Shown here piece by piece: positions 1-64,000 of a DNA stretch of 64,000 nucleotides. This DNA is from Alphaproteobacteria bacterium (GTDB taxonomy: Bacteria; Pseudomonadota; Alphaproteobacteria; Sphingomonadales; Kordiimonadaceae), in contig JAJFIS010000031.1 in the NCBI GenBank assembly GCA_021774735.1, forward strand, positions 62,001-126,000, in the 5' to 3' direction. The position numbers and the translations under genes were made by a program. Position 1 is the stretch's first letter. Each line of letters opens with the position of its first letter. The notes under the pieces are model-generated. The model was not told where the DNA came from. It saw nothing but the letters and a program-made list of their open reading frames with translations, and searched no databases.

Positions 1-925
1 TGCGTCCTTCACGGGCACCGTGGGCATAAAGCCAACCTATGGCCGTTGCTCACGCTTCGGCATGGTCGCTTTTGCCAGCAGCCTAGATCAAGCGGGTTCG
101 ATCACCCGCACGGTGCGCGACGGCGCAATTATGTTAGAGAGCATGTGCGGTTTCGACGTTAAAGACAGCACCAGTATGGACATGGTAGTGCCAAATTTTG
201 AAGCGGCACTGACCGGCGATATTCGCGGGCTTAAGGTTGGCATTCCGCAAGAATATCACCTCGCGGACATGCCGGGTGAAATTGAAGCGCTGTGGCACCA
301 AGGCATTGAATGGCTGAAGGCAGCAGGCGCTGAGATTGTTGATGTCAACCTGCCGCACACTAAATATGCCTTGCCGGCTTATTATATCATCGCGCCCGCC
401 GAGGCATCATCTAACCTAGCGCGCTATGACGGCGTTCGTTACGGCCTACGGGACGTGGGTGATGGCAGCAGCCTTGACGAAATGTATTATTCCACGCGCG
501 GCGAAGGCTTCGGCGAGGAAGTGAAGCGCCGTTTGATGATTGGCACCTATGTGCTGTCCGCCGGATACTATGATGCTTATTACATCAAAGCCCAAAAGGT
601 GCGCCAACTGATCGCCGATGATTTCAAGCGCGTATTTGAAAAAGTTGATGTCTTGCTGACACCGACCGCGCCGAGCGCCGCTTTTGCCTTTGGCGATAAG
701 TCAAATGATCCACTGGCGATGTATTTAAACGATGTATTTACCGTGCCTGCCTCGCTTGCGGGTCTACCGGGGTCCAGCGTACCTGCGGGGCTTAGCGCGG
801 ACGGCCTACCGCTTGGCCTTCAGGTGTTAGGCAAAGCGTGGGACGAAGAAACGGTGTTGAAAGTATCCCATGTGATCGAAGCTGCGGCGGGCTTTAATGC
901 CACGCCAACAGACTGGTGGAGTTAG
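1..925 (+). CDS. gatA: Glutamyl-tRNA(Gln) amidotransferase subunit A, 5' truncated
   Basis: Amidase-signature subunit of the GatCAB complex, which releases ammonia from glutamine and passes it to GatB to turn misacylated Glu-tRNA(Gln) (or Asp-tRNA(Asn)) into the correct aminoacyl-tRNA. The frame is open from base 2 and reads [15 protein letters not shown], the usual GatA stretch just after the Gly/Ser-rich catalytic loop, so the N-terminal third with the catalytic Lys and most of the amidase signature lies before the window. About 307 of roughly 490 residues remain. The stop is five bases before the gatB start, so the two are cotranscribed. Identification rests on the highly conserved blocks FASSLDQAG and [10 protein letters not shown]. 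Confidence 0.95.
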
Positions 926-929
926 CCCC

Positions 930-2417
930 ATGAGCAATTATAGTATTCAAGGCGCGACGGGTGATTTTGAAGTAGTTATTGGGCTTGAAATTCACGCTCA
1001 GATATCCTCAAAGGCCAAGCTATTTTCCGGTGCATCGACCGAATTTGGTGCCGAGCCTAACACGCAGGTATCGCTGGTGGATGCCGCCATGCCGGGCATG
1101 CTGCCGACCATTAACGGCGAATGTATTCGCCAAGGGGTTCGCACCGGATTGGCGATTGGCGCGCAGATCAATAATTTCAGCGTTTTTGACCGCAAAAACT
1201 ATTTTTACGCTGACCTGCCACAAGGCTACCAAATCAGTCAGTTCAAACACCCCATTGTCGGTGAAGGCATGGTAGTGGTTGACCTTGAAGATGGCAGCAA
1301 AAAAGAGATTGGTGTTGAGCGTATTCACCTTGAGCAGGATGCAGGCAAGTCAATGCATGATCAGCATCCTGAGCTGACCTATGTGGACCTGAACCGCACG
1401 GGCGTTGCTTTGATGGAAATAGTTTCCAAGCCCGATATGCGCAGCCCGGAAGAAGCCGGTGCCTATGTCACTAAAATACGCTCTATTGTGCGCTATATTG
1501 GTGCTTGTGACGGTAATATGGAGCAAGGCAGCATGCGGGCGGATGTGAATGTTTCCGTGCGCAAACACGGCGATCCGCTGGGCACGCGCTGCGAGATCAA
1601 GAACGTTAATTCGATCCGCTTTGTGCGCCAAGCCATTGAAGTAGAAGCCAACCGCCAAGTGGATGTTATCGAAGCGGGTGGTACCATCGACCAAGAAACC
1701 CGCTCCTTCGATCCGGTCAAAGGCGAGACCAAATCGCTGCGCAGCAAGGAAGAAGCGCATGATTATCGCTATTTCCCGGACCCTGACCTGTTGCCGATTG
1801 AATTTGATGATGCCTATGTGGACGCCGCGCGGGCTAGCCTGCCTGAATTGCCGGATGCCAAGCGGGCGCGGCTTGTGGGCGAGCTGGGCATAAGCGACTA
1901 TAATGCTGCGGTTCTGGTGGCGGAAAAAGAAAACGCTGACTATTTTGAGGCTATTCTAGCCGCCACTATGGACGCCACGGGCAAGGATGCCTCTAGCGTT
2001 GCCACCCGGGTAGCAAACTGGGTCATCGGTGACCTGTTCGGTGCTATCAATAAAGCGGGCAAAACTATCGCGACCAGCCCGGTTTCACCCGCACAAGGCG
2101 CGGCGCTGATTGCGCTTATCGAAGATGGTACGATATCTGGCCGTATCGCCAAAGACGTGTTCGAAATCATGTTTGAGACCGGCAAAGACGCAGGCGTTAT
2201 AGTGGAAGAAAAAGGCTTAAAACAGGTCAGTGATACCGGCGCGATTGAGGCAATTATCGACGAAATTATCGCGGCTAACCCCAACCAATTGGCGCAGTAC
2301 CGCGCGGGCAAGGACAAGCTGATTGGCTTCTTTGTTGGCCAGGTGATGAAAGCGACCCAGGGCAAAGCCAACCCCGGCGTGGTCAACCAATTGCTGAAAC
2401 CTAAGCTGGATGGTTAA
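930..2417 (+). CDS. gatB: Aspartyl/glutamyl-tRNA amidotransferase subunit B
   Basis: The kinase/transamidase subunit of GatCAB: it binds the mischarged tRNA, phosphorylates the Glu or Asp side chain with ATP and amidates it. The protein is 495 residues, normal for the family. Residues near 15-25 carry VIGLEIHAQ and the middle carries [17 protein letters not shown] and RCEIKNVNS, all GatB signatures. The last 150 residues form the YqeY-like tRNA-binding tail, ending in [14 protein letters not shown] chose the ATG at 930 rather than an upstream in-frame start at 897, because 897 lies inside gatA and the protein families start at MSNYSIQG-like sequence. It follows gatA directly. Confidence 0.96.
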
Positions 2418-2460
2418 AGTTGGCTTTCATATAAAAAGTCACTTTCTGCCATTATGCCTT

Positions 2461-4521
2461 TTAAGTATCCAAGAAGCTGCGGAGCTGACGTGAGCGGCTT
2501 GGGTGCTTGAGTTTCCTGAGCGCTTTTGCTTCAATCTGGCGGATACGTTCCCGGGTTACGCTAAATTGCTGGCCAACTTCTTCCAACGTGTGGTCGGTAT
2601 TCATGCCGATACCAAAGCGCATGCGCAGCACCCGCTCTTCCCGTGGGGTTAGCGATGCTAGCACCCTTGTTGTGGTCTCGCGCAGGTTCGACTGGATGGC
2701 AGCATCAAGCGGCAGAATGGCGTTCTTATCTTCGATAAAGTCACCGAGGTGGCTATCTTCCTCATCACCAATTGGGGTCTCTAGGCTGATAGGCTCTTTG
2801 GCGATCTTCATAACTTTGCGCACTTTTTCAAGCGGCATAGACAGGCGCTGGGCCAATTCTTCGGGCGTTGCTTCGCGGCCAATTTCATGCAGCATCTGGC
2901 GGCCCGTGCGCACAAGCTTGTTGATGGTTTCGATCATATGCACCGGAATGCGAATGGTGCGGGCTTGGTCAGCGATCGAACGTGTAATGGCCTGCCTAAT
3001 CCACCATGTGGCATAGGTTGAAAATTTATAGCCCCGACGATATTCAAATTTATCCACCGCCTTCATCAGGCCGATATTACCTTCTTGGATAAGGTCAAGG
3101 AATTGCAGGCCGCGATTGGTATATTTTTTGGCAATAGAAATAACGAGCCGTAGATTGGCTTCGACCATTTCTTTCTTACCGATGCGGGCTTCTTTTTCAC
3201 CCTTTTGCACGGTGCGGACAATGCGGCGGAATTCGGCCACATGCAGTCCAGCTTTATTCATCACTTCGGCAATTTGATCACGGATATTATCGATGGCTTC
3301 GCCGTCGGCTTCGGCAAAAGCTTTCCAGCCACGGCCACCAAGCGAGGCGATATGTTCTACCCAGCTTTTTTCCAGCTCTGACCCTTCAAATTCATTCAAG
3401 AAAGCCGCACGGCTAACCTTATGAGCTTCAGCTAAGCGCAGTAAGCGACCTGACAAGCTCATCAAACGGCGGTTCATGCCGTAAAGTTCATCCACCAGCA
3501 TTTCGATACGGTTATTGTTAAACTTAACCAATGAAACAATCTCAACCAAGTCCGCGCGAAGGGTCTTGAAACGGCGTTCCTGTGCGGTGGTCAGGCTATC
3601 GCCTTTAATCGCGGCTTCCATGCGCATCAACTGCAATTTGTGGTATTTTTTGTAAGTAGCGGCGATAAGCTGGAATTTTTCGATGGTCTCGGGCGTAAGA
3701 TGCTCTTCCATGGCGCTGAGCGACATAGTGGTATCTTCTTCTTCCTCATCATCTTTGCGCGCGGTGCGGGTAGGCTCGTCGCTATCCGGGCTTCCGGCTA
3801 CCGCGCCTTCGCTTTCGCCGTCCTCTTCAGACTTTGTTAAATCATCTTCTGCTTTTTCTTCGTCAGCAGCGGCGGCATCAGCGACGCCGGGAACCGGCAC
3901 ATCATCGCCGACCTTGCCTTCTTCAAGCTCTTTTTCAGCCTTTTCAAGGTCCGCAGTTTGGGGCTCTTTGCCCAAGGTTGCGTCAAGGTCGATAATATCG
4001 CGCAGGAGAATTTCACCAGCATTTAGTTGCTCAGCCCATTCAACGATGGCCTTGAAGGTCAGCGGGCTTTCGCACAAGCCTTCGATCATGGTGTTCCGGC
4101 CAGCTTCGATCCGCTTGGCGATGGCTATCTCACCTTCGCGGGACAATAGCTCAACCGAGCCCATCTCACGCAGATACATCCGAACAGGATCATCGGTGCG
4201 CTCAATCTCATTTTTCTTCTCAGAAACCTTAAATTCTTCGGTTTCTGGCTTGGCGGGTTTTTCTTCTGTTTCTTCCTGCTCTTCGCCGTCGGTAACATTA
4301 ATGCCCATCTCACTTAGCATGGTCATAATATCTTCGATTTTCTCAGAGGACATTTCAGCCGTTGGCAGGCCTTTGTTTAGCTCATCATATGAAATATAAC
4401 CACGCTCTTTGGCCTTCGCGATCATTTTTTTAATAGCAGCTTCGGTCGAATCGCCTAATGGGCCTGAACCTTCATCGGTGCGGTCTTCTTTTGATTCGTC
4501 CTGTGTCGCAACATTTGCCAT
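2461..4521 (-). CDS. rpoD: RNA polymerase primary sigma factor RpoD (sigma-70)
   Basis: Housekeeping sigma factor that directs RNA polymerase to -35/-10 promoters. The 686-residue protein has region 1.1 at about 20-80, region 1.2 at about 110-140 ([12 protein letters not shown]), a long acidic non-conserved linker rich in Glu/Asp at about 190-270, region 2 from about 450 ([22 protein letters not shown] then [10 protein letters not shown]), region 3, and region 4 with the helix-turn-helix [17 protein letters not shown] near the C terminus. It is the last gene of the yqeY-dnaG-rpoD operon. The start is supported by GGAGAG seven bases upstream. The leader between dnaG and rpoD holds an unusual cluster of GATTCGC repeats. 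Confidence 0.98.
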
Positions 4522-4558
4522 TTAGTGTCTCTCCAAGGGGTATTTAGCTAAAAAATGC

Positions 4559-4653
4559 GATTCGCGTTAAGCGAATCACCTTATTGGGCTCTTTATAACA
4601 GATTATTCGATTCGCAACCTATCTGATTCGCGTGTTTTACTTGCCCGATTCGC
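4559..4653 (-). promoter_or_regulatory. Cluster of five GATTCGC/GCGAATC repeats (GANTC sites) upstream of rpoD
   Basis: The heptamer GATTCGC occurs at 4559-4565, 4609-4615, 4625-4631 and 4647-4653 and its inverse GCGAATC at 4571-4577. The first and the inverted copy form a dyad with 7-base arms and a 5-base spacer. Each copy contains GANTC, the target of the alphaproteobacterial cell-cycle methylase CcrM. Further GANTC sites lie at 4448-4452, 4493-4497 (both in rpoD) and 4677-4681 (end of dnaG). This fills nearly the whole dnaG-rpoD spacer, so it probably overlaps an internal rpoD promoter. Methylation-sensitive control is an inference. Confidence 0.6.
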
Positions 4654-4654
4654 A

Positions 4655-6610
4655 TTAAATAGGCTGTGTTTTATTGGATTCAAGCCCGAAGTCTTTTATG
4701 TCGGCTTGGTTGGTCTCTTGCCTCATCTTATCATACTGCTCTTTTCGGGCTAAAAAGCGCTCTTTGTTGATGTCATTCATCTCTTCTGCAAAGTCTCGGC
4801 GGGCTTCTTCCATAACTTCACTGGCGACGATTAAATGTTGGAATCGTGCCAGAAGATGTTCAAAAGCGATCAGGGCATCACCGAGGGCTGCCTCATCGGT
4901 TGCGAACCAATCGGCACTTTTTAACTGATGCGAAAAAAGGTCATTCAGCTCGCGCGCTAACCCGGCGTCATGAAGACGCGTGAGTAAAGTCTCTCGCTCT
5001 AAGTGGTCGATAATTGCGGTTTCGCTAATAATGCCTGTGCGAAGGCGTTCATGCTCTGAGGTGCCAAACTCAATATCGGCAAGCTCCTCCACATGGCGGA
5101 CAAGAATTTCAGGGTGGTTTATAATAGTGGCGAGTAATAATTTCTCTAATCTTATTGGCACTGTGGCGCTGCCGGTGGCGCGGCCAAGGGCAGTAGCAGC
5201 AATGCCCGAAGCCCGCACAGCATGACGGCCCGGGTTAGGGCGCAGACCTTTATGTTGGTCCTTAACACTGGCCCAGTAACCTTGGCGGAACTCAGGCGCG
5301 CGCCGGCCGCTCGGTTTATTTTGGCTTTGACCATTATCACTGCGAAAATGACGCCAAAGTCTGCTTCTGAACTCGCTTTGGTATAGTTTTTGGATATTTT
5401 CATCATCGATTTCAGCAAGCTTGATGAAGATATCTTTTTCCAAGCCCGCCCGGCGTTCTGGTGTGCTGGCATCACGGCCACCGATGAAGTTTTGCCACAG
5501 CATATCCACTAGCGGCACGGCTTGGTCGATCAATTTTTCTATCGCCTTTAAACCTTCACGCTGGACCAATGTGTCTGGGTCATCACCATCAGGCATTATC
5601 ATAAAACGCAGGCTTTTTCCGGCTTTCAACAAGGGCAGAGCGCGCTCAACGGCGCGAGCGGCGGCACGTCTACCAGCTTTGTCGCCGTCAAAGCTAAGCG
5701 TTGGTTCATCTGCCATGCGCCACAGATGGCCAATTTGGTCTTCGGTCAGGGCAGTGCCAAGCGGCGCAACGGCATAATCCAGTCCAAATTCAGACAGCGC
5801 AATCACATCCATATAGCCTTCAACGACAATTACATTACCGCTTTCATAGGCGGCTTTACGGGCGCGGGCCCAGTTATAAAGTGTTGCGCCCTTGTGGAAT
5901 AAGCTGGTCTCGGGGGAGTTTAAATATTTGGCTTTCACGTCGCTGGAAAGCGCCCGTCCACCAAAGGCAATGACGCGGCTTTGTAGGTCCTGAATGGGAA
6001 ACATAACGCGGCCACGAAAACGGTCATAGCTTGCCCCGCCACCTTCGGGTTTGATCAGCATGCCTGTTTCGATAAGCTGTTCTTCGGTAATGTCCCGCGC
6101 GGTCATGGCTTCTTTCAAAGCGGTGCGGCTGTCGGGCGCAAAACCTATCTGAAAGCGTTTTATGGTAGCGTCAGAAAGTCCGCGACCTTGGATATAAGTG
6201 AGCGCATGGCGGCCATTCTGCCCGCGCAATTGACTTTCATACCAACTGGTGACCGTCGCCATAACCTCCGCCAGCGTTGACCGCCGCGCATCGCGTTTGG
6301 CTTCCTCTGGGTCCGGGATGGGCAGGGGCATGCCCACTTCGCCCGCAAGGCGCTCAATGGTCTCGGGGAAGCTTAAGCCCTCGGTTTCCATGACAAAGTC
6401 AATGGCGCTGCCGTGAACGCCGCAACCGAAACAATGGTAAAAGGCTTTTTGGTCATTAACGGTGAAGGAGGGTGTTTTTTCGCTGTGGAACGGGCACAGG
6501 CCCCCGTGCTCGCGCCCTTTGCGCACAAGCTTAACCTTGCGGCCAACGATGTCAGACAGCGTTAACCGGCTTTTCAGTTCATCCAAAAAATGATGACTAA
6601 ACCGTGCCAC
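4655..6610 (-). CDS. dnaG: DNA primase DnaG
   Basis: Synthesises RNA primers at the replication fork together with the replicative helicase. Residues about 39-66 form the CHC2 zinc finger (CPFH, then CFGC 25 residues on), followed by the TOPRIM catalytic core (VVEGYMDVIALSEFG, SFDGDKAG) and a C-terminal helicase-binding region. I place the start at the GTG at 6610, preceded by GAGGGA six bases upstream, giving MARFSHHFLDEL as in relatives and 651 residues. An in-frame TTG at 6628 would add six residues but has no ribosome site. The gene sits between yqeY and rpoD, as in the macromolecular synthesis operon. Confidence 0.95.
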   Translation of the reverse strand: MARFSHHFLDELKSRLTLSDIVGRKVKLVRKGREHGGLCPFHSEKTPSFTVNDQKAFYHCFGCGVHGSAIDFVMETEGLSFPETIERLAGEVGMPLPIPDPEEAKRDARRSTLAEVMATVTSWYESQLRGQNGRHALTYIQGRGLSDATIKRFQIGFAPDSRTALKEAMTARDITEEQLIETGMLIKPEGGGASYDRFRGRVMFPIQDLQSRVIAFGGRALSSDVKAKYLNSPETSLFHKGATLYNWARARKAAYESGNVIVVEGYMDVIALSEFGLDYAVAPLGTALTEDQIGHLWRMADEPTLSFDGDKAGRRAAARAVERALPLLKAGKSLRFMIMPDGDDPDTLVQREGLKAIEKLIDQAVPLVDMLWQNFIGGRDASTPERRAGLEKDIFIKLAEIDDENIQKLYQSEFRSRLWRHFRSDNGQSQNKPSGRRAPEFRQGYWASVKDQHKGLRPNPGRHAVRASGIAATALGRATGSATVPIRLEKLLLATIINHPEILVRHVEELADIEFGTSEHERLRTGIISETAIIDHLERETLLTRLHDAGLARELNDLFSHQLKSADWFATDEAALGDALIAFEHLLARFQHLIVASEVMEEARRDFAEEMNDINKERFLARKEQYDKMRQETNQADIKDFGLESNKTQPI

Positions 6611-6685
6611 AGTTGCTCCCTCATGCAAAAACTTATTATGACGCTAACTGCGCCGCTTGGGAACCACAATTGTTTTATTGATTGA

Positions 6686-7141
6686 TCAGCTTAGCGCAGC
6701 CTTGATTTTGCCAGAAGCAGCGGCAAAGTCCATTTGTCCGGCATATTTGCCCTTAAGTGCGCCCATGCAACGGCCAATATCCTTCAGGCCCTCAGCGCCA
6801 ACTTCACCGATAACCGCTTTAACGGCAGCCTCGACTTCAGCGTCGCTCATTTGCTTGGGCAAAAAGTTTTGGATAATGGCAATCTCATCGCTTTCGCGCT
6901 CAGCCAGTTCGCAGCGGCCTGCTTCCTCATAAGCTTTGATACTGTCCCGGCGTTGCTTGACCATTTTAGACAGGATATTGGTGATGATGGCGTCATCATC
7001 TCGGTCCACTTTATCAAGGGTGCGCATTTCGATGTCGCTTTCCTTGATCGCGGCTAAAACAAGCCTGATGGTAGACAGCTTGTGCTTTTCTTTCGCACGC
7101 ATCGCGTCTTTCATGGCAGTCGTAAGAGTTTCCCGTAACAT
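6686..7141 (-). CDS. yqeY: GatB/YqeY domain protein
   Basis: A 151-residue all-helical protein matching the free-standing YqeY family, which resembles the tRNA-binding tail of GatB. Signatures are KLSTIRLVLAAIKESDIEMR near the N terminus, AIIQNFLPKQMSDAEVEAAV in the middle and MGALKGKYAGQMDFAAASGKIKAAL at the end. Its cellular role is not well defined; similarity to GatB suggests tRNA binding, but that is only inferred. It is the first gene of the yqeY-dnaG-rpoD operon, taking the place of rpsU found in gammaproteobacteria, an order common in alphaproteobacteria. Confidence 0.9.
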   Translation of the reverse strand: MLRETLTTAMKDAMRAKEKHKLSTIRLVLAAIKESDIEMRTLDKVDRDDDAIITNILSKMVKQRRDSIKAYEEAGRCELAERESDEIAIIQNFLPKQMSDAEVEAAVKAVIGEVGAEGLKDIGRCMGALKGKYAGQMDFAAASGKIKAALS

Positions 7142-7174
7142 TTCGCGTCCCTTTATAGCGAGTCGAAGTGCAGC

Positions 7175-7203
7175 ATAATATACGAAGCGTGCTCGAAGCG
7201 CAA
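7175..7203 (-). promoter_or_regulatory. Probable promoter of yqeY-dnaG-rpoD
   Basis: On the minus strand a -35 TTGCGC (7198-7203) and a -10 TATTAT (7175-7180) are separated by 17 bases and lie about 35 bases upstream of the yqeY start. Copies of CGAAGYG at 7164-7170, 7183-7189 and 7194-7200 overlap the promoter at spacings of 19 and 11 bases, so they may be a regulator site on one face of the helix. No start site has been measured. Confidence 0.45.
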
Positions 7204-7263
7204 TCGTCAGAATGCAAATTATAACTCGTTGTTTTTAAATGGTATTTTTTTATATACTTTATC

Positions 7264-7292
7264 TTGACTAGTAAGGATGTTTTGCTTAGTTT
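7264..7292 (+). promoter_or_regulatory. Possible carAB promoter
   Basis: TTGACT (7264-7269) is followed after 17 bases by TAGTTT (7287-7292), about 125 bases upstream of carA. The -35 is good and the -10 weak. The rest of the 274-base yqeY-carA spacer is AT-rich, and I see no clear attenuator hairpin or uracil-sensing leader in it. Confidence 0.3.
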
Positions 7293-7415
7293 CCCGTCAA
7301 TTTGCTTGGTGTATGTCTCACCTTGGCTTACTGGGTAATTAGCGACATGATCGCCTTATTTCAAGGATTATGTTGCTTTTGGTCATTTTGAAGCTGTCTG
7401 GAGGACGCGTTAACT

Positions 7416-8624
7416 ATGATAAAGCCCATTGTTCCAAAGACTGATTTGACAACGTTAAAAGCGCCATCGCTTGATATAACAGCGGCGTTGGTTTTAGCGG
7501 ATGGTACGGTATTTTGGGGCTACGGGCTGGGCGTTGAAGGCAGCACCGTTGGTGAAATTTGCTTCAATACTTCCATCACGGGCTATCAAGAAATTCTCAC
7601 CGACCCATCTTACGCAGGGCAGATCATCAATTTCACCTTTCCTCACATTGGCAATGTTGGCACCAATAAAGATGATAATGAGGCGCTAAAAGCCGCTTGC
7701 AAAGGCTTGATCATCCGCGAGGCGATCACTGAACCGGCTAATTACCGCTCAGACAGTCACTTGAATGATTGGGCGGTGGCACAGGGCCTGATTGGCATTT
7801 GCGGTATCGATAGCCGTAAGCTGACCCGCTATATCCGCGATAACGGCGCGCCGCACGGGGTGATAGCCCACAGCGCAAGCGGCAAGTTCGATTTGCCCGC
7901 CATGCAAGCTGAGGCCATAGCCTGGCCGGGCCTTAAGGGTATGGATCTCGCCGAAGAGGTAACCTGCGGCAAGCCTTATGATTGGACTGGTTCCCGCTGG
8001 GCATTGGGGCAGGGCTACAGCGAGCAAATAAGCCCCAAGGCCCATGTGGTGGCGGTGGATTACGGCGCTAAGCATAACATTCTGCGTTGCTTGGCGGATG
8101 TAGGCGCCAGGGTGAGCGTGGTGCCAGCGACCGCAAGTTACGATGATATCATGGCGCTCAAGCCCGACGGAATATTCCTCTCTAACGGTCCTGGGGACCC
8201 AGCCGCCACGGGCTTATATGCCTTGCCTATTATACATCAGCTCATTGATAGCGGCCTGCCGATATTTGGTATTTGCCTTGGTCATCAGTTGCTGGCACTG
8301 GCTTTTGGCGGCAAGACCTATAAAATGCATCAGGGTCACCGAGGTGCTAATCACCCGGTCAAAGACCTGCGCACAAATAAGGTGGAAATCACCAGCATGA
8401 ACCATGGTTTCAGTGTGGAAGCGGATAGCCTGCCGGATAGCTTGAAAATAAGCCATGTATCGCTTTTTGACGGCACGGTGTGCGGCATTGAAGCGGTGGA
8501 CAGGCCCATATTCAGCGTTCAGCAACACCCCGAAGCCTCGCCCGGCCCGCAAGATAGCTTTTACCTGTTCGAGCAGTTCATGGATATGATTTCAGCCTTT
8601 CAGGCTTCACGGAAGGGTCTGTAG
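7416..8624 (+). CDS. carA: Carbamoyl-phosphate synthase small (glutaminase) subunit
   Basis: Hydrolyses glutamine and channels ammonia to CarB to make carbamoyl phosphate for arginine and pyrimidine synthesis. The 402-residue protein has the CPSase small-chain domain ([22 protein letters not shown], residues about 40-60) and a class I glutamine amidotransferase domain with the nucleophile Cys287 in GICLGHQ and the His/Glu pair in [10 protein letters not shown]. The ATG is preceded by GGAGG at a suitable distance. carB follows after two bases, so the pair form one operon and are translationally coupled. Confidence 0.97.
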
Positions 8625-8626
8625 AA

Positions 8627-11600
8627 ATGCCTAAGCGTACCGACATAAAAAGCATATTGATCATTGGCGCGGGGCCGATCATCATTGGGCAAGCCTGCGA
8701 GTTTGACTATTCCGGCACGCAGGCGTGTAAAGCCCTGAAGGAAGAAGGTTATCGGGTCATTCTGGTCAACAGCAACCCCGCGACGATCATGACCGACCCT
8801 GAGCTGGCTGATGCTACTTACATTGAGCCGGTGACGCCTGAAGTGGTAGAAAAAATTATCGAGAAAGAGCGTCCAGACGCCATTTTGCCGACCATGGGCG
8901 GTCAAACCGGACTGAATACAGCATTGGCCTTATCCCAGAGCGGGGTTTTGGCCAAATACGGCGTTCAGATGATCGGCGCGGATGAAGATGCGATCGACAA
9001 GGCAGAGGACCGCAGCCGCTTTAACCAAGCCATGGCAAAAATAGGCCTTGAGACCTGCATCGGTAAAACCGCGAATACGGTCGAAGACGCCGTTAAAGTT
9101 TTGGATATCACCGGCCTGCCAGCGATCATTCGCCCTAGCTTCACCATGGGCGGCACTGGCGGCGGCATTGCTTATAACCGCGAAGAATTTGTCGAAATTG
9201 TTGCGCGCGGATTGGACGCCTCCCCCACCAATGAGGTGTTGGTCGAAGAGAGCATCGTTGGCTGGAAAGAATATGAGATGGAAGTGGTCCGTGACCGGGC
9301 CGATAATTGTATCATCATTTGCTCAATAGAAAATGTCGATCCCATGGGCATTCACACCGGCGACAGTGTTACCGTTGCCCCCGCCTTAACGCTGACGGAC
9401 AAAGAATATCAGATCATGCGCAACGCCAGCATTGCGGTGCTGCGGGAAATTGGCGTCGAAACTGGTGGTTCCAACGTACAATTTGCCGTTAACCCCAAAA
9501 ATGGCCGCTTGATCGTCATTGAAATGAACCCAAGGGTCTCCCGCTCTAGCGCGCTGGCGTCCAAAGCCACTGGTTTTCCCATCGCCAAAATCGCCGCTAA
9601 ATTGGCCGTAGGTTACACGCTTGATGAGCTGGACAACGACATCACCGGCGGCCAAACACCCGCGTCCTTTGAGCCGACGATTGACTATGTGGTCACCAAA
9701 GTGCCGCGTTTCACCTTTGAGAAATTTGCCGGAACCGAGGCGCTGCTGACCACTGCGATGAAGTCGGTCGGTGAAGTGATGGCGGTCGGGCGCTGTTTCG
9801 CTGAGAGCTTGCAAAAGGCCCTGCGCTCAATGGAAACGGGGCTTACGGGCTTGGATGAGATTGCGCTTGATGATGTGGTGCCCGGCAGCGGTGATATGCA
9901 AGCGGTTTTGCGCGACCTTGCTTGGCCGCGTCCGGACCGTATTTTGCGCATTGCCCAAGCGTTGCGGGAAGGAGCGACACTGGCTGAAATTCAGCGAGTC
10001 ACCCATTTTGAGCCATGGTTCTTAAACCAAATAGCCGACCTTGTAACAGCGGAAGAGACTGTGCGCAAAAGCGGTGTGCCAGTAGATGCATATGCCCTTA
10101 GGGCTTTGAAGGTGCAGGGTTTTTCTGACCAGCGTTTGGCTATCCTCGGGGGAATAAGCGAGGGTGAAGTGCGGACAATGCGGCACAAGGCTGCTGTACG
10201 GCCAAGCTATAAACGCATTGACACTTGCGCCGCTGAATTTGATACCGACACACCCTATATGTACAGCAGCTATGAGACATTTGCTGCAGGCGAAGTGGCC
10301 GAATGTGAAGCGCGGCCAACCGACCGGGAGAAAGTTGTTATTCTTGGCGGTGGCCCCAACCGCATCGGTCAAGGCATCGAGTTTGATTATTGCTGCTGTC
10401 ATGCCTGCTTTAGCCTGTCTGATGCGGGTTATGAGACTATCATGGTCAATTGTAACCCTGAAACGGTCTCCACCGATTATGATACCTCTGACCGGTTATA
10501 TTTTGAGCCGCTGACGGCAGAAGATGTGTTGGAGCTTATCCATACGGAAAATCAAAACGGGTCCGTGAAAGGCGTTATTGTGCAATTTGGCGGGCAGACG
10601 CCGCTGAAATTAGCGCAGACGCTTGAGGACGCTGGCGTGCCAATTTTGGGTACCAGCCCAGATGCAATTGACTTGGCCGAAGACCGGGAACGTTTTCAGG
10701 TTCTGGTGCAAACCCTTGGCCTGTTACAGCCAAATAATGGTATAGCCAGAAGCTTAGAGGAAGCCCGCACTATTGCCGCAGAAGTTACATATCCTGTGCT
10801 CATTCGCCCTAGTTATGTGCTGGGTGGCCGGGCGATGGAAATTGTCCATGATGAAGCCGAGTTAGAGCGTTATATGGATGAAGCGGTGCAGGTGTCGGGG
10901 GACAGCCCGGTATTAATTGATGGTTTCCTTAGCAACGCTACCGAAGTTGATGTGGACGCCATATGCGATGGCACGGATGTTCATATTGCTGGCATTATGG
11001 AGCATATCGAAGAAGCTGGTGTCCATTCAGGCGATAGTGCTTGCAGCCTGCCGCCCTATAGCTTGCCTGCGGATATCGTGCGGGAAATTTGTCGTCAAAC
11101 CATAGCGCTTGCCCACGCCCTGCAAGTGGTGGGGCTGATGAATATTCAGTTTGCGGTTAAGGACAGTAAAATTTACCTGATTGAAGTTAACCCGCGGGCA
11201 TCCCGCACCGTGCCTTTTGTTGCCAAAGCAGTTGGCAGCCCCATTGCCAGCATTGCAGCGCGTGTTATGGCGGGGGAGCGCTTGAAAGACTTTGACTTGA
11301 AAGACCCCAACACCAAGCATGTGGCAGTTAAGGAAGTTGTCATCCCCTTTGCTCGTTTCCCTGGTGTTGATGTGTTGCTTGGACCAGAGATGAAATCAAC
11401 CGGTGAAGTGATGGGCTTAGACCATGATTTTCCGATGGCTTTTTATAAAGCACAATTAGCAGCCGGTGTAGACCTTCCCATGAGCGGCAAGGTTTTTGTC
11501 TCGGTCAAAGACAGTGATAAAGAAGCGCTTGTGATGATTGCTGCTGATCTGGTTTCGATGGGCTTTAAGATTGTTGCAACAGGTGGCACGGCTAAAAAAT

Positions 11601-11893
11601 TACAACTTCGCGGCATAGAAGCGGAAACGGTTTATAAAGTAACCGAGGCCCTGCGCCCCCATACGCTAGATATTATGAAGAACGGCGAAGTTGCCATCAT
11701 GATTAATACTACAGAAGGCAAACAATCCATTGCAGACTCGAAAAGTTTGCGGAATACTGCTCTGATGATGAAACTGCCATATTTCACTACGATTGCGGCG
11801 TCAAAGGCGTTGGTTCAGGCTCTGCTCGCGGTTAAAGCCAATGCCATGGTGGTCGAGCCATTACAGGCCTATGGCCCAACACCTGCCGCTTAA
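8627..11893 (+). CDS. carB: Carbamoyl-phosphate synthase large subunit
   Basis: Uses two ATP, bicarbonate and ammonia from CarA to form carbamoyl phosphate. At 1088 residues it has the full architecture: two homologous halves, each a pre-ATP-grasp domain plus ATP-grasp domain. The first half has [20 protein letters not shown] and [16 protein letters not shown]; the second half has [20 protein letters not shown] and [14 protein letters not shown]. An oligomerisation segment links the halves, and a C-terminal MGS-like allosteric domain is seen around residues 950-1075 ([12 protein letters not shown]). Nothing is missing or broken. Confidence 0.97.
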
Positions 11894-11977
11894 GAGCGAG
11901 GATACAGCTTTTCTTACGTCAGCTATGAGTGAAAATAACTTGAGCTTTTGTCTAATATGCGATATTTACGAAGAAAG

Positions 11978-12009
11978 CGCCGACCCCATCCTTTGTATGT
12001 GGGTCGGCG
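11978..12009 (+). terminator. Hairpin after carB (possible terminator, no U tract)
   Basis: CGCCGACCC (11978-11986) and GGGTCGGCG (12001-12009) form a perfect 9-bp GC-rich stem with a 14-base loop, about 85 bases after the carB stop. No run of T follows, so it may act as a transcript end, an RNA 3' stabiliser or a Rho-dependent stop rather than a simple intrinsic terminator. Confidence 0.4.
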
Positions 12010-12032
12010 TGATCCGTTTAATAATGGGACAT

Positions 12033-12054
12033 ATGTTTACAATAAAGTAAACAT
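12033..12054. promoter_or_regulatory. Palindrome upstream of greA (possible operator)
   Basis: ATGTTTAC (12033-12040) and GTAAACAT (12047-12054) are perfect inverted 8-base arms around a 6-base AT spacer, 66 bases before the greA start. An AT-rich dyad of this size is typical of a repressor site. I do not recognise the regulator. Confidence 0.35.
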
Positions 12055-12120
12055 TGTTCCAGTAATGGCTGTTTAATTTTTTTGATTGCAGCCAGCTAAG
12101 ATAAGAATGAGTGAAGAATA

Positions 12121-12594
12121 ATGAGTGAGACTTTTCCAATGCTGATGGAAGGCTACCAAAAGCTTTCAGCGGAATTGAAGCAGCTAAAATCTGTGGAGCG
12201 TCAAGCTGTAGTGCTGGCGATTGAAGAAGCGCGCGCCCACGGTGATCTATCTGAAAATGCTGAATACCATGCCGCGAAAGATAAACAGGGTTTTATTGAA
12301 GCCCGCATTATGGTGCTGGAAGGCAAAGTAAGTCGTGCTCAAGTGATCGACCCACTGACCTTGTCTGGTGAGAGGGTTGTCTTCGGCGCCACTGTTACCT
12401 TGATTGATGAAAACGATGACGAGATTGTTTATCAGTTGGTTGGTGAGGAAGAGGGTGACGTAAAGGCGGGCCGAGTTTCGTTTCAGTCACCCCTTGCACG
12501 GGCGTTGATTGGCCGCGTTGCAGGCGCTGAAATTGAAGTCATCACTCCGGGTGGTGAGCGCTATTATGAAATTGCTAAAGTAGAATTTAAGTAG
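12121..12594 (+). CDS. greA: Transcription elongation factor GreA
   Basis: Binds the RNA polymerase secondary channel and stimulates cleavage of backtracked transcripts. The 157-residue protein has the N-terminal coiled-coil finger with EARAHGDLSENAEYHAAKDKQGFIEARI (residues about 38-65), which includes the acidic tip, and the C-terminal FKBP-like domain ending in SPLARALIGRVAGAEIEVITPGG. Length and motifs are normal. It follows carAB, a common alphaproteobacterial neighbour, but a 227-base gap with its own dyad suggests separate transcription. Confidence 0.96.
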   Translation: MSETFPMLMEGYQKLSAELKQLKSVERQAVVLAIEEARAHGDLSENAEYHAAKDKQGFIEARIMVLEGKVSRAQVIDPLTLSGERVVFGATVTLIDENDDEIVYQLVGEEEGDVKAGRVSFQSPLARALIGRVAGAEIEVITPGGERYYEIAKVEFK

Positions 12595-12626
12595 GATAGA
12601 TTTTATATCCAAATTTTAGATACTAA

Positions 12627-12664
12627 AAAGGCCCGGTTCCAGAAAAGGATCGGGCCTCTTGTAT
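12627..12664. terminator. Bidirectional terminator between greA and the Lrp gene
   Basis: AGGCCCG (12629-12635) pairs with CGGGCCT (12651-12657), with extra TCC/GGA pairing inside. On the minus strand the stem is followed by TTTTT, giving a good intrinsic terminator for the Lrp-family gene; on the plus strand it is followed by CTTGT only, so it is weaker for greA. Confidence 0.75.
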
Positions 12665-12695
12665 GTTTAATGCGCGAATATCTTACATATATTAC

Positions 12696-13175
12696 CTATT
12701 CAACAGCAGGTAAGGGAACCCCCGGCTGTTTCTTGCTGGTTCGGATTGTCAGCGAAGTTTTAACGCTGGCCACATTTGGGGCTGGTGTAAGTTCACTCGT
12801 TAGAAATTGTTGGAACTCAGCTAGGTCATGGGAGACAATTTTTAACATGAAGTCAATCTCACCGTTAAGCATATAACATTCACGAACCAAGGGCCAATCG
12901 TTTACTTTTTGCTCAAATTGCTGCAGATCACTTTCTGCTTGGCTGTGCAGGCCAACCATGGCAAAAACCGTAAGGCTGAACCCTAAAGATTCATGGTCTA
13001 GCTCAGCATGGAACCCCTTAATATAACCTTCTTCCTCCAGTGCCCGTACTCGGCGTAAACAGGGAGGTGCAGTAATGCCAACCTTTTCAGCGAGATCAAC
13101 ATTGGTAATTCGCCCCCGACTTTGAAGGCAGGAAAGAATCTTGCGGTCAACAGCATCCAATTTAACTCGGCCCAT
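12696..13175 (-). CDS. Lrp/AsnC family transcriptional regulator
   Basis: A 159-residue feast/famine regulator. Residues 1-50 form the winged helix-turn-helix (LDAVDRKILSCLQSRGRITNVDLAEKVGITAPPCLRRVRALE) and the remainder is the RAM ligand-binding and oligomerisation domain (GEIDFMLKIVSHDLAEFQQFL). Such proteins sense amino acids and control amino acid metabolism genes. The nearby Cys/Met-metabolism PLP gene at 15463-16764 is a plausible target, but the DUF2336 gene lies between and no shared operator is evident. Terminated by the hairpin at 12627-12664. Confidence 0.92.
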   Translation of the reverse strand: MGRVKLDAVDRKILSCLQSRGRITNVDLAEKVGITAPPCLRRVRALEEEGYIKGFHAELDHESLGFSLTVFAMVGLHSQAESDLQQFEQKVNDWPLVRECYMLNGEIDFMLKIVSHDLAEFQQFLTSELTPAPNVASVKTSLTIRTSKKQPGVPLPAVE

Positions 13176-13506
13176 TTAATATTTGTCCCTACAATATATT
13201 TGTTATTAAATTTCAAAAAACACAATTATAGATGGAAGTCTTAAGGTGTCCTTGAAATTTATGGTATCTTACTATGGGTAATAACATAAATAAAGTTCCA
13301 ATTTCGAGAAATTATATTTCTTAACGAATCGAGTGCTAGCATCTGATCGTAAATTGTGTACTATATGATGTGTTTGTGGGTTATTATGTCCATAGACTTG
13401 GGCTTTTATGGGTAAAACTGGCAGATTCTCAAAACATTGTGTCATGAGAGTGAGTGGGTTTTAGTAGATTGGAAACAGATCCGACACTAGTAACTAAGGG
13501 CATTTA
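13176..13506. other. AT-rich intergenic region, 331 bases
   Basis: Separates the divergent Lrp-family gene and the DUF2336 gene. It is AT-rich and holds a small dyad, AGAAAT and ATTTCT around TAT (13307-13321), followed at once by a GANTC site (13326-13330), and a second GANTC at 13424-13428. I see no convincing coding frame and no clear promoter hexamers. It presumably holds the promoters of both flanking genes. Confidence 0.4.
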
Positions 13507-15405
13507 GTGGTGGATTGGGATAATCATAACGAAATTATGGGATATCTTTTAAAAGAAAAGAGCGCCGCCTTTGACGAGCGAATTCAGGAACTGGTACATT
13601 ATGCGCGGGAGCATAATGGCGAGGACCGTAGCGCATTGTTCCGGAATTTAGTTGACATTTTCATGACCGAAAAAGCTCCCCAGCGCCTGTCAGCACGGGA
13701 ACAGCTTTTGGATATTTTGGAAGCTTTAATTCCGCATGTTGACCCTGAGGTGCGCCGGACGACATCAGAACTTTTATCCCGCATGCCTGAAAGGCCCATG
13801 GACTTGGTTATTCGTCTAGTACGAGATCGAGCCTCTATTGTTGCTTCCTTGTTGCGCAAGGCCCCTTTCGGTGAAGAGGACTATATAAATTTAATCCGGA
13901 ATACTGGGCGTGAGCATCACCAAGAACTGGCTTCAAGGCATGACTTGCCAGCCAATGTTTGGATTGAGCTTGCTCGTGCTGCCCCGACTGCGCCCATTGG
14001 TGATACGCCTTCCACGCTTGCTTTGTGGCGGGATGAATTGGGCAATGTTACTGGTGATCCAACAGGAAAGCAGGCAAGCTCTTTTGAAGAAAATGACAGC
14101 AATGTAGCGGTGTTTAAGCGCAACATTGAGGATGAAAATATCATTCCTGCATCATGGGCATCACTTGCTGAACTGGACGCTGGCGCACAGATGGTTGAGA
14201 GTGAAGAAAGCGACCTAAACCCCGTCAGCAGTGGAATGCCCCCATCAAGGGACGCTGGGTTATCAAGGCAGACAGCAGCTGCAAAAAAGGCTATTCCGCC
14301 AGATGTTAAACCATCAAGAATGGAGAAGCAGCTCAAGGATCCCTGCCCAGGCGGGTGGTCGTGGCGATCTGATCCGCTTGGAAAAGTGGTTGAACTTTCG
14401 GATGCGGCCCATAGTTTATTTGGAGATTTCACGCTTCGCCTGTTAGGCGGGGAGTTAGCGGACTTGCTTGGTCTTGGCGATCGTCCTTCACACCCCATTC
14501 TAAGGGCTGTTGACCGCCGTGGGCCGATCCATGATGCGCCAATTTTACTGCGTGAAATGCAGTCGGGTAAGCGTAATTGGACCCTAGAAGCACGGCCACA
14601 ATTTGCCATTCCAAGTGGTAGGTTCGAAGGCTATAAGGGGGAATTGGTTCCTGTTTTGGTGAGTGAAGAACAGAAGTTTCATGCAGAAAGCCCTCACTGG
14701 GATGCTCTGTTGCAACATGATATTGAGCCAGATGGCCCTGTTAAGTCCTCCGAATTTTATATGTCAGATGGCGATAGTTTTGATTCCATCATTGATCCAT
14801 CACCAGCTGTAAAAGTTACCAAGGTTGTGCATAAAGAAAAAGGCACCGACGACAAGCAAAATGCTGACCAGAAAAGAGCGCAATATGCAGCAAAAAAACA
14901 AAGTGCAAAAATAGGCGCGACGGAAGAAAAAATAATACCAAAACCTGTATTTCCATCAGCGGGTGAAATGCGTTCAAAGGCCCGTGCGGCCCGTGGTATG
15001 GCTGATGATGCACGGATGGATGCGTACCCCAAGTCAAATGAGAAGTCGGCTAAAAAGGCCTTTAAAGCCACACCTGTTCAGGCCAAAGTTAAGGCACCTA
15101 AAGCCGTGAAGCCTGCGCCGAAACCGGAAGTGACGTCAGCTCAGCAAAAAGCGGTGCCGGACAGGGCTTTCAGCCGTCCGAAAGGTACGTTCGAGCGTCA
15201 AACCCGACGGCGTAATAATATGTTCGCGACGTTAGAATTAATGCATGAGGCTGCGGGCCGCTTAAAATCAACTAACCGCAGTACAGACCCGCGAGCGGTT
15301 CATCTTGACGCTAATATTGTTTCATCTTGCACCAAAGCTATTTTAGAACTTTTGGAGGAAGATGCGCTAGAGCAAGACTTGATCGAAGATTTGAAGTCAG
15401 AATAA
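13507..15405 (+). CDS. DUF2336-like protein with PAS-like domain and Lys/Ala-rich linker
   Basis: A 632-residue protein with no enzyme motif that I recognise. Residues about 15-170 resemble the alphaproteobacterial DUF2336 helical repeat family (LFRNLVDIFMTEKAPQRLSAREQLLDILEALI, DPEVRRTTSELLSRMPERPMDLVIRLVRD). Residues about 275-400 look like a PAS-type sensor (WSWRSDPLGKVVELSDAAHSLFGD, ending in FEGYKGELVPV). Residues 430-560 are low-complexity, rich in Lys, Ala and Pro, and the end is a short helical segment. There is no histidine kinase, receiver or cyclase domain, so it may be a signalling adaptor. It starts at GTG and is followed by a strong terminator. Confidence 0.6.
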   Translation: MVDWDNHNEIMGYLLKEKSAAFDERIQELVHYAREHNGEDRSALFRNLVDIFMTEKAPQRLSAREQLLDILEALIPHVDPEVRRTTSELLSRMPERPMDLVIRLVRDRASIVASLLRKAPFGEEDYINLIRNTGREHHQELASRHDLPANVWIELARAAPTAPIGDTPSTLALWRDELGNVTGDPTGKQASSFEENDSNVAVFKRNIEDENIIPASWASLAELDAGAQMVESEESDLNPVSSGMPPSRDAGLSRQTAAAKKAIPPDVKPSRMEKQLKDPCPGGWSWRSDPLGKVVELSDAAHSLFGDFTLRLLGGELADLLGLGDRPSHPILRAVDRRGPIHDAPILLREMQSGKRNWTLEARPQFAIPSGRFEGYKGELVPVLVSEEQKFHAESPHWDALLQHDIEPDGPVKSSEFYMSDGDSFDSIIDPSPAVKVTKVVHKEKGTDDKQNADQKRAQYAAKKQSAKIGATEEKIIPKPVFPSAGEMRSKARAARGMADDARMDAYPKSNEKSAKKAFKATPVQAKVKAPKAVKPAPKPEVTSAQQKAVPDRAFSRPKGTFERQTRRRNNMFATLELMHEAAGRLKSTNRSTDPRAVHLDANIVSSCTKAILELLEEDALEQDLIEDLKSE

Positions 15406-15431
15406 GCGCTATGTTATCTTCGAGTTAAGCA

Positions 15432-15458
15432 GCCGGGCCATTTTAGCCCGGCTTTTTT
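15432..15458 (+). terminator. Intrinsic terminator of the DUF2336 gene
   Basis: GCCGGGC (15432-15438) pairs with GCCCGGC (15446-15452) around a 7-base loop and is followed directly by six T. It lies 27 bases after the stop codon at 15405 and just before the convergent gene ending at 15463. Confidence 0.9.
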
Positions 15459-15462
15459 GATC

Positions 15463-16764
15463 CTATATGGCCGAAAGGGCTTGTTCCAGATCGGCGATCA
15501 AATCATCCACATTTTCAATGCCCACCGAAATACGGACTAAATTCTCGCCGATGCCAAGGCGTATCTTCACATCGTCTGGTACATCAGAATGGGTCATGGT
15601 GAAGGGATGCTCCATTAAGCTTTCCGTGCCGCCTAAGCTGACCGCCAACTTGATGATTTGTAAATTATCCAAGACCGCAAAAGCTTCCCTTTCACCGCCG
15701 ATAACATCAAAAGAGAAAGTGCTACCGGCTGATTTAGCCTGCTCAGTGAAAATGCGATAACATGGATCATCTTCACTTAAAAACCCCAGATAATGAACTT
15801 TGCTGACCTTTGGGTGATCGCGTAAATATTCAGCAATGATACGGGCATTTTCTGCGGCTGCTGTCATCCGCAGCTTTAATGTTTCCAGTGACCGCATGAT
15901 CAACCAACCCGAATGGGGGTCGCACATGGTGCCAAGGATAGTGCGGAAACCACGCACAGGTCCCATGACCTCATGGCTGCCAACAGCGGCACCTGCCACT
16001 ACATCCGAATGGCCCGCCACATATTTGGTCAAAGAATAAATCACTATGTCGCAGCCATGCTCCAGCGGATGCTGCCAAACGGGGCCGAGGAAAGTATTAT
16101 CGACCATCACGATGGGCTTGGTGCCGGTCTCTGCTTCCATTCTTTTGGCCTCATTAGCGCATGCTTCAAGATCAACAAGGTTATTGGTTGGGTTGGCGGG
16201 CGTTTCGGTAAAAATTACTGCCACCCGGCCTAGGGCTTTAGCTTCATCAAGGGCTATTGGCAGCGTTGGCTCCGGGCCTCCCGCTTCAAATTCAACCGAT
16301 TTAATGCCATAAAGCGGCAGAATATTGCGGATTAAATGCTCGGTACCGCCGTAAATTGGCGCACTGTAAACAATGACATCACCCGGGCGTAAATAGGACC
16401 AAAGGCAGGTGGATATTGCCGCCATACCAGAGGCGAAAGCCGCCGCACAGTCAGCATTTTCCCACAGTGCCAAACGGTCCTCTAACACTTCAAGGTCTGG
16501 GTTATTGATACGGCTATAAATCAGGCCCGGCTGTTCTTTGGCCCGTGCCTCCCGCTTGCCGTAAGCGAGCTCGAAAAATTCTTTTCCGTCCTGAGCTGAG
16601 GCAAAGGTAAAAGTGGAAGTCATGAAAATGGGGGGTTTCAGTGCCCCTTCAGATAACATGGGGTCATAGCCGTAGCCCATCATTTGGGTTTCTGGATGCA
16701 GGGTGTGGTTACCCAGTGTTTTTGCACGGTAATTTTTGTGCTTATTTGATTTATTATCTACCAA
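15463..16764 (-). CDS. Cystathionine gamma-synthase/methionine gamma-lyase family PLP enzyme
   Basis: A fold-type I PLP enzyme of the Cys/Met metabolism family, 433 residues. The PLP lysine is in YSLTKYVAGHSDVVAGA; other signatures are LIYSRINNPDLEVLEDRLALWE, FASGMAAISTCLWSYLRPGD and TETPANPTNNLVDL. Subfamily members include methionine gamma-lyase, cystathionine gamma-synthase and O-acetylhomoserine sulfhydrylase; sequence alone does not settle the substrate. The N terminus has about 40 residues before the conserved core, with a TTG start preceded by GAGGGT at eight bases. It is convergent with the DUF2336 gene and divergent from the MFS gene. Confidence 0.85.
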   Translation of the reverse strand: MVDNKSNKHKNYRAKTLGNHTLHPETQMMGYGYDPMLSEGALKPPIFMTSTFTFASAQDGKEFFELAYGKREARAKEQPGLIYSRINNPDLEVLEDRLALWENADCAAAFASGMAAISTCLWSYLRPGDVIVYSAPIYGGTEHLIRNILPLYGIKSVEFEAGGPEPTLPIALDEAKALGRVAVIFTETPANPTNNLVDLEACANEAKRMEAETGTKPIVMVDNTFLGPVWQHPLEHGCDIVIYSLTKYVAGHSDVVAGAAVGSHEVMGPVRGFRTILGTMCDPHSGWLIMRSLETLKLRMTAAAENARIIAEYLRDHPKVSKVHYLGFLSEDDPCYRIFTEQAKSAGSTFSFDVIGGEREAFAVLDNLQIIKLAVSLGGTESLMEHPFTMTHSDVPDDVKIRLGIGENLVRISVGIENVDDLIADLEQALSAI

Positions 16765-17017
16765 TGTCTTTTACCCTCATAAATGGGTCAGCTGTTGGGT
16801 ATATCCATGTTGATACGAACAGCGGTCCTAATTCCAATGAAATGCCATCATTCTTTCAGTGATGATGTGCATACAAGGCTATGTAGAGCAATTAGCATTT
16901 TTTGGGAACTATAATCTGACTTATTCCTATTTGAAACTATGGCGTAGAAAAGGCTTGCAACTATGCACTTTAGGCAGTTTAACAACGGGGAGAAAATCGC
17001 AAGGAAACTTCCAAGGA

Positions 17018-18235
17018 ATGGCGCAGAGCAGAAATTCAAATGTCTTATTGTTGGCGGCGGCCCAAGCTGGTCTGTTGGGGTCAACCATGACCATCGTCAG
17101 CTTTGGTGGTTTGGCGGGCAAAAGCCTGACCATCACCCCTGAGCTTGCCACCTTGCCAGTGTCATTATCGATAGCCACGGCGGCACTTGTCACCGCACCA
17201 ATGTCGATGTTGATGAAGCGCATTGGGCGTCGCAGAGGCTTCATGATTGGGGCTCTTAGTGGCATTCTGGGCATGTTGATTGCTATGATGGCTACCTTTG
17301 TCGGCTCCTTCGCACTTTTTTGCCTTGGCACAATGTTGCTCGGGCCTTTTCATGCTAGCGGTCAATATTACCGTTTTGCCGCGATAGAATCTGTGGGTAG
17401 TGGCCATGAAGGACGCGCGGTCTCAATAGTTCTGCTTGGCAGCGTGGTTGCGGCGGTTGCGATGCCGTCCTTAACCCAACATGCTTCCAGTCTCTTTGAG
17501 GGCAGCTTCTATGCGGGTATTTTTCTCAATGGTTTAATCTTAGTGGCCCTAACGCTGATACCTATCTCACTTTTAAAAGGTGAAGACCCGGCCGATACAG
17601 CGTTGGACGATGAAACAGGAGTGCCTGCACGTCCGCTCAAGAAAATAGCTCTGCAGCCCGCCTATATTACGGCGGTCGTTAATGCTATGGGCGCTTATGC
17701 CATGATGAGTTTTGTAATGACGGCAACCCCCCTTGCGATGGAAATATGTGGCTTTGATACGGTTACATCGACCGAAGTTATTCGCAATCATGTGCTCGCT
17801 ATGTTTCTACCCGGGTTGGTGAGTGGCAAATTGATCGACCGCTTTGGCGCATTGCCGGTTATATTTACCGGTCATATTTCCTTCGCTGCAGCCTTTATGG
17901 TGGCCCTATCGGGCATTAGCACCATGCATTTCTCCGTCTCGCTCATCCTGCTTGGTATTGGTTGGAATTTTGGTTATGTTGGGGCCACGAGCATGCTGGC
18001 AAAAACCTATACAACATCTGAATCCTCCAAGGCACAGGGTTTGAATGAATTTTTGGTCTTTGGTTTTTACGCGCTTTCCTCTGCAGCATCAGGGCTCGTG
18101 CTGGCTTGGTGGGGCTGGCAAATGGTGAATTTTGCTGTGATTATCATTCTAGGCGTGACGATAGCGGTTACTTTCTGGTATGCAATGCGCCATTATAATA
18201 CGCCAAAACCTGTTGGGTCTATTGGTCCAGCGTAA
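17018..18235 (+). CDS. MFS transporter
   Basis: Integral inner-membrane transporter of about 405 residues with roughly 12 hydrophobic segments. The loop between helices 2 and 3 has the MFS-like KRIGRRRG motif (near residue 68), repeated in weaker form in the second half (LIDRFGALP). The substrate cannot be told. The open frame extends upstream to 16859, but the start I use is the ATG at 17018 (MAQSRNSNVLLLAAAQ), because the 53 extra residues are not membrane-like and AAGGA precedes this ATG. yaaA follows 26 bases later, so the two may share a transcript. Confidence 0.85.
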   Translation: MAQSRNSNVLLLAAAQAGLLGSTMTIVSFGGLAGKSLTITPELATLPVSLSIATAALVTAPMSMLMKRIGRRRGFMIGALSGILGMLIAMMATFVGSFALFCLGTMLLGPFHASGQYYRFAAIESVGSGHEGRAVSIVLLGSVVAAVAMPSLTQHASSLFEGSFYAGIFLNGLILVALTLIPISLLKGEDPADTALDDETGVPARPLKKIALQPAYITAVVNAMGAYAMMSFVMTATPLAMEICGFDTVTSTEVIRNHVLAMFLPGLVSGKLIDRFGALPVIFTGHISFAAAFMVALSGISTMHFSVSLILLGIGWNFGYVGATSMLAKTYTTSESSKAQGLNEFLVFGFYALSSAASGLVLAWWGWQMVNFAVIIILGVTIAVTFWYAMRHYNTPKPVGSIGPA

Positions 18236-18261
18236 CGCCAATATTTGGGAACTAAAAGCTC

Positions 18262-19032
18262 ATGTTGATTGTCATATCGCCCGCTAAAAAACTAGACTTC
18301 GAAAGTGAAGCAAATCGCGGGGAATTTACGCAGCCGCAAATGCTATCCGAGACCCGCAAGCTGGCAGCGATAACCAAAAAACTAACGGCAAATGACCTGA
18401 AAGCTTTGATGGGCATATCTGACAAATTAGCCGAGCTAAATATCGCGCGTTTTAAAAGTTTCAAAACACCTTTTAATGCCACTAACGCCCGTGCGGCTAT
18501 CGATGCTTTTAAGGGTGATGTTTATGTGGGTTTAGACGCGCCCACGCTCAGCGATGATGATATGAATTTCGCTCAGGATCATCTGCGCATATTGTCAGGC
18601 TTTTATGGCCTCCTAAAGCCGCTGGATTTAATGCAGGCTTATCGCCTTGAAATGGGTATAAGGTTGGGGACTGAACGCGGCACCAATCTTTATCATTTTT
18701 GGGATGACCGCATCACTAAAGAGCTCAACAAAAGCTTTAAGGGTCAAAAGGACGCGGTGTTGGTGAACCTAGCATCGGGTGAATATTTCAAAGCCATTAA
18801 GCCCAAAATATTGAAGGCCCGCATTGTTACACCGATATTTAAGGAAATTCGCGGTGGCAATACCAAAGTGATCAGCTTCATGGCGAAGAAAGCCCGTGGA
18901 CTTATGACCCGTTATGTGGTCGAAAACCGGCTGGAGAATGTGGAGCAGCTTAAAAACTTCTGCGCGGCTGGCTATGCCTATGATCCATCACTGTCAACCG
19001 AAGATGCTTGGGTCTTTACCCGCAGTTCATAA
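18262..19032 (+). CDS. yaaA: YaaA family peroxide stress protein
   Basis: A 256-residue DUF328/UPF0246 protein. It begins with MLIVISPAKKLDF and contains ILSGFYGLLKPLDLMQAYRLEMG and NLASGEYFKAI, all hallmark blocks. In E. coli YaaA limits free intracellular iron during hydrogen peroxide stress and has a DNA-binding fold. Its length is normal. It is followed after 18 bases by the ABC-F gene, so it may be part of a short operon with the MFS, ABC-F and GNAT genes. Confidence 0.93.
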   Translation: MLIVISPAKKLDFESEANRGEFTQPQMLSETRKLAAITKKLTANDLKALMGISDKLAELNIARFKSFKTPFNATNARAAIDAFKGDVYVGLDAPTLSDDDMNFAQDHLRILSGFYGLLKPLDLMQAYRLEMGIRLGTERGTNLYHFWDDRITKELNKSFKGQKDAVLVNLASGEYFKAIKPKILKARIVTPIFKEIRGGNTKVISFMAKKARGLMTRYVVENRLENVEQLKNFCAAGYAYDPSLSTEDAWVFTRSS

Positions 19033-19050
19033 CACGAGGGCCTAGCGCCG

Positions 19051-20853
19051 ATGGCACCGCCAATTTTAACACTGAAAAACCTTGAGCTATCTTGGGGCAT
19101 GAACCCGCTGTTCAAAGGTCTGGAAATGGCCATTGGACCACGGGATAGGCTTTGTCTGCTGGGTCGTAATGGCACCGGCAAATCGACCTTGATGAAGGTA
19201 ATCGCGGGGGAAATAGAAGCCGACGACGGTAAGCTGTGGATGCAGCCCGGCACGCGCATTGCCTATTTGCCGCAGGAGCCTGATGCGAGTAGCTTTGACA
19301 CCCTGCGAGATTATATCAACAGTGGCCTTAGGGACCATGACGGCGGTGATTATTATAAGGTTGATGTTATCGCCGAAGAACTATCAGTACCCTTAGACAC
19401 GGCCCCAAGTGCTGCATCCGGCGGTGAAATGCGCCGCGCGGCGCTGGCCTGTGCCTTGGTGGGGGAGCCGGACATTCTATTGCTCGATGAGCCGACCAAC
19501 CATTTGGACATCGCCACCATCATATGGTTAGAGAAAGCCCTGAAAAGCTGGCGCGGGGCTTTTGTCCTCATCAGCCACGACCGTGCATTTTTGAACGCGC
19601 TTGCCAGTGCATGTCTGTGGCTTGACCGGGGCGTTACCCGCCGCATGGACGCTAAGTTCGAGCGCTTTGAAATTTGGCAAGAAGAAGTGCTGGAGGCCGA
19701 GCGCATTGCAGCCCACAAACTGGATAAGCTGATAGCAGAAGAGGCCCGCTGGTCGGTTGAGGGCATATCGGCCCGGCGCACTCGCAACCAAGGTCGCATG
19801 CGCCGCCTGCGTGACCTGCGTGAGCTCCGCCGCAGTCAAATTAAGCAAACAGGCAGTGTTGCCATGACAGTGGCTGAAGCAAATGGCTCGGGCGCGCGGG
19901 TCTGTGAAGCCAAAAATATTAGTAAATCCTATGACGGTAAGGTTATTTTCGATGACTTTTCCTTGCGTATCGCGCGCGGTGACCGCATCGGCATCATTGG
20001 CCCCAACGGCGTTGGTAAAACTACGCTTTTGAAAGTGCTGACCGGCGAGGTTGAGCCCGATAGCGGCACCATTCGCCTCGGTACCAATTTAAAAACTGCC
20101 TATATCGACCAAAAACGGGTTGAGCTGAAAGGCCATGTCTCGGTAATGGACACCCTTACCGGTGGCGGCGGTGACACGGTTTTTGTCGGCGGTGAGGCCC
20201 GTCATGTAATCGGTTACATGAAAGATTTTCTCTTTCACCCGTCGATTAAGGATACCCCGGTTTCGGCCCTCTCGGGCGGGGAGCGTAACCGCTTGTTGCT
20301 CGCGGTGGCCTTTGCGCGGCCATCGAACCTGATGATCCTTGATGAGCCAACCAATGATTTGGATATGGACACGCTCGACCTGTTGCAAGAGGTGCTGGCA
20401 GACTATGATGGCACAGTGCTGCTGGTCAGCCACGACCGCGACTTTATCGACCGCTTAGTGACAAGCTCACTGGTATTGGACGGCGACGGCATCATCACCG
20501 AATATGCCGGTGGTTACAGCGACTATATGCGCCAAAAACAACCAGACAGCCTCACCCAACCAGACCGCATCGGCACAAAGTCATCTGGGCAAAAATCCCG
20601 TGGGCGCAAGGCGACAAAGAAATTAAGTTATAAAGATCAGCGCGCGCTTGATATGTTGCCCGCTGAACTTGAAGCCATCGCGGACAAAGTAAAGCAGTTG
20701 GAAGCTGAAATGTCGGACCCGGAGCTTTACAGTAAAAATCCCGAGCGCATTGCTGCTATCAGTAAGGAAATCGAAGGGCTACATGGGCAGCAAGACAGTA
20801 AAGAAACCCGCTGGTTAGAGCTGCAAGAGATGCAAGAAAGCTTAGGGGGATAG
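19051..20853 (+). CDS. ABC-F family ATP-binding protein (Uup-like)
   Basis: A soluble 600-residue protein with two ABC ATPase domains and no membrane segment. Domain 1 has Walker A GRNGTGKST (near residue 38), the signature ASGGE and Walker B LLLDEPTNHLD; domain 2 has GPNGVGKTT (near 320), LSGGE and MILDEPTNDLD. An arm-like charged linker lies between them and a basic coiled coil ends the protein (residues about 510-600). ABC-F proteins act on ribosomes or, for Uup, influence DNA or ribosome processes; the C-terminal coiled coil points to the Uup branch. The next gene starts three bases after the stop. Confidence 0.9.
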   Translation: MAPPILTLKNLELSWGMNPLFKGLEMAIGPRDRLCLLGRNGTGKSTLMKVIAGEIEADDGKLWMQPGTRIAYLPQEPDASSFDTLRDYINSGLRDHDGGDYYKVDVIAEELSVPLDTAPSAASGGEMRRAALACALVGEPDILLLDEPTNHLDIATIIWLEKALKSWRGAFVLISHDRAFLNALASACLWLDRGVTRRMDAKFERFEIWQEEVLEAERIAAHKLDKLIAEEARWSVEGISARRTRNQGRMRRLRDLRELRRSQIKQTGSVAMTVAEANGSGARVCEAKNISKSYDGKVIFDDFSLRIARGDRIGIIGPNGVGKTTLLKVLTGEVEPDSGTIRLGTNLKTAYIDQKRVELKGHVSVMDTLTGGGGDTVFVGGEARHVIGYMKDFLFHPSIKDTPVSALSGGERNRLLLAVAFARPSNLMILDEPTNDLDMDTLDLLQEVLADYDGTVLLVSHDRDFIDRLVTSSLVLDGDGIITEYAGGYSDYMRQKQPDSLTQPDRIGTKSSGQKSRGRKATKKLSYKDQRALDMLPAELEAIADKVKQLEAEMSDPELYSKNPERIAAISKEIEGLHGQQDSKETRWLELQEMQESLGG

Positions 20854-20856
20854 ATC

Positions 20857-21321
20857 TTGGTCGCGCTTACTATCCTTGAGACATCTGACGCAGCGCCTTT
20901 TATGGATTTGCTCCTGCTGGCGGACCCGTCTGAAGCTATGATTATGCAGCATGTGGCAGACGGACATTTGTTTGTTGCTCAGTGGGATGGCGTTACGGTA
21001 GGGGTGTTTGTGCTTCTGCCGCTGGAAGATATCCTCTGGGAGCTGAAAAACATCGCCGTCGCGCCCGAATGGCAGGGCAAAGGTGTGGGCCGCAAGTTAC
21101 TGGCTTGTGCCATTCAAAAAGCCAAAGCCATGGGCGCGGCAAAGCTGGAAGTCGGCACGGGCAATAGCAGCGTCCGTGCCTTAGTCTTTTATGAAAAAGC
21201 AGGTTTTATAAAAGTTCGAACCGCAAAAAACTTCTTCATGCTCAATTACGATAAGCCCATCTATGAAGACGGCATTCAGTGCACCGACATGATCATCCTC
21301 TCGCTCGATTTGGTTGACTGA
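20857..21321 (+). CDS. GNAT family N-acetyltransferase
   Basis: A 154-residue GNAT-fold acyltransferase. The acetyl-CoA loop is visible as VAPEWQGKGVGRKLLACAIQKAKAMG (residues about 70-95), followed by NSSVRALVFYEKAGF, the usual strand 6 region. The acceptor is unknown. It starts with TTG three bases after the ABC-F stop, with GGGGA just upstream inside that gene, so it is translationally coupled. No other context clarifies its target. Confidence 0.85.
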   Translation: MVALTILETSDAAPFMDLLLLADPSEAMIMQHVADGHLFVAQWDGVTVGVFVLLPLEDILWELKNIAVAPEWQGKGVGRKLLACAIQKAKAMGAAKLEVGTGNSSVRALVFYEKAGFIKVRTAKNFFMLNYDKPIYEDGIQCTDMIILSLDLVD

Positions 21322-21342
21322 TGAAATGGGGACAAGCTCAAC

Positions 21343-21472
21343 TCGTTATTCTGAACTTGGTTCAGCATCCATTTGTTATTTGGGCGCAAGTTAACGTTCT
21401 ATTGAGTGCTACGATAGCCATAGGCCCTGCTTGCGTAGCAGACGTTTACGTCAATTGAATTCAGGGTGACAA
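21343..21472. repeat. REP/MITE-like palindromic intergenic element
   Basis: The 173-base gap between the GNAT gene and mfd carries near-inverted ends: a left end with TTATTCTGAAC and a right end whose complement reads TTGTCACCCTGAAT; the differences are all C/T transitions, so RNA pairing survives through G-U pairs. Inside are three smaller perfect hairpins: CTGAAC/GTTCAG (21351-21365), CTGCT/AGCAG (21427-21441) and GACGT/ACGTC (21441-21452). This looks like a degenerate copy of a palindromic repeat. No second copy is seen in the window. Confidence 0.4.
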
Positions 21473-21494
21473 CCGATTGGGGTTCATGCTTAGC

Positions 21495-24400
21495 TTACCC
21501 CTTTGCCACCTTAGCCAGACCATGCGCTAGGGCGGCGACAATTTTAAGTCGGTTACCAATTTTAGTCATTTTGGCCAAATGCACGAGAGTGTGATTGGGC
21601 CGCAGCTTGGTGACTATCTTCTGCCCAGAGATAAAGTCAATCAGGCCAGCGGGATTAGCAAAACTGTCATTTCTAAAGCTGATGGTCGCGCCTTTTGGCC
21701 CTGCGTCCAGCTTATCAATGCCCGCCCGCCGGCAATATCCCTTGATGATCATTATTGCGGCTAGCTGTTTTACTTCCTCGGGCAGGGGACCAAAGCGGTC
21801 GATAAGTTCTGCGCAGAAGGCATCAACGTCCGTGCGGGTGTTCAGTTCGGCCAAGCGGCGGTATAGCGCCATGCGCTGTTGCAGGTCCGGCACATACCCT
21901 TCAGGTATCATCACCGTCGCACCCACATTAATTACCGGTGACCAGTCACGCTCGCTCTCACTGTCATCACCACCAGCGCGGGCGTCTGCCACCGCTTCTT
22001 CCAGCATTTTCTGGTATAGCTCAACACCCACTTCGCGGATATGACCGGATTGTTCGTCGCCGAGCAAGTTGCCCGCGCCGCGAATGTCCATATCATGGCT
22101 CGCCACCGTGAAGCCCGCACCAAGTGTATCCAGCGTTTGCAGCACTTGTAGACGTTTACTGGCGCTGTCGGTCAGCAAGCGGTTCGGCGGCACGGTCATA
22201 TAGGCATAGGCCCGCACCTTGGCGCGGCCAACCCGGCCCCGAAGCTGGTAAAGTTGCGATAGGCCAAACATATCTGCCCGGTGGATGATCATGGTGTTGG
22301 CGGTCGGAATATCAATGCCACTTTCGACGATGGTGGTTGATAGCAAAACATCATAGCGACCATCATAGAAGGCAGACATGACATCTTCGATCTGGCTTGG
22401 TGGCATTTGGCCGTGGGCAATGGTGAATTTTACTTCCGGGATATGCTCCCGCAAATATTCGGCGATGCCTTTGAGGTCCGCGACGCGGGGGCATACATAA
22501 AAGCTCTGTCCGCCTCGGTAATGCTCCCGCAGCAAGGCCTCTCGCACCACTATTTCATCAAAAGGCAGTACAAATGTACGCACGGCAAGGCGGTCGATAG
22601 GCGGCGTTGCAATTATCGATAGCTCCCGCAGGCCGCTCATGGCCATTTGCAGGGTGCGCGGTATCGGCGTTGCAGTGAGTGTCAGCACATGCACACCGGC
22701 TTTCATCTTTTTCAGGCGCTCTTTATGGGCAACGCCGAAATGCTGTTCTTCATCAATGATAAGCAGCCCAAGGCGCTTAAAGTCGATCATTTTACCGAGC
22801 AGCGCATGGGTACCGATGACAATGTCGCAGGTGCCAGATGTAAGCTCATCTCGGGTGGCGGAGGCTTCTTTGCCGCTAACAAGGCGCGAAAGCTGACCAA
22901 TGCGTACGGGTAATCCCATAAAGCGGTCGCAGAAAGTTTTATAATGTTGGCGCACAAGCAAGGTCGTTGGGGCCACAATCGCCACTTGATGGCCGGCCAT
23001 AACGGCGAGGAATGCCGCCCTGAGCGCCACTTCGGTTTTGCCAAAGCCGACATCGCCGCAGATAAGCCGGTCCATAGGATGGCCGGAAGCTAAATCGCGG
23101 GTGACTTGCTCAATAGCGCGCAATTGGTCTTCGGTTTCGCTAAAGGGAAAGCGGGCGGCGAATTCGCTGTAAAGGCCGTCAGATACCTCAATCAGTTCAC
23201 CTTTGCGCAGGGCGCGCTTAGCGGCAAGCTTTATCAGCTCACCCGCCATTTCGCGAATGCGGTGCTTCATCCGGGCTTTTTTCGCCTGCCAAGCAATACC
23301 GCCTAATTTATCAAGGGCTGCATCGCTGCCCTCTGATCCATAGCGCGATAGCACTTCGATATTTTCAACGGGTACATATAATTTATCGCCGCCAAGGTAT
23401 GTAAGCAATAAGCAGTCATGGGCACCGCCGCCAGCGCGCACGGTCTCTAACCCTTCAAAGCGGCCAACACCGTGGGCGCTGTGGACCACCAAGTCACTGG
23501 GGGCGAGGGCACTTACTTCGCTGAGGAAACTATCCGCTTTCTTGCTGCGCCGCGCCTTACGCACCAAGCGGTCACCTAGCACATCTTGCTCGGTTATAAT
23601 GGCGAGCTTATCAGTTTCAAAGCCATGCTCTAGGGGCAAAACCGCTAGTGCTATCAAGGCTTTATTGGCTTTTATGGTAGATTTGAAATTGTCAGCAATG
23701 CCGAGCGGGCCAATGTCATGATCGTCTAACACCCCTGAAAGGCGGTCCATACTGCCCGCGCTATAACAGGCAAAAATAACCTGTTTGCCGGCTTTCTGTA
23801 GGCTAGCCACATGCTCGCCTAAAACCTCATAAATGCCGTCTTGCCGCTGGTTACGCTCTAGGGCGAAATCACGACCAATACGACCAGCAAAAACTGTAAC
23901 GCGGTCACTTTCCGGCTCTTGGAACGGCGAAAACACATGCGCGCATCGGGCATTGAGCAGGTCGTTAATCTCGCCCTTTTCCATATATAAGCTGGCAGGC
24001 TTGATCGGCTTATAGGGCACCCCCATGGGCTTTCTCTCGCCCTTGAATAAATTCCAAGCCTCCAAGCGGGCTGAATAATAATCAGCGATGGCTTCCATGC
24101 GTTCATCAAGCGACTGCCCGGCATTATGGTCCATGAATATTGGTCCGGCGGGCAGGTAATCAAACAGTGTTTCTAAGCTGTCATGGAAAAGCGGCAGCCA
24201 ATGTTCCGCGCCCGGATGGCGGCGGCCCTCGCTGATGGCGCTATACATGGGGTCTTCGGTCGTAACCGGGCCAAAACTGCTTAAATAATTGCGCCTGAAG
24301 CGCTGGATGCTCTCAGCTGACAGGTTAAATTCACCGACAGAGCGCAGGCGAATTTTCTTGGCCTTGCCAGTGGTGCGTTGGGTAAGCGGGTCAAACAAGC

Positions 24401-24989
24401 GGATGGTATCAAGGGTATCGCCGAAAAAATCGAGCCGGAAGGGCTTATCGGTTCCGGGCGGAAATATATCCACTAAGCCGCCGCGCACGGCAAATTCACC
24501 GGCTTCCATCACTTGACTGGCGCGGCTATAACCATTCTCGACCAGAAATTTGGTTAAGCTTTCAAGATCAATGACATCGCCGAGCGTGGCAGAAAAATTG
24601 GCCGCTCGGATTGCCTCCCGCGTCGGCACCCGCTGGTTTACGGCGCTAACGGTGGTCAGAACCAAAGTTGGCCTCTTTATACTGTCCCGTGCAAGAGCGG
24701 CAAGGGCATCAACGCGGGCAGCGAGTATATCGTTTAAAGGGCTAACCCTGTCATAGGGTAGGCAGTCCCATGCGGGCAAATTAATGATGCGCACATCAGG
24801 GGCAAAGAAAGCGATCGCGCCAGCCATTGCCGCCATGCGCGTGTCATCGGTAACAATTTGCAGAACGGGCTCTGCGTTATCCCTGAAGGCGTCCCGAGTG
24901 ATATCCGCCAGCAATAATGCGTCATAACCCTCGGGCACTCCGGTCACAGTTTGGCCTATTGAAGCCTGCATTAATTGGTTGGTGGACAT
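21495..24989 (-). CDS. mfd: Transcription-repair coupling factor Mfd
   Basis: ATP-dependent translocase that removes RNA polymerase stalled at DNA damage and recruits UvrA. About 1164 residues, as expected. The N-terminal third is the UvrB-like module, then the RNA polymerase-interacting CarD-like domain (VHSAHGVGRFEGLE), then a RecG-like SF2 motor with GDVGFGKTEVALRAAF (Walker A), DEEQHFGV and TATPIPRTLQMA, and the C-terminal TRCF domain (VGVELYQKMLEEAV, then DRFGPLPEEVKQL). I prefer the ATG at 24989 over a GTG at 25004. sdhE lies just upstream on the same strand. Confidence 0.97.
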   Translation of the reverse strand: MSTNQLMQASIGQTVTGVPEGYDALLLADITRDAFRDNAEPVLQIVTDDTRMAAMAGAIAFFAPDVRIINLPAWDCLPYDRVSPLNDILAARVDALAALARDSIKRPTLVLTTVSAVNQRVPTREAIRAANFSATLGDVIDLESLTKFLVENGYSRASQVMEAGEFAVRGGLVDIFPPGTDKPFRLDFFGDTLDTIRLFDPLTQRTTGKAKKIRLRSVGEFNLSAESIQRFRRNYLSSFGPVTTEDPMYSAISEGRRHPGAEHWLPLFHDSLETLFDYLPAGPIFMDHNAGQSLDERMEAIADYYSARLEAWNLFKGERKPMGVPYKPIKPASLYMEKGEINDLLNARCAHVFSPFQEPESDRVTVFAGRIGRDFALERNQRQDGIYEVLGEHVASLQKAGKQVIFACYSAGSMDRLSGVLDDHDIGPLGIADNFKSTIKANKALIALAVLPLEHGFETDKLAIITEQDVLGDRLVRKARRSKKADSFLSEVSALAPSDLVVHSAHGVGRFEGLETVRAGGGAHDCLLLTYLGGDKLYVPVENIEVLSRYGSEGSDAALDKLGGIAWQAKKARMKHRIREMAGELIKLAAKRALRKGELIEVSDGLYSEFAARFPFSETEDQLRAIEQVTRDLASGHPMDRLICGDVGFGKTEVALRAAFLAVMAGHQVAIVAPTTLLVRQHYKTFCDRFMGLPVRIGQLSRLVSGKEASATRDELTSGTCDIVIGTHALLGKMIDFKRLGLLIIDEEQHFGVAHKERLKKMKAGVHVLTLTATPIPRTLQMAMSGLRELSIIATPPIDRLAVRTFVLPFDEIVVREALLREHYRGGQSFYVCPRVADLKGIAEYLREHIPEVKFTIAHGQMPPSQIEDVMSAFYDGRYDVLLSTTIVESGIDIPTANTMIIHRADMFGLSQLYQLRGRVGRAKVRAYAYMTVPPNRLLTDSASKRLQVLQTLDTLGAGFTVASHDMDIRGAGNLLGDEQSGHIREVGVELYQKMLEEAVADARAGGDDSESERDWSPVINVGATVMIPEGYVPDLQQRMALYRRLAELNTRTDVDAFCAELIDRFGPLPEEVKQLAAIMIIKGYCRRAGIDKLDAGPKGATISFRNDSFANPAGLIDFISGQKIVTKLRPNHTLVHLAKMTKIGNRLKIVAALAHGLAKVAKG

Positions 24990-25005
24990 AGGGCTTAAGC
25001 TCACC

Positions 25006-25308
25006 TTATTTGGCTTTTAAAGTCATAAAATCAAGGGCTTGCAGCCGTGTCATCATGGGGCCTGTGAATTTTTCAGGGATATTTTCGCCGTCGGTAACCC
25101 AGCCTAAAATGTCATGATCTTGTTCTTCAAACAAGGTTTCGAACCAAGCGCAATCTTCTTCTGACAGGCTGTCAAAATTGGCTTCAATGAAATTACCGAA
25201 GATAAGATCTAACTCTTTAATGCCCCGATGCCACGCCCGAAAAGCTAAGCGACGACGCCGGTTTGCAAGGTCAATGGGCTTATGGGGATTATAGTCCAAA
25301 TCGGTCAT
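25006..25308 (-). CDS. sdhE: FAD assembly factor SdhE
   Basis: Small protein that promotes covalent flavinylation of the succinate dehydrogenase flavoprotein. The start at 25308 gives 100 residues (MTDLDYNPHKPIDLANRRRR); the open frame extends further upstream, but family members start here and GGTTGAG precedes this ATG. The key motif RGIKELDL (RGxxE, about residues 32-39) is intact, as are the acidic residues of the helical bundle (FEEQDHDILGW). It is placed upstream of mfd and divergent from recG, as in many alphaproteobacteria. Confidence 0.93.
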   Translation of the reverse strand: MTDLDYNPHKPIDLANRRRRLAFRAWHRGIKELDLIFGNFIEANFDSLSEEDCAWFETLFEEQDHDILGWVTDGENIPEKFTGPMMTRLQALDFMTLKAK

Positions 25309-25446
25309 AATTATTTTCTCAACCTTTGGGGCATATTGGCAGACTATCAATGATGTTTCGGGGCGCACCATAAGCCATGCTGGCGCGGCTGTACAGACCA
25401 TGATATGGAGAAACGGAGCTTTTAATAGGGCGAAGGAAAAGACAGG

Positions 25447-27531
25447 ATGCGGCCGCAGGAGTTGTTCACATATTTTGCTGATATCGAAGGTTTGCCGGGC
25501 ATTGGTAAGCGTACGCGTGACTTGTTCGAGCGCTTAGCGGGGCCGCGCTACAGGGATATTCTGTTTCACCAGCCCATTGGTTTGATCGACCGGCGCTATA
25601 GACCGCAAATAGCCGACGCAGTGCCCGGCAGTATTGTAACGCTGGAAGTGAGCGTTGTTGCCCACCAAATACCGCATAGTAAGCGCATGCCTTATAAAGT
25701 GGTTGTCCAAGACGATAGCAGTTTACTGACCTTAGTATTTTTTCATGCGCGCTCTGACTATTTGCAAAAGCAGCTGCCGGAAGGGGAAGTGCGCATTATT
25801 AGCGGCAAGCTGGAGCGCTTTCAGGACCAACCGCAAATCACCCACCCTGATTATATCGTTAAACCTGATGCGTTGGATGAGCTGCCCTTGCTGGAGCCCA
25901 TTTACCCCATGACCACGGGCCTGTCGCCCAAGGCCTTGCGCAAGGCTGTGGCGGCGGCGATAAAGGCGGTGCCGGAGCTGCCCAATTGGCATGATGAGAG
26001 CCTGATAGAGAAGCATCAATGGCCCAGCTTTAAGGTGGCGCTGATAGCCAGTCATAACCCCGAGCAAGCGGAAGCTTTGGAAGCTAGTGACCCAGCGCGC
26101 ACAAGGCTGGCCTATGATGAGATAATGGCGAACCAATTGGCGCTAGCGTTAGTGCGGGACCGCGCTAGGCGAAAGCAGGGTAGAGAGACAGTAGGTGACG
26201 GGCGGCATATAACAGCGATCAGAGACGCTTTGCCCTATAGCCTGACCGGGGACCAGGAAAATACGATTACTGAAATCCTCAGCGATATGGCTAACCCTGC
26301 TGCAATGCTGCGCTTGGTGCAGGGTGATGTGGGCAGCGGCAAGACCATTGTGGCACTGATCGCCATGCTAACAGCTGTTGAAAGTGGGGCACAGGCCGCG
26401 ATTTTGGCCCCGACCGAGATATTAGCCCGTCAGCATTTGGCATCCATCAAGCCGCTTTGTGATGCCATTGGCGTGAGGGTGGAAATTTTAACCGGACGCA
26501 ACAAGGGCAAAGCCCGTGATGCTATATTGGCCGACCTAAAAGCAGGCGAAATTGATATGCTGGTTGGCACCCACGCGGTCATTCAGCCCGATGTGGATTT
26601 TAAAGATTTAGGGCTGGCCGTTATTGATGAGCAACACCGCTTTGGTGTTCAACAGCGTTTGGCGCTAACCAAGAAAGCGGGGCACAGTGTTGATTTGCTG
26701 GCGATGACCGCAACGCCTATACCAAGAACGCTTACCCTGACCGCATACGGTGATATGGATGTCAGCCGCATTCAAGAAAAACCACCGGGGCGCCAACCCA
26801 TTGATACAGCTGTTATATCGCTTGACCGCATGGCACAGGTGGTGGAGCGCATTGGCGGCAAGCTGGCTGAGGGCGCGCGGGTTTACTGGGTTTGCCCGCT
26901 GGTGGAAGAATCAGAACAAAGCGACTTAGCAGCAGCAGAAGACCGATTTGCCCATTTGAAACAAAAATTTGGGCCCCAAGTTGGTCTCGTGCATGGTCGC
27001 ATGAAAGCTTTGGAGAAAGACGCGGTTATGGCGCAGTTCAAAGCTGGGGAAATTAGCCTGTTAGTGGCCACAACGGTTATTGAGGTGGGCGTTGATGTGC
27101 CGGAAGCTACTATTATGGTAATCGAGCACGCGGAACGATTTGGCCTTGCGCAATTGCACCAACTTAGGGGCCGGGTAGGGCGGGGAACCGCACGGTCCAA
27201 TTGTCTGCTTCTGCGCAGTGAGACCATCGGCCAAGTGGCGAGCGACCGATTGCGCATCATGCGGGAAAGCGACGATGGATTTCTAATAGCTGAAGAAGAC
27301 CTGCGCTTGCGGGGGGCGGGCGAAGTGCTGGGCACTAGGCAGTCTGGCCTGCCGGACTTGAAGCTCGCGAACCTTTATGACCACGCCGAACTTTTTGCTA
27401 CTGCCCGTGATGACGCGCGGCTTGTCATCGCCCGTGACCCGCAATTATCTTCTGAGCGCGGCAAAGCCCTGCGTATATTGCTCTATCTTTTTGAGCGTGA
27501 TGAGGGCGTAAGGCTGCTGCAATCGGGCTAA
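25447..27531 (+). CDS. recG: ATP-dependent DNA helicase RecG
   Basis: Branch-migration helicase that remodels stalled forks, Holliday junctions and R-loops. The 694-residue protein has the N-terminal wedge with an OB fold (PGSIVTLEVSVVAHQIPHSKRMPYKVVVQDD), motif I GDVGSGKTIVALIAM, motif II DEQHRFGVQQR, motif III MTATPIPRTL, and motif VI QLRGRVGRG. Length is normal. It is divergent from sdhE-mfd with a 138-base spacer that should hold both promoters. Confidence 0.97.
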   Translation: MRPQELFTYFADIEGLPGIGKRTRDLFERLAGPRYRDILFHQPIGLIDRRYRPQIADAVPGSIVTLEVSVVAHQIPHSKRMPYKVVVQDDSSLLTLVFFHARSDYLQKQLPEGEVRIISGKLERFQDQPQITHPDYIVKPDALDELPLLEPIYPMTTGLSPKALRKAVAAAIKAVPELPNWHDESLIEKHQWPSFKVALIASHNPEQAEALEASDPARTRLAYDEIMANQLALALVRDRARRKQGRETVGDGRHITAIRDALPYSLTGDQENTITEILSDMANPAAMLRLVQGDVGSGKTIVALIAMLTAVESGAQAAILAPTEILARQHLASIKPLCDAIGVRVEILTGRNKGKARDAILADLKAGEIDMLVGTHAVIQPDVDFKDLGLAVIDEQHRFGVQQRLALTKKAGHSVDLLAMTATPIPRTLTLTAYGDMDVSRIQEKPPGRQPIDTAVISLDRMAQVVERIGGKLAEGARVYWVCPLVEESEQSDLAAAEDRFAHLKQKFGPQVGLVHGRMKALEKDAVMAQFKAGEISLLVATTVIEVGVDVPEATIMVIEHAERFGLAQLHQLRGRVGRGTARSNCLLLRSETIGQVASDRLRIMRESDDGFLIAEEDLRLRGAGEVLGTRQSGLPDLKLANLYDHAELFATARDDARLVIARDPQLSSERGKALRILLYLFERDEGVRLLQSG

Positions 27532-27557
27532 AAGTTTAGGGCTATCAACCGACAAGC

Positions 27558-28697
27558 TTAACCTATCGCCTTTTCAAAAATGCGGTAGGTTTTATAGATG
27601 GTGCTATGTTCTTGTTCGATCATATTGCGGATCGCCATATTGTCTTCCAAAATCCAGCCCATGTCGCCAAAAACTGACCCGTGTGCCACGACATTTTTGC
27701 GGCTTTCTTCGATCATCCACATGGCCATAATGCCGCCGATGGGCTTACCGTGGAATTCCTTGCGAATGCCGAGCAGCGGTACCCGGTGGCGGGTTTCAAC
27801 CTTGGAAATAAACAGGCGGTAGACCAGCTTGGCCCAACCAAAGGGGAATAGGCTGCCATTCAAATCACGGATGAAATGATTGACATCTGGGATAGTCAAC
27901 ATGAAAGCCGCAGGCTCACCCTTATATTCGCAGATATAGGTCCGCCATGGTTTCACCACTGCTTTGAGCGATTTCGCGGCATGGCGCACTTCATTTTCGG
28001 TGAAGGGAACATAGCCCCAATTGCCCGACCAGCCATCATTAAAGATTTCCATGATCAAGCGAATTTCATTATCCCAATCCTTCATGTTGATCTGGCGTAG
28101 GGTCAGGTTTTTATTACGCTCGCCCATTTTGACAATTTTTTGGACCTTTTCAGAACGGTCCCCGCGCGTGTCATTGGCGTAGCTATACATGTCTTTAATT
28201 TGGTGTAAGCCCCAGGACTTGATATAGCCATCATACTCGGGCTTGCCGTGATTCATCATAAACACGGGCGGCGTATCAAAACCATCCACAAGCAGGCCGG
28301 ATTGTTCATTTGAGCTAAGGTCCCACGGGCCTTGCATACGGGTCATGCCTTTTGCTTTCAGCCATGCTTCAGCGGCGTCTAACAGCATGTTAGCCACTTG
28401 TTGGGAAGAGGCTTCAAAGCAACCAAAATGGCCTAGGCCTTCGCCGAATTGTTCAAGCGCTAATTGATCGATTTGAGCAGAGATGCGCCCGACATCTTCA
28501 CCGTCCATAACAGCGAGATAAAAGACCGCTTCAGCATGCTCAAAATAAGGGTTTTTCTCTTTTGAGAGAGCTTCAAGCCGTTCAATCAGCAGCGGGGCGA
28601 TGAACTGCGGGTCATCTTTATACAGCTCCTTCTGCAAAAGAATAAAGCGCTTAAGCAGCGCTTTATTGGTAACTTCTAGGAGCGTTATTTCACTCAT
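27558..28697 (-). CDS. bcerS: Bacterial ceramide synthase candidate (YghO-like N-acyltransferase, bCerS)
   Basis: A 379-residue GNAT-fold protein of the YghO type. Characteristic stretches are LYKDDPQFIAPLLIERLEAL near the N terminus and MQGPWDLSSNEQSGLLVDGFDTPPVFMMNHG in the middle. In Caulobacter a protein of this kind (bCerS) adds the second acyl chain to the sphingoid base. The assignment here is from family resemblance plus context: the same 13-kb locus holds serine palmitoyltransferase, its acyl carrier protein, the reductase and acyl-ACP synthetase. The start overlaps the stop of the upstream hydroxylase by four bases (ATGA), so the two are coupled. There is no signal peptide, consistent with a cytoplasmic enzyme. 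Confidence 0.75.
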   Translation of the reverse strand: MSEITLLEVTNKALLKRFILLQKELYKDDPQFIAPLLIERLEALSKEKNPYFEHAEAVFYLAVMDGEDVGRISAQIDQLALEQFGEGLGHFGCFEASSQQVANMLLDAAEAWLKAKGMTRMQGPWDLSSNEQSGLLVDGFDTPPVFMMNHGKPEYDGYIKSWGLHQIKDMYSYANDTRGDRSEKVQKIVKMGERNKNLTLRQINMKDWDNEIRLIMEIFNDGWSGNWGYVPFTENEVRHAAKSLKAVVKPWRTYICEYKGEPAAFMLTIPDVNHFIRDLNGSLFPFGWAKLVYRLFISKVETRHRVPLLGIRKEFHGKPIGGIMAMWMIEESRKNVVAHGSVFGDMGWILEDNMAIRNMIEQEHSTIYKTYRIFEKAIG

Positions 28698-29497
28698 CCC
28701 TCAAGGCCTTTATCATTCACATCAGCGCCGGATTTTTTATAATCTTTGCGGCGCTCACGGGGCGAACGGTTATCTAGGCCACCTGATAAGTCAGATACCC
28801 AAGGGTAGGCCGCGGCCATTTCTTCGGTATAGCCAAGGTTAAATACTTTCGCGCTTTTATCTTTGCGGTCACCGCGCTCATAATAGGTGCCAAATAGCTT
28901 ATCCCAAATGAAATTAGTGATGCCAAAATTGCCGTCTTCATCGTGGAAATGGTGCATCATGTGCAGCTCTTTACGGCGCTTCAGCCATGTATTTTTCGGC
29001 TTGAAGTTCAAATGCTGGATGCAATGCATAAATTCATTGATGCAGGTTAGTATCATGCCAGCCGCAACAGCAGCAAAGCCACCGCCGATACCCTCAATAT
29101 AATAGCCAATAGGGAAGGTGGCGATAACGATGGTGGGCAGGGTGTTATAGAGCGCGCCGAACAGTATTTCTAAGCGATGCGGATCTTGGTGGTGATCATA
29201 GTGAATGCGCTTCCAAACCTTGGCGGTCAGCGAGCTTTTATACATCCACTGGCTATGCAATATCCAGCGGTGAATAATATACCAAATAAGCGGATAGAGA
29301 ATGATAGCAACGCCAATGCTAAGCCATGCTAAGTTGTATGAGATAATTTCTTGCAAGGCAAAATAGGTTGAAATTGCGGCCACCAGTAAATAGGCTTGAA
29401 TGGAATAATATTGAAAGAAGGCTTTGACCAGCCCTCCCAAGGTCATCTTATCAAGAAAATGGCTCTTATCTTTCCAAAATCCAATCTTAAAAATCAC
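28694..29497 (-). CDS. Membrane fatty acid/sphingolipid hydroxylase family protein
   Basis: A 267-residue integral membrane di-iron enzyme of the fatty acid hydroxylase superfamily. Several hydrophobic segments fill residues 30-75 and 115-155. The eight-histidine signature is visible: HRWILH (76-81), HYDHH (99-103), HCIQH (in the 160s) and HMMHH (in the 180s). Relatives hydroxylate sphingoid bases, ceramide acyl chains or sterols. Coupling by a four-base overlap to the ceramide synthase candidate suggests that ceramide or its acyl donor is the substrate, which is inferred. It starts at GTG with GGAG eight bases upstream, and a -35/-10 pair lies 70-100 bases upstream. Confidence 0.8.
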   Translation of the reverse strand: MIFKIGFWKDKSHFLDKMTLGGLVKAFFQYYSIQAYLLVAAISTYFALQEIISYNLAWLSIGVAIILYPLIWYIIHRWILHSQWMYKSSLTAKVWKRIHYDHHQDPHRLEILFGALYNTLPTIVIATFPIGYYIEGIGGGFAAVAAGMILTCINEFMHCIQHLNFKPKNTWLKRRKELHMMHHFHDEDGNFGITNFIWDKLFGTYYERGDRKDKSAKVFNLGYTEEMAAAYPWVSDLSGGLDNRSPRERRKDYKKSGADVNDKGLEG

Positions 29498-29565
29498 AGT
29501 ATTTACTCCAGTATTTTAGTTATAGGATCAGCTGGTTGGGCTTAAATCCGTCGCTCATTTGGCGT

Positions 29566-29594
29566 GCTATAGCCTGTATCAAGAGTTTTGCCAA
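29566..29594 (-). promoter_or_regulatory. Probable promoter of the hydroxylase-bCerS pair
   Basis: Minus-strand TTGGCA (29589-29594) and TATAGC (29566-29571) are spaced by 17 bases in the 113-base gap between the flippase stop and the hydroxylase start. It would let hydroxylase and bCerS be transcribed apart from the flippase-lptG-lptF genes. Confidence 0.4.
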
Positions 29595-29610
29595 TGCATT
29601 GTGACTTATA

Positions 29611-31188
29611 TCAAAGTTTAGAGCTAGTTTTTTGCCCCTCTTTTAATGCGTTAATCCTGTCCGAGTGTTTTCGGCGGGCGAGCTTGGATAATGGGCCAAG
29701 GGCGGCGGCATCATCTGCTTTGAAGCCATACCGCACCAGCACAGCCGTGGTAAATACCAAAAATACAAAGGCCATAGTGAAATTATAAGGTGGCGGAGGG
29801 GGAGTAAAGGATGATGTGGCGCTTAAGAATGCAGCACTCATAAAAGTAGCCATGGTCAAGGGTCGCCATAAATCTCTTGAGAAGGGCTTGATGTTAAATA
29901 GCCTCCACGACTGGATGGCATTTAATATTGCAGTAATGTTAAGCCCTGTTGCGGCGGCCACTGCCGCGCCGGATACACCGTAAATAGGAATGAGCCATGC
30001 ACTAATGATGATGAGGGCAACTAGCCCTGCAATGGCATTCAACACTGGTAACATGCGGTGGCCGAGGGTTTCAATGATCGCCGAAGCTGGGCCCGTTGCT
30101 GCTTCAACCATGCGGCCAAAGCATAAAATGATGATGGCATTGCTTGAGGCGGCAAAGTCTGGGCTGAGCGTCGCTAAAATATCATTGCGGCCAACGATGA
30201 GCAGCACACAGATTAAGATCGCGAATATCAAAGATAGCCGGGTAGCGAAGGCGAACATCTCTTGCAGTAGGTGGTGATCTCCGTGACCATCTTTCTCCGC
30301 AGCCATTGGTGCCATGACATATTCAAAGGTCATACGAACAGATTGCAATATGCTGGAAAGCCGCCGTGCGATTGAATAATAAGCGCCGGCAGATGCCCCT
30401 GCCGCACCGGGCAGCATGGTGTTCAGCACCAGAACCGGCAATTCAGATATGAGAAATTTTATGACATTACTCGGCATAATCGGCAGACCGTAATGCATCA
30501 GCTCGCGGGCAATTGGCCCATTTATCGAAGCTTTGAAAACGGTTTGTATAGGATAATATTTGGCGACTAGGTGGATGGAAAGCCCGGCTGACAATAAAGC
30601 ACTGAATATATGCGCTAAGAAAAGGCCATAGCTCATCCAGCCGAAAAGCGCAAAAGCCACACCAAGGATAAGCCGGAGGCCTTGTTCGTAAAATATTTTA
30701 ACTTTGACGTCGGGGCCAAACTTTCTAAGCGCCCTAATGGATGCGGTTGCGACCTCCACCGATGTCCAGAAGGGCAGCACCCAAATATAAACCCGGATGA
30801 TATTTTCCAGATGCACTTTGTCGGCGTCAGCGGCATTAATAACCGTTGATAGCCACGGCGCCATGAAGAAAACGATAGCCGAGAACAGAACTGAAATAAT
30901 GAAGGATATTTTGATCGCCGCTCCAACGCTAGTTGCTGCGTCATGCATGGATTGTTTAGGCACCATGCGTTGCAGCGCAACCGGCAGGGCAATTTCCGTG
31001 GCAGCAGAGCTGACTTTTACAATAGCCCAAAGAGCCGCAAATAGACCAAGCGTGGCACTGCCATAAGCCCAGGTGAAAATGAAAAGGCTAACGGCTTCTA
31101 CCAACGCCCCTAAGCGGGCTATTAGGGCAACCCCGGCACCACCGGCTACCCGACTACGCTCAACATGTTTGTCATGATCATCACTCAC
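29611..31188 (-). CDS. MOP/Wzx-type lipid flippase
   Basis: A 525-residue polytopic membrane protein with about 12-14 hydrophobic segments, resembling polysaccharide-biosynthesis flippases (MOP superfamily, Wzx/MurJ fold). These proteins move lipid-linked substrates across the inner membrane. There are no glycosyltransferase or polysaccharide genes nearby; it is coupled by a four-base overlap to the downstream end of the LptG-like gene and lies inside the sphingolipid locus. I infer that it flips ceramide or an intermediate to the periplasmic face. The first 15 residues are charged and cytoplasmic (MSDDHDKHVERSR) and the C-terminal 40 residues are basic. Confidence 0.75.
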   Translation of the reverse strand: MSDDHDKHVERSRVAGGAGVALIARLGALVEAVSLFIFTWAYGSATLGLFAALWAIVKVSSAATEIALPVALQRMVPKQSMHDAATSVGAAIKISFIISVLFSAIVFFMAPWLSTVINAADADKVHLENIIRVYIWVLPFWTSVEVATASIRALRKFGPDVKVKIFYEQGLRLILGVAFALFGWMSYGLFLAHIFSALLSAGLSIHLVAKYYPIQTVFKASINGPIARELMHYGLPIMPSNVIKFLISELPVLVLNTMLPGAAGASAGAYYSIARRLSSILQSVRMTFEYVMAPMAAEKDGHGDHHLLQEMFAFATRLSLIFAILICVLLIVGRNDILATLSPDFAASSNAIIILCFGRMVEAATGPASAIIETLGHRMLPVLNAIAGLVALIIISAWLIPIYGVSGAAVAAATGLNITAILNAIQSWRLFNIKPFSRDLWRPLTMATFMSAAFLSATSSFTPPPPPYNFTMAFVFLVFTTAVLVRYGFKADDAAALGPLSKLARRKHSDRINALKEGQKTSSKL

Positions 31189-32351
31189 GTAGTTACATTG
31201 TCCTTAAGTTTTAATGTCGCTGGGTTTATTCGGCCTTCTTCGGTGTTAAAGACCACAGCATATCCAAGGGTGAGGAAGACGAAGAAAGGGGCCCATGCAG
31301 CTAAAAAAGGTGGAGCTACGCCAAATTCACCCATGGCTAACATGAAATTATCGGCGACAAAAAATGTAAAGCCAAGGGCCATGCCAATGATGACGCGGAC
31401 AAACAAGGTGCCACCGCGCTGGACACCAAAAGCGGCGACAGCAGCGAGAAGCGGCATCAAAAGAGCAGCAGCGGGGGCAGCGAATTTTTGGTAAAAGCTC
31501 GCAAGCAACCTGCCAGATGGCAGCCCTTCTTCTTGTAGTTTAGAAATTGACCGATAGAGCGAAATAACATTGACATGTTTTGGTCTTATCGTCTGGGCTA
31601 GGAAACGCTCGGGCGGTGTTGCTATATCCCATTTTAAGGTAGGGAAAGATTCTAAAATGCGGCCATTCAGGTCAAATTTCCGAACCTCATGCAAGGTCCA
31701 TTCACCGTCTTGATGCCATGCAAAATCTGCCCTCGTTAAGCTTTTAAGCTTACCGTCTGCTGCGCGGTCATAAAGGGCAACTTTATCCAAAATAATTCTG
31801 TTGCGTTCCTTCGTCACAGATTCGACCAATATTATAAGCGAGCCTTCATTGACCCAAACCCGTTCAGCAATTTCGATCTGTGGCGGAAGGTCCACGGCAT
31901 AATCTTGCGATGCCCAATAGTCTAGTTCAGCGGTGGCGCGCACCACAACAATTTCATTAAACAGGAAATGCCCACTGGCAATTAGCGCCGATGCGAGGCC
32001 CAATGGCAATAAAATGCGGTGGGCAGAAAGACCAATGGCTTTCATGATGATAACTTCGCTGCTTTGGTTGAGCGTAGCCAAGGTAAGCAGGGTGGCAAGA
32101 AGGGTTACAAAAGGAGCAAATTGGCTAATTAATTGGGGCAGACGCAGGGCAACATAACTGGCAATGGAAGCTGCAGAGGCGCCTTCGGCGGCCATGATAG
32201 CATCGGACTGAGCCAAGAGATCAAGCATTTGCAGAACGGCCGCAAGACCAATCAGGATGCCAAAAAAACGGGTCATCAGCATTTTGACCATATAGCGACC
32301 AAGAGTACGTGATGGTAGAAAATAACGTCGTGCTTCCCGTAAAATACTCAT
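31185..32351 (-). CDS. LptG-like permease (LptF/LptG family)
   Basis: A 388-residue inner-membrane permease of the LptF/LptG family, with three N-terminal helices (residues about 20-115), a periplasmic beta-jellyroll domain (about 135-270) and three C-terminal helices (about 285-370). Canonical LptG works with LptF and the LptB2 ATPase to extract LPS from the inner membrane. It overlaps both the flippase and the LptF-like gene by four bases. No lptD, surA or pdxA is nearby, unlike the usual LPS locus, so this could be a paralogue serving sphingolipid export, or the cell's only pair placed elsewhere; I cannot decide between these. Confidence 0.8.
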   Translation of the reverse strand: MSILREARRYFLPSRTLGRYMVKMLMTRFFGILIGLAAVLQMLDLLAQSDAIMAAEGASAASIASYVALRLPQLISQFAPFVTLLATLLTLATLNQSSEVIIMKAIGLSAHRILLPLGLASALIASGHFLFNEIVVVRATAELDYWASQDYAVDLPPQIEIAERVWVNEGSLIILVESVTKERNRIILDKVALYDRAADGKLKSLTRADFAWHQDGEWTLHEVRKFDLNGRILESFPTLKWDIATPPERFLAQTIRPKHVNVISLYRSISKLQEEGLPSGRLLASFYQKFAAPAAALLMPLLAAVAAFGVQRGGTLFVRVIIGMALGFTFFVADNFMLAMGEFGVAPPFLAAWAPFFVFLTLGYAVVFNTEEGRINPATLKLKDNVTT

Positions 32352-33544
32352 GCTTCTTTAGCCCTTACTACCCATTTAGCGGCAATTCGAATGGGCTTAG
32401 AAATAACTTCCCAAGCGCGATTGAACCATTTCAATGGGTCAACGCCAACCCGGAAGGCAACCGTATAAAATAGGGCAAAACTTAGGGCCGCTAAAAGAGA
32501 AAATAATAGCCAAACACTGGTATAGGGCGAAGCAACATCTGTAGCGATTGCGGTTTCCATACCTTCCATCAGCTCATTATATAATACCAAAATGAAAAGC
32601 CCAATCACCAGCCCTGTGGATTTACCCGTTCGTTTATTAGTTAAGCCCATGGGGATAGCCAAAAAGGGTAAGATCAAAAAAGTAAGGCTATGCATTAAGC
32701 GCCAGTGGAAATTAGCCTGGTAAGCCAATTGTTGTTTTTTGTCGAGAGCGGGGCTATCCATGTTTTGCCAGAGTTCAGGCAAGGTTTGTTCCAACTCTTC
32801 TCCCATTCGTCCGCGAAAGGGTTCAGCCGTAGGTAATTTTATTTTCAAGTCTTGCTGCTCAACGCGCAGAACACGTGGCTTGCTTTGATTTTCATTTAGC
32901 TCCACCAGCACTCCGTCATAAAGCCGCAAAATGATAGTATTTTGATCGCTGGTGGAAAAGAACCCGCCGCGTTTTGCTGAAATGGCCGTGGTTTTATTGC
33001 CATTGCGACGTTCCATGAAAATACCAACCAAGTCAGCCCCTTGGTTATGGGATTCGTCAATACGCAAGACAACATTGTCGCCAAACTCGACAAATTCACC
33101 AACCCTGATACTTGCCCCCAGCGCCCCACTACGCAGATCAAAAACCATGCCCCGGTAATTATAGCGGCTATGGGGCTGCACCCAGCCAACCAGCACGGTA
33201 TTGATCACCAACAACAGCATAGCTAACAATAACGCTGGGCGGACAAGCCGACTAAGGCCAAGGCCCGCTGATGTCATGGCGTCATATTCACTAGACAGGG
33301 ATATTTTTCTAAAAGCGAGCAATATACCCAGGAAAAGGCCTATGGGCAGTGCAAGGCCTAAGTAATGCGGCAATAGGTTTGCCAGCATGCTCCAAACAAC
33401 ATCAACAGGGCCACCCTGATTGACGACAAAATCAAATAGGCGCAGCATTCGCTCCAAAACCAAAAGCAGGGCGGCAATACCCAGCGTCGCGCTTAGGGGC
33501 GTAATGATTTGCTTAATAACATAGCGGTCAAGACGGGTTAACAT
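32348..33544 (-). CDS. LptF-like permease (LptF/LptG family)
   Basis: A 398-residue partner of the preceding permease, with the same layout: membrane helices at about 15-115 (MLTRLDRYVIKQIITPLSATLGIAALLLV is typical of LptF), a periplasmic beta domain at about 130-260, and C-terminal helices at about 280-370. It is first in the flippase-containing minus-strand run, and the start lies 206 bases from the divergent DUF2141 gene. As above, the lack of lptD or lptA/B/C nearby and the sphingolipid surroundings suggest a role in moving ceramide lipids, which is an inference. Confidence 0.8.
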   Translation of the reverse strand: MLTRLDRYVIKQIITPLSATLGIAALLLVLERMLRLFDFVVNQGGPVDVVWSMLANLLPHYLGLALPIGLFLGILLAFRKISLSSEYDAMTSAGLGLSRLVRPALLLAMLLLVINTVLVGWVQPHSRYNYRGMVFDLRSGALGASIRVGEFVEFGDNVVLRIDESHNQGADLVGIFMERRNGNKTTAISAKRGGFFSTSDQNTIILRLYDGVLVELNENQSKPRVLRVEQQDLKIKLPTAEPFRGRMGEELEQTLPELWQNMDSPALDKKQQLAYQANFHWRLMHSLTFLILPFLAIPMGLTNKRTGKSTGLVIGLFILVLYNELMEGMETAIATDVASPYTSVWLLFSLLAALSFALFYTVAFRVGVDPLKWFNRAWEVISKPIRIAAKWVVRAKEA

Positions 33545-33750
33545 TTGGTGGGTAGACCCTTGAAGTTAAATTGCATATCCAAACTGTGACTGTTACAAGT
33601 GGCAGTAGGTCACGGTAATGTGGCCATAAGCTACTGGTAATACGGCGAAAGCATGATGCTTTATACTCAATTTCGCAATAGAAACGACATAATTCTGCCA
33701 CCATGTGGGTGCTTTTTTACCAGCGAATGTTTGTTATTGGAGTTTTAGTA

Positions 33751-34317
33751 ATGCAAAATCAATTTTCTGGACGCGGTTTTATGGGCGTCAGTCTTGCCGC
33801 TTTGTTGCTTTCTTCCGTCGTTAATAGCACGGAAATACAGGCAATGGACGCTGAGAAATCAGACACGGAGGTTACCTCTGTTTCTGACCAATGCTCGGCG
33901 GATACGGGTGAAGCTAAGGTAAAAATGCATATAACAAATATCATGAGCGCTGAAGGTAATATCCGGGTTCAAGCATATAGTGATGCCCCTGAAGAGTTTT
34001 TGGAAAAAGGCAAGAAGCTGTTTCGCTATGAAGTGAAAGCACAGGAAGAAGGAAATTTTCTATGTGTGTCAATGCCGGCCCCGGGGCGCTATGCACTTGT
34101 GGTGCTGCATGACCGCAATGCCAATGGTAAAGCAGATTTCTTTTCCGAAGGATTTGGCTTTTCCAATAACCCCAAACTTGGCCTAGCAAAGCCTGACCAT
34201 GATGAAGTCGTGATGAGCACTCCTGAAGGGGTCACCGAAATATCGGTTAAATTGACGTATATTTTGGGCGGCGATGAGGAAAATGCTAAAAAACGCCGCC
34301 GGTCACGCCGCCGTTGA
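33751..34317 (+). CDS. DUF2141 secreted protein, CpgA-type candidate
   Basis: A 188-residue exported protein. It starts with a signal peptide (basic MQNQFSGRG, then the hydrophobic GVSLAALLLSSVV, with likely cleavage near IQA). The mature part has a DUF2141-like beta domain with VKMHITNIMSAEGNIRVQAYS and YALVVLHDRNANGKADFF, whose Asp/Asn-rich turn could bind calcium. It ends with a striking basic tail, KKRRRSRRR. I start at 33751 since GGAG lies eight bases upstream; an upstream in-frame start at 33703 lacks this. It heads the plus-strand trio with a lipid kinase and a nucleotidyltransferase-like gene, the arrangement I recall for Caulobacter cpgABC. Confidence 0.65.
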   Translation: MQNQFSGRGFMGVSLAALLLSSVVNSTEIQAMDAEKSDTEVTSVSDQCSADTGEAKVKMHITNIMSAEGNIRVQAYSDAPEEFLEKGKKLFRYEVKAQEEGNFLCVSMPAPGRYALVVLHDRNANGKADFFSEGFGFSNNPKLGLAKPDHDEVVMSTPEGVTEISVKLTYILGGDEENAKKRRRSRRR

Positions 34318-34400
34318 GCTCAGCGTATTTTGGGCTACCCATTGAAATAGTCGCTTTAGTCGGTTACATAGCTGACAGCTTATAAAAAAATGGCTTAGGT

Positions 34401-35399
34401 ATGGTCCAAGAACTTCAAAATATGCGCTCTGGTTTAGAGGTGCCTTTGGTGGCAATAATCTCTAATCCCAAGAGCACTACCAATATGGCGCGTATTGGTA
34501 AGATCCGTACGATTGTTGATGCGGCGCATGGCGTACTTCATTTTGAGCTTGATGGCATAGAAAGTATTGATGATGCCCTTAGCTTATTTAATAGGGCAAA
34601 GCCTGCTTTGATTATTATTAATGGTGGAGATGGAACAGTTGGTGCAGTTTTGGCGTCCATTTTCTATAGTGGAATTTTAGATATTGTGCCGCCAATAGCA
34701 ATTTTGCCCGGGGGCAAGACCAATATGACCGCAGCGGATCTTGGCTCCAAAGGACGGCCAGATAAAATGCTGGAGCGCTTATTGAAATTAGTGCGTGAAG
34801 GGCGGCTAGCGGAGAGCTTAACCAAGCGTAATTTGATAGAAATGGATTTAGGCGACGGGAAACGCCCTCAAGTTGGTACCTTTTTTGGCACAGCAGGGGT
34901 GGTGCGCGGTATTCATTGGTGCCGAGAGCATGCATACTCAAAAAACATGCCGCTGTTTATTTCGCATCTTTATGCCATGTCACGGCTGTTTATGTCAGGC
35001 TTTGGCCTTAGCCGTGGTGAAAACCTTCTATCGTCGGAAGACATGAAAATATACATCCGTAACGGTGGACGTTTAGAAGGTAAATACGCCTCTGTCCTTG
35101 CTACAACTTTGGATGACTTACTCTTTGGCTTGCGCCCCTACGGCAAAGAAGGCTCTGGTGGTCTTCGCTTCTCAGCTGTTGATGTTGGTGGTGGCAATCT
35201 ATTTAGGGCCTTGAAGGGGTTAATTACCGGCTCATTTGGCCGCAAGGGCATCCAGGGCGTTCAAGTGCGCCGGTCTGACGAAATCCGCATTGAAGGGAAC
35301 GAGCCGGTCACCTTAGACGGTGAAATGTTTGACCCAGTGGAGGGAAAGCCGATCACTTTGCGTGGTGACAAAGCTTTAACCTTCGTAAAATTACCATAA
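34401..35399 (+). CDS. Diacylglycerol/ceramide kinase family protein, CpgB-type candidate
   Basis: A 332-residue lipid kinase of the DAGK-catalytic fold. The ATP-binding signature IIINGGDGTV is at about 71-80 and PGGKTNMTAADLG at about 103-115; the C-terminal beta-sandwich closes with EPVTLDGEMF, the usual family end. In Caulobacter a kinase of this type (CpgB) phosphorylates ceramide in making ceramide phosphoglycerate lipids. Placement beside serine palmitoyltransferase favours ceramide over diacylglycerol as substrate, but that is inferred. The next gene begins 12 bases after the stop. Confidence 0.75.
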   Translation: MVQELQNMRSGLEVPLVAIISNPKSTTNMARIGKIRTIVDAAHGVLHFELDGIESIDDALSLFNRAKPALIIINGGDGTVGAVLASIFYSGILDIVPPIAILPGGKTNMTAADLGSKGRPDKMLERLLKLVREGRLAESLTKRNLIEMDLGDGKRPQVGTFFGTAGVVRGIHWCREHAYSKNMPLFISHLYAMSRLFMSGFGLSRGENLLSSEDMKIYIRNGGRLEGKYASVLATTLDDLLFGLRPYGKEGSGGLRFSAVDVGGGNLFRALKGLITGSFGRKGIQGVQVRRSDEIRIEGNEPVTLDGEMFDPVEGKPITLRGDKALTFVKLP

Positions 35400-35411
35400 G
35401 ATTGATCGAGG

Positions 35412-36353
35412 ATGAGCCAGCAAGATAGCAACGCCCCACTGACAGATTTCATCCTGCAGGAATGGGACCGCGAGGTCCCTCCTCAGGTGATGGTGGCGGC
35501 AGAAGACATTGCGAAGCGTTTCGGTGACCATGTTGCGGGCATCATATTTTACGGCTCATGCCTGCGAACGGGCGAAATAATTGATAAAGTATTAGATTTT
35601 TATGTGATCGTGGACAGTTACCGCGCAGCTTATGGGGGCTTTATGTTGGCGGCGGCGAATAAGATTTTGCCGCCAAATGTCTTTTACCATGAAATTGAGG
35701 ATGAGGGTATTATCTTACGCTCTAAATATGCGGTTTTGAGCGTTGAAGATTATTCTTTTCGAGTGTCAGAAAATTGTTTGAATGTGTCGGTTTGGGCGCG
35801 TTTTTGTCAGCCTGCCATGCTGTTGTTGGCCAGAGACGGCGATATTCGTAACCAACTTGCATCTGATACAGCAACAGCGGCGATAACAATGTTACGCGCT
35901 GCACTACCATTTGTGCCACGACCTGTAACCAGTCAAAGCCTGTGGGTTACAGCTTTTGACTTGACGTATGGCGCTGAGCTGCGGTCGGAAAAAGAGGGTA
36001 AGGGCACCGAGATTTACCTGCTAGATCAGGCGCGTTATGACGCTGCTATGTCGCATATTTTACCACTACTTGGTCAGGGTTTGACCGATGAGCAACATAG
36101 CCAGCCAGCCCCATCACCAAAGCGCGCGGCATCGTTAAAATGGTTCTTCAGACGCTTTAACGGTAAAATAGTTAGCCTTTTGCGATTGATTAAGGCATCG
36201 ATGACATTTGATGGTGGCATTGATTATATGGCCTGGAAAATATCGCGCCATTCAGGGGTTGAGATTGAAGTGACAGACCGTATGCGCAAACATCCGGTCA
36301 TCTCAGGTCTTGGCCTTTTTTGGAGTTTGAAGCGCAAAGGTGCTTTCAAATAA
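35412..36353 (+). CDS. Nucleotidyltransferase-like protein, CpgC-type candidate
   Basis: A 313-residue protein with a nucleotidyltransferase-like block near the N terminus: IIFYGSCLRTG (about 44-54) followed by DFYVIVD (62-68), which resembles the GS...D motif of Tam41-type CDP-diacylglycerol synthases. The rest is unfamiliar, with a basic stretch near residue 240 (KWFFRRFNGKI). It lies directly after the lipid kinase, so activation of ceramide phosphate or of a glycerol headgroup with a nucleotide is an attractive guess. I do not assign a reaction. The convergent spt gene ends 41 bases downstream. Confidence 0.55.
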   Translation: MSQQDSNAPLTDFILQEWDREVPPQVMVAAEDIAKRFGDHVAGIIFYGSCLRTGEIIDKVLDFYVIVDSYRAAYGGFMLAAANKILPPNVFYHEIEDEGIILRSKYAVLSVEDYSFRVSENCLNVSVWARFCQPAMLLLARDGDIRNQLASDTATAAITMLRAALPFVPRPVTSQSLWVTAFDLTYGAELRSEKEGKGTEIYLLDQARYDAAMSHILPLLGQGLTDEQHSQPAPSPKRAASLKWFFRRFNGKIVSLLRLIKASMTFDGGIDYMAWKISRHSGVEIEVTDRMRKHPVISGLGLFWSLKRKGAFK

Positions 36354-36393
36354 ACATCAGCAGAATATCGGCTTACATATTTAACTTAAATTA

Positions 36394-37593
36394 CTAGTTT
36401 AACTCTAAGCCAATCTTTTTAGCGGTTCTTATGAAGCGTTCTATAATTTGGTCAATTTGCTCGCTGGTGTGCTGAGCACATATGGAAACTCGCATCAGAT
36501 TGATGCCCACAGGGGTGGCTGGTGGCACCGCCATATTCACATAGACGCCCTCTAACATTAATTGTTCCCAAAAGTGGGTAGCAACCATCATGTCAGGTAA
36601 ATTAACAGCGATGATTGGGCTTTCAGCACTTTCTGTGGCTAAGTTAAAACCAGCATTTTTTAAGCCGCCATGCAATCGATTGGCGTTGCCCCAAAGATGC
36701 GCCATGCGATTACCGGAGCGAGAGAAGGAGCGAACAGCTTCCATTGCACCGGCTATTACACTTGGGGGTAGGCTAGCAGTGAATACATAGGGCCTACAGG
36801 CATAGCGCAATATATCAAACTTAGGGTTATTGGATACACAGAAACCACCAACAGTCCCAACAGATTTACTGAATGTGCCGACGGTATAATCAACTAAATG
36901 CTCGACACCTTGTTGCTCTGCGATGCCACGGCCATGTTCGCCGCAATAGCCCATGGAATGAGCCTCATCGACGAGAGTGGTGCAGCCGTAATTTTTAGCA
37001 ATTGCCAACATCTCTTTTAAGGGCGCTGTATCGCCAATCATTGAATATATGCCTTCAACTACGAGCAATTTTCCCGCGTCCTCAGGCAAGCGCTTTAATC
37101 GGCGTTCCATATGGTCAATATTGTTATGTTTGAAGCGCACCGTGGAGGCATTGCCCAATGCACAGCCATCATAAATTGAGGCATGACTGTCCGCATCAAT
37201 GATGACGAAATCATCTTTACCGGCAAGGGTGGAGATCATGCCTAAATTGGCTTGATACCCAGTGGAAAATACCATGCAATGGGCTTGGTCGTAAAATTCA
37301 GCTATTGTTTTTTCTAGGTTTTTGTGGCCCGAGTAAGTGCCATTTAAAACCCGTGATCCCGTGGTGCCTGTACCTTGGGTCTCTAAGGCATGTTTAGCCG
37401 CATTTAAGGCATCTTCATTAAAGGTCATGCCCATATAATTATTGGTGCCGGCTAAAATGGTTTTTCGGCCTCCAATAACAGCTTCGGTTTCAGACAAAAT
37501 CTCTTCGATGACCACAGTAAAGGGGTCAATATTTTCAAAGGGAAGGGAAGCACGTTGTTGAACAATGTGGTCAAATTTATCGAGCAAATCCAT
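36394..37593 (-). CDS. spt: Serine palmitoyltransferase
   Basis: PLP-dependent alpha-oxoamine synthase that condenses serine with an acyl thioester to give the 3-keto sphingoid base, the first step of sphingolipid synthesis. The 399-residue protein has the PLP lysine at Lys243 in GTFSKSVGTVGGF, identical in style to the Sphingomonas enzyme, plus VDEAHSMG (Asp209, His212) and the stacking His137 in DADSHASIYDG. Close relatives include KBL and BioF, but the dedicated acyl carrier protein five bases upstream, CerR and an acyl-ACP synthetase make SPT much the best call. No signal peptide; cytoplasmic. Confidence 0.9.
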   Translation of the reverse strand: MDLLDKFDHIVQQRASLPFENIDPFTVVIEEILSETEAVIGGRKTILAGTNNYMGMTFNEDALNAAKHALETQGTGTTGSRVLNGTYSGHKNLEKTIAEFYDQAHCMVFSTGYQANLGMISTLAGKDDFVIIDADSHASIYDGCALGNASTVRFKHNNIDHMERRLKRLPEDAGKLLVVEGIYSMIGDTAPLKEMLAIAKNYGCTTLVDEAHSMGYCGEHGRGIAEQQGVEHLVDYTVGTFSKSVGTVGGFCVSNNPKFDILRYACRPYVFTASLPPSVIAGAMEAVRSFSRSGNRMAHLWGNANRLHGGLKNAGFNLATESAESPIIAVNLPDMMVATHFWEQLMLEGVYVNMAVPPATPVGINLMRVSICAQHTSEQIDQIIERFIRTAKKIGLELN

Positions 37594-37598
37594 GGGAT

Positions 37599-37847
37599 TT
37601 AAGCGCCTTTTGTAAGAATTTTTTCAACAGCATCTGTGACATGCTGGACCGTTTCAAGATCAGGTAGGAGGTTCAGCGGGATCAGAATATCAAATTCATC
37701 TTCAATCTCAGCCACCAAGTCCATGACTGTTAAGCTATCCATTTCCAAGTCATGTTGGAAAGTGGTGCCGGGTTGAACTTCAGTGCCTGTCTTGTTTAGA
37801 GGGGCTATCAAGGTGCAAATCTTGGTAAAAATTTCTGCGTTCGTCAT
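37599..37847 (-). CDS. acpR: Dedicated acyl carrier protein for sphingolipid synthesis (AcpR-type)
   Basis: An 82-residue acidic acyl carrier protein. The phosphopantetheine attachment site is Ser38 in LEMDSLTVMDL. It differs from housekeeping AcpP, whose site is DSLDTVEL. It precedes spt by five bases and probably hands its acyl group to it, as described for Caulobacter AcpR with the synthetase AasR. Both partners are present here. Confidence 0.85.
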   Translation of the reverse strand: MTNAEIFTKICTLIAPLNKTGTEVQPGTTFQHDLEMDSLTVMDLVAEIEDEFDILIPLNLLPDLETVQHVTDAVEKILTKGA

Positions 37848-37911
37848 TCTTTTTCCGAAACTAGTTCAACACAATAGCTCAAGCATATATATACTGTCTG
37901 AGCGGACAATA

Positions 37912-38859
37912 TCACAGAAATCCGTTTTGGCTATACCATTCTATGGTATTTTTCATTCCCTTGTTCAGATCATAGTGGGGCTGCCAATCAGGTAGCTTGA
38001 GGCGGTGGCTTTCTTCTACAATCCAATTGGGATGAAGCAGCTCACGGGCCTTAGGGAGGGTAAAAATGGTCGGTTTTTGGCGGATTTGTGCGGCTAGGCC
38101 ATTAATATTTGCCATTGCTTTAATCAAAAATCCGGGGGCAGAAACAATCCATGGGCTGATGTTAAAGATATTTCCGATTGTATCAGCAAATTCTTTATGG
38201 CTGTAGCCTTTAGCTTGACCATCATCGATTTCATGGATTTCACTGGCCGGAAAATGCTTTAAAATTGTAACTAAAGCAGCAGATAAGTCGCTAACATGGA
38301 TCCAAGAAGCACGATTACTTGCATTTCCCGGAGCTAACATAAGCCGGTTTCGAACCATCTTTATCAGGGATAACGTTTCCATATCCCCGGGGCCATATAT
38401 ACCTGGTGGGCGGATAATGGACCATTTGAAGGGCCAGTTTTTATCCGTGATAGCATGCTCTGCAGCGGCTTTAGATGCGCTGTAATAACTTAGGCTTGGC
38501 TCGCGGGCAGCAAGGCTTGAAATATGGAGAAACTGCCCGACGCCAGTTTCACTGGCAGCGCGCAAAATATTATCCGTTCCATATCGATTTATGTGAAAAA
38601 AGCTCTTTTCATTCAGTCCTTTAATGGTCCCAGCACAGTGAATAACACTATGACATTCAGACGTAAGTGTTTGTAATGCTTTATGATTGTGTAAGTCGCC
38701 AGTAACCCATGTTACGCCGTGTCGCATGGGCATTTCCTGCCGAGCAAGCGCTTTAACTTCATAATTATTTTTAAGAAGATGGGATAAAATATGCCCACCT
38801 AGAAAACCCGTGGCACCGGTCAAGGCAATGGTTTTGTTCTTTAATTGGTTAGCCGCCAT
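37912..38859 (-). CDS. cerR: Ceramide reductase candidate (extended SDR, CerR)
   Basis: A 315-residue NAD(P)-dependent epimerase/dehydratase-family protein. Nucleotide-binding GATGFLGGHI is at about 14-23 and the catalytic pair is in SYYSASKAAAEHA; the SDR loop IIRPPGIYGPGD is present. In Caulobacter CerR reduces the keto group of the sphingoid base, and it was reported to be periplasmic. Here the Rossmann fold begins within the first ten residues, with no signal peptide that I can see. I chose the ATG at 38859, which has AGGTG six bases upstream, rather than the GTG at 38868. It sits in the aasR-cerR-acpR-spt run. Confidence 0.82.
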   Translation of the reverse strand: MAANQLKNKTIALTGATGFLGGHILSHLLKNNYEVKALARQEMPMRHGVTWVTGDLHNHKALQTLTSECHSVIHCAGTIKGLNEKSFFHINRYGTDNILRAASETGVGQFLHISSLAAREPSLSYYSASKAAAEHAITDKNWPFKWSIIRPPGIYGPGDMETLSLIKMVRNRLMLAPGNASNRASWIHVSDLSAALVTILKHFPASEIHEIDDGQAKGYSHKEFADTIGNIFNISPWIVSAPGFLIKAMANINGLAAQIRQKPTIFTLPKARELLHPNWIVEESHRLKLPDWQPHYDLNKGMKNTIEWYSQNGFL

Positions 38860-38884
38860 GCTGTGCACCTACTGTCACACTAAA

Positions 38885-40633
38885 TTAGCTGGCGAGCGCC
38901 CTTAAGCCACCGGAGAGAAATTGTTGTCGTGCTTTTGTCCTGCTAAGCTTGCCAGAAGATGTGCGAGGCAGGGCGCGGGGGCCAACAAGTTCAATAATGA
39001 TATTTACCCCCGTTGTGCTTTGAACATGACGTTTCAAGTTATCAGAAAATTTAAGTCGCTTTCCAGCATCAGATTCACGGCACTGGGCCAAAATCATTGG
39101 AATTTCTTCTGCATTTTCACCGGGGACCGATATGGCGGCAATATCACCGTTTTTAACACCGGGATATTGCTCAGCTGCCCATTCAATATCTTGGGGCCAA
39201 TGGTTTTTGCCGTTAACAATGATCATGTCTTTCGCACGGCCAATAATATAGATGCAGCCTTTGCGCATATAACCCATATCGCCAGTGTCTAACCAACCAT
39301 CTTTTAATATTAAATTGGTGGTTTCGGGGTCATTATAATATTCCTTCATAACGGAAGGGCCGCGAACAAATATTCTACCAACATGCCGGTCAGGCTGACT
39401 GTGGTTGTCATCATCACGAATTTCTAGCTCATACTCGGGCAGTGGGCGACCGCAGTTCACCACTTCACGCTTGCGGGCATCTTCTTCATTGTCCGCAACC
39501 AGCACATGGCGGCCTCCTGCAAGCAGGGCTTCTTCCACCATGTCAATTTCTATGCCTTTACCCGTGTCGCTAAAACTGACGCCCAATGTACATTCAGCAA
39601 GGCCGTAGCTGGGCATGAAAATTTTGTCGTCAAGTCCAGCCGGAGCAAATGTTTTTGCAAAGTCCCGCATAACATTAGGACGGATCATTTCTGCGCCGAT
39701 ACCAGCAACACGCCAGCTTGAAAGGTCCAGCTCGGCGATCTCTTCGGTCTTTTTGCCGACCCGGCGGGTGCAGACATCAAAGCCAAAGGTGGGGCTGAAG
39801 CTAATTGTGCCCTTATTTTCTGACATAACACGCAACCAGCTTAAAGGGCGCCTAGCGAAATCTTCGGTCGCGATATAGTCCACTGACAGTTGGCATGTAA
39901 CCGCGGCTAAGAAAGAGCCAACAAGGCCCATGTCATGATAAAAAGGTAACCATGAAACGCAGCGGTCATTATCTTGCATGCGGACCCCGTGATAGCCCAT
40001 GCCGTGGGTGTTCGCCATTAAAGAGCTATGGGTAACGGAAACGCCGTGGGGGAAACGGGTGCTGCCTGAGCTATATTGTAGGTAACTTAGATCTCCACTT
40101 GTAGGCAGGTCTAGTTCGCCTTCTTTATTTTGAGCCAAATAATCGTCACAAGTGCCTATGAATTTAATGTCCATATCATGCGCGGCTTCTTTGGCAATAT
40201 CATGCATATATCCCGGAGCCATAATTGCATTTGCATTACAGCTGTGCATTTGATTGCTTAGCTGACTAACATAGCCATTGCGCGCACCAAAGCTGGTGGG
40301 CAGAGGCAGGGGTACGGGTAAAATTCCTGCATATTGGCAGGCAACAAAAAAGATAAGAAACTCGGCAGAGGTTTCTGCGATCAAAGCAATACGATCGCCT
40401 TTTTTAAAGCCCATCCCCGACAAGCGGTGGGCAACTAAGATGGCCTCGTCCCGCAATTCCCTAAAGGGTAAAGTGCGGACCAGCATCGCCCGAGCATTAT
40501 AAAAATTCAGTCCACGTTGACCGCGCGCTGCATATTCAACAGCTTCAACAAATGTGTCAAAGTCTGCAAAGCGGCGCGGTAATGTCGCATCCATCGAGGG
40601 GGTAGGTAATAACACTGCGTTCGTTTCTGCCAT
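38885..40633 (-). CDS. aasR: Acyl-ACP synthetase/fatty acyl-AMP ligase (AasR-type)
   Basis: A 582-residue adenylate-forming enzyme that activates a fatty acid as acyl-AMP and loads a carrier protein. The P-loop is YLQYSSGSTRFPHGV, followed by PSYGLAECTLGV, WLDTGDMGY, and the C-terminal catalytic lysine in PRTSSGKLSRTKAR. The overall form fits fatty acyl-AMP ligases rather than acyl-CoA synthetases. The likely acceptor is the AcpR two genes downstream. Start at 40633, where GAGG precedes the ATG; six more residues would come from 40651. It heads the spt operon and has a palindrome over its -35. Confidence 0.85.
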   Translation of the reverse strand: MAETNAVLLPTPSMDATLPRRFADFDTFVEAVEYAARGQRGLNFYNARAMLVRTLPFRELRDEAILVAHRLSGMGFKKGDRIALIAETSAEFLIFFVACQYAGILPVPLPLPTSFGARNGYVSQLSNQMHSCNANAIMAPGYMHDIAKEAAHDMDIKFIGTCDDYLAQNKEGELDLPTSGDLSYLQYSSGSTRFPHGVSVTHSSLMANTHGMGYHGVRMQDNDRCVSWLPFYHDMGLVGSFLAAVTCQLSVDYIATEDFARRPLSWLRVMSENKGTISFSPTFGFDVCTRRVGKKTEEIAELDLSSWRVAGIGAEMIRPNVMRDFAKTFAPAGLDDKIFMPSYGLAECTLGVSFSDTGKGIEIDMVEEALLAGGRHVLVADNEEDARKREVVNCGRPLPEYELEIRDDDNHSQPDRHVGRIFVRGPSVMKEYYNDPETTNLILKDGWLDTGDMGYMRKGCIYIIGRAKDMIIVNGKNHWPQDIEWAAEQYPGVKNGDIAAISVPGENAEEIPMILAQCRESDAGKRLKFSDNLKRHVQSTTGVNIIIELVGPRALPRTSSGKLSRTKARQQFLSGGLRALAS

Positions 40634-40673
40634 ACTTGCCTCAAATAGCATCCAAAAAGACGGGCTTGCCCGA

Positions 40674-40711
40674 TTAATACTCTAATTTTGTGATTAGCGC
40701 AAAATTTGCGC
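40674..40711 (-). promoter_or_regulatory. Promoter and overlapping operator of the aasR-cerR-acpR-spt operon
   Basis: On the minus strand TTGCGC (40697-40702) and TATTAA (40674-40679) are 17 bases apart, about 41 bases upstream of aasR. A 15-base palindrome, GCGCAAAATTTGCGC (40697-40711), covers the -35, the usual position of a repressor site. The regulator is unknown. Confidence 0.55.
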
Positions 40712-41070
40712 CTCTCATCCCTTGTCTTTAAGTACAAAATACGCTGTAAAATACTCTTCTACAACCACTTTTTATAGCCAGTGAGGTTAGTTCGACCTCA
40801 TAACAGAGGCTGAAGCCAACATAGTTTCACTATGGCTCAATTACATTTTGTCACTTAAAACCGCAAGCAAAATCTGGTAATTGATCATCCCAATGCTGGC
40901 AAATACTGGGCGAATAAGGCTAAAAGATGGCAATTTAACGCGGTTATGTGACTTTCGTTTAGGCAAAAATTTTTTGGTATTCAACCAATTTTAGTCACAG
41001 TACTCTAGCAAAAAGAATAGGCTAATAAGATTATGATAAATATTCGATGTTTGTTTTTTGGTGGATTTTT
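40712..41070. other. Intergenic region between aasR and recX, with two hairpins
   Basis: No convincing frame. Two close hairpins lie in the middle: TGAGGT/ACCTCA with a 7-base loop (40782-40800), and CATAG/CTATG within GCC/GGC (about 40816-40836). The rest is AT-rich. It presumably contains the recX promoter; I see no consensus pair that I trust. Confidence 0.35.
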
Positions 41071-41613
41071 ATGAAAAAAATATCGCAAGCATATTTAGAA
41101 AGGGCGGCTTTTCACTATCTTGGTCGTTATGCCTCAAGCGTTGCAAATTTGGAAACTATACTGATCCGCAAAGTGCGAAGACGGAATCCGGAAAATACTT
41201 TACCTAGTGATGAACAAAAAATATGGCTTCAAGAGGTGGTTCAAAAATGCGTTAGACTTGGTTTAGTTGATGACCAAAGCTACTGTCGGATGAAGGTTGC
41301 CTCTATGCACCGGTCAGGTAAGGCCCGTCACTTCATTGCGCAGACCTTGCGGCATAAAGGGGTAGCGCAAGATATTATCGATCATGCCTTAGAGACTTTG
41401 AACGAAGAAGAGGGTGGAAGAGCAGACCATACAGCAGCGATAGCCTTTGCGCGAAAGCGACGGTTTGGTCCTTATCGGCGAAATGAAGGCGATGTTGACC
41501 GGCTGCGAAAGGAGCTGGCTTCCTTTGCCCGTGCTGGGCATCCATACGCTTTGGCAAAACAAATCATTGAGGCAAGCTCACTTCAAGAACTGAATGAAAT
41601 AGGATCGTCGTAA
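41071..41613 (+). CDS. recX: Regulatory protein RecX
   Basis: Modulates RecA filament activity. The 180-residue, helix-rich protein shows the RecX pattern: AYLERAAFHYLGRYASSVANLETILIRKV near the N terminus and LGLVDDQSYCRMKVASMHRSGKARHFIAQTLRHKGV in the middle, then FARKRRFGPYRR. I start at 41071, with GGTGG six bases upstream; the frame continues to 41047. It is not next to recA. Its last 31 bases overlap the convergent CoxG-like gene. Confidence 0.85.
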   Translation: MKKISQAYLERAAFHYLGRYASSVANLETILIRKVRRRNPENTLPSDEQKIWLQEVVQKCVRLGLVDDQSYCRMKVASMHRSGKARHFIAQTLRHKGVAQDIIDHALETLNEEEGGRADHTAAIAFARKRRFGPYRRNEGDVDRLRKELASFARAGHPYALAKQIIEASSLQELNEIGSS

Positions 41614-42062
41614 GTCTTGCTAGCGGAGGCTATCTCTTGGGCAAAGTCATCAAAAAAGCCCCCCGTTAATCGGGCAATAGTTTTATCAAGTATCTTGGCG
41701 CTATATTTAGCCAACTTACCGTGAAGTTCGGCTTTCAGGTCGTAATGCATGATTGTGCCAATGTCTTGATCCTGTAACTTGATTATCACAATGCCGTCAA
41801 CAGCGCCAGACAGACGACTGCGGCCCGAGCCTATCAGCCGATAACTTTCATGCTCGATAATATCATGCAACATAACTTCACCAGAAAATTTGGTACGAAC
41901 TGGGCCAAGGCGAGGCGTTAAGGTTGCTTGAAATATATTCGGTTCAGGTCTGATCATGCGCTTGCATCTTGGAATGGTTTTTTTTAGAAGCTCAGGGTCC
42001 ATGATGGCCCGCCACACATGGTGCCGTTTTGCTTGAATAAACTGGGTTCCGGAAAATTGCAT
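41583..42062 (-). CDS. CoxG-like SRPBCC family protein
   Basis: A 159-residue protein with the START/SRPBCC ligand-pocket fold, closest in form to CoxG (carbon monoxide dehydrogenase subunit G): MQFSGTQFIQAKRHHVWRAIMDPELLKKTIPRCK and GSGRSRLSGAVDGIVIIKLQDQDIGTIMHYDLKAELHGKLAKYS. No CO dehydrogenase genes are nearby, so the role is unknown; such stand-alone copies are common. Start at 42062, with AAAGGA upstream. The 3' end overlaps recX on the opposite strand by 31 bases. Confidence 0.7.
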   Translation of the reverse strand: MQFSGTQFIQAKRHHVWRAIMDPELLKKTIPRCKRMIRPEPNIFQATLTPRLGPVRTKFSGEVMLHDIIEHESYRLIGSGRSRLSGAVDGIVIIKLQDQDIGTIMHYDLKAELHGKLAKYSAKILDKTIARLTGGFFDDFAQEIASASKTYDDPISFSS

Positions 42063-42237
42063 ATTGTCCTTTCTTACATGGTAATTAAGGAGATGGGTGT
42101 TCCCCAAGTTGATATCAAGTGATGAATATCGCACTTGGTAATTCCAACTTTGCTTGCTTTGGTTTGAATGAGGTTATACTACCTTATTTATAGAACAGGA
42201 CTTAGGGCCTAAAAACACTATTAAATGAGGGAATATC

Positions 42238-43824
42238 ATGCGGCAGTTCGCCAATTCGGTCGGTCATAATTTTTTGGGGCACACTGTTGCCTGGTATAAA
42301 TATACAATTCTTGGCTTCTTAATCATCAATCCATTATTGTTTCACATGGTTGATCCCTATGTAGCGGGTTGGGCCTTGGTTTTGGAATTTATTTTCACCC
42401 TTGCGATGGCCCTGAAATGCTACCCGCTCCAACCTGGCGGGCTTCTGGCTTTTGAAGCTATAATCATCGGAATGACATCAACCAAAACTGTTTTGCATGA
42501 GGTTGAGCAAAGCCTTGAGGTTATTTTGCTGCTGATTTTCATGGTGGCGGGCATTTATTTCATGCAGAAGATGCTGCTTTATGTCTTCACCAAGGTAGTC
42601 ATTAAGGTGCGCATAAAAGTTGTTCTGGCACTTATATTCTCCTTTATGGGGGCATTTCTGTCAGCCTTTTTGGATGCCCTAACGGTTACAGCTGTCGTTA
42701 TTGCGGTCAGCGTTGGATTTTATTCAATCTATCACCGCGTTGCTTCGGGTAAAGACTTTCATCACCACGACCACGACCACGGCGAAGACGATCATTTAGA
42801 CGCACTGACAAGTGAGGACCTTGAACAGTTCAGGGCCTTTTTGCGTAGCCTTGTTATGCATGCAGCTGTCGGCACAGCCCTTGGCGGTGTGACCACAATC
42901 GTTGGTGAACCGCAGAATATTTTAATTGCCGACCGGGCAGGGTGGGAGTTTATTGAATTTTTCTGGCGTATGGCACCCATAACCATGCCAGTTATGTTGA
43001 TGGGCTTTTTGACCTGTATCGGTCTGGAGCTTTCAGGTAAATTTGGCTATGGCACCAAAATTCCACCGAAGGTTTTGAGTATTCTAAAAGATTTTGATGC
43101 CTATGAAGCGGAGCGCATGACTAACCGCGATAAGGCCAATCTGGTAGCCCAAGGTTTTGTGGCGATTTGGTTAATTGTGGCATTGCTTAATAGTTGGGCC
43201 GCGCCGGGATTGGTCGGACTAAGCGTAATTGTGCTGGCGACTGCCTTCACGGGCATTACCGAGGAACATCAGGTGGGCAAGGCATTTGAAGAGGCACTGC
43301 CCTTTACTTCTTTGCTCGTTGTGTTTTTTGCCATTGTTGCGGTGATTAGTGATCAAGATCTGTTTGCGCCGGTAACCAACTATGTTCTTAGCCTAGACGG
43401 TCAAGGGCAGGTGGCAGCGCTATATGTGGCCAACGGCGCACTGTCAGCAATTTCTGACAATGTGTTTGTCGCAACGGTTTATGTGACCGAAATGGGCAAA
43501 GCGCTGGCCGATGGCACTATAACGCGCGACACATATGACTTGTTAGCGGTCGCGATTAATACAGGTACCAATATTCCGTCTGTCGCCACACCTAACGGCC
43601 AAGCCGCTTTCTTGTTCTTGTTAACAAGCGCCATCGCACCGCTTATTCGTCTTAGCTATATGCGGATGGTAATTATGGCACTGCCATATACAATTGTTAT
43701 GTCCATTACCGGTTATCTTGCTGTGATATATCTGCTCCAGCCAATGACCGATGTTATGTATGACAAACATATAATTGAGCATCACAGCGCTGTAACCCAT
43801 ATTGAGGAACCCGCCCATAACTAG
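42238..43824 (+). CDS. nhaB: Na+/H+ antiporter NhaB
   Basis: A 528-residue polytopic antiporter that expels sodium in exchange for protons. Family signatures are [25 protein letters not shown] at the start, [20 protein letters not shown] in the middle and [38 protein letters not shown] near the end. An unusual feature is a His/Asp-rich loop, [12 protein letters not shown], at residues 175-186 between membrane segments, which could bind divalent metal. It is transcribed alone; a possible promoter is TTGCTT-18-TTATAC at 42150-42179. Confidence 0.93.
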
Positions 43825-43853
43825 AGGGTAAAAAACAACCTTATGGAAATCTT

Positions 43854-43896
43854 ATGGCCGTGATTGCATTAATTGTTTGCAGGCACGGCCATTTTA
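43854..43896 (+). terminator. Hairpin after nhaB, probable terminator
   Basis: ATGGCCGTG (43854-43862) pairs perfectly with CACGGCCAT (43884-43892) around a 21-base loop, followed by TTTAT. It lies 30 bases past the nhaB stop. Confidence 0.55.
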
Positions 43897-43977
43897 TACT
43901 TAATATGCACTTAATATTTGTTTATTGAGTATGACAAATGTTCTAGGTAATTTTAGTCAGTACATCAGGTGAGTAAC

Positions 43978-44529
43978 ATGACAGGGGAAGTGCTTCAGGG
44001 GGAAACTGGGGAAGAATTAGCCGTAGAGACGGTCACCGGTCGGGTAAAATGGTTCGATGCAGTTAAAGGCTATGGCTTTATTGTGCCTGATACTGAGGGC
44101 GAAGGGGATGTTCTTTTACATTTTTCCGTACTCCGAGATGTTGGTCGGCGCTCTGTTCCCGAAGGGGCAACGGTAACTTGTGAAGCCGTGGCCCGCAATC
44201 AAGGGCGTCAAGCGACCCGTGTTTGCTCGCTGGATCTTTCAACCGCCGTAAGCCCAGAAGATATGGGCCTTCCAGCTTTTTCCCATCCAGGTATGGACAT
44301 TGACGTTGATGCAGACTTTGTTGATGTTGAAGTTAAATGGTTCAACCGGGTAAAGGGATATGGCTTTGTATCGGGTGATGCTGGCGGCCAAGATATCTTC
44401 GTACATATAGAAACCCTGCGCCGTGCGGGCCTCACTGAGCTTGAACCGGGCCAAAAAGTGCGTGTGCGTATTGGGACGGGGGAACGCGGCCCCATGGTGG
44501 CGCAAATAGCCTTGCAGGGTGATGCTTAA
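43978..44529 (+). CDS. Double cold-shock domain protein
   Basis: A 183-residue protein with two cold-shock domains. Domain 1 (about 20-85) has [15 protein letters not shown] and VLLHFSVL; domain 2 (about 118-180) has [15 protein letters not shown] and IFVHIETL, each carrying the RNP1 and RNP2 RNA-binding motifs. Such tandem proteins are typical of alphaproteobacteria and bind single-stranded nucleic acid. I prefer the ATG at 43978 (AGGTGAG just upstream) to the GTG at 43969. A DUF192 gene follows, a conserved pairing. Confidence 0.9.
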
Positions 44530-44585
44530 TTGCTGGTCATATCTTGTTCATCCTCGGCTCAGCTAAAGTTTGTTATATATCACTG

Positions 44586-45071
44586 ATGAAAATATTTTTT
44601 AAAACCATACGCCCTTTATTTATTTTGCTAGCCGTCGTAACGGTGGGGAATAGTGTATCTGCCGCTGATTGGACCAAGGTTACGGTTATCAGCGGCCAAA
44701 CTAGGCATGTTTTCTCGGTTGAATTAGCTATCTCCCCAGAAGAGCAAACGCGTGGATTGATGTACCGAGACTTTCTAGCACCAAATGAGGGCATGGTTTT
44801 CATTTATAAAAAGGCAAGCCCAAGAAGCTTTTGGATGCGCAATGTCCCTATTGCCCTTGATATAATATTCATTGGCTTGGATGGCCATATTATCAATGTC
44901 GTTGCAAATGCTGAACCACAAACAGATACGCCAAGAGCCAGTGCATCACCAGCTTTGATGGTTTTAGAGCTGATGGGTGGCCGCGCAGCCGAGCTTGGCA
45001 TTCAGGCTGGTGATTTGGTTGATCATCCCGCCATTAAGTTAGCGCAAAAGCGTGCTGCTGCAACAAAGTAA
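44586..45071 (+). CDS. DUF192 family exported protein
   Basis: A 161-residue protein with an N-terminal signal peptide (MKIFFKTIRPLFILLAVVTVGNSVSA, cleaved near SA-AD). The DUF192 core is clear: ELAISPEEQTRGLMYRDFLAPNEGMVFIY then PRSFWMRNVPIALDIIFIGLDGHIINV. The molecular role of the family is not known. It probably sits in the periplasm. The ribosome site is weak. It follows the cold-shock gene by 56 bases and precedes the thioesterase by 12. Confidence 0.85.
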   Translation: MKIFFKTIRPLFILLAVVTVGNSVSAADWTKVTVISGQTRHVFSVELAISPEEQTRGLMYRDFLAPNEGMVFIYKKASPRSFWMRNVPIALDIIFIGLDGHIINVVANAEPQTDTPRASASPALMVLELMGGRAAELGIQAGDLVDHPAIKLAQKRAAATK

Positions 45072-45083
45072 TAAGTGGGCTAT

Positions 45084-45542
45084 ATGACATTAAAATATAC
45101 CCCTGTTGATATGCTCTATTCAGATGACGCTATTAGCGCCGCTGATGCCCCTGAAGGTTTTGAGCCTATAATTTCGCACAGTCAGTTCAGTTGGCGCAGT
45201 GGGCCTATGTTTGAAGGTGTTAAGGACGGCAAATGGGCGCGTGGCTTTCGGGTGAGTGATATTCACACCAATATGGGTGGTTTTTGTCACGGCGGAATGC
45301 TGATGACATTTGCCGATATTATACTTGCCCGTGGCATAATGGAGGTTTGCCCGCCGCCCTTTGTAACCCTGAGGATGACCAGTGACTTTGTCTCCACTGC
45401 CATGCTCGGCGCGTGGGTAGAAGGGCATTCTGAAGTGTCGAGAGTGACCAATTCACTGGCTTTTGTTGATGGGGAATTGTTAGCGGATGGTGATTGCTGT
45501 TTGAGCTTCTCTGGTGTCTTTAAAAGGTTTCAACCCCGTTAA
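45084..45542 (+). CDS. PaaI-type hotdog thioesterase
   Basis: A 152-residue single hotdog-fold protein. The active-site loop is DIHTNMGGFCHGGMLMTFADI, with the conserved GG and the acidic residue seven positions on. Relatives hydrolyse phenylacetyl-CoA or other acyl-CoA thioesters; the substrate is not evident. An alternative GTG start lies at 45075. It is 12 bases after the DUF192 stop and 116 bases before tRNA-Pro. Confidence 0.8.
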   Translation: MTLKYTPVDMLYSDDAISAADAPEGFEPIISHSQFSWRSGPMFEGVKDGKWARGFRVSDIHTNMGGFCHGGMLMTFADIILARGIMEVCPPPFVTLRMTSDFVSTAMLGAWVEGHSEVSRVTNSLAFVDGELLADGDCCLSFSGVFKRFQPR

Positions 45543-45658
45543 GCCTTGGGGGCTTCATGGATAAATCGATCCTCTGTAATTGGCACCAAATATTTTCTCT
45601 TATATTTATTATTTTTCTGTTGCAATCAAATGGGCCTTTCTGTAGTTAAGCCGTGCGT

Positions 45659-45735
45659 CGGGGAGTGGCGCAGCCTGGTAGCGCACCTGTTTTGGGAACA
45701 GGGGGTCGCAAGTTCGAATCTTGTCTCCCCGACCA
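45659..45735 (+). tRNA. tRNA-Pro(TGG)
   Basis: A complete 77-base cloverleaf including encoded CCA. The acceptor arms CGGGGAG (45659-45665) and CTCCCCG (45725-45731) pair fully. The anticodon stem CCTGT/ACAGG encloses TTTGGGA, giving anticodon TGG. The T loop reads TTCGAAT. The frame crossing this region is not a gene. No integrase or duplicated 3' end is seen beside it. Confidence 0.97.
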
Positions 45736-45933
45736 TTAATCCCTCTGTCTTCCAAACAGAAGCCTTCTCACTGCCAAATCATCCAGCTTGATAATCCAGA
45801 ATTTCGCTCAATATTAATTGGCAGATGCGTATCTTTGGGACTTGGAATAAAATAAATTCGTGATCTGGCTTTACATTTTTGTATCTAAAGCTAATTTCAT
45901 CTATCTTTTTTTGAATACCAAGCAGGTTATCTT

Positions 45934-47043
45934 ATGACATCACCCTATCTCCATTATGGCTGGGAACTCTCCTTTTTTTCAGGCAAATCAAGGTCTTACT
46001 TGAAATATAAAGGCGTTCCTTTTAACGATATTAAGGTCAATATGCGGACGCTTTTGAAAACTATACCGAGCCAAGTTGGTGCCACGGTTATGCCGGTTAT
46101 TAAAACGCCGCAGGGTGAATGGCTGCAAGATACCAGTGAGATCATCGATTATTTTGAAGAAAGGTTTCCGAGTAAGCCAGTTATACCCACCGATCCTCTT
46201 TTGCGCTTTGCTTCAAAATTATTTGAGGCATGGGCCGATGAATGGTGGATACCCATTGCAATGCATACACGTTGGACATACCCGGAAAATCACGTTCAAT
46301 TCAGGACAGAAGCTGGCGATGCCCTGTTGCCCTATTTCCCCCGCTTCATTAAAAATAAAGTAGGCCAACAAATAGCTGATAAGATGCAAGGCTTTTTACC
46401 CCGCGTTGGGGTGGTGCCAGACCAGGTCCAAATGATGAATGACTGGACATACAAAGCGCTTGATCTATTTGAAGATCACTTTAGTCAGCATCGTTATTTA
46501 CTGGGGAATAAACCTTCTTTGATGGATTTTGCCCTCATGGGACCGCTTTATGGCCACCTGAGCCATGATCCATGGCCCGCGCGAGAGATGATAGCGCCGC
46601 GCCCTAATGTGAAACGCTGGATTGACGCGATGGCGGAGCCTAAATCAACTGGTAGTACTAGCGATGATCAATCGCTGACGGATATTCCCGAGACTTTAAA
46701 GCCAATTTTTCAGATGATCTTCAGTGAATTTATGCCGATGGTTCTGGCAATCGCAGAGCATGTGAAGGATACAAGCACTTCCATGGCACAGGGTGACACC
46801 TTTGAGCGGATGTTAGGCAAAATCAAATTCCCAATGGGCAAAGAGACCTTTAGCCGCAACGCTATACCCTTTACGATGTGGATGATACAAAGGTTGCTAG
46901 ATGATATGGCTAAAATGGATGCCAAGGACCAAGATGCAGTTAAGACGTGGGTGGAGCAATTTGGCGGTGGCGCCTTATTTGCCTTAAAGCTTCCTCGGCT
47001 AGGCCGCAAGGACTTGAGGGTTTATCTGGCAGAAGCTGGCTAA
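45934..47043 (+). CDS. Glutathione S-transferase-like protein with C-terminal extension
   Basis: A 369-residue protein with a thioredoxin-like GST N-terminal domain (ELSFFSGKSRSYLKYKGVPFNDI, then VMPVIKTPQGEWLQDTSEIIDYFEERFP, residues about 10-80) and a helical C-terminal domain with YLLGNKPSLMDFALMGPLYGHL around 190. Typical GSTs have 200-230 residues. Here the last 130 residues (from about 240) continue past the GST fold with helices of unknown purpose. Glutathione chemistry is inferred from the family only. Confidence 0.75.
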   Translation: MTSPYLHYGWELSFFSGKSRSYLKYKGVPFNDIKVNMRTLLKTIPSQVGATVMPVIKTPQGEWLQDTSEIIDYFEERFPSKPVIPTDPLLRFASKLFEAWADEWWIPIAMHTRWTYPENHVQFRTEAGDALLPYFPRFIKNKVGQQIADKMQGFLPRVGVVPDQVQMMNDWTYKALDLFEDHFSQHRYLLGNKPSLMDFALMGPLYGHLSHDPWPAREMIAPRPNVKRWIDAMAEPKSTGSTSDDQSLTDIPETLKPIFQMIFSEFMPMVLAIAEHVKDTSTSMAQGDTFERMLGKIKFPMGKETFSRNAIPFTMWMIQRLLDDMAKMDAKDQDAVKTWVEQFGGGALFALKLPRLGRKDLRVYLAEAG

Positions 47044-47146
47044 ATGTCCTATAGCTTGCTTGACAATATTTTAAGGCTTAGGCATTAAAATAACCTGACT
47101 TGCTTGGATGTAGTTTGACAAGATATTTGGATGAAAGGAACTTGAC

Positions 47147-47425
47147 GTGACAGCACGTATTTACCGGCCTGCAAAAACCGCAATGCAGTCAGGCACCGCT
47201 AAAACAGAGCGATGGGTCCTTGAATATGTTCCAGCCAAGGCCCGCGCGATTGACCCCGTTATGGGCTGGACCAGCTCCAGCGATATGCAGAGCCAAGTGA
47301 AGATAAGCTTTGACACTTTGGAAGAGGCCGAAGCCTACGCTGAGCGCAAGGGCATCCAAGCCTCCGTTAAGGCCCACACACCGCGCAAACGCATTCTTAA
47401 AACTTACGCAGATAACTTTAAGTAG
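47147..47425 (+). CDS. NADH dehydrogenase accessory subunit, NDUFS4 family
   Basis: A 92-residue homologue of the mitochondrial 18-kDa NDUFS4 subunit of complex I. It begins with MTARIYRPAKTAMQSGTAKTERWVLEY and carries DPVMGWTSSSDMQSQVKISFDTLEEAEAYAERKG, the classic block. In alphaproteobacteria this subunit is encoded away from the nuo operon, as here. It starts at GTG with GAAAGGA upstream. Confidence 0.92.
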   Translation: MTARIYRPAKTAMQSGTAKTERWVLEYVPAKARAIDPVMGWTSSSDMQSQVKISFDTLEEAEAYAERKGIQASVKAHTPRKRILKTYADNFK

Positions 47426-47437
47426 CCACTTTGGGCA

Positions 47438-48946
47438 CTATTTCCAAATGCTAGCGCCATCACCGGGCAGGCCAAGGCTTTCCCACATTGCGTCAATGCG
47501 CTTAACCACATCATCGTCCATGGCAATTTTTTTGCCCCATTCACGGTGGGTTTCATTGCCAATTTTATTGGTGGCATCCATGCCCAGCTTGCCGCCGAGG
47601 CCGCTTTCAGGGCTGGCAAAGTCAAGATAGTCAATGGGGGTATTCTCAATGCAGACAATATCGCGCACCGGGTCCATCCGGGTGCTGATCGCCCACATAA
47701 CATCTTTCCAGTCGCGGGTATTTATATCCGCGTCCACGACAATAACGAATTTGGTATAAACAAATTGGCGCAAGAAGGACCAAACCCCCATCATCACCCG
47801 TTTGGCATGCCCCGCGTAGGCTTTCTTGATGCTGACCACGGCAATGCGGTAGCTGCAGCCCTCTGGCGGTAACCAAAAGTCGATAATTTCAGGGAATTGT
47901 TGCTGTAGCAGTGGAATGAAAACCTCATTTAACGCTTCGCCTAGCACACTAGGCTCGTCAGGCGGGCGTCCCGTATAGGTGCTCAGGTAAATCGGGTCCT
48001 TGCGCATGGTGATGGCGGTAATATTGAAGACCGGGAATTGCTCAACGCTGTTATAATAGCCCGTATGGTCGCCGTAAGGGCCTTCGTCGCGGTAGTCATC
48101 CAAGCTGACAAAGCCTTCTAGCACCATCTCTGCCGTTGCGGGCACTTTCAGCGGTACGGTTTTGCAGTCCACCAATGGCACTTTTTTGCCGCGCAGCAAG
48201 CCGGCGAACTGATATTCGCTTAAAGTATCAGGAACCGGTGTAACAGCGGCGAGAATAACGCCGGGGTCAGCCCCAATGACCACAGCTGCGGGTACAGGCT
48301 CGCGCCTCTCTTCCTTCCAGCGGGCATATTGCTGGGCACCGCCGCGATGCTTTAACCAGCGCATCAAAGTTTGGTTTTTGCTGACCCGCTGCATGCGGTA
48401 AATGCCAAGGTTATAACTATCTTCTGCGCTATCGGACGGCCCTTTGGTCACCACAAGCGGCCAAGTGATCAAGGGCGCAGGCTCATTTGGCCAGCAGGTC
48501 TGAATGGGCAGTTTATCAAGGTCAATATCGTCACCGGTCAAGACAATGTCTTGCACCGGACCGCTGCGCACATTTTTGGGCCGCATGGAAAGAACCTGCT
48601 TCACCAGCGGCAATTTATCCAGCATGTCCTTCATGCCACGGGGTGGCTCTGGCTGGCGCAGGAAAGCCAGTGTTTCGCCAATTTCGCGCAGTTCATTTGG
48701 CGCGCGGTTCATGCCTTTTGCTACGCGCTCCACGGTGCCAAATAAATTGACCAGCACTGGCATTGCTGCCTTTTCACCGCGTTCATTCACCACATTTTCA
48801 AATAATATTGCCGGGCCGCCAGTCGCCAAAACGCGCGTTTGAATTTCGGTCATTTCCAGCTCGGTCGAAACCGGCGTGTTGACGCGAACAAGATCGCCGG
48901 AGCGCTCAAGTTCTGCAATAAAATCTCTGAGTGAATCATAGGCCAT
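47438..48946 (-). CDS. ubiD: UbiD-family decarboxylase
   Basis: A 502-residue prenylated-FMN-dependent decarboxylase, normal length for 3-polyprenyl-4-hydroxybenzoate decarboxylase of ubiquinone synthesis. It begins with [22 protein letters not shown] and has [35 protein letters not shown] and [21 protein letters not shown], all UbiD blocks. No ubiX partner is visible. It is last in a minus-strand run after hutI and a small membrane protein gene, with gaps of about 35 bases, so some readthrough from hutI is possible. Confidence 0.88.
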
Positions 48947-48979
48947 ATAAGGACTTATAGGGCATGCAGGGTGTTAGTT

Positions 48980-49570
48980 CTATAGCTTTTTAACGTTGTT
49001 TTCCTGCGCTTCTTTATATTCTGCGAATGTGTTTGTGATGCCACTATCAGTAATTTTCATAAACCAGTCCCGCATTAAAATGCAGGTTGCCAGATGAGCC
49101 GATAAGGCGTCATCATCATCAGCAGCAGCAGAGGCAGGGCTGAGGCCTTCAATGATGGGCCGAATATATTCATTAACTTCTATAAGGGCGGCACTGGTTG
49201 GTCTGATAAAATCAAGCCCCACCAGCGGGGCTAGGGCTTTCATCCGGTTACGAATTTCTTGGCGGTAGCGCTCCCAATCTTGCATGTCAGCCTCGTCGCC
49301 GCGCATAACTTTTTCGATCTCGCCGACAATATCAAACATGAACAAGCCTGCTTGAAAGCATAGCTCGCGTATTTTTTCTTCGCGCGGTGCATTGATCTGT
49401 CGCTCAGTGGATGCCCAAAAAGCATAGGCGCCACCAATGGCCGCAATCAAGGCAAGGCCGCTAGCGATAAGCTCTTGATAATCAAGGATATAACTGTCTG
49501 CACTCACACCCACCCAATGGCCAATAATAAACATTAAAGCAGCGAGCAATAGGGCAATTTCGGTACGCAT
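48980..49570 (-). CDS. Small membrane protein of unknown function
   Basis: I do not recognise this 196-residue protein. The first 55 residues hold two hydrophobic segments (ALLLAALMFIIGHWVGV and LIASGLALIAAIGGAYAFWA), followed by a helical, mostly acidic cytoplasmic or periplasmic domain. A run of Asp (ADDDDAL) lies near residue 150. It sits between hutI and ubiD on the same strand, 35 bases after hutI and 33 before ubiD. The frame is codon-like throughout and the spacing suggests a real gene. Confidence 0.6.
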   Translation of the reverse strand: MRTEIALLLAALMFIIGHWVGVSADSYILDYQELIASGLALIAAIGGAYAFWASTERQINAPREEKIRELCFQAGLFMFDIVGEIEKVMRGDEADMQDWERYRQEIRNRMKALAPLVGLDFIRPTSAALIEVNEYIRPIIEGLSPASAAADDDDALSAHLATCILMRDWFMKITDSGITNTFAEYKEAQENNVKKL

Positions 49571-49605
49571 TGGTTATGGCTTTCTTACCTGGGGCGTTAA
49601 AATAA

Positions 49606-51264
49606 TTAGGTTGAGATGAGTTTGAGCGCATCAATAAAAGCACGAGCATCACTTGGCATCAAGTCACCTTGAAACACATCATATATAGGGCCGTCTTGGT
49701 GACGGGCCTGTGTTTTGATGAAGATGGTATTATTTTCAGTGGTAGAAAGATGAAATTGCAAAAATTTCTCATCTTGCATTGCGGCTATATCCAGCGAGCA
49801 ACCTTGTTCAGACTCCATAAGGTTCGTGAGGCCGGTCGCCAATTCCCTTAGTTCTGTCTTTGTCCGCATCATCATGAAATGCTCTGCGCTGTCAGCGGGA
49901 AAGCCCGTTGGGCCAACTTCAATGGTGAATATGCCAGCGTCTGCACCATCTTCTTGCATCAAGGTGAGGTCATGAATGTCCCCGCTGTCGCTCAATGGCC
50001 AACGCATGTCGCAGCTGGGGGCAAGGGGTGCTTCACTATCAACCCATATGCCGTCTTTAATAACCAGTTCTGGGGCTATACCGCCAATATGGTAAGCAAG
50101 CTCAGCGGGGCGGGTAATAGGGAAAAAAGCAATATCAGCCCGCATGCCGGTGGCAATTTTGCCCCGGTCGGTGAGGCCAAGGGCGCGCGCTGCATTCACT
50201 GTTATGCCGCGCAAGGCTTCCTCAACGGTCAAGCCAAATAAAGTGCAGCCCATATGAAGCATTAAGGGCAGTGATGTGGTGGGGGAGCTACCAGGGTTGC
50301 AGTCAGTGGCAAGCGCTATTGGAACCCCTGCGGCACGGAAAGCTTCAATAGGCGGTTTTTGTTTTTCTTGCAGGGTATAAAAGGCACCGGGCAACAACAC
50401 AGCGACCATGCCGGCCTTTGCCATGGCTGCAACACCGTTTTGCGTTATATATTCCACATGGTCTGCTGACAGCGCCCCGTATTGGGCAGCAAGTGCCGCG
50501 CCCCCTTGGTTGGTGAGCTGCTCAGCGTGAATTTTTACAGGTATGTCATGGTCCTTGGCTGCATCAAAAACCCTTTGGGTTTGGGACGGCGAAAAGCCAA
50601 TGGTTTCGCAGAATACATCCACTGCATCGGCTAGGTTTTCCTCTGCGACTTTTGGGATCATTTCATTGCATACTTGGTCAATATACCCGTCGGAATTGCC
50701 TTCATATTCCGGCGGCAGAGCGTGAGCGCCGAGGAAAGTAGTAATAATGTCAACGCCAGCTTTGCGGTCTAAAGCCTTGGCAGTGTGAAGCATTTTCATC
50801 TCATCACCAACCGTAAGGCCGTAGCCAGACTTCACCTCAACCGTGGTGACGCCCAAGTCCATCATCGCTTTTAAGCGCGGGTGGGAAGCGTGAATTAACT
50901 CATTTTCACTTAATGCACGGGTAGCTTTTACGGTGGCATTTATGCCCCCGCCAGCCTTTGCAATATCAGCGTAGCTTGCGCCTTGCAAGCGCATCTCAAA
51001 CTCATGAGCGCGGTCACCGCCATAAATAAGATGGGTATGACAGTCAATGAAGCCGGGCAGCGCCCATAGGCCTTCGGGAACATCAAAAACTTCGGTTTCT
51101 TCGTCATTTAATATTTCAGGTGCTAAGTCAGATGCAGAGCCAACCGCTGCTATAATCCCATCTTTTATGGCTATATATCCGTCTAATATGGCCCCATAAG
51201 CAGTTTCTCCTTCTGTCATGGTCGCGATATTTACGCCTTGGTAAATTACATCAAATTTAACCAT
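49606..51264 (-). CDS. hutI: Imidazolonepropionase with a C-terminal extension
   Basis: Hydrolyses 4-imidazolone-5-propionate to N-formimino-glutamate, step three of histidine breakdown. The amidohydrolase core (residues 1 to about 408) has the metal-binding FIDCHTHLIYGG (His76, His78), substrate-binding YGGDRAHEFEMRLQGASY, IHAEQLTNQGG and TDCNPGSSPT (Asp321). Family members end near residue 405; this one continues for about 144 residues (bases 49609-50040) with a beta-rich segment, RTKTELRELATGLTNLM then EKFLQFHLSTTENNTIFIKT. I cannot name that extra domain. It is divergent from hutF, with the HutC operator between. Confidence 0.93.
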   Translation of the reverse strand: MVKFDVIYQGVNIATMTEGETAYGAILDGYIAIKDGIIAAVGSASDLAPEILNDEETEVFDVPEGLWALPGFIDCHTHLIYGGDRAHEFEMRLQGASYADIAKAGGGINATVKATRALSENELIHASHPRLKAMMDLGVTTVEVKSGYGLTVGDEMKMLHTAKALDRKAGVDIITTFLGAHALPPEYEGNSDGYIDQVCNEMIPKVAEENLADAVDVFCETIGFSPSQTQRVFDAAKDHDIPVKIHAEQLTNQGGAALAAQYGALSADHVEYITQNGVAAMAKAGMVAVLLPGAFYTLQEKQKPPIEAFRAAGVPIALATDCNPGSSPTTSLPLMLHMGCTLFGLTVEEALRGITVNAARALGLTDRGKIATGMRADIAFFPITRPAELAYHIGGIAPELVIKDGIWVDSEAPLAPSCDMRWPLSDSGDIHDLTLMQEDGADAGIFTIEVGPTGFPADSAEHFMMMRTKTELRELATGLTNLMESEQGCSLDIAAMQDEKFLQFHLSTTENNTIFIKTQARHQDGPIYDVFQGDLMPSDARAFIDALKLIST

Positions 51265-51312
51265 ATTGTCTCCATCTCTCTCTGTTAAATTCCACCATAT
51301 ATCAATCGGAAC

Positions 51313-51341
51313 TTGACCGCAACTCTGTACCTGTATAATAT
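51313..51341 (+). promoter_or_regulatory. Probable hutF promoter
   Basis: TTGACC (51313-51318) and TAATAT (51336-51341) are 17 bases apart, 30 bases upstream of hutF. The HutC palindrome begins at the last base of this -10, where a bound repressor would cover the start of transcription. Confidence 0.5.
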
Positions 51342-51352
51342 TGTATATACAA
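51341..51352. promoter_or_regulatory. HutC operator
   Basis: A perfect 12-base palindrome, TTGTATATACAA, containing TGTA-N2-TACA, the half-site pattern known for HutC repressors of the GntR family. It lies in the hutI-hutF spacer, 18 bases before hutF, and could repress both arms. hutC itself is two genes downstream. Urocanate is the known inducer in this family. Confidence 0.75.
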
Positions 51353-51370
51353 GTTAGTGAGGATAAGGTA

Positions 51371-52741
51371 ATGACCGCCTATTATTTTGATGGTTTGTTA
51401 AGTGGCTTGCATTGGTTGACCGATGTGCGTCTTGATGTTGAGGGCAGCGCTATTACCAAGCTTAAAGCGGGTGAAAAACGGCCCGAAGCCGCCTTAAACT
51501 GTGGCTATGCCTTGCCGGGCATGGCCAATTGCCATAGCCATGTTTTCCAGCGCGCTGCAGCGGGCTTAGCTGAGTATCGCACCGCAGACAGGGATGATTT
51601 CTGGTCGTGGCGGCGGGCCATGTACCGTTTTGCAGCGCATATGACGCCAGTGAAATTACGCACCATTGCAACCTCAGCCTATCTGGACATGGTCGCAAAT
51701 GGCTATACGTCGGTCGGTGAATTTCACTATCTCCATAATACCCACCTTGACCAAAGCCTCGCCATGGCAAATGCCTTGATTGAGGCTGCTGATATTGCGG
51801 GTATCGCCTTAACGCTACTGCCGGTGTTTTATGAAGCGTCAGACTTTGGCGGCGCAGAACCGCTTGCGGACCAAGCACCCTTTGTTATGCAAGTGGATGA
51901 CTTTTGCCGTTTTTTACGGGTTATAGCGCCGAAACTTAAAGGTAATAACCGTTTGGGCGTCGCGTTTCATAGCTTGCGGGCTGTAAAGCCAGAAAGTTTT
52001 GCGCCAATATTGGCCGCCATGGATAAAATTGATGATAGCGCCCCCATTCACATTCATATTGCTGAGCAGGAGAGGGAAGTTGAAGCCTCATTAGCATATT
52101 CAGGAATGAGACCCGTTGAGTGGCTGCTAACGAACCAGCCGGTGGATGAACGTTGGTGCCTTATCCACGCTACCCATGTGAGCGACAGTGAAGTTAAGGC
52201 CATCGCCAAGTCCGGCGCGGTTGTTGGCCTATGCCCGACAACGGAAGCCAATTTGGGCGATGGAATTTTCCCGGTGAGAGCTTTTATGCAAGCTGGTGGG
52301 CGCATTGCCATTGGTTCCGATAGCAATATATGCTTGGACCCACGCGAAGAATTACGCCTAGTTGAATATGTTCAACGCCTTGTATTTAAAGAAAGATTGG
52401 TGCTTGCAGCATCAGAGGGCGGCCATGTGGGTGAGCGCTTATGGGCTGAAGCTGCTTCTGGTGGTGCGCAGGCGCTTGGCCAAAATGTGGGCCTGTTGGA
52501 GGCGGGAAAACGCGCCGATATATTATGGCTATGGCCCGACCACCATATGATGGCGGCACCCAGCTACGGTCAGATACTTGACGCCTTTGTCTTTGTGGCA
52601 GATGCAGATACCCTGAATGATGTGATGGTCGGCGGTAAAATTATCATGGATGATGGATTTATCGAAGAGGACTATATCCACCATGAGGCTTATGCTGCGG
52701 TTGTTGGGCCCATTGCTGAAGCTGTGGAGGGCGAATTATGA
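51371..52741 (+). CDS. hutF: Formimidoylglutamate deiminase
   Basis: Converts N-formimino-L-glutamate to N-formyl-L-glutamate plus ammonia, the first half of the two-step formate branch completed by HutG. The 456-residue amidohydrolase has the metal motif GMANCHSHVFQRAAAG, IHIHIAEQEREVE, IHATHVSDSE and SDSNICLDPREELRLVEY. I start at the ATG at 51371 (MTAYYFDG), which GAGGAT precedes; the frame opens further back but through the operator. Its stop overlaps the hutC start by four bases. Confidence 0.93.
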   Translation: MTAYYFDGLLSGLHWLTDVRLDVEGSAITKLKAGEKRPEAALNCGYALPGMANCHSHVFQRAAAGLAEYRTADRDDFWSWRRAMYRFAAHMTPVKLRTIATSAYLDMVANGYTSVGEFHYLHNTHLDQSLAMANALIEAADIAGIALTLLPVFYEASDFGGAEPLADQAPFVMQVDDFCRFLRVIAPKLKGNNRLGVAFHSLRAVKPESFAPILAAMDKIDDSAPIHIHIAEQEREVEASLAYSGMRPVEWLLTNQPVDERWCLIHATHVSDSEVKAIAKSGAVVGLCPTTEANLGDGIFPVRAFMQAGGRIAIGSDSNICLDPREELRLVEYVQRLVFKERLVLAASEGGHVGERLWAEAASGGAQALGQNVGLLEAGKRADILWLWPDHHMMAAPSYGQILDAFVFVADADTLNDVMVGGKIIMDDGFIEEDYIHHEAYAAVVGPIAEAVEGEL

Positions 52742-53448
52742 GTGCCCCATTACCCCGCTACCAAGCGGTGAAAAATCATATTATGGACCAAATAGCTGCC
52801 GGGCAGCTTAGCGCGGGGGACCGTGTACCCAGTGAAAATGAGTTAACCCGAACCTTTGAAGTTTCGCGCATGACGGCCAACCGGGCACTGCGGGAGCTGA
52901 TGGGCGAAGGTTTCATTGTGCGCCATGCCGGGCTTGGCACTTTTGTCGCTGAAGGCCGGGTGCGGGGTGAAGCCATTGCGGTAACTAGTATCGCCCGTGA
53001 GGTGGAAGCGCGCGGTGAGACATGGAGCGCCAGCGTTCTTGCCGCCGGTGAAATGCGAGCATCAGCAAAGCTGGCGGAGGCTTTTAAGCTGGATGTTGGC
53101 GCGCCGTTATTTCATGTAACCATCGTCCATAGTGGTGACGGGGTCCCCATTGAGCTTGAAGACCGTGCGGTGAACCCGGAAGCGGTGCCTGAAATGCTAT
53201 CGCAAGATTTTAACCATGTAACTACCACAGACTATCTGCTGAAAGCTGCGCCACTACTGCGGGCTGACCATAGTGTGAAAGCTGTTTTGCCCACTGTGGC
53301 GGAAGCAAAATTATTGGGCATATCAGCACAGGAACCATGCTTGGCTATTGAGCGTAAAAGCTGGACCGGAGACAGGGTCGCAAGCATTGCCAGGCTATTA
53401 TATCCCGGGCACAGATATGAGCTCAAAACTCGATTTGAAAATAAGTAA
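52738..53448 (+). CDS. hutC: Histidine utilisation repressor HutC
   Basis: GntR-family repressor of the HutC subgroup, 236 residues. The winged helix (PLPRYQAVKNHIMDQIAAGQLSAGDRVPSENELTRTFEVSRMTANRALRELMGEGFIVRHAGLGTFVA) fills the first 75 residues, and a UTRA effector domain follows and binds urocanate. It probably acts at the palindrome at 51341-51352, which gives autoregulation because hutC is cotranscribed with hutF. The ATGA overlap with hutF supports coupling. Confidence 0.93.
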   Translation: MSAPLPRYQAVKNHIMDQIAAGQLSAGDRVPSENELTRTFEVSRMTANRALRELMGEGFIVRHAGLGTFVAEGRVRGEAIAVTSIAREVEARGETWSASVLAAGEMRASAKLAEAFKLDVGAPLFHVTIVHSGDGVPIELEDRAVNPEAVPEMLSQDFNHVTTTDYLLKAAPLLRADHSVKAVLPTVAEAKLLGISAQEPCLAIERKSWTGDRVASIARLLYPGHRYELKTRFENK

Positions 53449-53484
53449 GATATTCATAGATATATATAATTTAGAGAAAATGAC

Positions 53485-55152
53485 ATGAAAAATCGCCCTG
53501 ATATCCACGCACCAACCGGCCCTGAACTTAATGCAAAACATTGGGGTGCTGAAGCGCCGCTACGCATGCTGATGAATAATCTAGACCCTGCTGTGGCTGA
53601 AAACCCGGAAGAGCTGGTGGTTTATGGCGGTATTGGCAAAGCCGCGCGTAATTGGGCCTGTTTTGACCAGATTGTCGAGAGCTTAAAACAGCTGGAAGAA
53701 GATGAAACGCTTCTTGTACAGTCGGGTAAGCCTGTGGGGGTTTTTAGGACCCACACCGATGCGCCGCGTGTTTTAATTGCCAATTCAAATTTGGTGCCTC
53801 ACTGGGCTAACTGGGACCATTTTAACGAGCTGGATAAGCGCGGGCTTGCCATGTACGGCCAAATGACCGCCGGCAGTTGGATATATATTGGCAGTCAGGG
53901 CATCGTGCAGGGTACCTATGAAACCTTTGTTGAGATGGGCCGTCAACATTTTGGTGGTGACCTTTCTGGCAAATGGATATTAACCGCAGGGCTCGGTGGC
54001 ATGGGGGCCGCACAGCCTCTGGCCGCGACGATGGCAGGGGCATCCTGCATCGCCATTGAATGCCAAGAAAGCCGCATCGATTTTCGCCTTAAAACCCGTT
54101 ATTTGGACCGGCGCGCGGATACCATTGAAGAGGCTTTGTCCATGGTGGAAGAGTCTCACGCTAAGGGCAAAGCGGTGTCGGTTGGGGTGCTGGGCAATGC
54201 GGCAGAAATTTTACCGCAAATGCTGGAAAAAGGCATCAGGCCCGATGCGGTGACCGATCAAACCAGCGCCCATGATCCGGTGAATGGCTATCTGCCTGAA
54301 GGCTGGACGGTGGCTGAATGGTTTGATAAGCGCGAGCGCGATCCGGCGGCAACTTCTAAGGCTGCGAAGGCATCAATGGCTAAACATGTGCGGGCGATGC
54401 TTAAATTTCACGCGATGGGCATTCCAACTTTTGATTACGGCAATAATATCCGCCAAGTGGCACTGGACGAAGGCGTAACCAATGCCTTTGATTTCCCAGG
54501 CTTCGTTCCGGCTTACATCCGGCCGCTTTTCTGCCGTGGTGTTGGCCCCTTTCGTTGGGTGGCACTGTCCGGGGACCCAGAAGATATTTACAAGACCGAC
54601 CAAAAGGTTAAGGAACTTTTGCCCGATGACAAACACTTGCATAACTGGCTGGATATGGCCCGAGAGCGGATCGAATTTCAAGGCTTGCCTTCGCGCATTT
54701 GCTGGGTTGGGCTGGGTGATCGTCACCGGTTAGGTCTCGCCTTCAATGAAATGGTCAAGAACGGTGAGCTTAAAGCCCCAGTGGTTATTGGCCGCGATCA
54801 TCTTGATAGTGGCTCGGTCGCCAGCCCCAACCGCGAAACCGAAGCGATGAAAGATGGCTCTGACGCTGTGTCTGATTGGCCGCTTCTCAATGCGCTTCTA
54901 AATACTGCCTCGGGTGCCACATGGGTGTCGCTGCACCACGGCGGCGGCGTTGGTATGGGCTTTTCCCAGCATTCTGGCATTGTTATTGTGGCAGATGGTA
55001 CCGATGCAGCTGCAAAGCGCCTTGGACGGGTGCTGTGGAATGACCCCGCAACCGGCGTTATGCGCCACGCGGACGCGGGTTATGATATCGCCAAAGACTG
55101 CGCCCGTGAAAAAGGCTTAAACTTGCCGATGTTGTCAGGAGAGAGCGCATGA
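53485..55152 (+). CDS. hutU: Urocanate hydratase
   Basis: NAD-dependent enzyme that adds water to urocanate to make imidazolonepropionate, step two of histidine breakdown. The 555-residue protein is full length and has the urocanase blocks [28 protein letters not shown] (dinucleotide-binding loop) and the C-terminal [15 protein letters not shown]. It follows hutC by 36 bases and overlaps hutH by four, so hutC-hutU-hutH-hutG form one transcript. Confidence 0.97.
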
Positions 55153-56684
55153 ATATTTTAAAACGGGATGCCGGAGACTTTTCACTGAAAGACCTTCGGG
55201 TTATTTTTGAAGGGCCTGTAGCGCTTAAATTCTCTGCGGATAGTGTAGAGCGCGTGCAAAAGGCCCGCAAAACGGTGACCGACCTAATTGAGCGGGACGA
55301 AACCGCTTATGGCATCAACACTGGCTTTGGTTTGCTTGCTAATACGCGCATACCATCTGGCGACGTTGAGAAATTGCAAGAAAATTTGGTGCTTTCCCAC
55401 GCCACAGGTACGGGCGAGCCACTAGAAGACCGCGTTGTTCGGCTGGTATTAGCCTTGAAAGTGTCTAGCTTGGCCCAAGGGCATTCAGGTGTGCGTCAAA
55501 GCACGATTGATGCGCTAATGGCGCTATTGGCTCATGAGGTATATCCGCTTATTCCCGCAAAAGGCAGCGTTGGCGCGTCGGGTGACCTAGCGCCGCTGGC
55601 CCATATGGCAGCGGTATTGCTTGGTGTCGGTGAAGTACGCCACGCAGGCATTGTTATGTCGGCGACCGATGGCTTAGCTATTGCGGGCCTAACCCCAATG
55701 AAGCTTGCCGCCAAGGAAGGTTTAGCATTGCTGAACGGCACGCAGGTATCAACGGCTCTGGCGCTTAAGGGTTTGTTTTTACTTGAAAATTTATTCGCGT
55801 CTGCCGTTGTTGCTGGCGCACTTTCTGTTGATGCGCTCAAGGGCAGCGATGTGCCCTTTGACCCGCGCATTCAGGCCGTTCGCCGCCATAAAGGGCAAAT
55901 CGATGCGGCAGCTGCTTATCGGGCTCTGCTTGCGGGCAGTGATATTCGCCACAGCCATGAAGAATGCGACAAGGTGCAAGATCCATATAGCTTGCGCTGT
56001 CAGCCGCAGGTGATGGGTGCGGCTCTAACACTATTGCGGCAAGCGGCAAATACATTGCTGGTGGAAGCTAACGCCGTGACCGATAACCCGCTTATATTCC
56101 CGAGTGAAGGCGATATACTCTCTGGTGGTAATTTCCACGCCGAACCCGTGGCGATGGCGGCGGATATGCTGGCGCTTGTTGGCTGTGAAATCGCCAGCAT
56201 TTCAGAGCGGCGCACCAGCTTGCTGGTGGACCCTCACATGAGTGGCTTACCAGCCTTTTTGGTCAAGGAAGGCGGATTAAATTCGGGCTTTATGATCGCA
56301 CAAGTAACAGCGGCGGCGCTGGTGAGTGAAAACAAAACATATGCTCATCCCGCTAGCGTGGACAGCATACCCACAAGTGCGGGCCAAGAGGACCACGTAT
56401 CAATGGCGACCTTTGCTGCGAGAAGACTAGGTGACATAGCGGGCAATGGTGCCGCCGTTGTCGGCATTGAACTTATCGCCGCCGCACAGGGCGTGGAATA
56501 TCGCAGGCCCTTAAGGTCATCGGCTAAGCTGGAAACGGTGATGTCAGCGATCCGCGAGAAAGTGGAGCCTTATACAAAAGATCGTTATTTCGCCCCAGAT
56601 ATTGCCCACGCGCGGGCCTTGGTCGAAGAAGGTGTTTTTAACCATTTGGCGGCAGAGGTTTTGCCCTCCTGTGAGGTGAGCTAA
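55149..56684 (+). CDS. hutH: Histidine ammonia-lyase
   Basis: Deaminates histidine to trans-urocanate, the first step. The 511-residue protein has the MIO-forming triad Ala143-Ser144-Gly145 in [14 protein letters not shown], with YGINTGFG (about 54-61) and the conserved NPLIF and EDHVSMA. Its start overlaps hutU and its stop overlaps the hutG start by one base (TAATG), so translation is coupled on both sides. Confidence 0.97.
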
Positions 56685-57472
56685 TGAGCGGTGCTTACAC
56701 ACTAACAGAAGGCACAAGCCCGCTGGTAATATCCATGCCTCATAGCGGGCTGTTACTTGACGGTTTTGATGATGATTTAGCCGAGGTCGCCTTTGCCCGC
56801 GATGATACGGATTGGCATATTCCACAGCTTTATGAATTTGCAACTGATTTGGGCGCAACGGTTCTACAGGCCAATTATTCGCGCTATGTCATAGACTTAA
56901 ACAGGGACCCATCAGGCATTAGTTTGTACCCCGGCCAGAATGTGACCGAGCTTTGCCCGATAAGCACCTTTGGTGAGGGGGTCTTATACATTAAGGGCAA
57001 AGAACCAACTGCTGATGAGATTAAAGCGCGGGTGAAGGCAGTGTGGAAGCCCTATCATGCGGCCCTGAAAACCGCCCTTGAGCGCATTAAAGCAAAGCAT
57101 GGTTTTGCTGTTTTGTTAGACGCTCATTCGATCCGCTCCATCGTGCCTCGCTTTTTTGAGGGCAGATTACCAGACTTTAACATTGGTACCAATGGCGGCC
57201 TCAGCTGTGGTGAAGGGTTGGGCGAAGAGATCCTGACAATATTACAGAGCTATGATGCTTATAAAGCGGTCTTGAATGGACGCTTTAAGGGTGGTTATAT
57301 CACAAGGGCTTATGGCCAGCCCAATGATGGCATTCACGCAGTACAGTTGGAACTATCCCAAATCACCTACATGGATGAAAAACCGCCTTATTCTATAGTG
57401 CAGAATAAGGCTGATAAGGTATTACCTGTCTTGAAGTCTATGGTGAGCTGTTTAACTCAGTTTCAGCCGTAA
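56684..57472 (+). CDS. hutG: N-formylglutamate deformylase
   Basis: Hydrolyses N-formyl-glutamate to glutamate and formate, the last step of the HutF branch. The 262-residue protein belongs to the FGase family: MPHSGLLLD at the start, SRYVIDLNRDPSG, LLDAHSIRSIVPRFFEG and QLELSQITYMDE. This is not the Fe/Mn ureohydrolase-type HutG that releases formamide, as shown by the absence of arginase motifs. It ends one base before the convergent VOC gene. Confidence 0.92.
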   Translation: MSGAYTLTEGTSPLVISMPHSGLLLDGFDDDLAEVAFARDDTDWHIPQLYEFATDLGATVLQANYSRYVIDLNRDPSGISLYPGQNVTELCPISTFGEGVLYIKGKEPTADEIKARVKAVWKPYHAALKTALERIKAKHGFAVLLDAHSIRSIVPRFFEGRLPDFNIGTNGGLSCGEGLGEEILTILQSYDAYKAVLNGRFKGGYITRAYGQPNDGIHAVQLELSQITYMDEKPPYSIVQNKADKVLPVLKSMVSCLTQFQP

Positions 57473-57889
57473 TCAGTCGACCGCAAAAATTTGTCCCATA
57501 TCTTTGAAGGACTTTATCTCTAAGGCGTTGCCAGCGGGATCACGGAAGAACATCGTTGCTTGCTCGCCTGCTTTGCCTTTAAAGCGCACTTTAGGTTTTA
57601 TGATAAAACTAATGTCAGCTTTTGCTAATTTATCTGCTAATTGTTGCCATTCCTCCCACGCTAATATAACACCAAAATGAAAGCTTGGCACCGCATCACC
57701 GTCCACTTTGTTACGGTCTGGGTCGCTAATAGGTGTTGCTAAGTGGGTAACAAGTTGGTGACCATAAAAGTTAAAGTCGATCCATTTATCACTGCTGCGG
57801 CCTTCCTCACAACCAAGCAAGTCACCATAAAAATTACGCGCTTTTGCCAGATCATTAACAGGAAAAGCTAAGTGGAAGGGTGGGTTCAT
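57473..57889 (-). CDS. VOC/glyoxalase-like protein
   Basis: A 138-residue vicinal-oxygen-chelate fold protein, with [22 protein letters not shown] at the N terminus and [15 protein letters not shown] near the end, each holding candidate metal ligands. Family members include glyoxalases, dioxygenases and resistance proteins; the substrate is unknown. The start at 57889 has AAGGA nine bases upstream; an earlier ATG at 57898 is too close to it. It abuts hutG tail to tail with no spacer, so neither has room for its own terminator. Confidence 0.8.
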
Positions 57890-57929
57890 TTCTATCATTC
57901 CTTATTTATTTTTTAAAAATAGCATAGAC

Positions 57930-57970
57930 TTGACCCACATCAAGTGGCTTTTGAATTTTCTCTATATAAT
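57930..57970 (+). promoter_or_regulatory. FNR/FixK-type box with class II promoter
   Basis: TTGAC-N4-ATCAA (57930-57943) matches the TTGAY-N4-RTCAA half-sites of FNR, FnrL and FixK proteins. A perfect -10, TATAAT (57965-57970), follows. With transcription starting at 57978 the box centre is at -41.5, the spacing used by FNR-activated class II promoters. No good -35 is present, as expected when an activator replaces it. Confidence 0.65.
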
Positions 57971-57977
57971 GCAGAGA

Positions 57978-58122
57978 TGGTTGTTATTCACAATTTGCTT
58001 CCTGTTGAATGGCAACCACCCGGGCAGAAACATGTTGATGCTTCCCCAAGAACATGCTCCGGGATGTACTAGGCGCGACCATTTATCTGTTCTTGTAATC
58101 GGATGCATGGTCGCGCCTTTAC
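57978..58122 (+). ncRNA. Candidate FNR-controlled small RNA with anti-Shine-Dalgarno loops
   Basis: About 145 nucleotides with three stem-loops. SL1: TGGTTGTTATTCA (57978-57990) pairs over 13 bases (two G-U) with TGAATGGCAACCA (58006-58018), loop with GCTTCCTG. SL2: CCCGG/CCGGG (58019-58023/58059-58063) plus CATGTT/AACATG (58031-58036/58051-58056), loop with GCTTCCCC. SL3: AGGCGCGACCAT/ATGGTCGCGCCT (58071-58082/58107-58118), 12 perfect pairs, then TT and a T-rich end. Loops resembling CUUCCU/CUUCCCC could pair with ribosome-binding sites, as in known alphaproteobacterial trans-acting sRNAs. No open frame fits. It was identified by structure alone; it has no known name. Confidence 0.6.
58071..58122 (+). 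terminator. Terminator hairpin of the small RNA candidate
   Basis: Twelve perfect base pairs (58071-58082 with 58107-58118) and a 24-base loop, followed by a short T-rich run. It would also insulate the downstream argE-type gene, 126 bases away. Confidence 0.6.
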
Positions 58123-58248
58123 TATTTCATGTTTATATTTCAACAGATATATTCACTTTAACCGAACAGGTGAAATATATTTTGGCTCAATGATTTCAAT
58201 TGGTCCATTAATGCATTAGGCTGCGGCAAAATATTATATGAGAATATT

Positions 58249-59430
58249 ATGGCGCAAAACTCCCCCGAAATGACAGAAATTCTGGATCAGCTTGAAAAGC
58301 TGATTGCTTTTGATACGGTCAGTCGTAACAGCAACATGGCTTTGATCAAGTATGTGGAAAAATATCTGACTGATTTTGGCATTATGCCCCAATTATTCAT
58401 GAACCCAGAAGGGGATAAAGCCAATCTTCTCGCGACCATAGGGCCTAAAGACCTGCCGGGGATTTTATTAAGTGGCCACAGTGATGTGGTGCCCGTAGAC
58501 GGACAGCAATGGTCATCTGACCCCTTTGTTTTGCGCCGCGATGGGGGCAAGCTTTATGGTCGCGGTACCAGTGATATGAAAGGCTTTATCGCGCTAATGT
58601 TAGCAATGGTGCCGCAGCTGGTGGATGCTCGCTTAACCATGCCAGTTCATATTGCGCTATCTTACGATGAAGAAGTTGGTTGCAGCGGCGTACGTAGTCT
58701 TGTGGACCATATGGCAACGCTAAAAGTAAAGCCTAAGCTGTGCATTGTCGGCGAACCTACATCGCTGAAACCTGTGAATGCCCATAAAGGCATTCGTGCC
58801 TTGCGGACCTTTATTATAGGCAAGGCTGGTCATTCATCAAAGCCAGCTGATGGCATAAATGCCCTTGTAGTTGCCGCAAAATTTGTTGCGCAGCTAGACC
58901 AGCTTCAACAGGAATTAGCTGGCGCGCAACCAAGTAGTGAGGCCAAGAGATTTAACCCGCCCTATAGCACCATCAATGTAGGGCAAGTGTCGGGCGGGAA
59001 TGCGATTAATATAATTGCTGAGCGGGCTGAAATTCTGTGGGAATATCGCACCGTGCCCGGCGGGGATGCTGAATGGGTAAAAGACCAGATGCAAGATTGG
59101 GTGGAAAGTGAGCTAAAGCCTCAGATGGGCATTGAAGGTGCAGAGCTTGTCATAGAGACCGAAGATATCGCCAATACACCGCCATTAATTGCTGATAGCG
59201 GCAGCGAAGCCGAGGCCTTTGTCATGGCACTCGCCCTCAGCAATGATGTGGCTGCTGTTTCTTACGCAACTGAGGCTGGACTTTTTCAGCGTGACGCAAA
59301 TATTCCAGCCTTAGTTTGCGGTCCCGGCTCCATTGACCAAGCCCATATTGCGGACGAATATATTGAACTTACTCAATTGCAGGCAGGGTGGGACTTTCTG
59401 CAACGATTGCTGGTAAAAATTAGTGGCTGA
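58249..59430 (+). CDS. argE: Acetylornithine deacetylase (ArgE-type M20 peptidase)
   Basis: Zinc-dependent M20/M28-fold deacetylase, 393 residues. Metal ligands are in LLSGHSDVVPVDG (His76, about) and GRGTSDMKGF, and the catalytic Glu pair is in SYDEEVGCSGVR; GEPTSLKPVNAHKG is typical of ArgE. It would release ornithine from N-acetylornithine in arginine synthesis; related M20 enzymes act on other N-acyl amino acids. No arg genes are adjacent, but carAB lies in the same window. It ends one base before the convergent deoB. Confidence 0.83.
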   Translation: MAQNSPEMTEILDQLEKLIAFDTVSRNSNMALIKYVEKYLTDFGIMPQLFMNPEGDKANLLATIGPKDLPGILLSGHSDVVPVDGQQWSSDPFVLRRDGGKLYGRGTSDMKGFIALMLAMVPQLVDARLTMPVHIALSYDEEVGCSGVRSLVDHMATLKVKPKLCIVGEPTSLKPVNAHKGIRALRTFIIGKAGHSSKPADGINALVVAAKFVAQLDQLQQELAGAQPSSEAKRFNPPYSTINVGQVSGGNAINIIAERAEILWEYRTVPGGDAEWVKDQMQDWVESELKPQMGIEGAELVIETEDIANTPPLIADSGSEAEAFVMALALSNDVAAVSYATEAGLFQRDANIPALVCGPGSIDQAHIADEYIELTQLQAGWDFLQRLLVKISG

Positions 59431-59431
59431 C

Positions 59432-60655
59432 TTAAGTAATATCCGCAGCGACACCGTGAGCGAGTTCGGGTAGGTCCAAATAGCTGGCAATGGTCTGCCC
59501 AATGTCAGCAAAGCTATCTCTAACCCCCATATTGCCGCCGGTTATTGAAGGACCAAAGAGCAAAAAGGGTACATATTCGCGGGTATGGTCATTACCCGGC
59601 CAGGTGGGGTCGCAGCCATGGTCGGCGGTTATAACCACAATATCATCCCGTTTTAATTTGGCTGTAAGTTTCGGCAGGCTTCTATCAAAGCGCTCTAATG
59701 CTACGGCATAGCCTGCGGGGTTGCGACGGTGGCCATATTCTTGGTCAAAATCAACGAAATTAGTGAAGATAATAGCGCCGTCAGGGGCGGTTTCTGTCTC
59801 GGCTAAAGTGGCATCAAACAGGGCTCGATTGCCGGTCGCTTTGATCTTTTTAGTTAGGCCACGGTGGGCAAAAATATCAGCAATTTTACCGATGGATATA
59901 ACCTCGCGCCCTGCGTTTGCTGCTATATCCAACAAAGTTGGCCCCGGCGGCGGCGTTGCAATGTCTCGGCGGTTGCCTGTGCGCTTATAATCGCCATCAT
60001 TACCCAAAAAGGGCCGCGCAATGACCCTGCCAATATTATAGTCATCAACCAGTTTTCTAGCGATATCACAGACCCTGTATAGTCGCTCTACACCGAAGGT
60101 TTCTTCATGGGCAGCGATTTGTAAAACCGAATCAGCGGATGTATAGCAAATGGGCTTTCCGCTTATTTTATGCGCGTCGCCCAATTCATTGATTATATCG
60201 GTGCCACTGGCGGCTTTATTGCCGAGTGTACCGGGAAGATCAGCCTCAGCACACAGAGCATCAAGCAATTCACTGGGAAAACTATTATCCGATTGCCCGA
60301 AATAGCCCCAGTCAAACGCAACGGGCAATCCTGCCATTTCCCAGTGGCCGCTAGGGGTGTCTTTGCCAAAACTTTTCTCTGCGCAAGCTGCAAAACGTCC
60401 TTTACTAGGGCCATTATGGCTCAAACCTGGTGCTTGACGGTTGGTGGCAAGCTCAGATGCTCTGCCAAGGCCAAGCTCACATAAATTGGGGATATGTAGC
60501 ATGCCCGGTGCAGGGCGGTCTGGGCCTGTGCCTCCACCGGCGCACCAATCGGCAATATGGCCTAAAGTGTCCGCACCCACATCACCAAAGCTACTGGCAT
60601 CAGGGGTAGCGCCAATGCCGAGGCTATCGAGGACAAGAATTAAAGTTCGTGGCAT
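59432..60655 (-). CDS. deoB: Phosphopentomutase
   Basis: Interconverts ribose or deoxyribose 1- and 5-phosphates, linking nucleoside phosphorolysis to sugar catabolism. A 407-residue alkaline phosphatase superfamily protein: MPRTLILVLDSLGIGATPDA carries the metal and catalytic region, and ITADHGCDPTWPGNDHTREYVPFL near the C terminus carries the second metal site. I start at the ATG at 60655 (AAGGAA five bases upstream), not the upstream GTG at 60670. It is divergent from the phosphoribosyltransferase gene. Confidence 0.95.
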   Translation of the reverse strand: MPRTLILVLDSLGIGATPDASSFGDVGADTLGHIADWCAGGGTGPDRPAPGMLHIPNLCELGLGRASELATNRQAPGLSHNGPSKGRFAACAEKSFGKDTPSGHWEMAGLPVAFDWGYFGQSDNSFPSELLDALCAEADLPGTLGNKAASGTDIINELGDAHKISGKPICYTSADSVLQIAAHEETFGVERLYRVCDIARKLVDDYNIGRVIARPFLGNDGDYKRTGNRRDIATPPPGPTLLDIAANAGREVISIGKIADIFAHRGLTKKIKATGNRALFDATLAETETAPDGAIIFTNFVDFDQEYGHRRNPAGYAVALERFDRSLPKLTAKLKRDDIVVITADHGCDPTWPGNDHTREYVPFLLFGPSITGGNMGVRDSFADIGQTIASYLDLPELAHGVAADIT

Positions 60656-60773
60656 ATCTGTTCCTTGCACATAAAGGCTTGTGGTTTTAGGTTGGTGCTT
60701 TAGTTTAAAGGCTAACTAAGGCCATGCCAATGCAAAAGCAAATTTGGCAGATAAATCAATAGAGGGTGGTTAA

Positions 60774-61331
60774 GTGACAGACGTGCATAAAGAATATATT
60801 TCGGCGGAAACCTTGCTGAAACTGAGCTTTGAGCTTGGTTTGCAAATTTTGGAGCGCGGCTTTCGCCCCAAATTTATCGTAGGTGTGTGGCGAGGCGGAA
60901 CCCCAACCGGCATCGCGGTGCAGGAAATGCTAGATTATTACGGTATTCACACCGATCACATAGCGATTCGTACCTCCAGTTATATAGGTATGCGCCAGCA
61001 AAAAGAGGTGCGGGTTCACGGACTTGAATATATTATTAGCAATATTAACGCTGAAGATAGCCTGCTGATTGTTGATGATGTGTTTGACAGTGGTCGCTCG
61101 GTTAAAGCGATTATTGATGAACTTCATACGCGCTGCCGCCGTAACACACCGGAGGTCATTAAAATTGCCACGGTTTATTATAAACCCAATAAAAATGTCA
61201 CTGATATAGTGCCAGATTTTTACATGGAAGAAACCGATGATTGGCTGGTTTTCCCCCATGAGCTTGCGGACTTAAGCCGCAAAGAAATACTTGAGAACAA
61301 AGGCTTAGACCTGCCTGATTTAGATTTGTGA
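60774..61331 (+). CDS. Hypoxanthine/xanthine phosphoribosyltransferase
   Basis: Transfers phosphoribose from PRPP to a purine base. The 185-residue type I fold protein has the PRPP loop LLIVDDVFDSGRSVKAI (residues about 97-113) and VGVWRGGTPTGIAV. The substrate, hypoxanthine, xanthine or guanine, is not decided. It starts at GTG with GAGGGTGG upstream. The nucleoside phosphorylase follows nine bases later, and deoB is divergent, so this is a purine salvage unit. Confidence 0.85.
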   Translation: MTDVHKEYISAETLLKLSFELGLQILERGFRPKFIVGVWRGGTPTGIAVQEMLDYYGIHTDHIAIRTSSYIGMRQQKEVRVHGLEYIISNINAEDSLLIVDDVFDSGRSVKAIIDELHTRCRRNTPEVIKIATVYYKPNKNVTDIVPDFYMEETDDWLVFPHELADLSRKEILENKGLDLPDLDL

Positions 61332-61340
61332 GGCAAAGAT

Positions 61341-62159
61341 ATGTATGATCAAGTGATGGAATCCGCTGCACAGATACGCGCACAAGTCAGTGGTGAAATG
61401 CCTAAAATTGCCATGGTTTTGGGCAGTGGTCTCAACCAACTCGCAGACGAGTTAGAGGGTGCGGTTCGCATCAGCTACGCTGACATTGAAGGTTTCCCAA
61501 AACCCACCGTTGAGGGCCACGCGGGGGTGCTGCATATCGGTGAGCTTGACGGTGTCGGTGTTATTTGCATGCAGGGCCGGGCACATGGTTATGAAGGCCA
61601 TAGCGAGCATGTTCTGGGCTATACGACCCGGGTTATGTGGGCGCTTGGGGTTGAGACTTTGATATTGACCAACGCAGCTGGCAGCTTAAACCCTGAGGCA
61701 GGACCGGGCAATTTGATGCTGATTACTGATCATATAAACAATATGGGGCTTAATCCACTTGCGGGCATGAATGATGAACGCTTTGGACCGCGCTTTAAGG
61801 ATATGACCTACACTTGGGATCCTGCACATAACGATATTTTCCGTGACTGTGCAAAGGCGCTAGACATCAAACTGTTTGAAGGGGTTTATGTCGCTATGCG
61901 GGGACCGAATTTTGAAACACCCGCTGAAGTGCGCATGTGGCAAATGCTGGGTGGTGGTTCGGTTGGTATGTCAACAGTGCCAGAAGCACTTACAGGCCAT
62001 CACTGCGGTCTGCGGATTTGTGGTATTTCGACCATGACCAATTATGCAGCAGGCATAACGGCGGAAGAGCTGAACCATGAAGAGGTCATGGAGTTTGGTG
62101 CGATCGCTGGCGAAAAGCTTGGGTCGCTGATCAAGGCTTTCGTCAAGAAAGCCGAGTAA
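61341..62159 (+). CDS. Purine nucleoside phosphorylase
   Basis: Splits purine (deoxy)nucleosides with phosphate into the base and (deoxy)ribose 1-phosphate. The 272-residue protein is of the trimeric class (PunA/PNP): MVLGSGLNQLADEL, CMQGRAHGYEGHS, LTNAAGSLN, and MRGPNFETPAEVRMWQMLGGGSVGMSTVPEA. The released base can pass to the phosphoribosyltransferase upstream, and the pentose phosphate to DeoB. It converges with the ALDH gene. Confidence 0.93.
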   Translation: MYDQVMESAAQIRAQVSGEMPKIAMVLGSGLNQLADELEGAVRISYADIEGFPKPTVEGHAGVLHIGELDGVGVICMQGRAHGYEGHSEHVLGYTTRVMWALGVETLILTNAAGSLNPEAGPGNLMLITDHINNMGLNPLAGMNDERFGPRFKDMTYTWDPAHNDIFRDCAKALDIKLFEGVYVAMRGPNFETPAEVRMWQMLGGGSVGMSTVPEALTGHHCGLRICGISTMTNYAAGITAEELNHEEVMEFGAIAGEKLGSLIKAFVKKAE

Positions 62160-62178
62160 ACACAATATTAGTTGATCC

Positions 62179-64000
62179 TCAATAGCCACCACCGGTCATT
62201 GGCAAGTTACTGTCGCCGTAAGGCACCCAGATGTTTTTCACTTCAACCGCTTTATTCAAGATGCTGCGGGCTGAAAGCGTGCCTGAAGGCGACCAATCAT
62301 AGGTCTTGCTGCCTGCCAGCCATGTGCGCTTCATATTTTCTGCGGCTTCAATCTCAATATCTTGTTCCAGTGCGGGATCGCCGAAATGCCATATGCCGTC
62401 TACACTTAGGTGGCGCGCAAGTGGCGGCACCAAGTCTGCGTGTTTGCCAGTGACAATATTAATCACGCCGCCGGGCAGGTCAGACGTTTCTAGTATCTGA
62501 TAGAAATCAGTGGCGAGCAACGGATAGCGCTCACTTGGCAGTGCAACAACTGTATTACCCATAGCAATCGCATGGGCGGTAAGCGTTACAAAAGCCAGCA
62601 GCGGGTTATCATCAGGGCAGGTAATGGCCAATATACCAATGGCTTCATTCATAGCGAGAGCCACACCGCGAATAGGCGGCTGGTGAATGCGGCCCTCGAA
62701 TTTATCGGCCATCGCGGCGGCGCTAAACAGGCGATCTGAGCAGGCTTCAATCTCTTGGGCTGCGGCCTTTTTGCTCGCGCCCGTTAAGCTGACCAAACGC
62801 TCGGTAAATTCACCGGCCCGTGCGGATAGGTTTTCACCAATATAATAAAGGATTTGCGCCCGCAGGTGCTGGCTGGCACCGGCCCAACCACCAAAGGCTT
62901 TGCCAGCAGCTTCCACCGCATTGCGGATGTCTTTATAGTTACCGTCACCAACAAGCCCAGCGACATTGCCACTGTGGTCCAGCACGCTTAAGCTGTCGCC
63001 GCCGTCAGGACGCGCTTGTTTGCCGCCAATATACATCTTCGCGGTTTTATCAATCGCTTGCAAACCAGATGCACTGGCAGCGGGCTTAGCCTCAGGTAGA
63101 GCAATTCTGGCTGATGGTTTAAGCCCAGCTTCATATTTTGGTTTCATGTAAGCCATCATGCCTTCCATGCCACCTTCACGGCCAAAGCCACTTTCGCGCA
63201 TGCCGCCAAAGCCAACGGCCGCGTCAAACATGTTGGTGCCATTAATCCAAACAACACCAGCTTTCAGGGCTGGGGCTACTTCTAGTGCGCGGCCCAAGCT
63301 TTCGCTCCATATGGTCGCGGCGAGGCCGTAACGGGTGTTGTTCGCCAGTGTCACGGCTTCCTTTTGGGTGCGGAAGCTCATGCAGGTTAAAACAGGCCCA
63401 AAAATTTCCTCGCGGTAACAAATATTGTCTGCCCCGACATCACTGATCAGCGTCGGCGGGTAGAAACTCCCGGTGGACGGCATATCAAGCGCAGGCTGCC
63501 AAACGGTGGCGCCCTCACTGGCTCCCGCTTGCACCATATCGTCGATGCGTTTGCGTTGAATGGGGTCAACAATCGCCCCAATGTCGATGCATTTGTCCAA
63601 GGGGTCACCGATGCGCAGCTTTGCCATGCGGGCTTTAACCTTGGTCATGAAGCGTTCTTCGATGCCTTCTTGCACCAGAAGCCTAGAACCCGCGCAGCAT
63701 ACTTGGCCTTGGTTGAACCAGATAGCGTCAACCAAGCCTTCAACGGCGCTGTCAATATCTGCGTCTTCAAAGACAATATAGGGCGATTTACCCCCTAACT
63801 CGAGCGTAAGTTTTTTGCCACTACCGGCAATTTGTTTGCGGATGATGCGGCCAACGCCGGTGGAGCCTGTGAAGGCTACTTTGTTGACGCCCTTATGGCC
63901 GGTTAGCATGCCGCCACTGTCGCCCTTGCCAGTGATGACGTTAACCACGCCAGCGGGCAGGCCAGCTTCCATGCAAATTTCGGCGAACATTAAGGCTGAT
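62179..64000 (-). CDS. ALDH16-like double aldehyde dehydrogenase, 5' truncated
   Basis: The frame is open to the window end (SALMFAEICMEAGLPAGVVNVITG), so the N terminus is missing; 607 codons are seen. The first part is the C-terminal half of an active ALDH domain: LELGGKSPYIVFEDAD and the catalytic Cys in FNQGQVCCAGSRLL. From about residue 310 a second ALDH-like domain follows (KMYIGGKQARPDGGDSLSV) without the catalytic Cys motif, and it ends with WVPYGDSNLPMTGGGY. Two tandem ALDH domains mark the ALDH16 type. Beside purine phosphorylase and deoB it may oxidise acetaldehyde from deoxyribose breakdown; deoC is not in the window. Confidence 0.82.
   Translation of the reverse strand, partial: SALMFAEICMEAGLPAGVVNVITGKGDSGGMLTGHKGVNKVAFTGSTGVGRIIRKQIAGSGKKLTLELGGKSPYIVFEDADIDSAVEGLVDAIWFNQGQVCCAGSRLLVQEGIEERFMTKVKARMAKLRIGDPLDKCIDIGAIVDPIQRKRIDDMVQAGASEGATVWQPALDMPSTGSFYPPTLISDVGADNICYREEIFGPVLTCMSFRTQKEAVTLANNTRYGLAATIWSESLGRALEVAPALKAGVVWINGTNMFDAAVGFGGMRESGFGREGGMEGMMAYMKPKYEAGLKPSARIALPEAKPAASASGLQAIDKTAKMYIGGKQARPDGGDSLSVLDHSGNVAGLVGDGNYKDIRNAVEAAGKAFGGWAGASQHLRAQILYYIGENLSARAGEFTERLVSLTGASKKAAAQEIEACSDRLFSAAAMADKFEGRIHQPPIRGVALAMNEAIGILAITCPDDNPLLAFVTLTAHAIAMGNTVVALPSERYPLLATDFYQILETSDLPGGVINIVTGKHADLVPPLARHLSVDGIWHFGDPALEQDIEIEAAENMKRTWLAGSKTYDWSPSGTLSARSILNKAVEVKNIWVPYGDSNLPMTGGGY

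Follow-up and report, generated by a model that had tools for sequence, protein, structure and literature searches.

FNR-controlled small RNAs (sRNAs) are well studied in gammaproteobacteria. FnrS of E. coli is activated by FNR at low oxygen and acts in trans on mRNAs that are dispensable without oxygen (PMC5703892; PMC8139620). In the alphaproteobacterium Rhodobacter sphaeroides, the low-oxygen-induced sRNA PcrZ depends on FnrL (PMC8139620), and FnrL was bound at the putative promoters of the sRNAs RSs0019 and RSs2461, both of which are uncharacterised (PMC4263372). NfeR1/alpha-r14 of rhizobia folds into three hairpins with anti-Shine-Dalgarno (anti-SD) motifs in the loops and highly differing stems (PMC10746234; PMC3927594), and the mRNA for the regulator NtrB (ntrB) is bound by NfeR1 through base pairing at its ribosome-binding site (PMC10746234). 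Three stem-loops and two UC-rich anti-SD stretches are also found in NmsRA and NmsRB of Neisseria meningitidis, which repress mRNAs of the TCA cycle (PMC5362039).

The stretch analysed here (the window) comprises 64,000 nt of contig JAJFIS010000031.1 from an alphaproteobacterium of the family Kordiimonadaceae. It probably contains a genuine sRNA gene, judged from sequence, in the gap between a gene for a glyoxalase/VOC-fold protein and argE. The features of the locus are:

57473–57898, minus strand: divergent neighbour, glyoxalase/VOC-fold protein (Pfam PF00903, E 3e-12), which marks the conserved place
57930–57943, plus strand: FNR box TTGACCCACATCAA, putative activator site of the RNA promoter (sequence match to the sphingomonad consensus)
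57965–57970, plus strand: perfect -10 element, TATAAT, 21 nt 3' of the FNR box (by sequence)
57977–57978, plus strand: predicted transcription start, A57977 or U57978, placed from promoter geometry
57977–58072, plus strand: 31-codon ORF within the RNA, translated as MVVIHNLLPVEWQPPGQKHVDASPRTCSGMY, probably not a gene
57978–58018, plus strand: hairpin 1, with GCUUCCUG in its loop at 57997–58004 (fold z -3.7 alone)
58019–58063, plus strand: hairpin 2, with UGCUUCCCC, the conserved motif, in its loop at 58039–58047 (fold z -1.8 alone)
58071–58127, plus strand: hairpin 3 with a weak U-run, probable terminator (fold z -7.2)
58249–59430, plus strand: downstream neighbour argE, acetylornithine deacetylase (NCBIfam TIGR01892, above cut-off), which is not in the RNA gene

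The preliminary description had proposed an FNR-driven sRNA in a gap without a real gene. The FNR box, TATAAT, stem 1, the last hairpin and the C-rich loop motifs were all re-found at the same coordinates, and no long gene covers the RNA region. On the far side of the VOC-fold gene a histidine-utilisation cluster (hutU-like, the aromatic amino acid lyase hutH, and hutG) occupies positions 53485–57472.

Sphingopyxis presumably belongs to the same order as the family of the window's genome, given the GTDB placement. The box at 57930–57943 is a perfect fit to the FNR box mapped in that genus, TTGA(c/t)N4(g/a)TCAA, where class II promoters are centred at -40.5 to -42.5 (PMC7713065). With a start at U57978, as originally suggested, the centre of the box is indeed at -41.5, but A57977, a purine 7 nt past the -10 element, is at least as likely to be the start and would place it at -40.5. 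Both values are class II positions, and the same layout occurs in G005, a genome from another genus of Kordiimonadaceae, and in four genomes of the genus g9, likewise of this family (the window's own genome is G000), where box and -10 element are 21–22 nt apart compared with 21 nt in the window. The box cannot be a class II site for the divergent VOC-fold gene, since only 31 nt separate it from that gene's start codon.

A Crp/Fnr protein (L054) of the window's genome has a CX2CX7C motif, a fourth cysteine and an E..SR recognition helix. Its best NCBIfam match is FnrL, at a score below the cut-off of that model. In the alphaproteobacterial FnrN group the third cysteine is typically shifted by two residues (PMC7713065). 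From its sequence the protein is a regulator of the FnrN/FnrL type in which the four cluster cysteines are all present. Boxes of the Sphingopyxis type number 20 in the genome, against four for the reversed pattern; 15 are inside predicted genes and five are intergenic. Of the intergenic boxes, besides that of the window, one precedes feoA, another lies between narK and a gene for a Crp/Fnr-family regulator, and two, assigned by eye only, precede genes for a sensor-like membrane protein and a chemoreceptor-like protein. Both feoA and narK are classic low-oxygen genes. The regulator adjoining narK (L055, G000:C36:94615-97824) has a long N-terminal part that looks like a nitrate-sensing (NIT) domain.

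The predicted RNA folds at -61 kcal/mol compared with -37 kcal/mol for dinucleotide shuffles (z -6.5), and none of 200 shuffles was as stable. Its three hairpins span 57978–58118. A stem beginning at 57978, as first described, agrees with the fold of the 57978–58018 segment by itself, while hairpin 2 is less stable on its own than hairpins 1 and 3. The loop motifs are GCTTCCTG (57997–58004) and GCTTCCCC (58040–58047), each inside a loop. Hairpin 3, proposed earlier as a 12-bp terminator, is a real structure of 12 + 6 bp, but the tail that follows it, UUUACUAUUU, is too poor a U-run for the hairpin to be listed in the terminator scan. The RNA is single-copy in its genome, which rules out a dispersed repeat.

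In G005 the orthologue of the VOC-fold gene is 72% identical and has an RNA gene on the same side. Ahead of it, on the far strand, are the box TTGACACGTGTCAA, a 22 nt spacer, the -10 element CATACT and three hairpins, with a terminator hairpin followed by UUUU (fold z -4.0). The conserved loop reads AAUGCUUCCCC in G005 and GAUGCUUCCCC in the window, with GCUUCCCC common to both, while the stem sequences share nothing. The preliminary description had seen two anti-SD loops; the second is firm, being kept in G005, but the motif of the first is absent there. Using a density of about seven boxes per Mb and one 9-letter motif within a range of 31 positions, and allowing for the 30 places examined, a chance match in G005 would have a probability in the region of 1e-5, as a rough estimate. 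The case for homology of the two RNAs is their shared place, promoter and one loop.

Searches by overall similarity gave a different picture. BLAST of the window RNA in 61 genomes returned nothing beyond chance, and the covariance-model search of relatives, which had been proposed as a check of the original interpretation, gave no significant match: a single-sequence model run over 199 genomes had no hits apart from the window and the window's reverse strand. With filters off, the model hit G005 at the right place at 6 bits (E 2), and the g9 RNAs scored no better, so that common descent of the G000, G005 and g9 RNAs was not recovered by this sequence–structure model. It finds no relatives because the stem sequence is unconserved between G000 and G005. 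Upstream regions of other VOC-fold genes (L104, L120, L123) have FNR boxes and no comparable RNA, and none was seen at a pattern match in G002 (L158), which folds at -27 kcal/mol.

A pattern consisting of the box, 17–23 nt, YANNNT, 40–70 nt and GCTTCC was searched for in 399 genomes of the order. It was found at 23 places, compared with three for the reversed pattern, and nine of the 23 are in the 30 genomes of the family, most of which have no intergenic match with the motif. In the g9 genomes G008, G011, G024 and G029 an intergenic FNR box is followed at 21–22 nt by a -10 element and, 52–57 nt further on, by YGCUUCCCY; this motif is part of an inner hairpin's loop and has a CCUCAC stretch ahead of it. 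Together with G000 and G005, these four genomes share an intergenic FNR box, 21–22 nt to the -10 element, and a looped YGCUUCCCY 52–68 nt on. The plan of the g9 RNAs is unlike that of the window RNA, since the inner hairpin lies within a single long outer stem, and the stems and neighbours are different. The RNA sequences of G008 and G011 are identical. Across the three distinct sequences, aligned by hand, nine outer-stem pairs give 27 cells, every one of them a standard pair, and five of the nine pairs show double changes; this is good evidence from sequence that the g9 RNA is structured. Compensatory changes, which the preliminary description had expected in the stems across relatives, were therefore seen, but only within this group. 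Shared descent of the g9 and G000/G005 RNAs and a likeness of promoter and loop logic alone are both compatible with these data. The g9 loci (L160, L162, L163, L177) also have a conserved CCUCAC and a 5' UUGCUU, and their neighbours are acetyltransferase-like, MarR regulator-like and patatin-like genes. A patatin gene follows the RNA in G011 and G024, with a strong terminator-like hairpin between the two in G011.

These comparisons bear on several other explanations of the locus. The 31-codon ORF, overlooked in the preliminary description, opens at the predicted start site and closes just short of hairpin 3, so FNR might instead drive a leaderless mRNA from A57977 for a 31-residue peptide, in which case the C-rich motifs would be codons and the last hairpin its terminator. 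The motif can be read in a frame that yields -ASP- from GAT GCT TCC CCA (window) as well as from AAT GCT TCC CCT (G005). However, a start codon is lacking near the predicted start in G005, the G005 peptide matches that of the window in three residues only, and the g9 RNAs encode nothing similar; the maintenance of g9 stem pairing through double changes is also unexpected for a reading frame. Because of the missing start codon in G005 and the missing g9 peptide, a small protein gene is considered unlikely, and the remaining alternatives (a cis-acting leader, a decoy and a chance assembly) are each less likely than this one.

The RNA is directed towards argE, which begins 130 nt downstream, and could in principle be a leader or attenuator whose hairpins control readthrough into that gene. 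It is not a leader of argE to judge from G005, where another gene, in convergent orientation, comes next. The patatin gene after the RNA in G011 and G024 argues in the same direction, and an FNR box within 500 bp upstream was found for none of 29 argE homologues from other genomes, making cis control of argE very unlikely. That the locus is an orphan FNR box beside fortuitous hairpins, with no gene at all, is the least probable of the alternatives: FNR boxes do occur within genes and the terminator is imperfect, but box, spacing and loop recur at the orthologous place of G005 and in four g9 genomes, and the fold is far more stable than its shuffles. The proposal of an FNR-driven sRNA is upheld by the presence of an FNR-type regulator in the genome, the G005 locus of the same layout and the YGCUUCCCY RNAs of g9.

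A pattern scan of 84,980 species returned 83 stretches, most of them in genes. The majority were rejected as chance matches for this reason, and those that appeared real were the g9 RNAs (two g9 sequences are identical to stretches L235 and L218) and two distant candidates. A class-wide pattern was found at 11 places compared with one for the control, but at least six of these lie in genes. The first distant candidate, in an alphaproteobacterial MAG (L259, 4647–4855), has an FNR box between two convergent genes, a TATCTT element and two very stable hairpins; the loop of the second hairpin contains CGCUUCCCUCCCCCC and is a 15-nt pyrimidine loop, CGCTTCCCTCCCCCC. The second is MAG B40T1L10, with FNR-driven RNA-like units carrying C-rich stretches at L228 and L245. 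Two units are in tandem on the reverse strand of L228, with their boxes at 133 and 425 (292 bp apart), and both end in a textbook intrinsic terminator, TTTTT after a G+C-rich stem; a third unit lies elsewhere. One unit of this MAG has the hairpin GGTGCCTCCCTGCACC, and for one the fold predicts that the motif is base-paired. The units at L259, L228 and L245 are regarded as leads and not as members of the group.

The loop motif GCUUCCC is complementary to GGGAAGC, a usable Shine-Dalgarno sequence. The ribosome-binding site of the genome's own FNR regulator gene, AAAGGGAAGCGACATG (L338/L054, G000:C50:69949-69964, minus strand), has a 7-nt perfect complement of loop 2. Pairing with the loops is not exclusive to this site, which came third among 52 start regions. 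From this match it is possible, on thin grounds, that the window RNA feeds back on the mRNA of its activator, as NfeR1 does on ntrBC (PMC10746234). When five genomes were searched for GGGAAGCR near an ATG, there were no targets shared between genera among the matches listed, and the sole clear shared orthologue was within g9 (G008, G029). In G005, GGGGAAGC occurs shortly before the start codon of a cytochrome c'-like gene (L412, G005:C1:392469-393083), and the mRNA of this gene is a plausible target of the G005 RNA by complementarity.

The GCUUCC loops might alternatively titrate another RNA or a protein, making the transcript a decoy (sponge) or protein-binding RNA that leaves ribosome-binding sites alone. 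The position of the motif in hairpin loops, its repetition in the window RNA and the lack of a conserved target set among the matches listed would suit such a role. Against this, the loop perfectly complements G-rich ribosome-binding sites (GGGAAGC), including that of the FNR regulator gene, and ribosome-binding sites are where other RNAs of alphaproteobacteria with C-rich loops act (PMC10746234), so a sponge appears quite unlikely.

The reading we consider likely is that the locus specifies an FNR-activated, trans-acting sRNA whose C-rich loop or loops pair with ribosome-binding sites. As oxygen falls, the [4Fe-4S] form of the FNR-type regulator would bind at 57930–57943 as a class II activator, and transcription would begin at about 57977/57978 and end at or near the third hairpin, giving a product of about 140–150 nt acting in trans. 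Hairpin 2 would then pair through its exposed C-rich loop, perhaps aided by loop 1, with G-rich ribosome-binding sites and lower the translation of mRNAs unwanted at low oxygen. It seems that selection maintains promoter and loop but lets the stems diverge freely, and this is why no RNA family model detects the window RNA. A broader and more doubtful proposal is that the RNA belongs to a widespread alphaproteobacterial class of FNR-driven anti-SD sRNAs defined by promoter and loop motif alone, in which stems, neighbours and copy number turn over (with perhaps three such genes in one distant alphaproteobacterial genome, at L228 and L245), and that the window RNA represses the mRNA of the FNR regulator to close a feedback loop.

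If confirmed, the window RNA would be the first FnrS analogue of a lineage whose FnrL-bound sRNA candidates are uncharacterised (PMC4263372). It would also represent a group of RNAs held together by promoter and loop and not by stems, which would explain why covariance-model surveys have missed them. It would be a find for specialists, not a new principle.

The view that the RNA belongs to no named family has held up in comparison with the described systems. Rfam 15 has no family in the region at gathering score, the weak matches up to E 10 being to other families, and isrD and STnc410, which scored far below their cut-offs, were rejected as its identity. In the open-access literature we came across no description of such an RNA from Kordiimonas. 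With RSs0019 and RSs2461 the likeness is one of description (alphaproteobacterial FnrL-bound sRNAs). PcrZ is an FnrL-dependent low-oxygen sRNA of the kind predicted here, although its control by FnrL may be indirect and its promoter has a PrrA site. NmsRA and NmsRB resemble the window RNA in stem-loop number and anti-SD stretches; they are from another lineage and are not described as FNR-driven. FnrS is similar in the predicted FNR control of an sRNA gene but differs in its loops and hairpin plan, and the window has no Rfam match to it or to any other sRNA family. Like alpha-r14/NfeR1, the window and G005 RNAs have three hairpins with unrelated stem sequences. In contrast, their motif is GCUUCCC/GCUUCCU and not CCUCCUCCC, and it is firm in one loop only; the alpha-r14 motif (CCTCCTCCC) is absent from both strands of the whole window, and the RNA is not alpha-r14 because CCUCCUCCC is missing. 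Control is also different, by LsrB/NtrC for NfeR1 compared with the predicted FNR for the window RNA. The best reading is of an RNA that is controlled like FnrS and built like NfeR1, and is a member of neither family.
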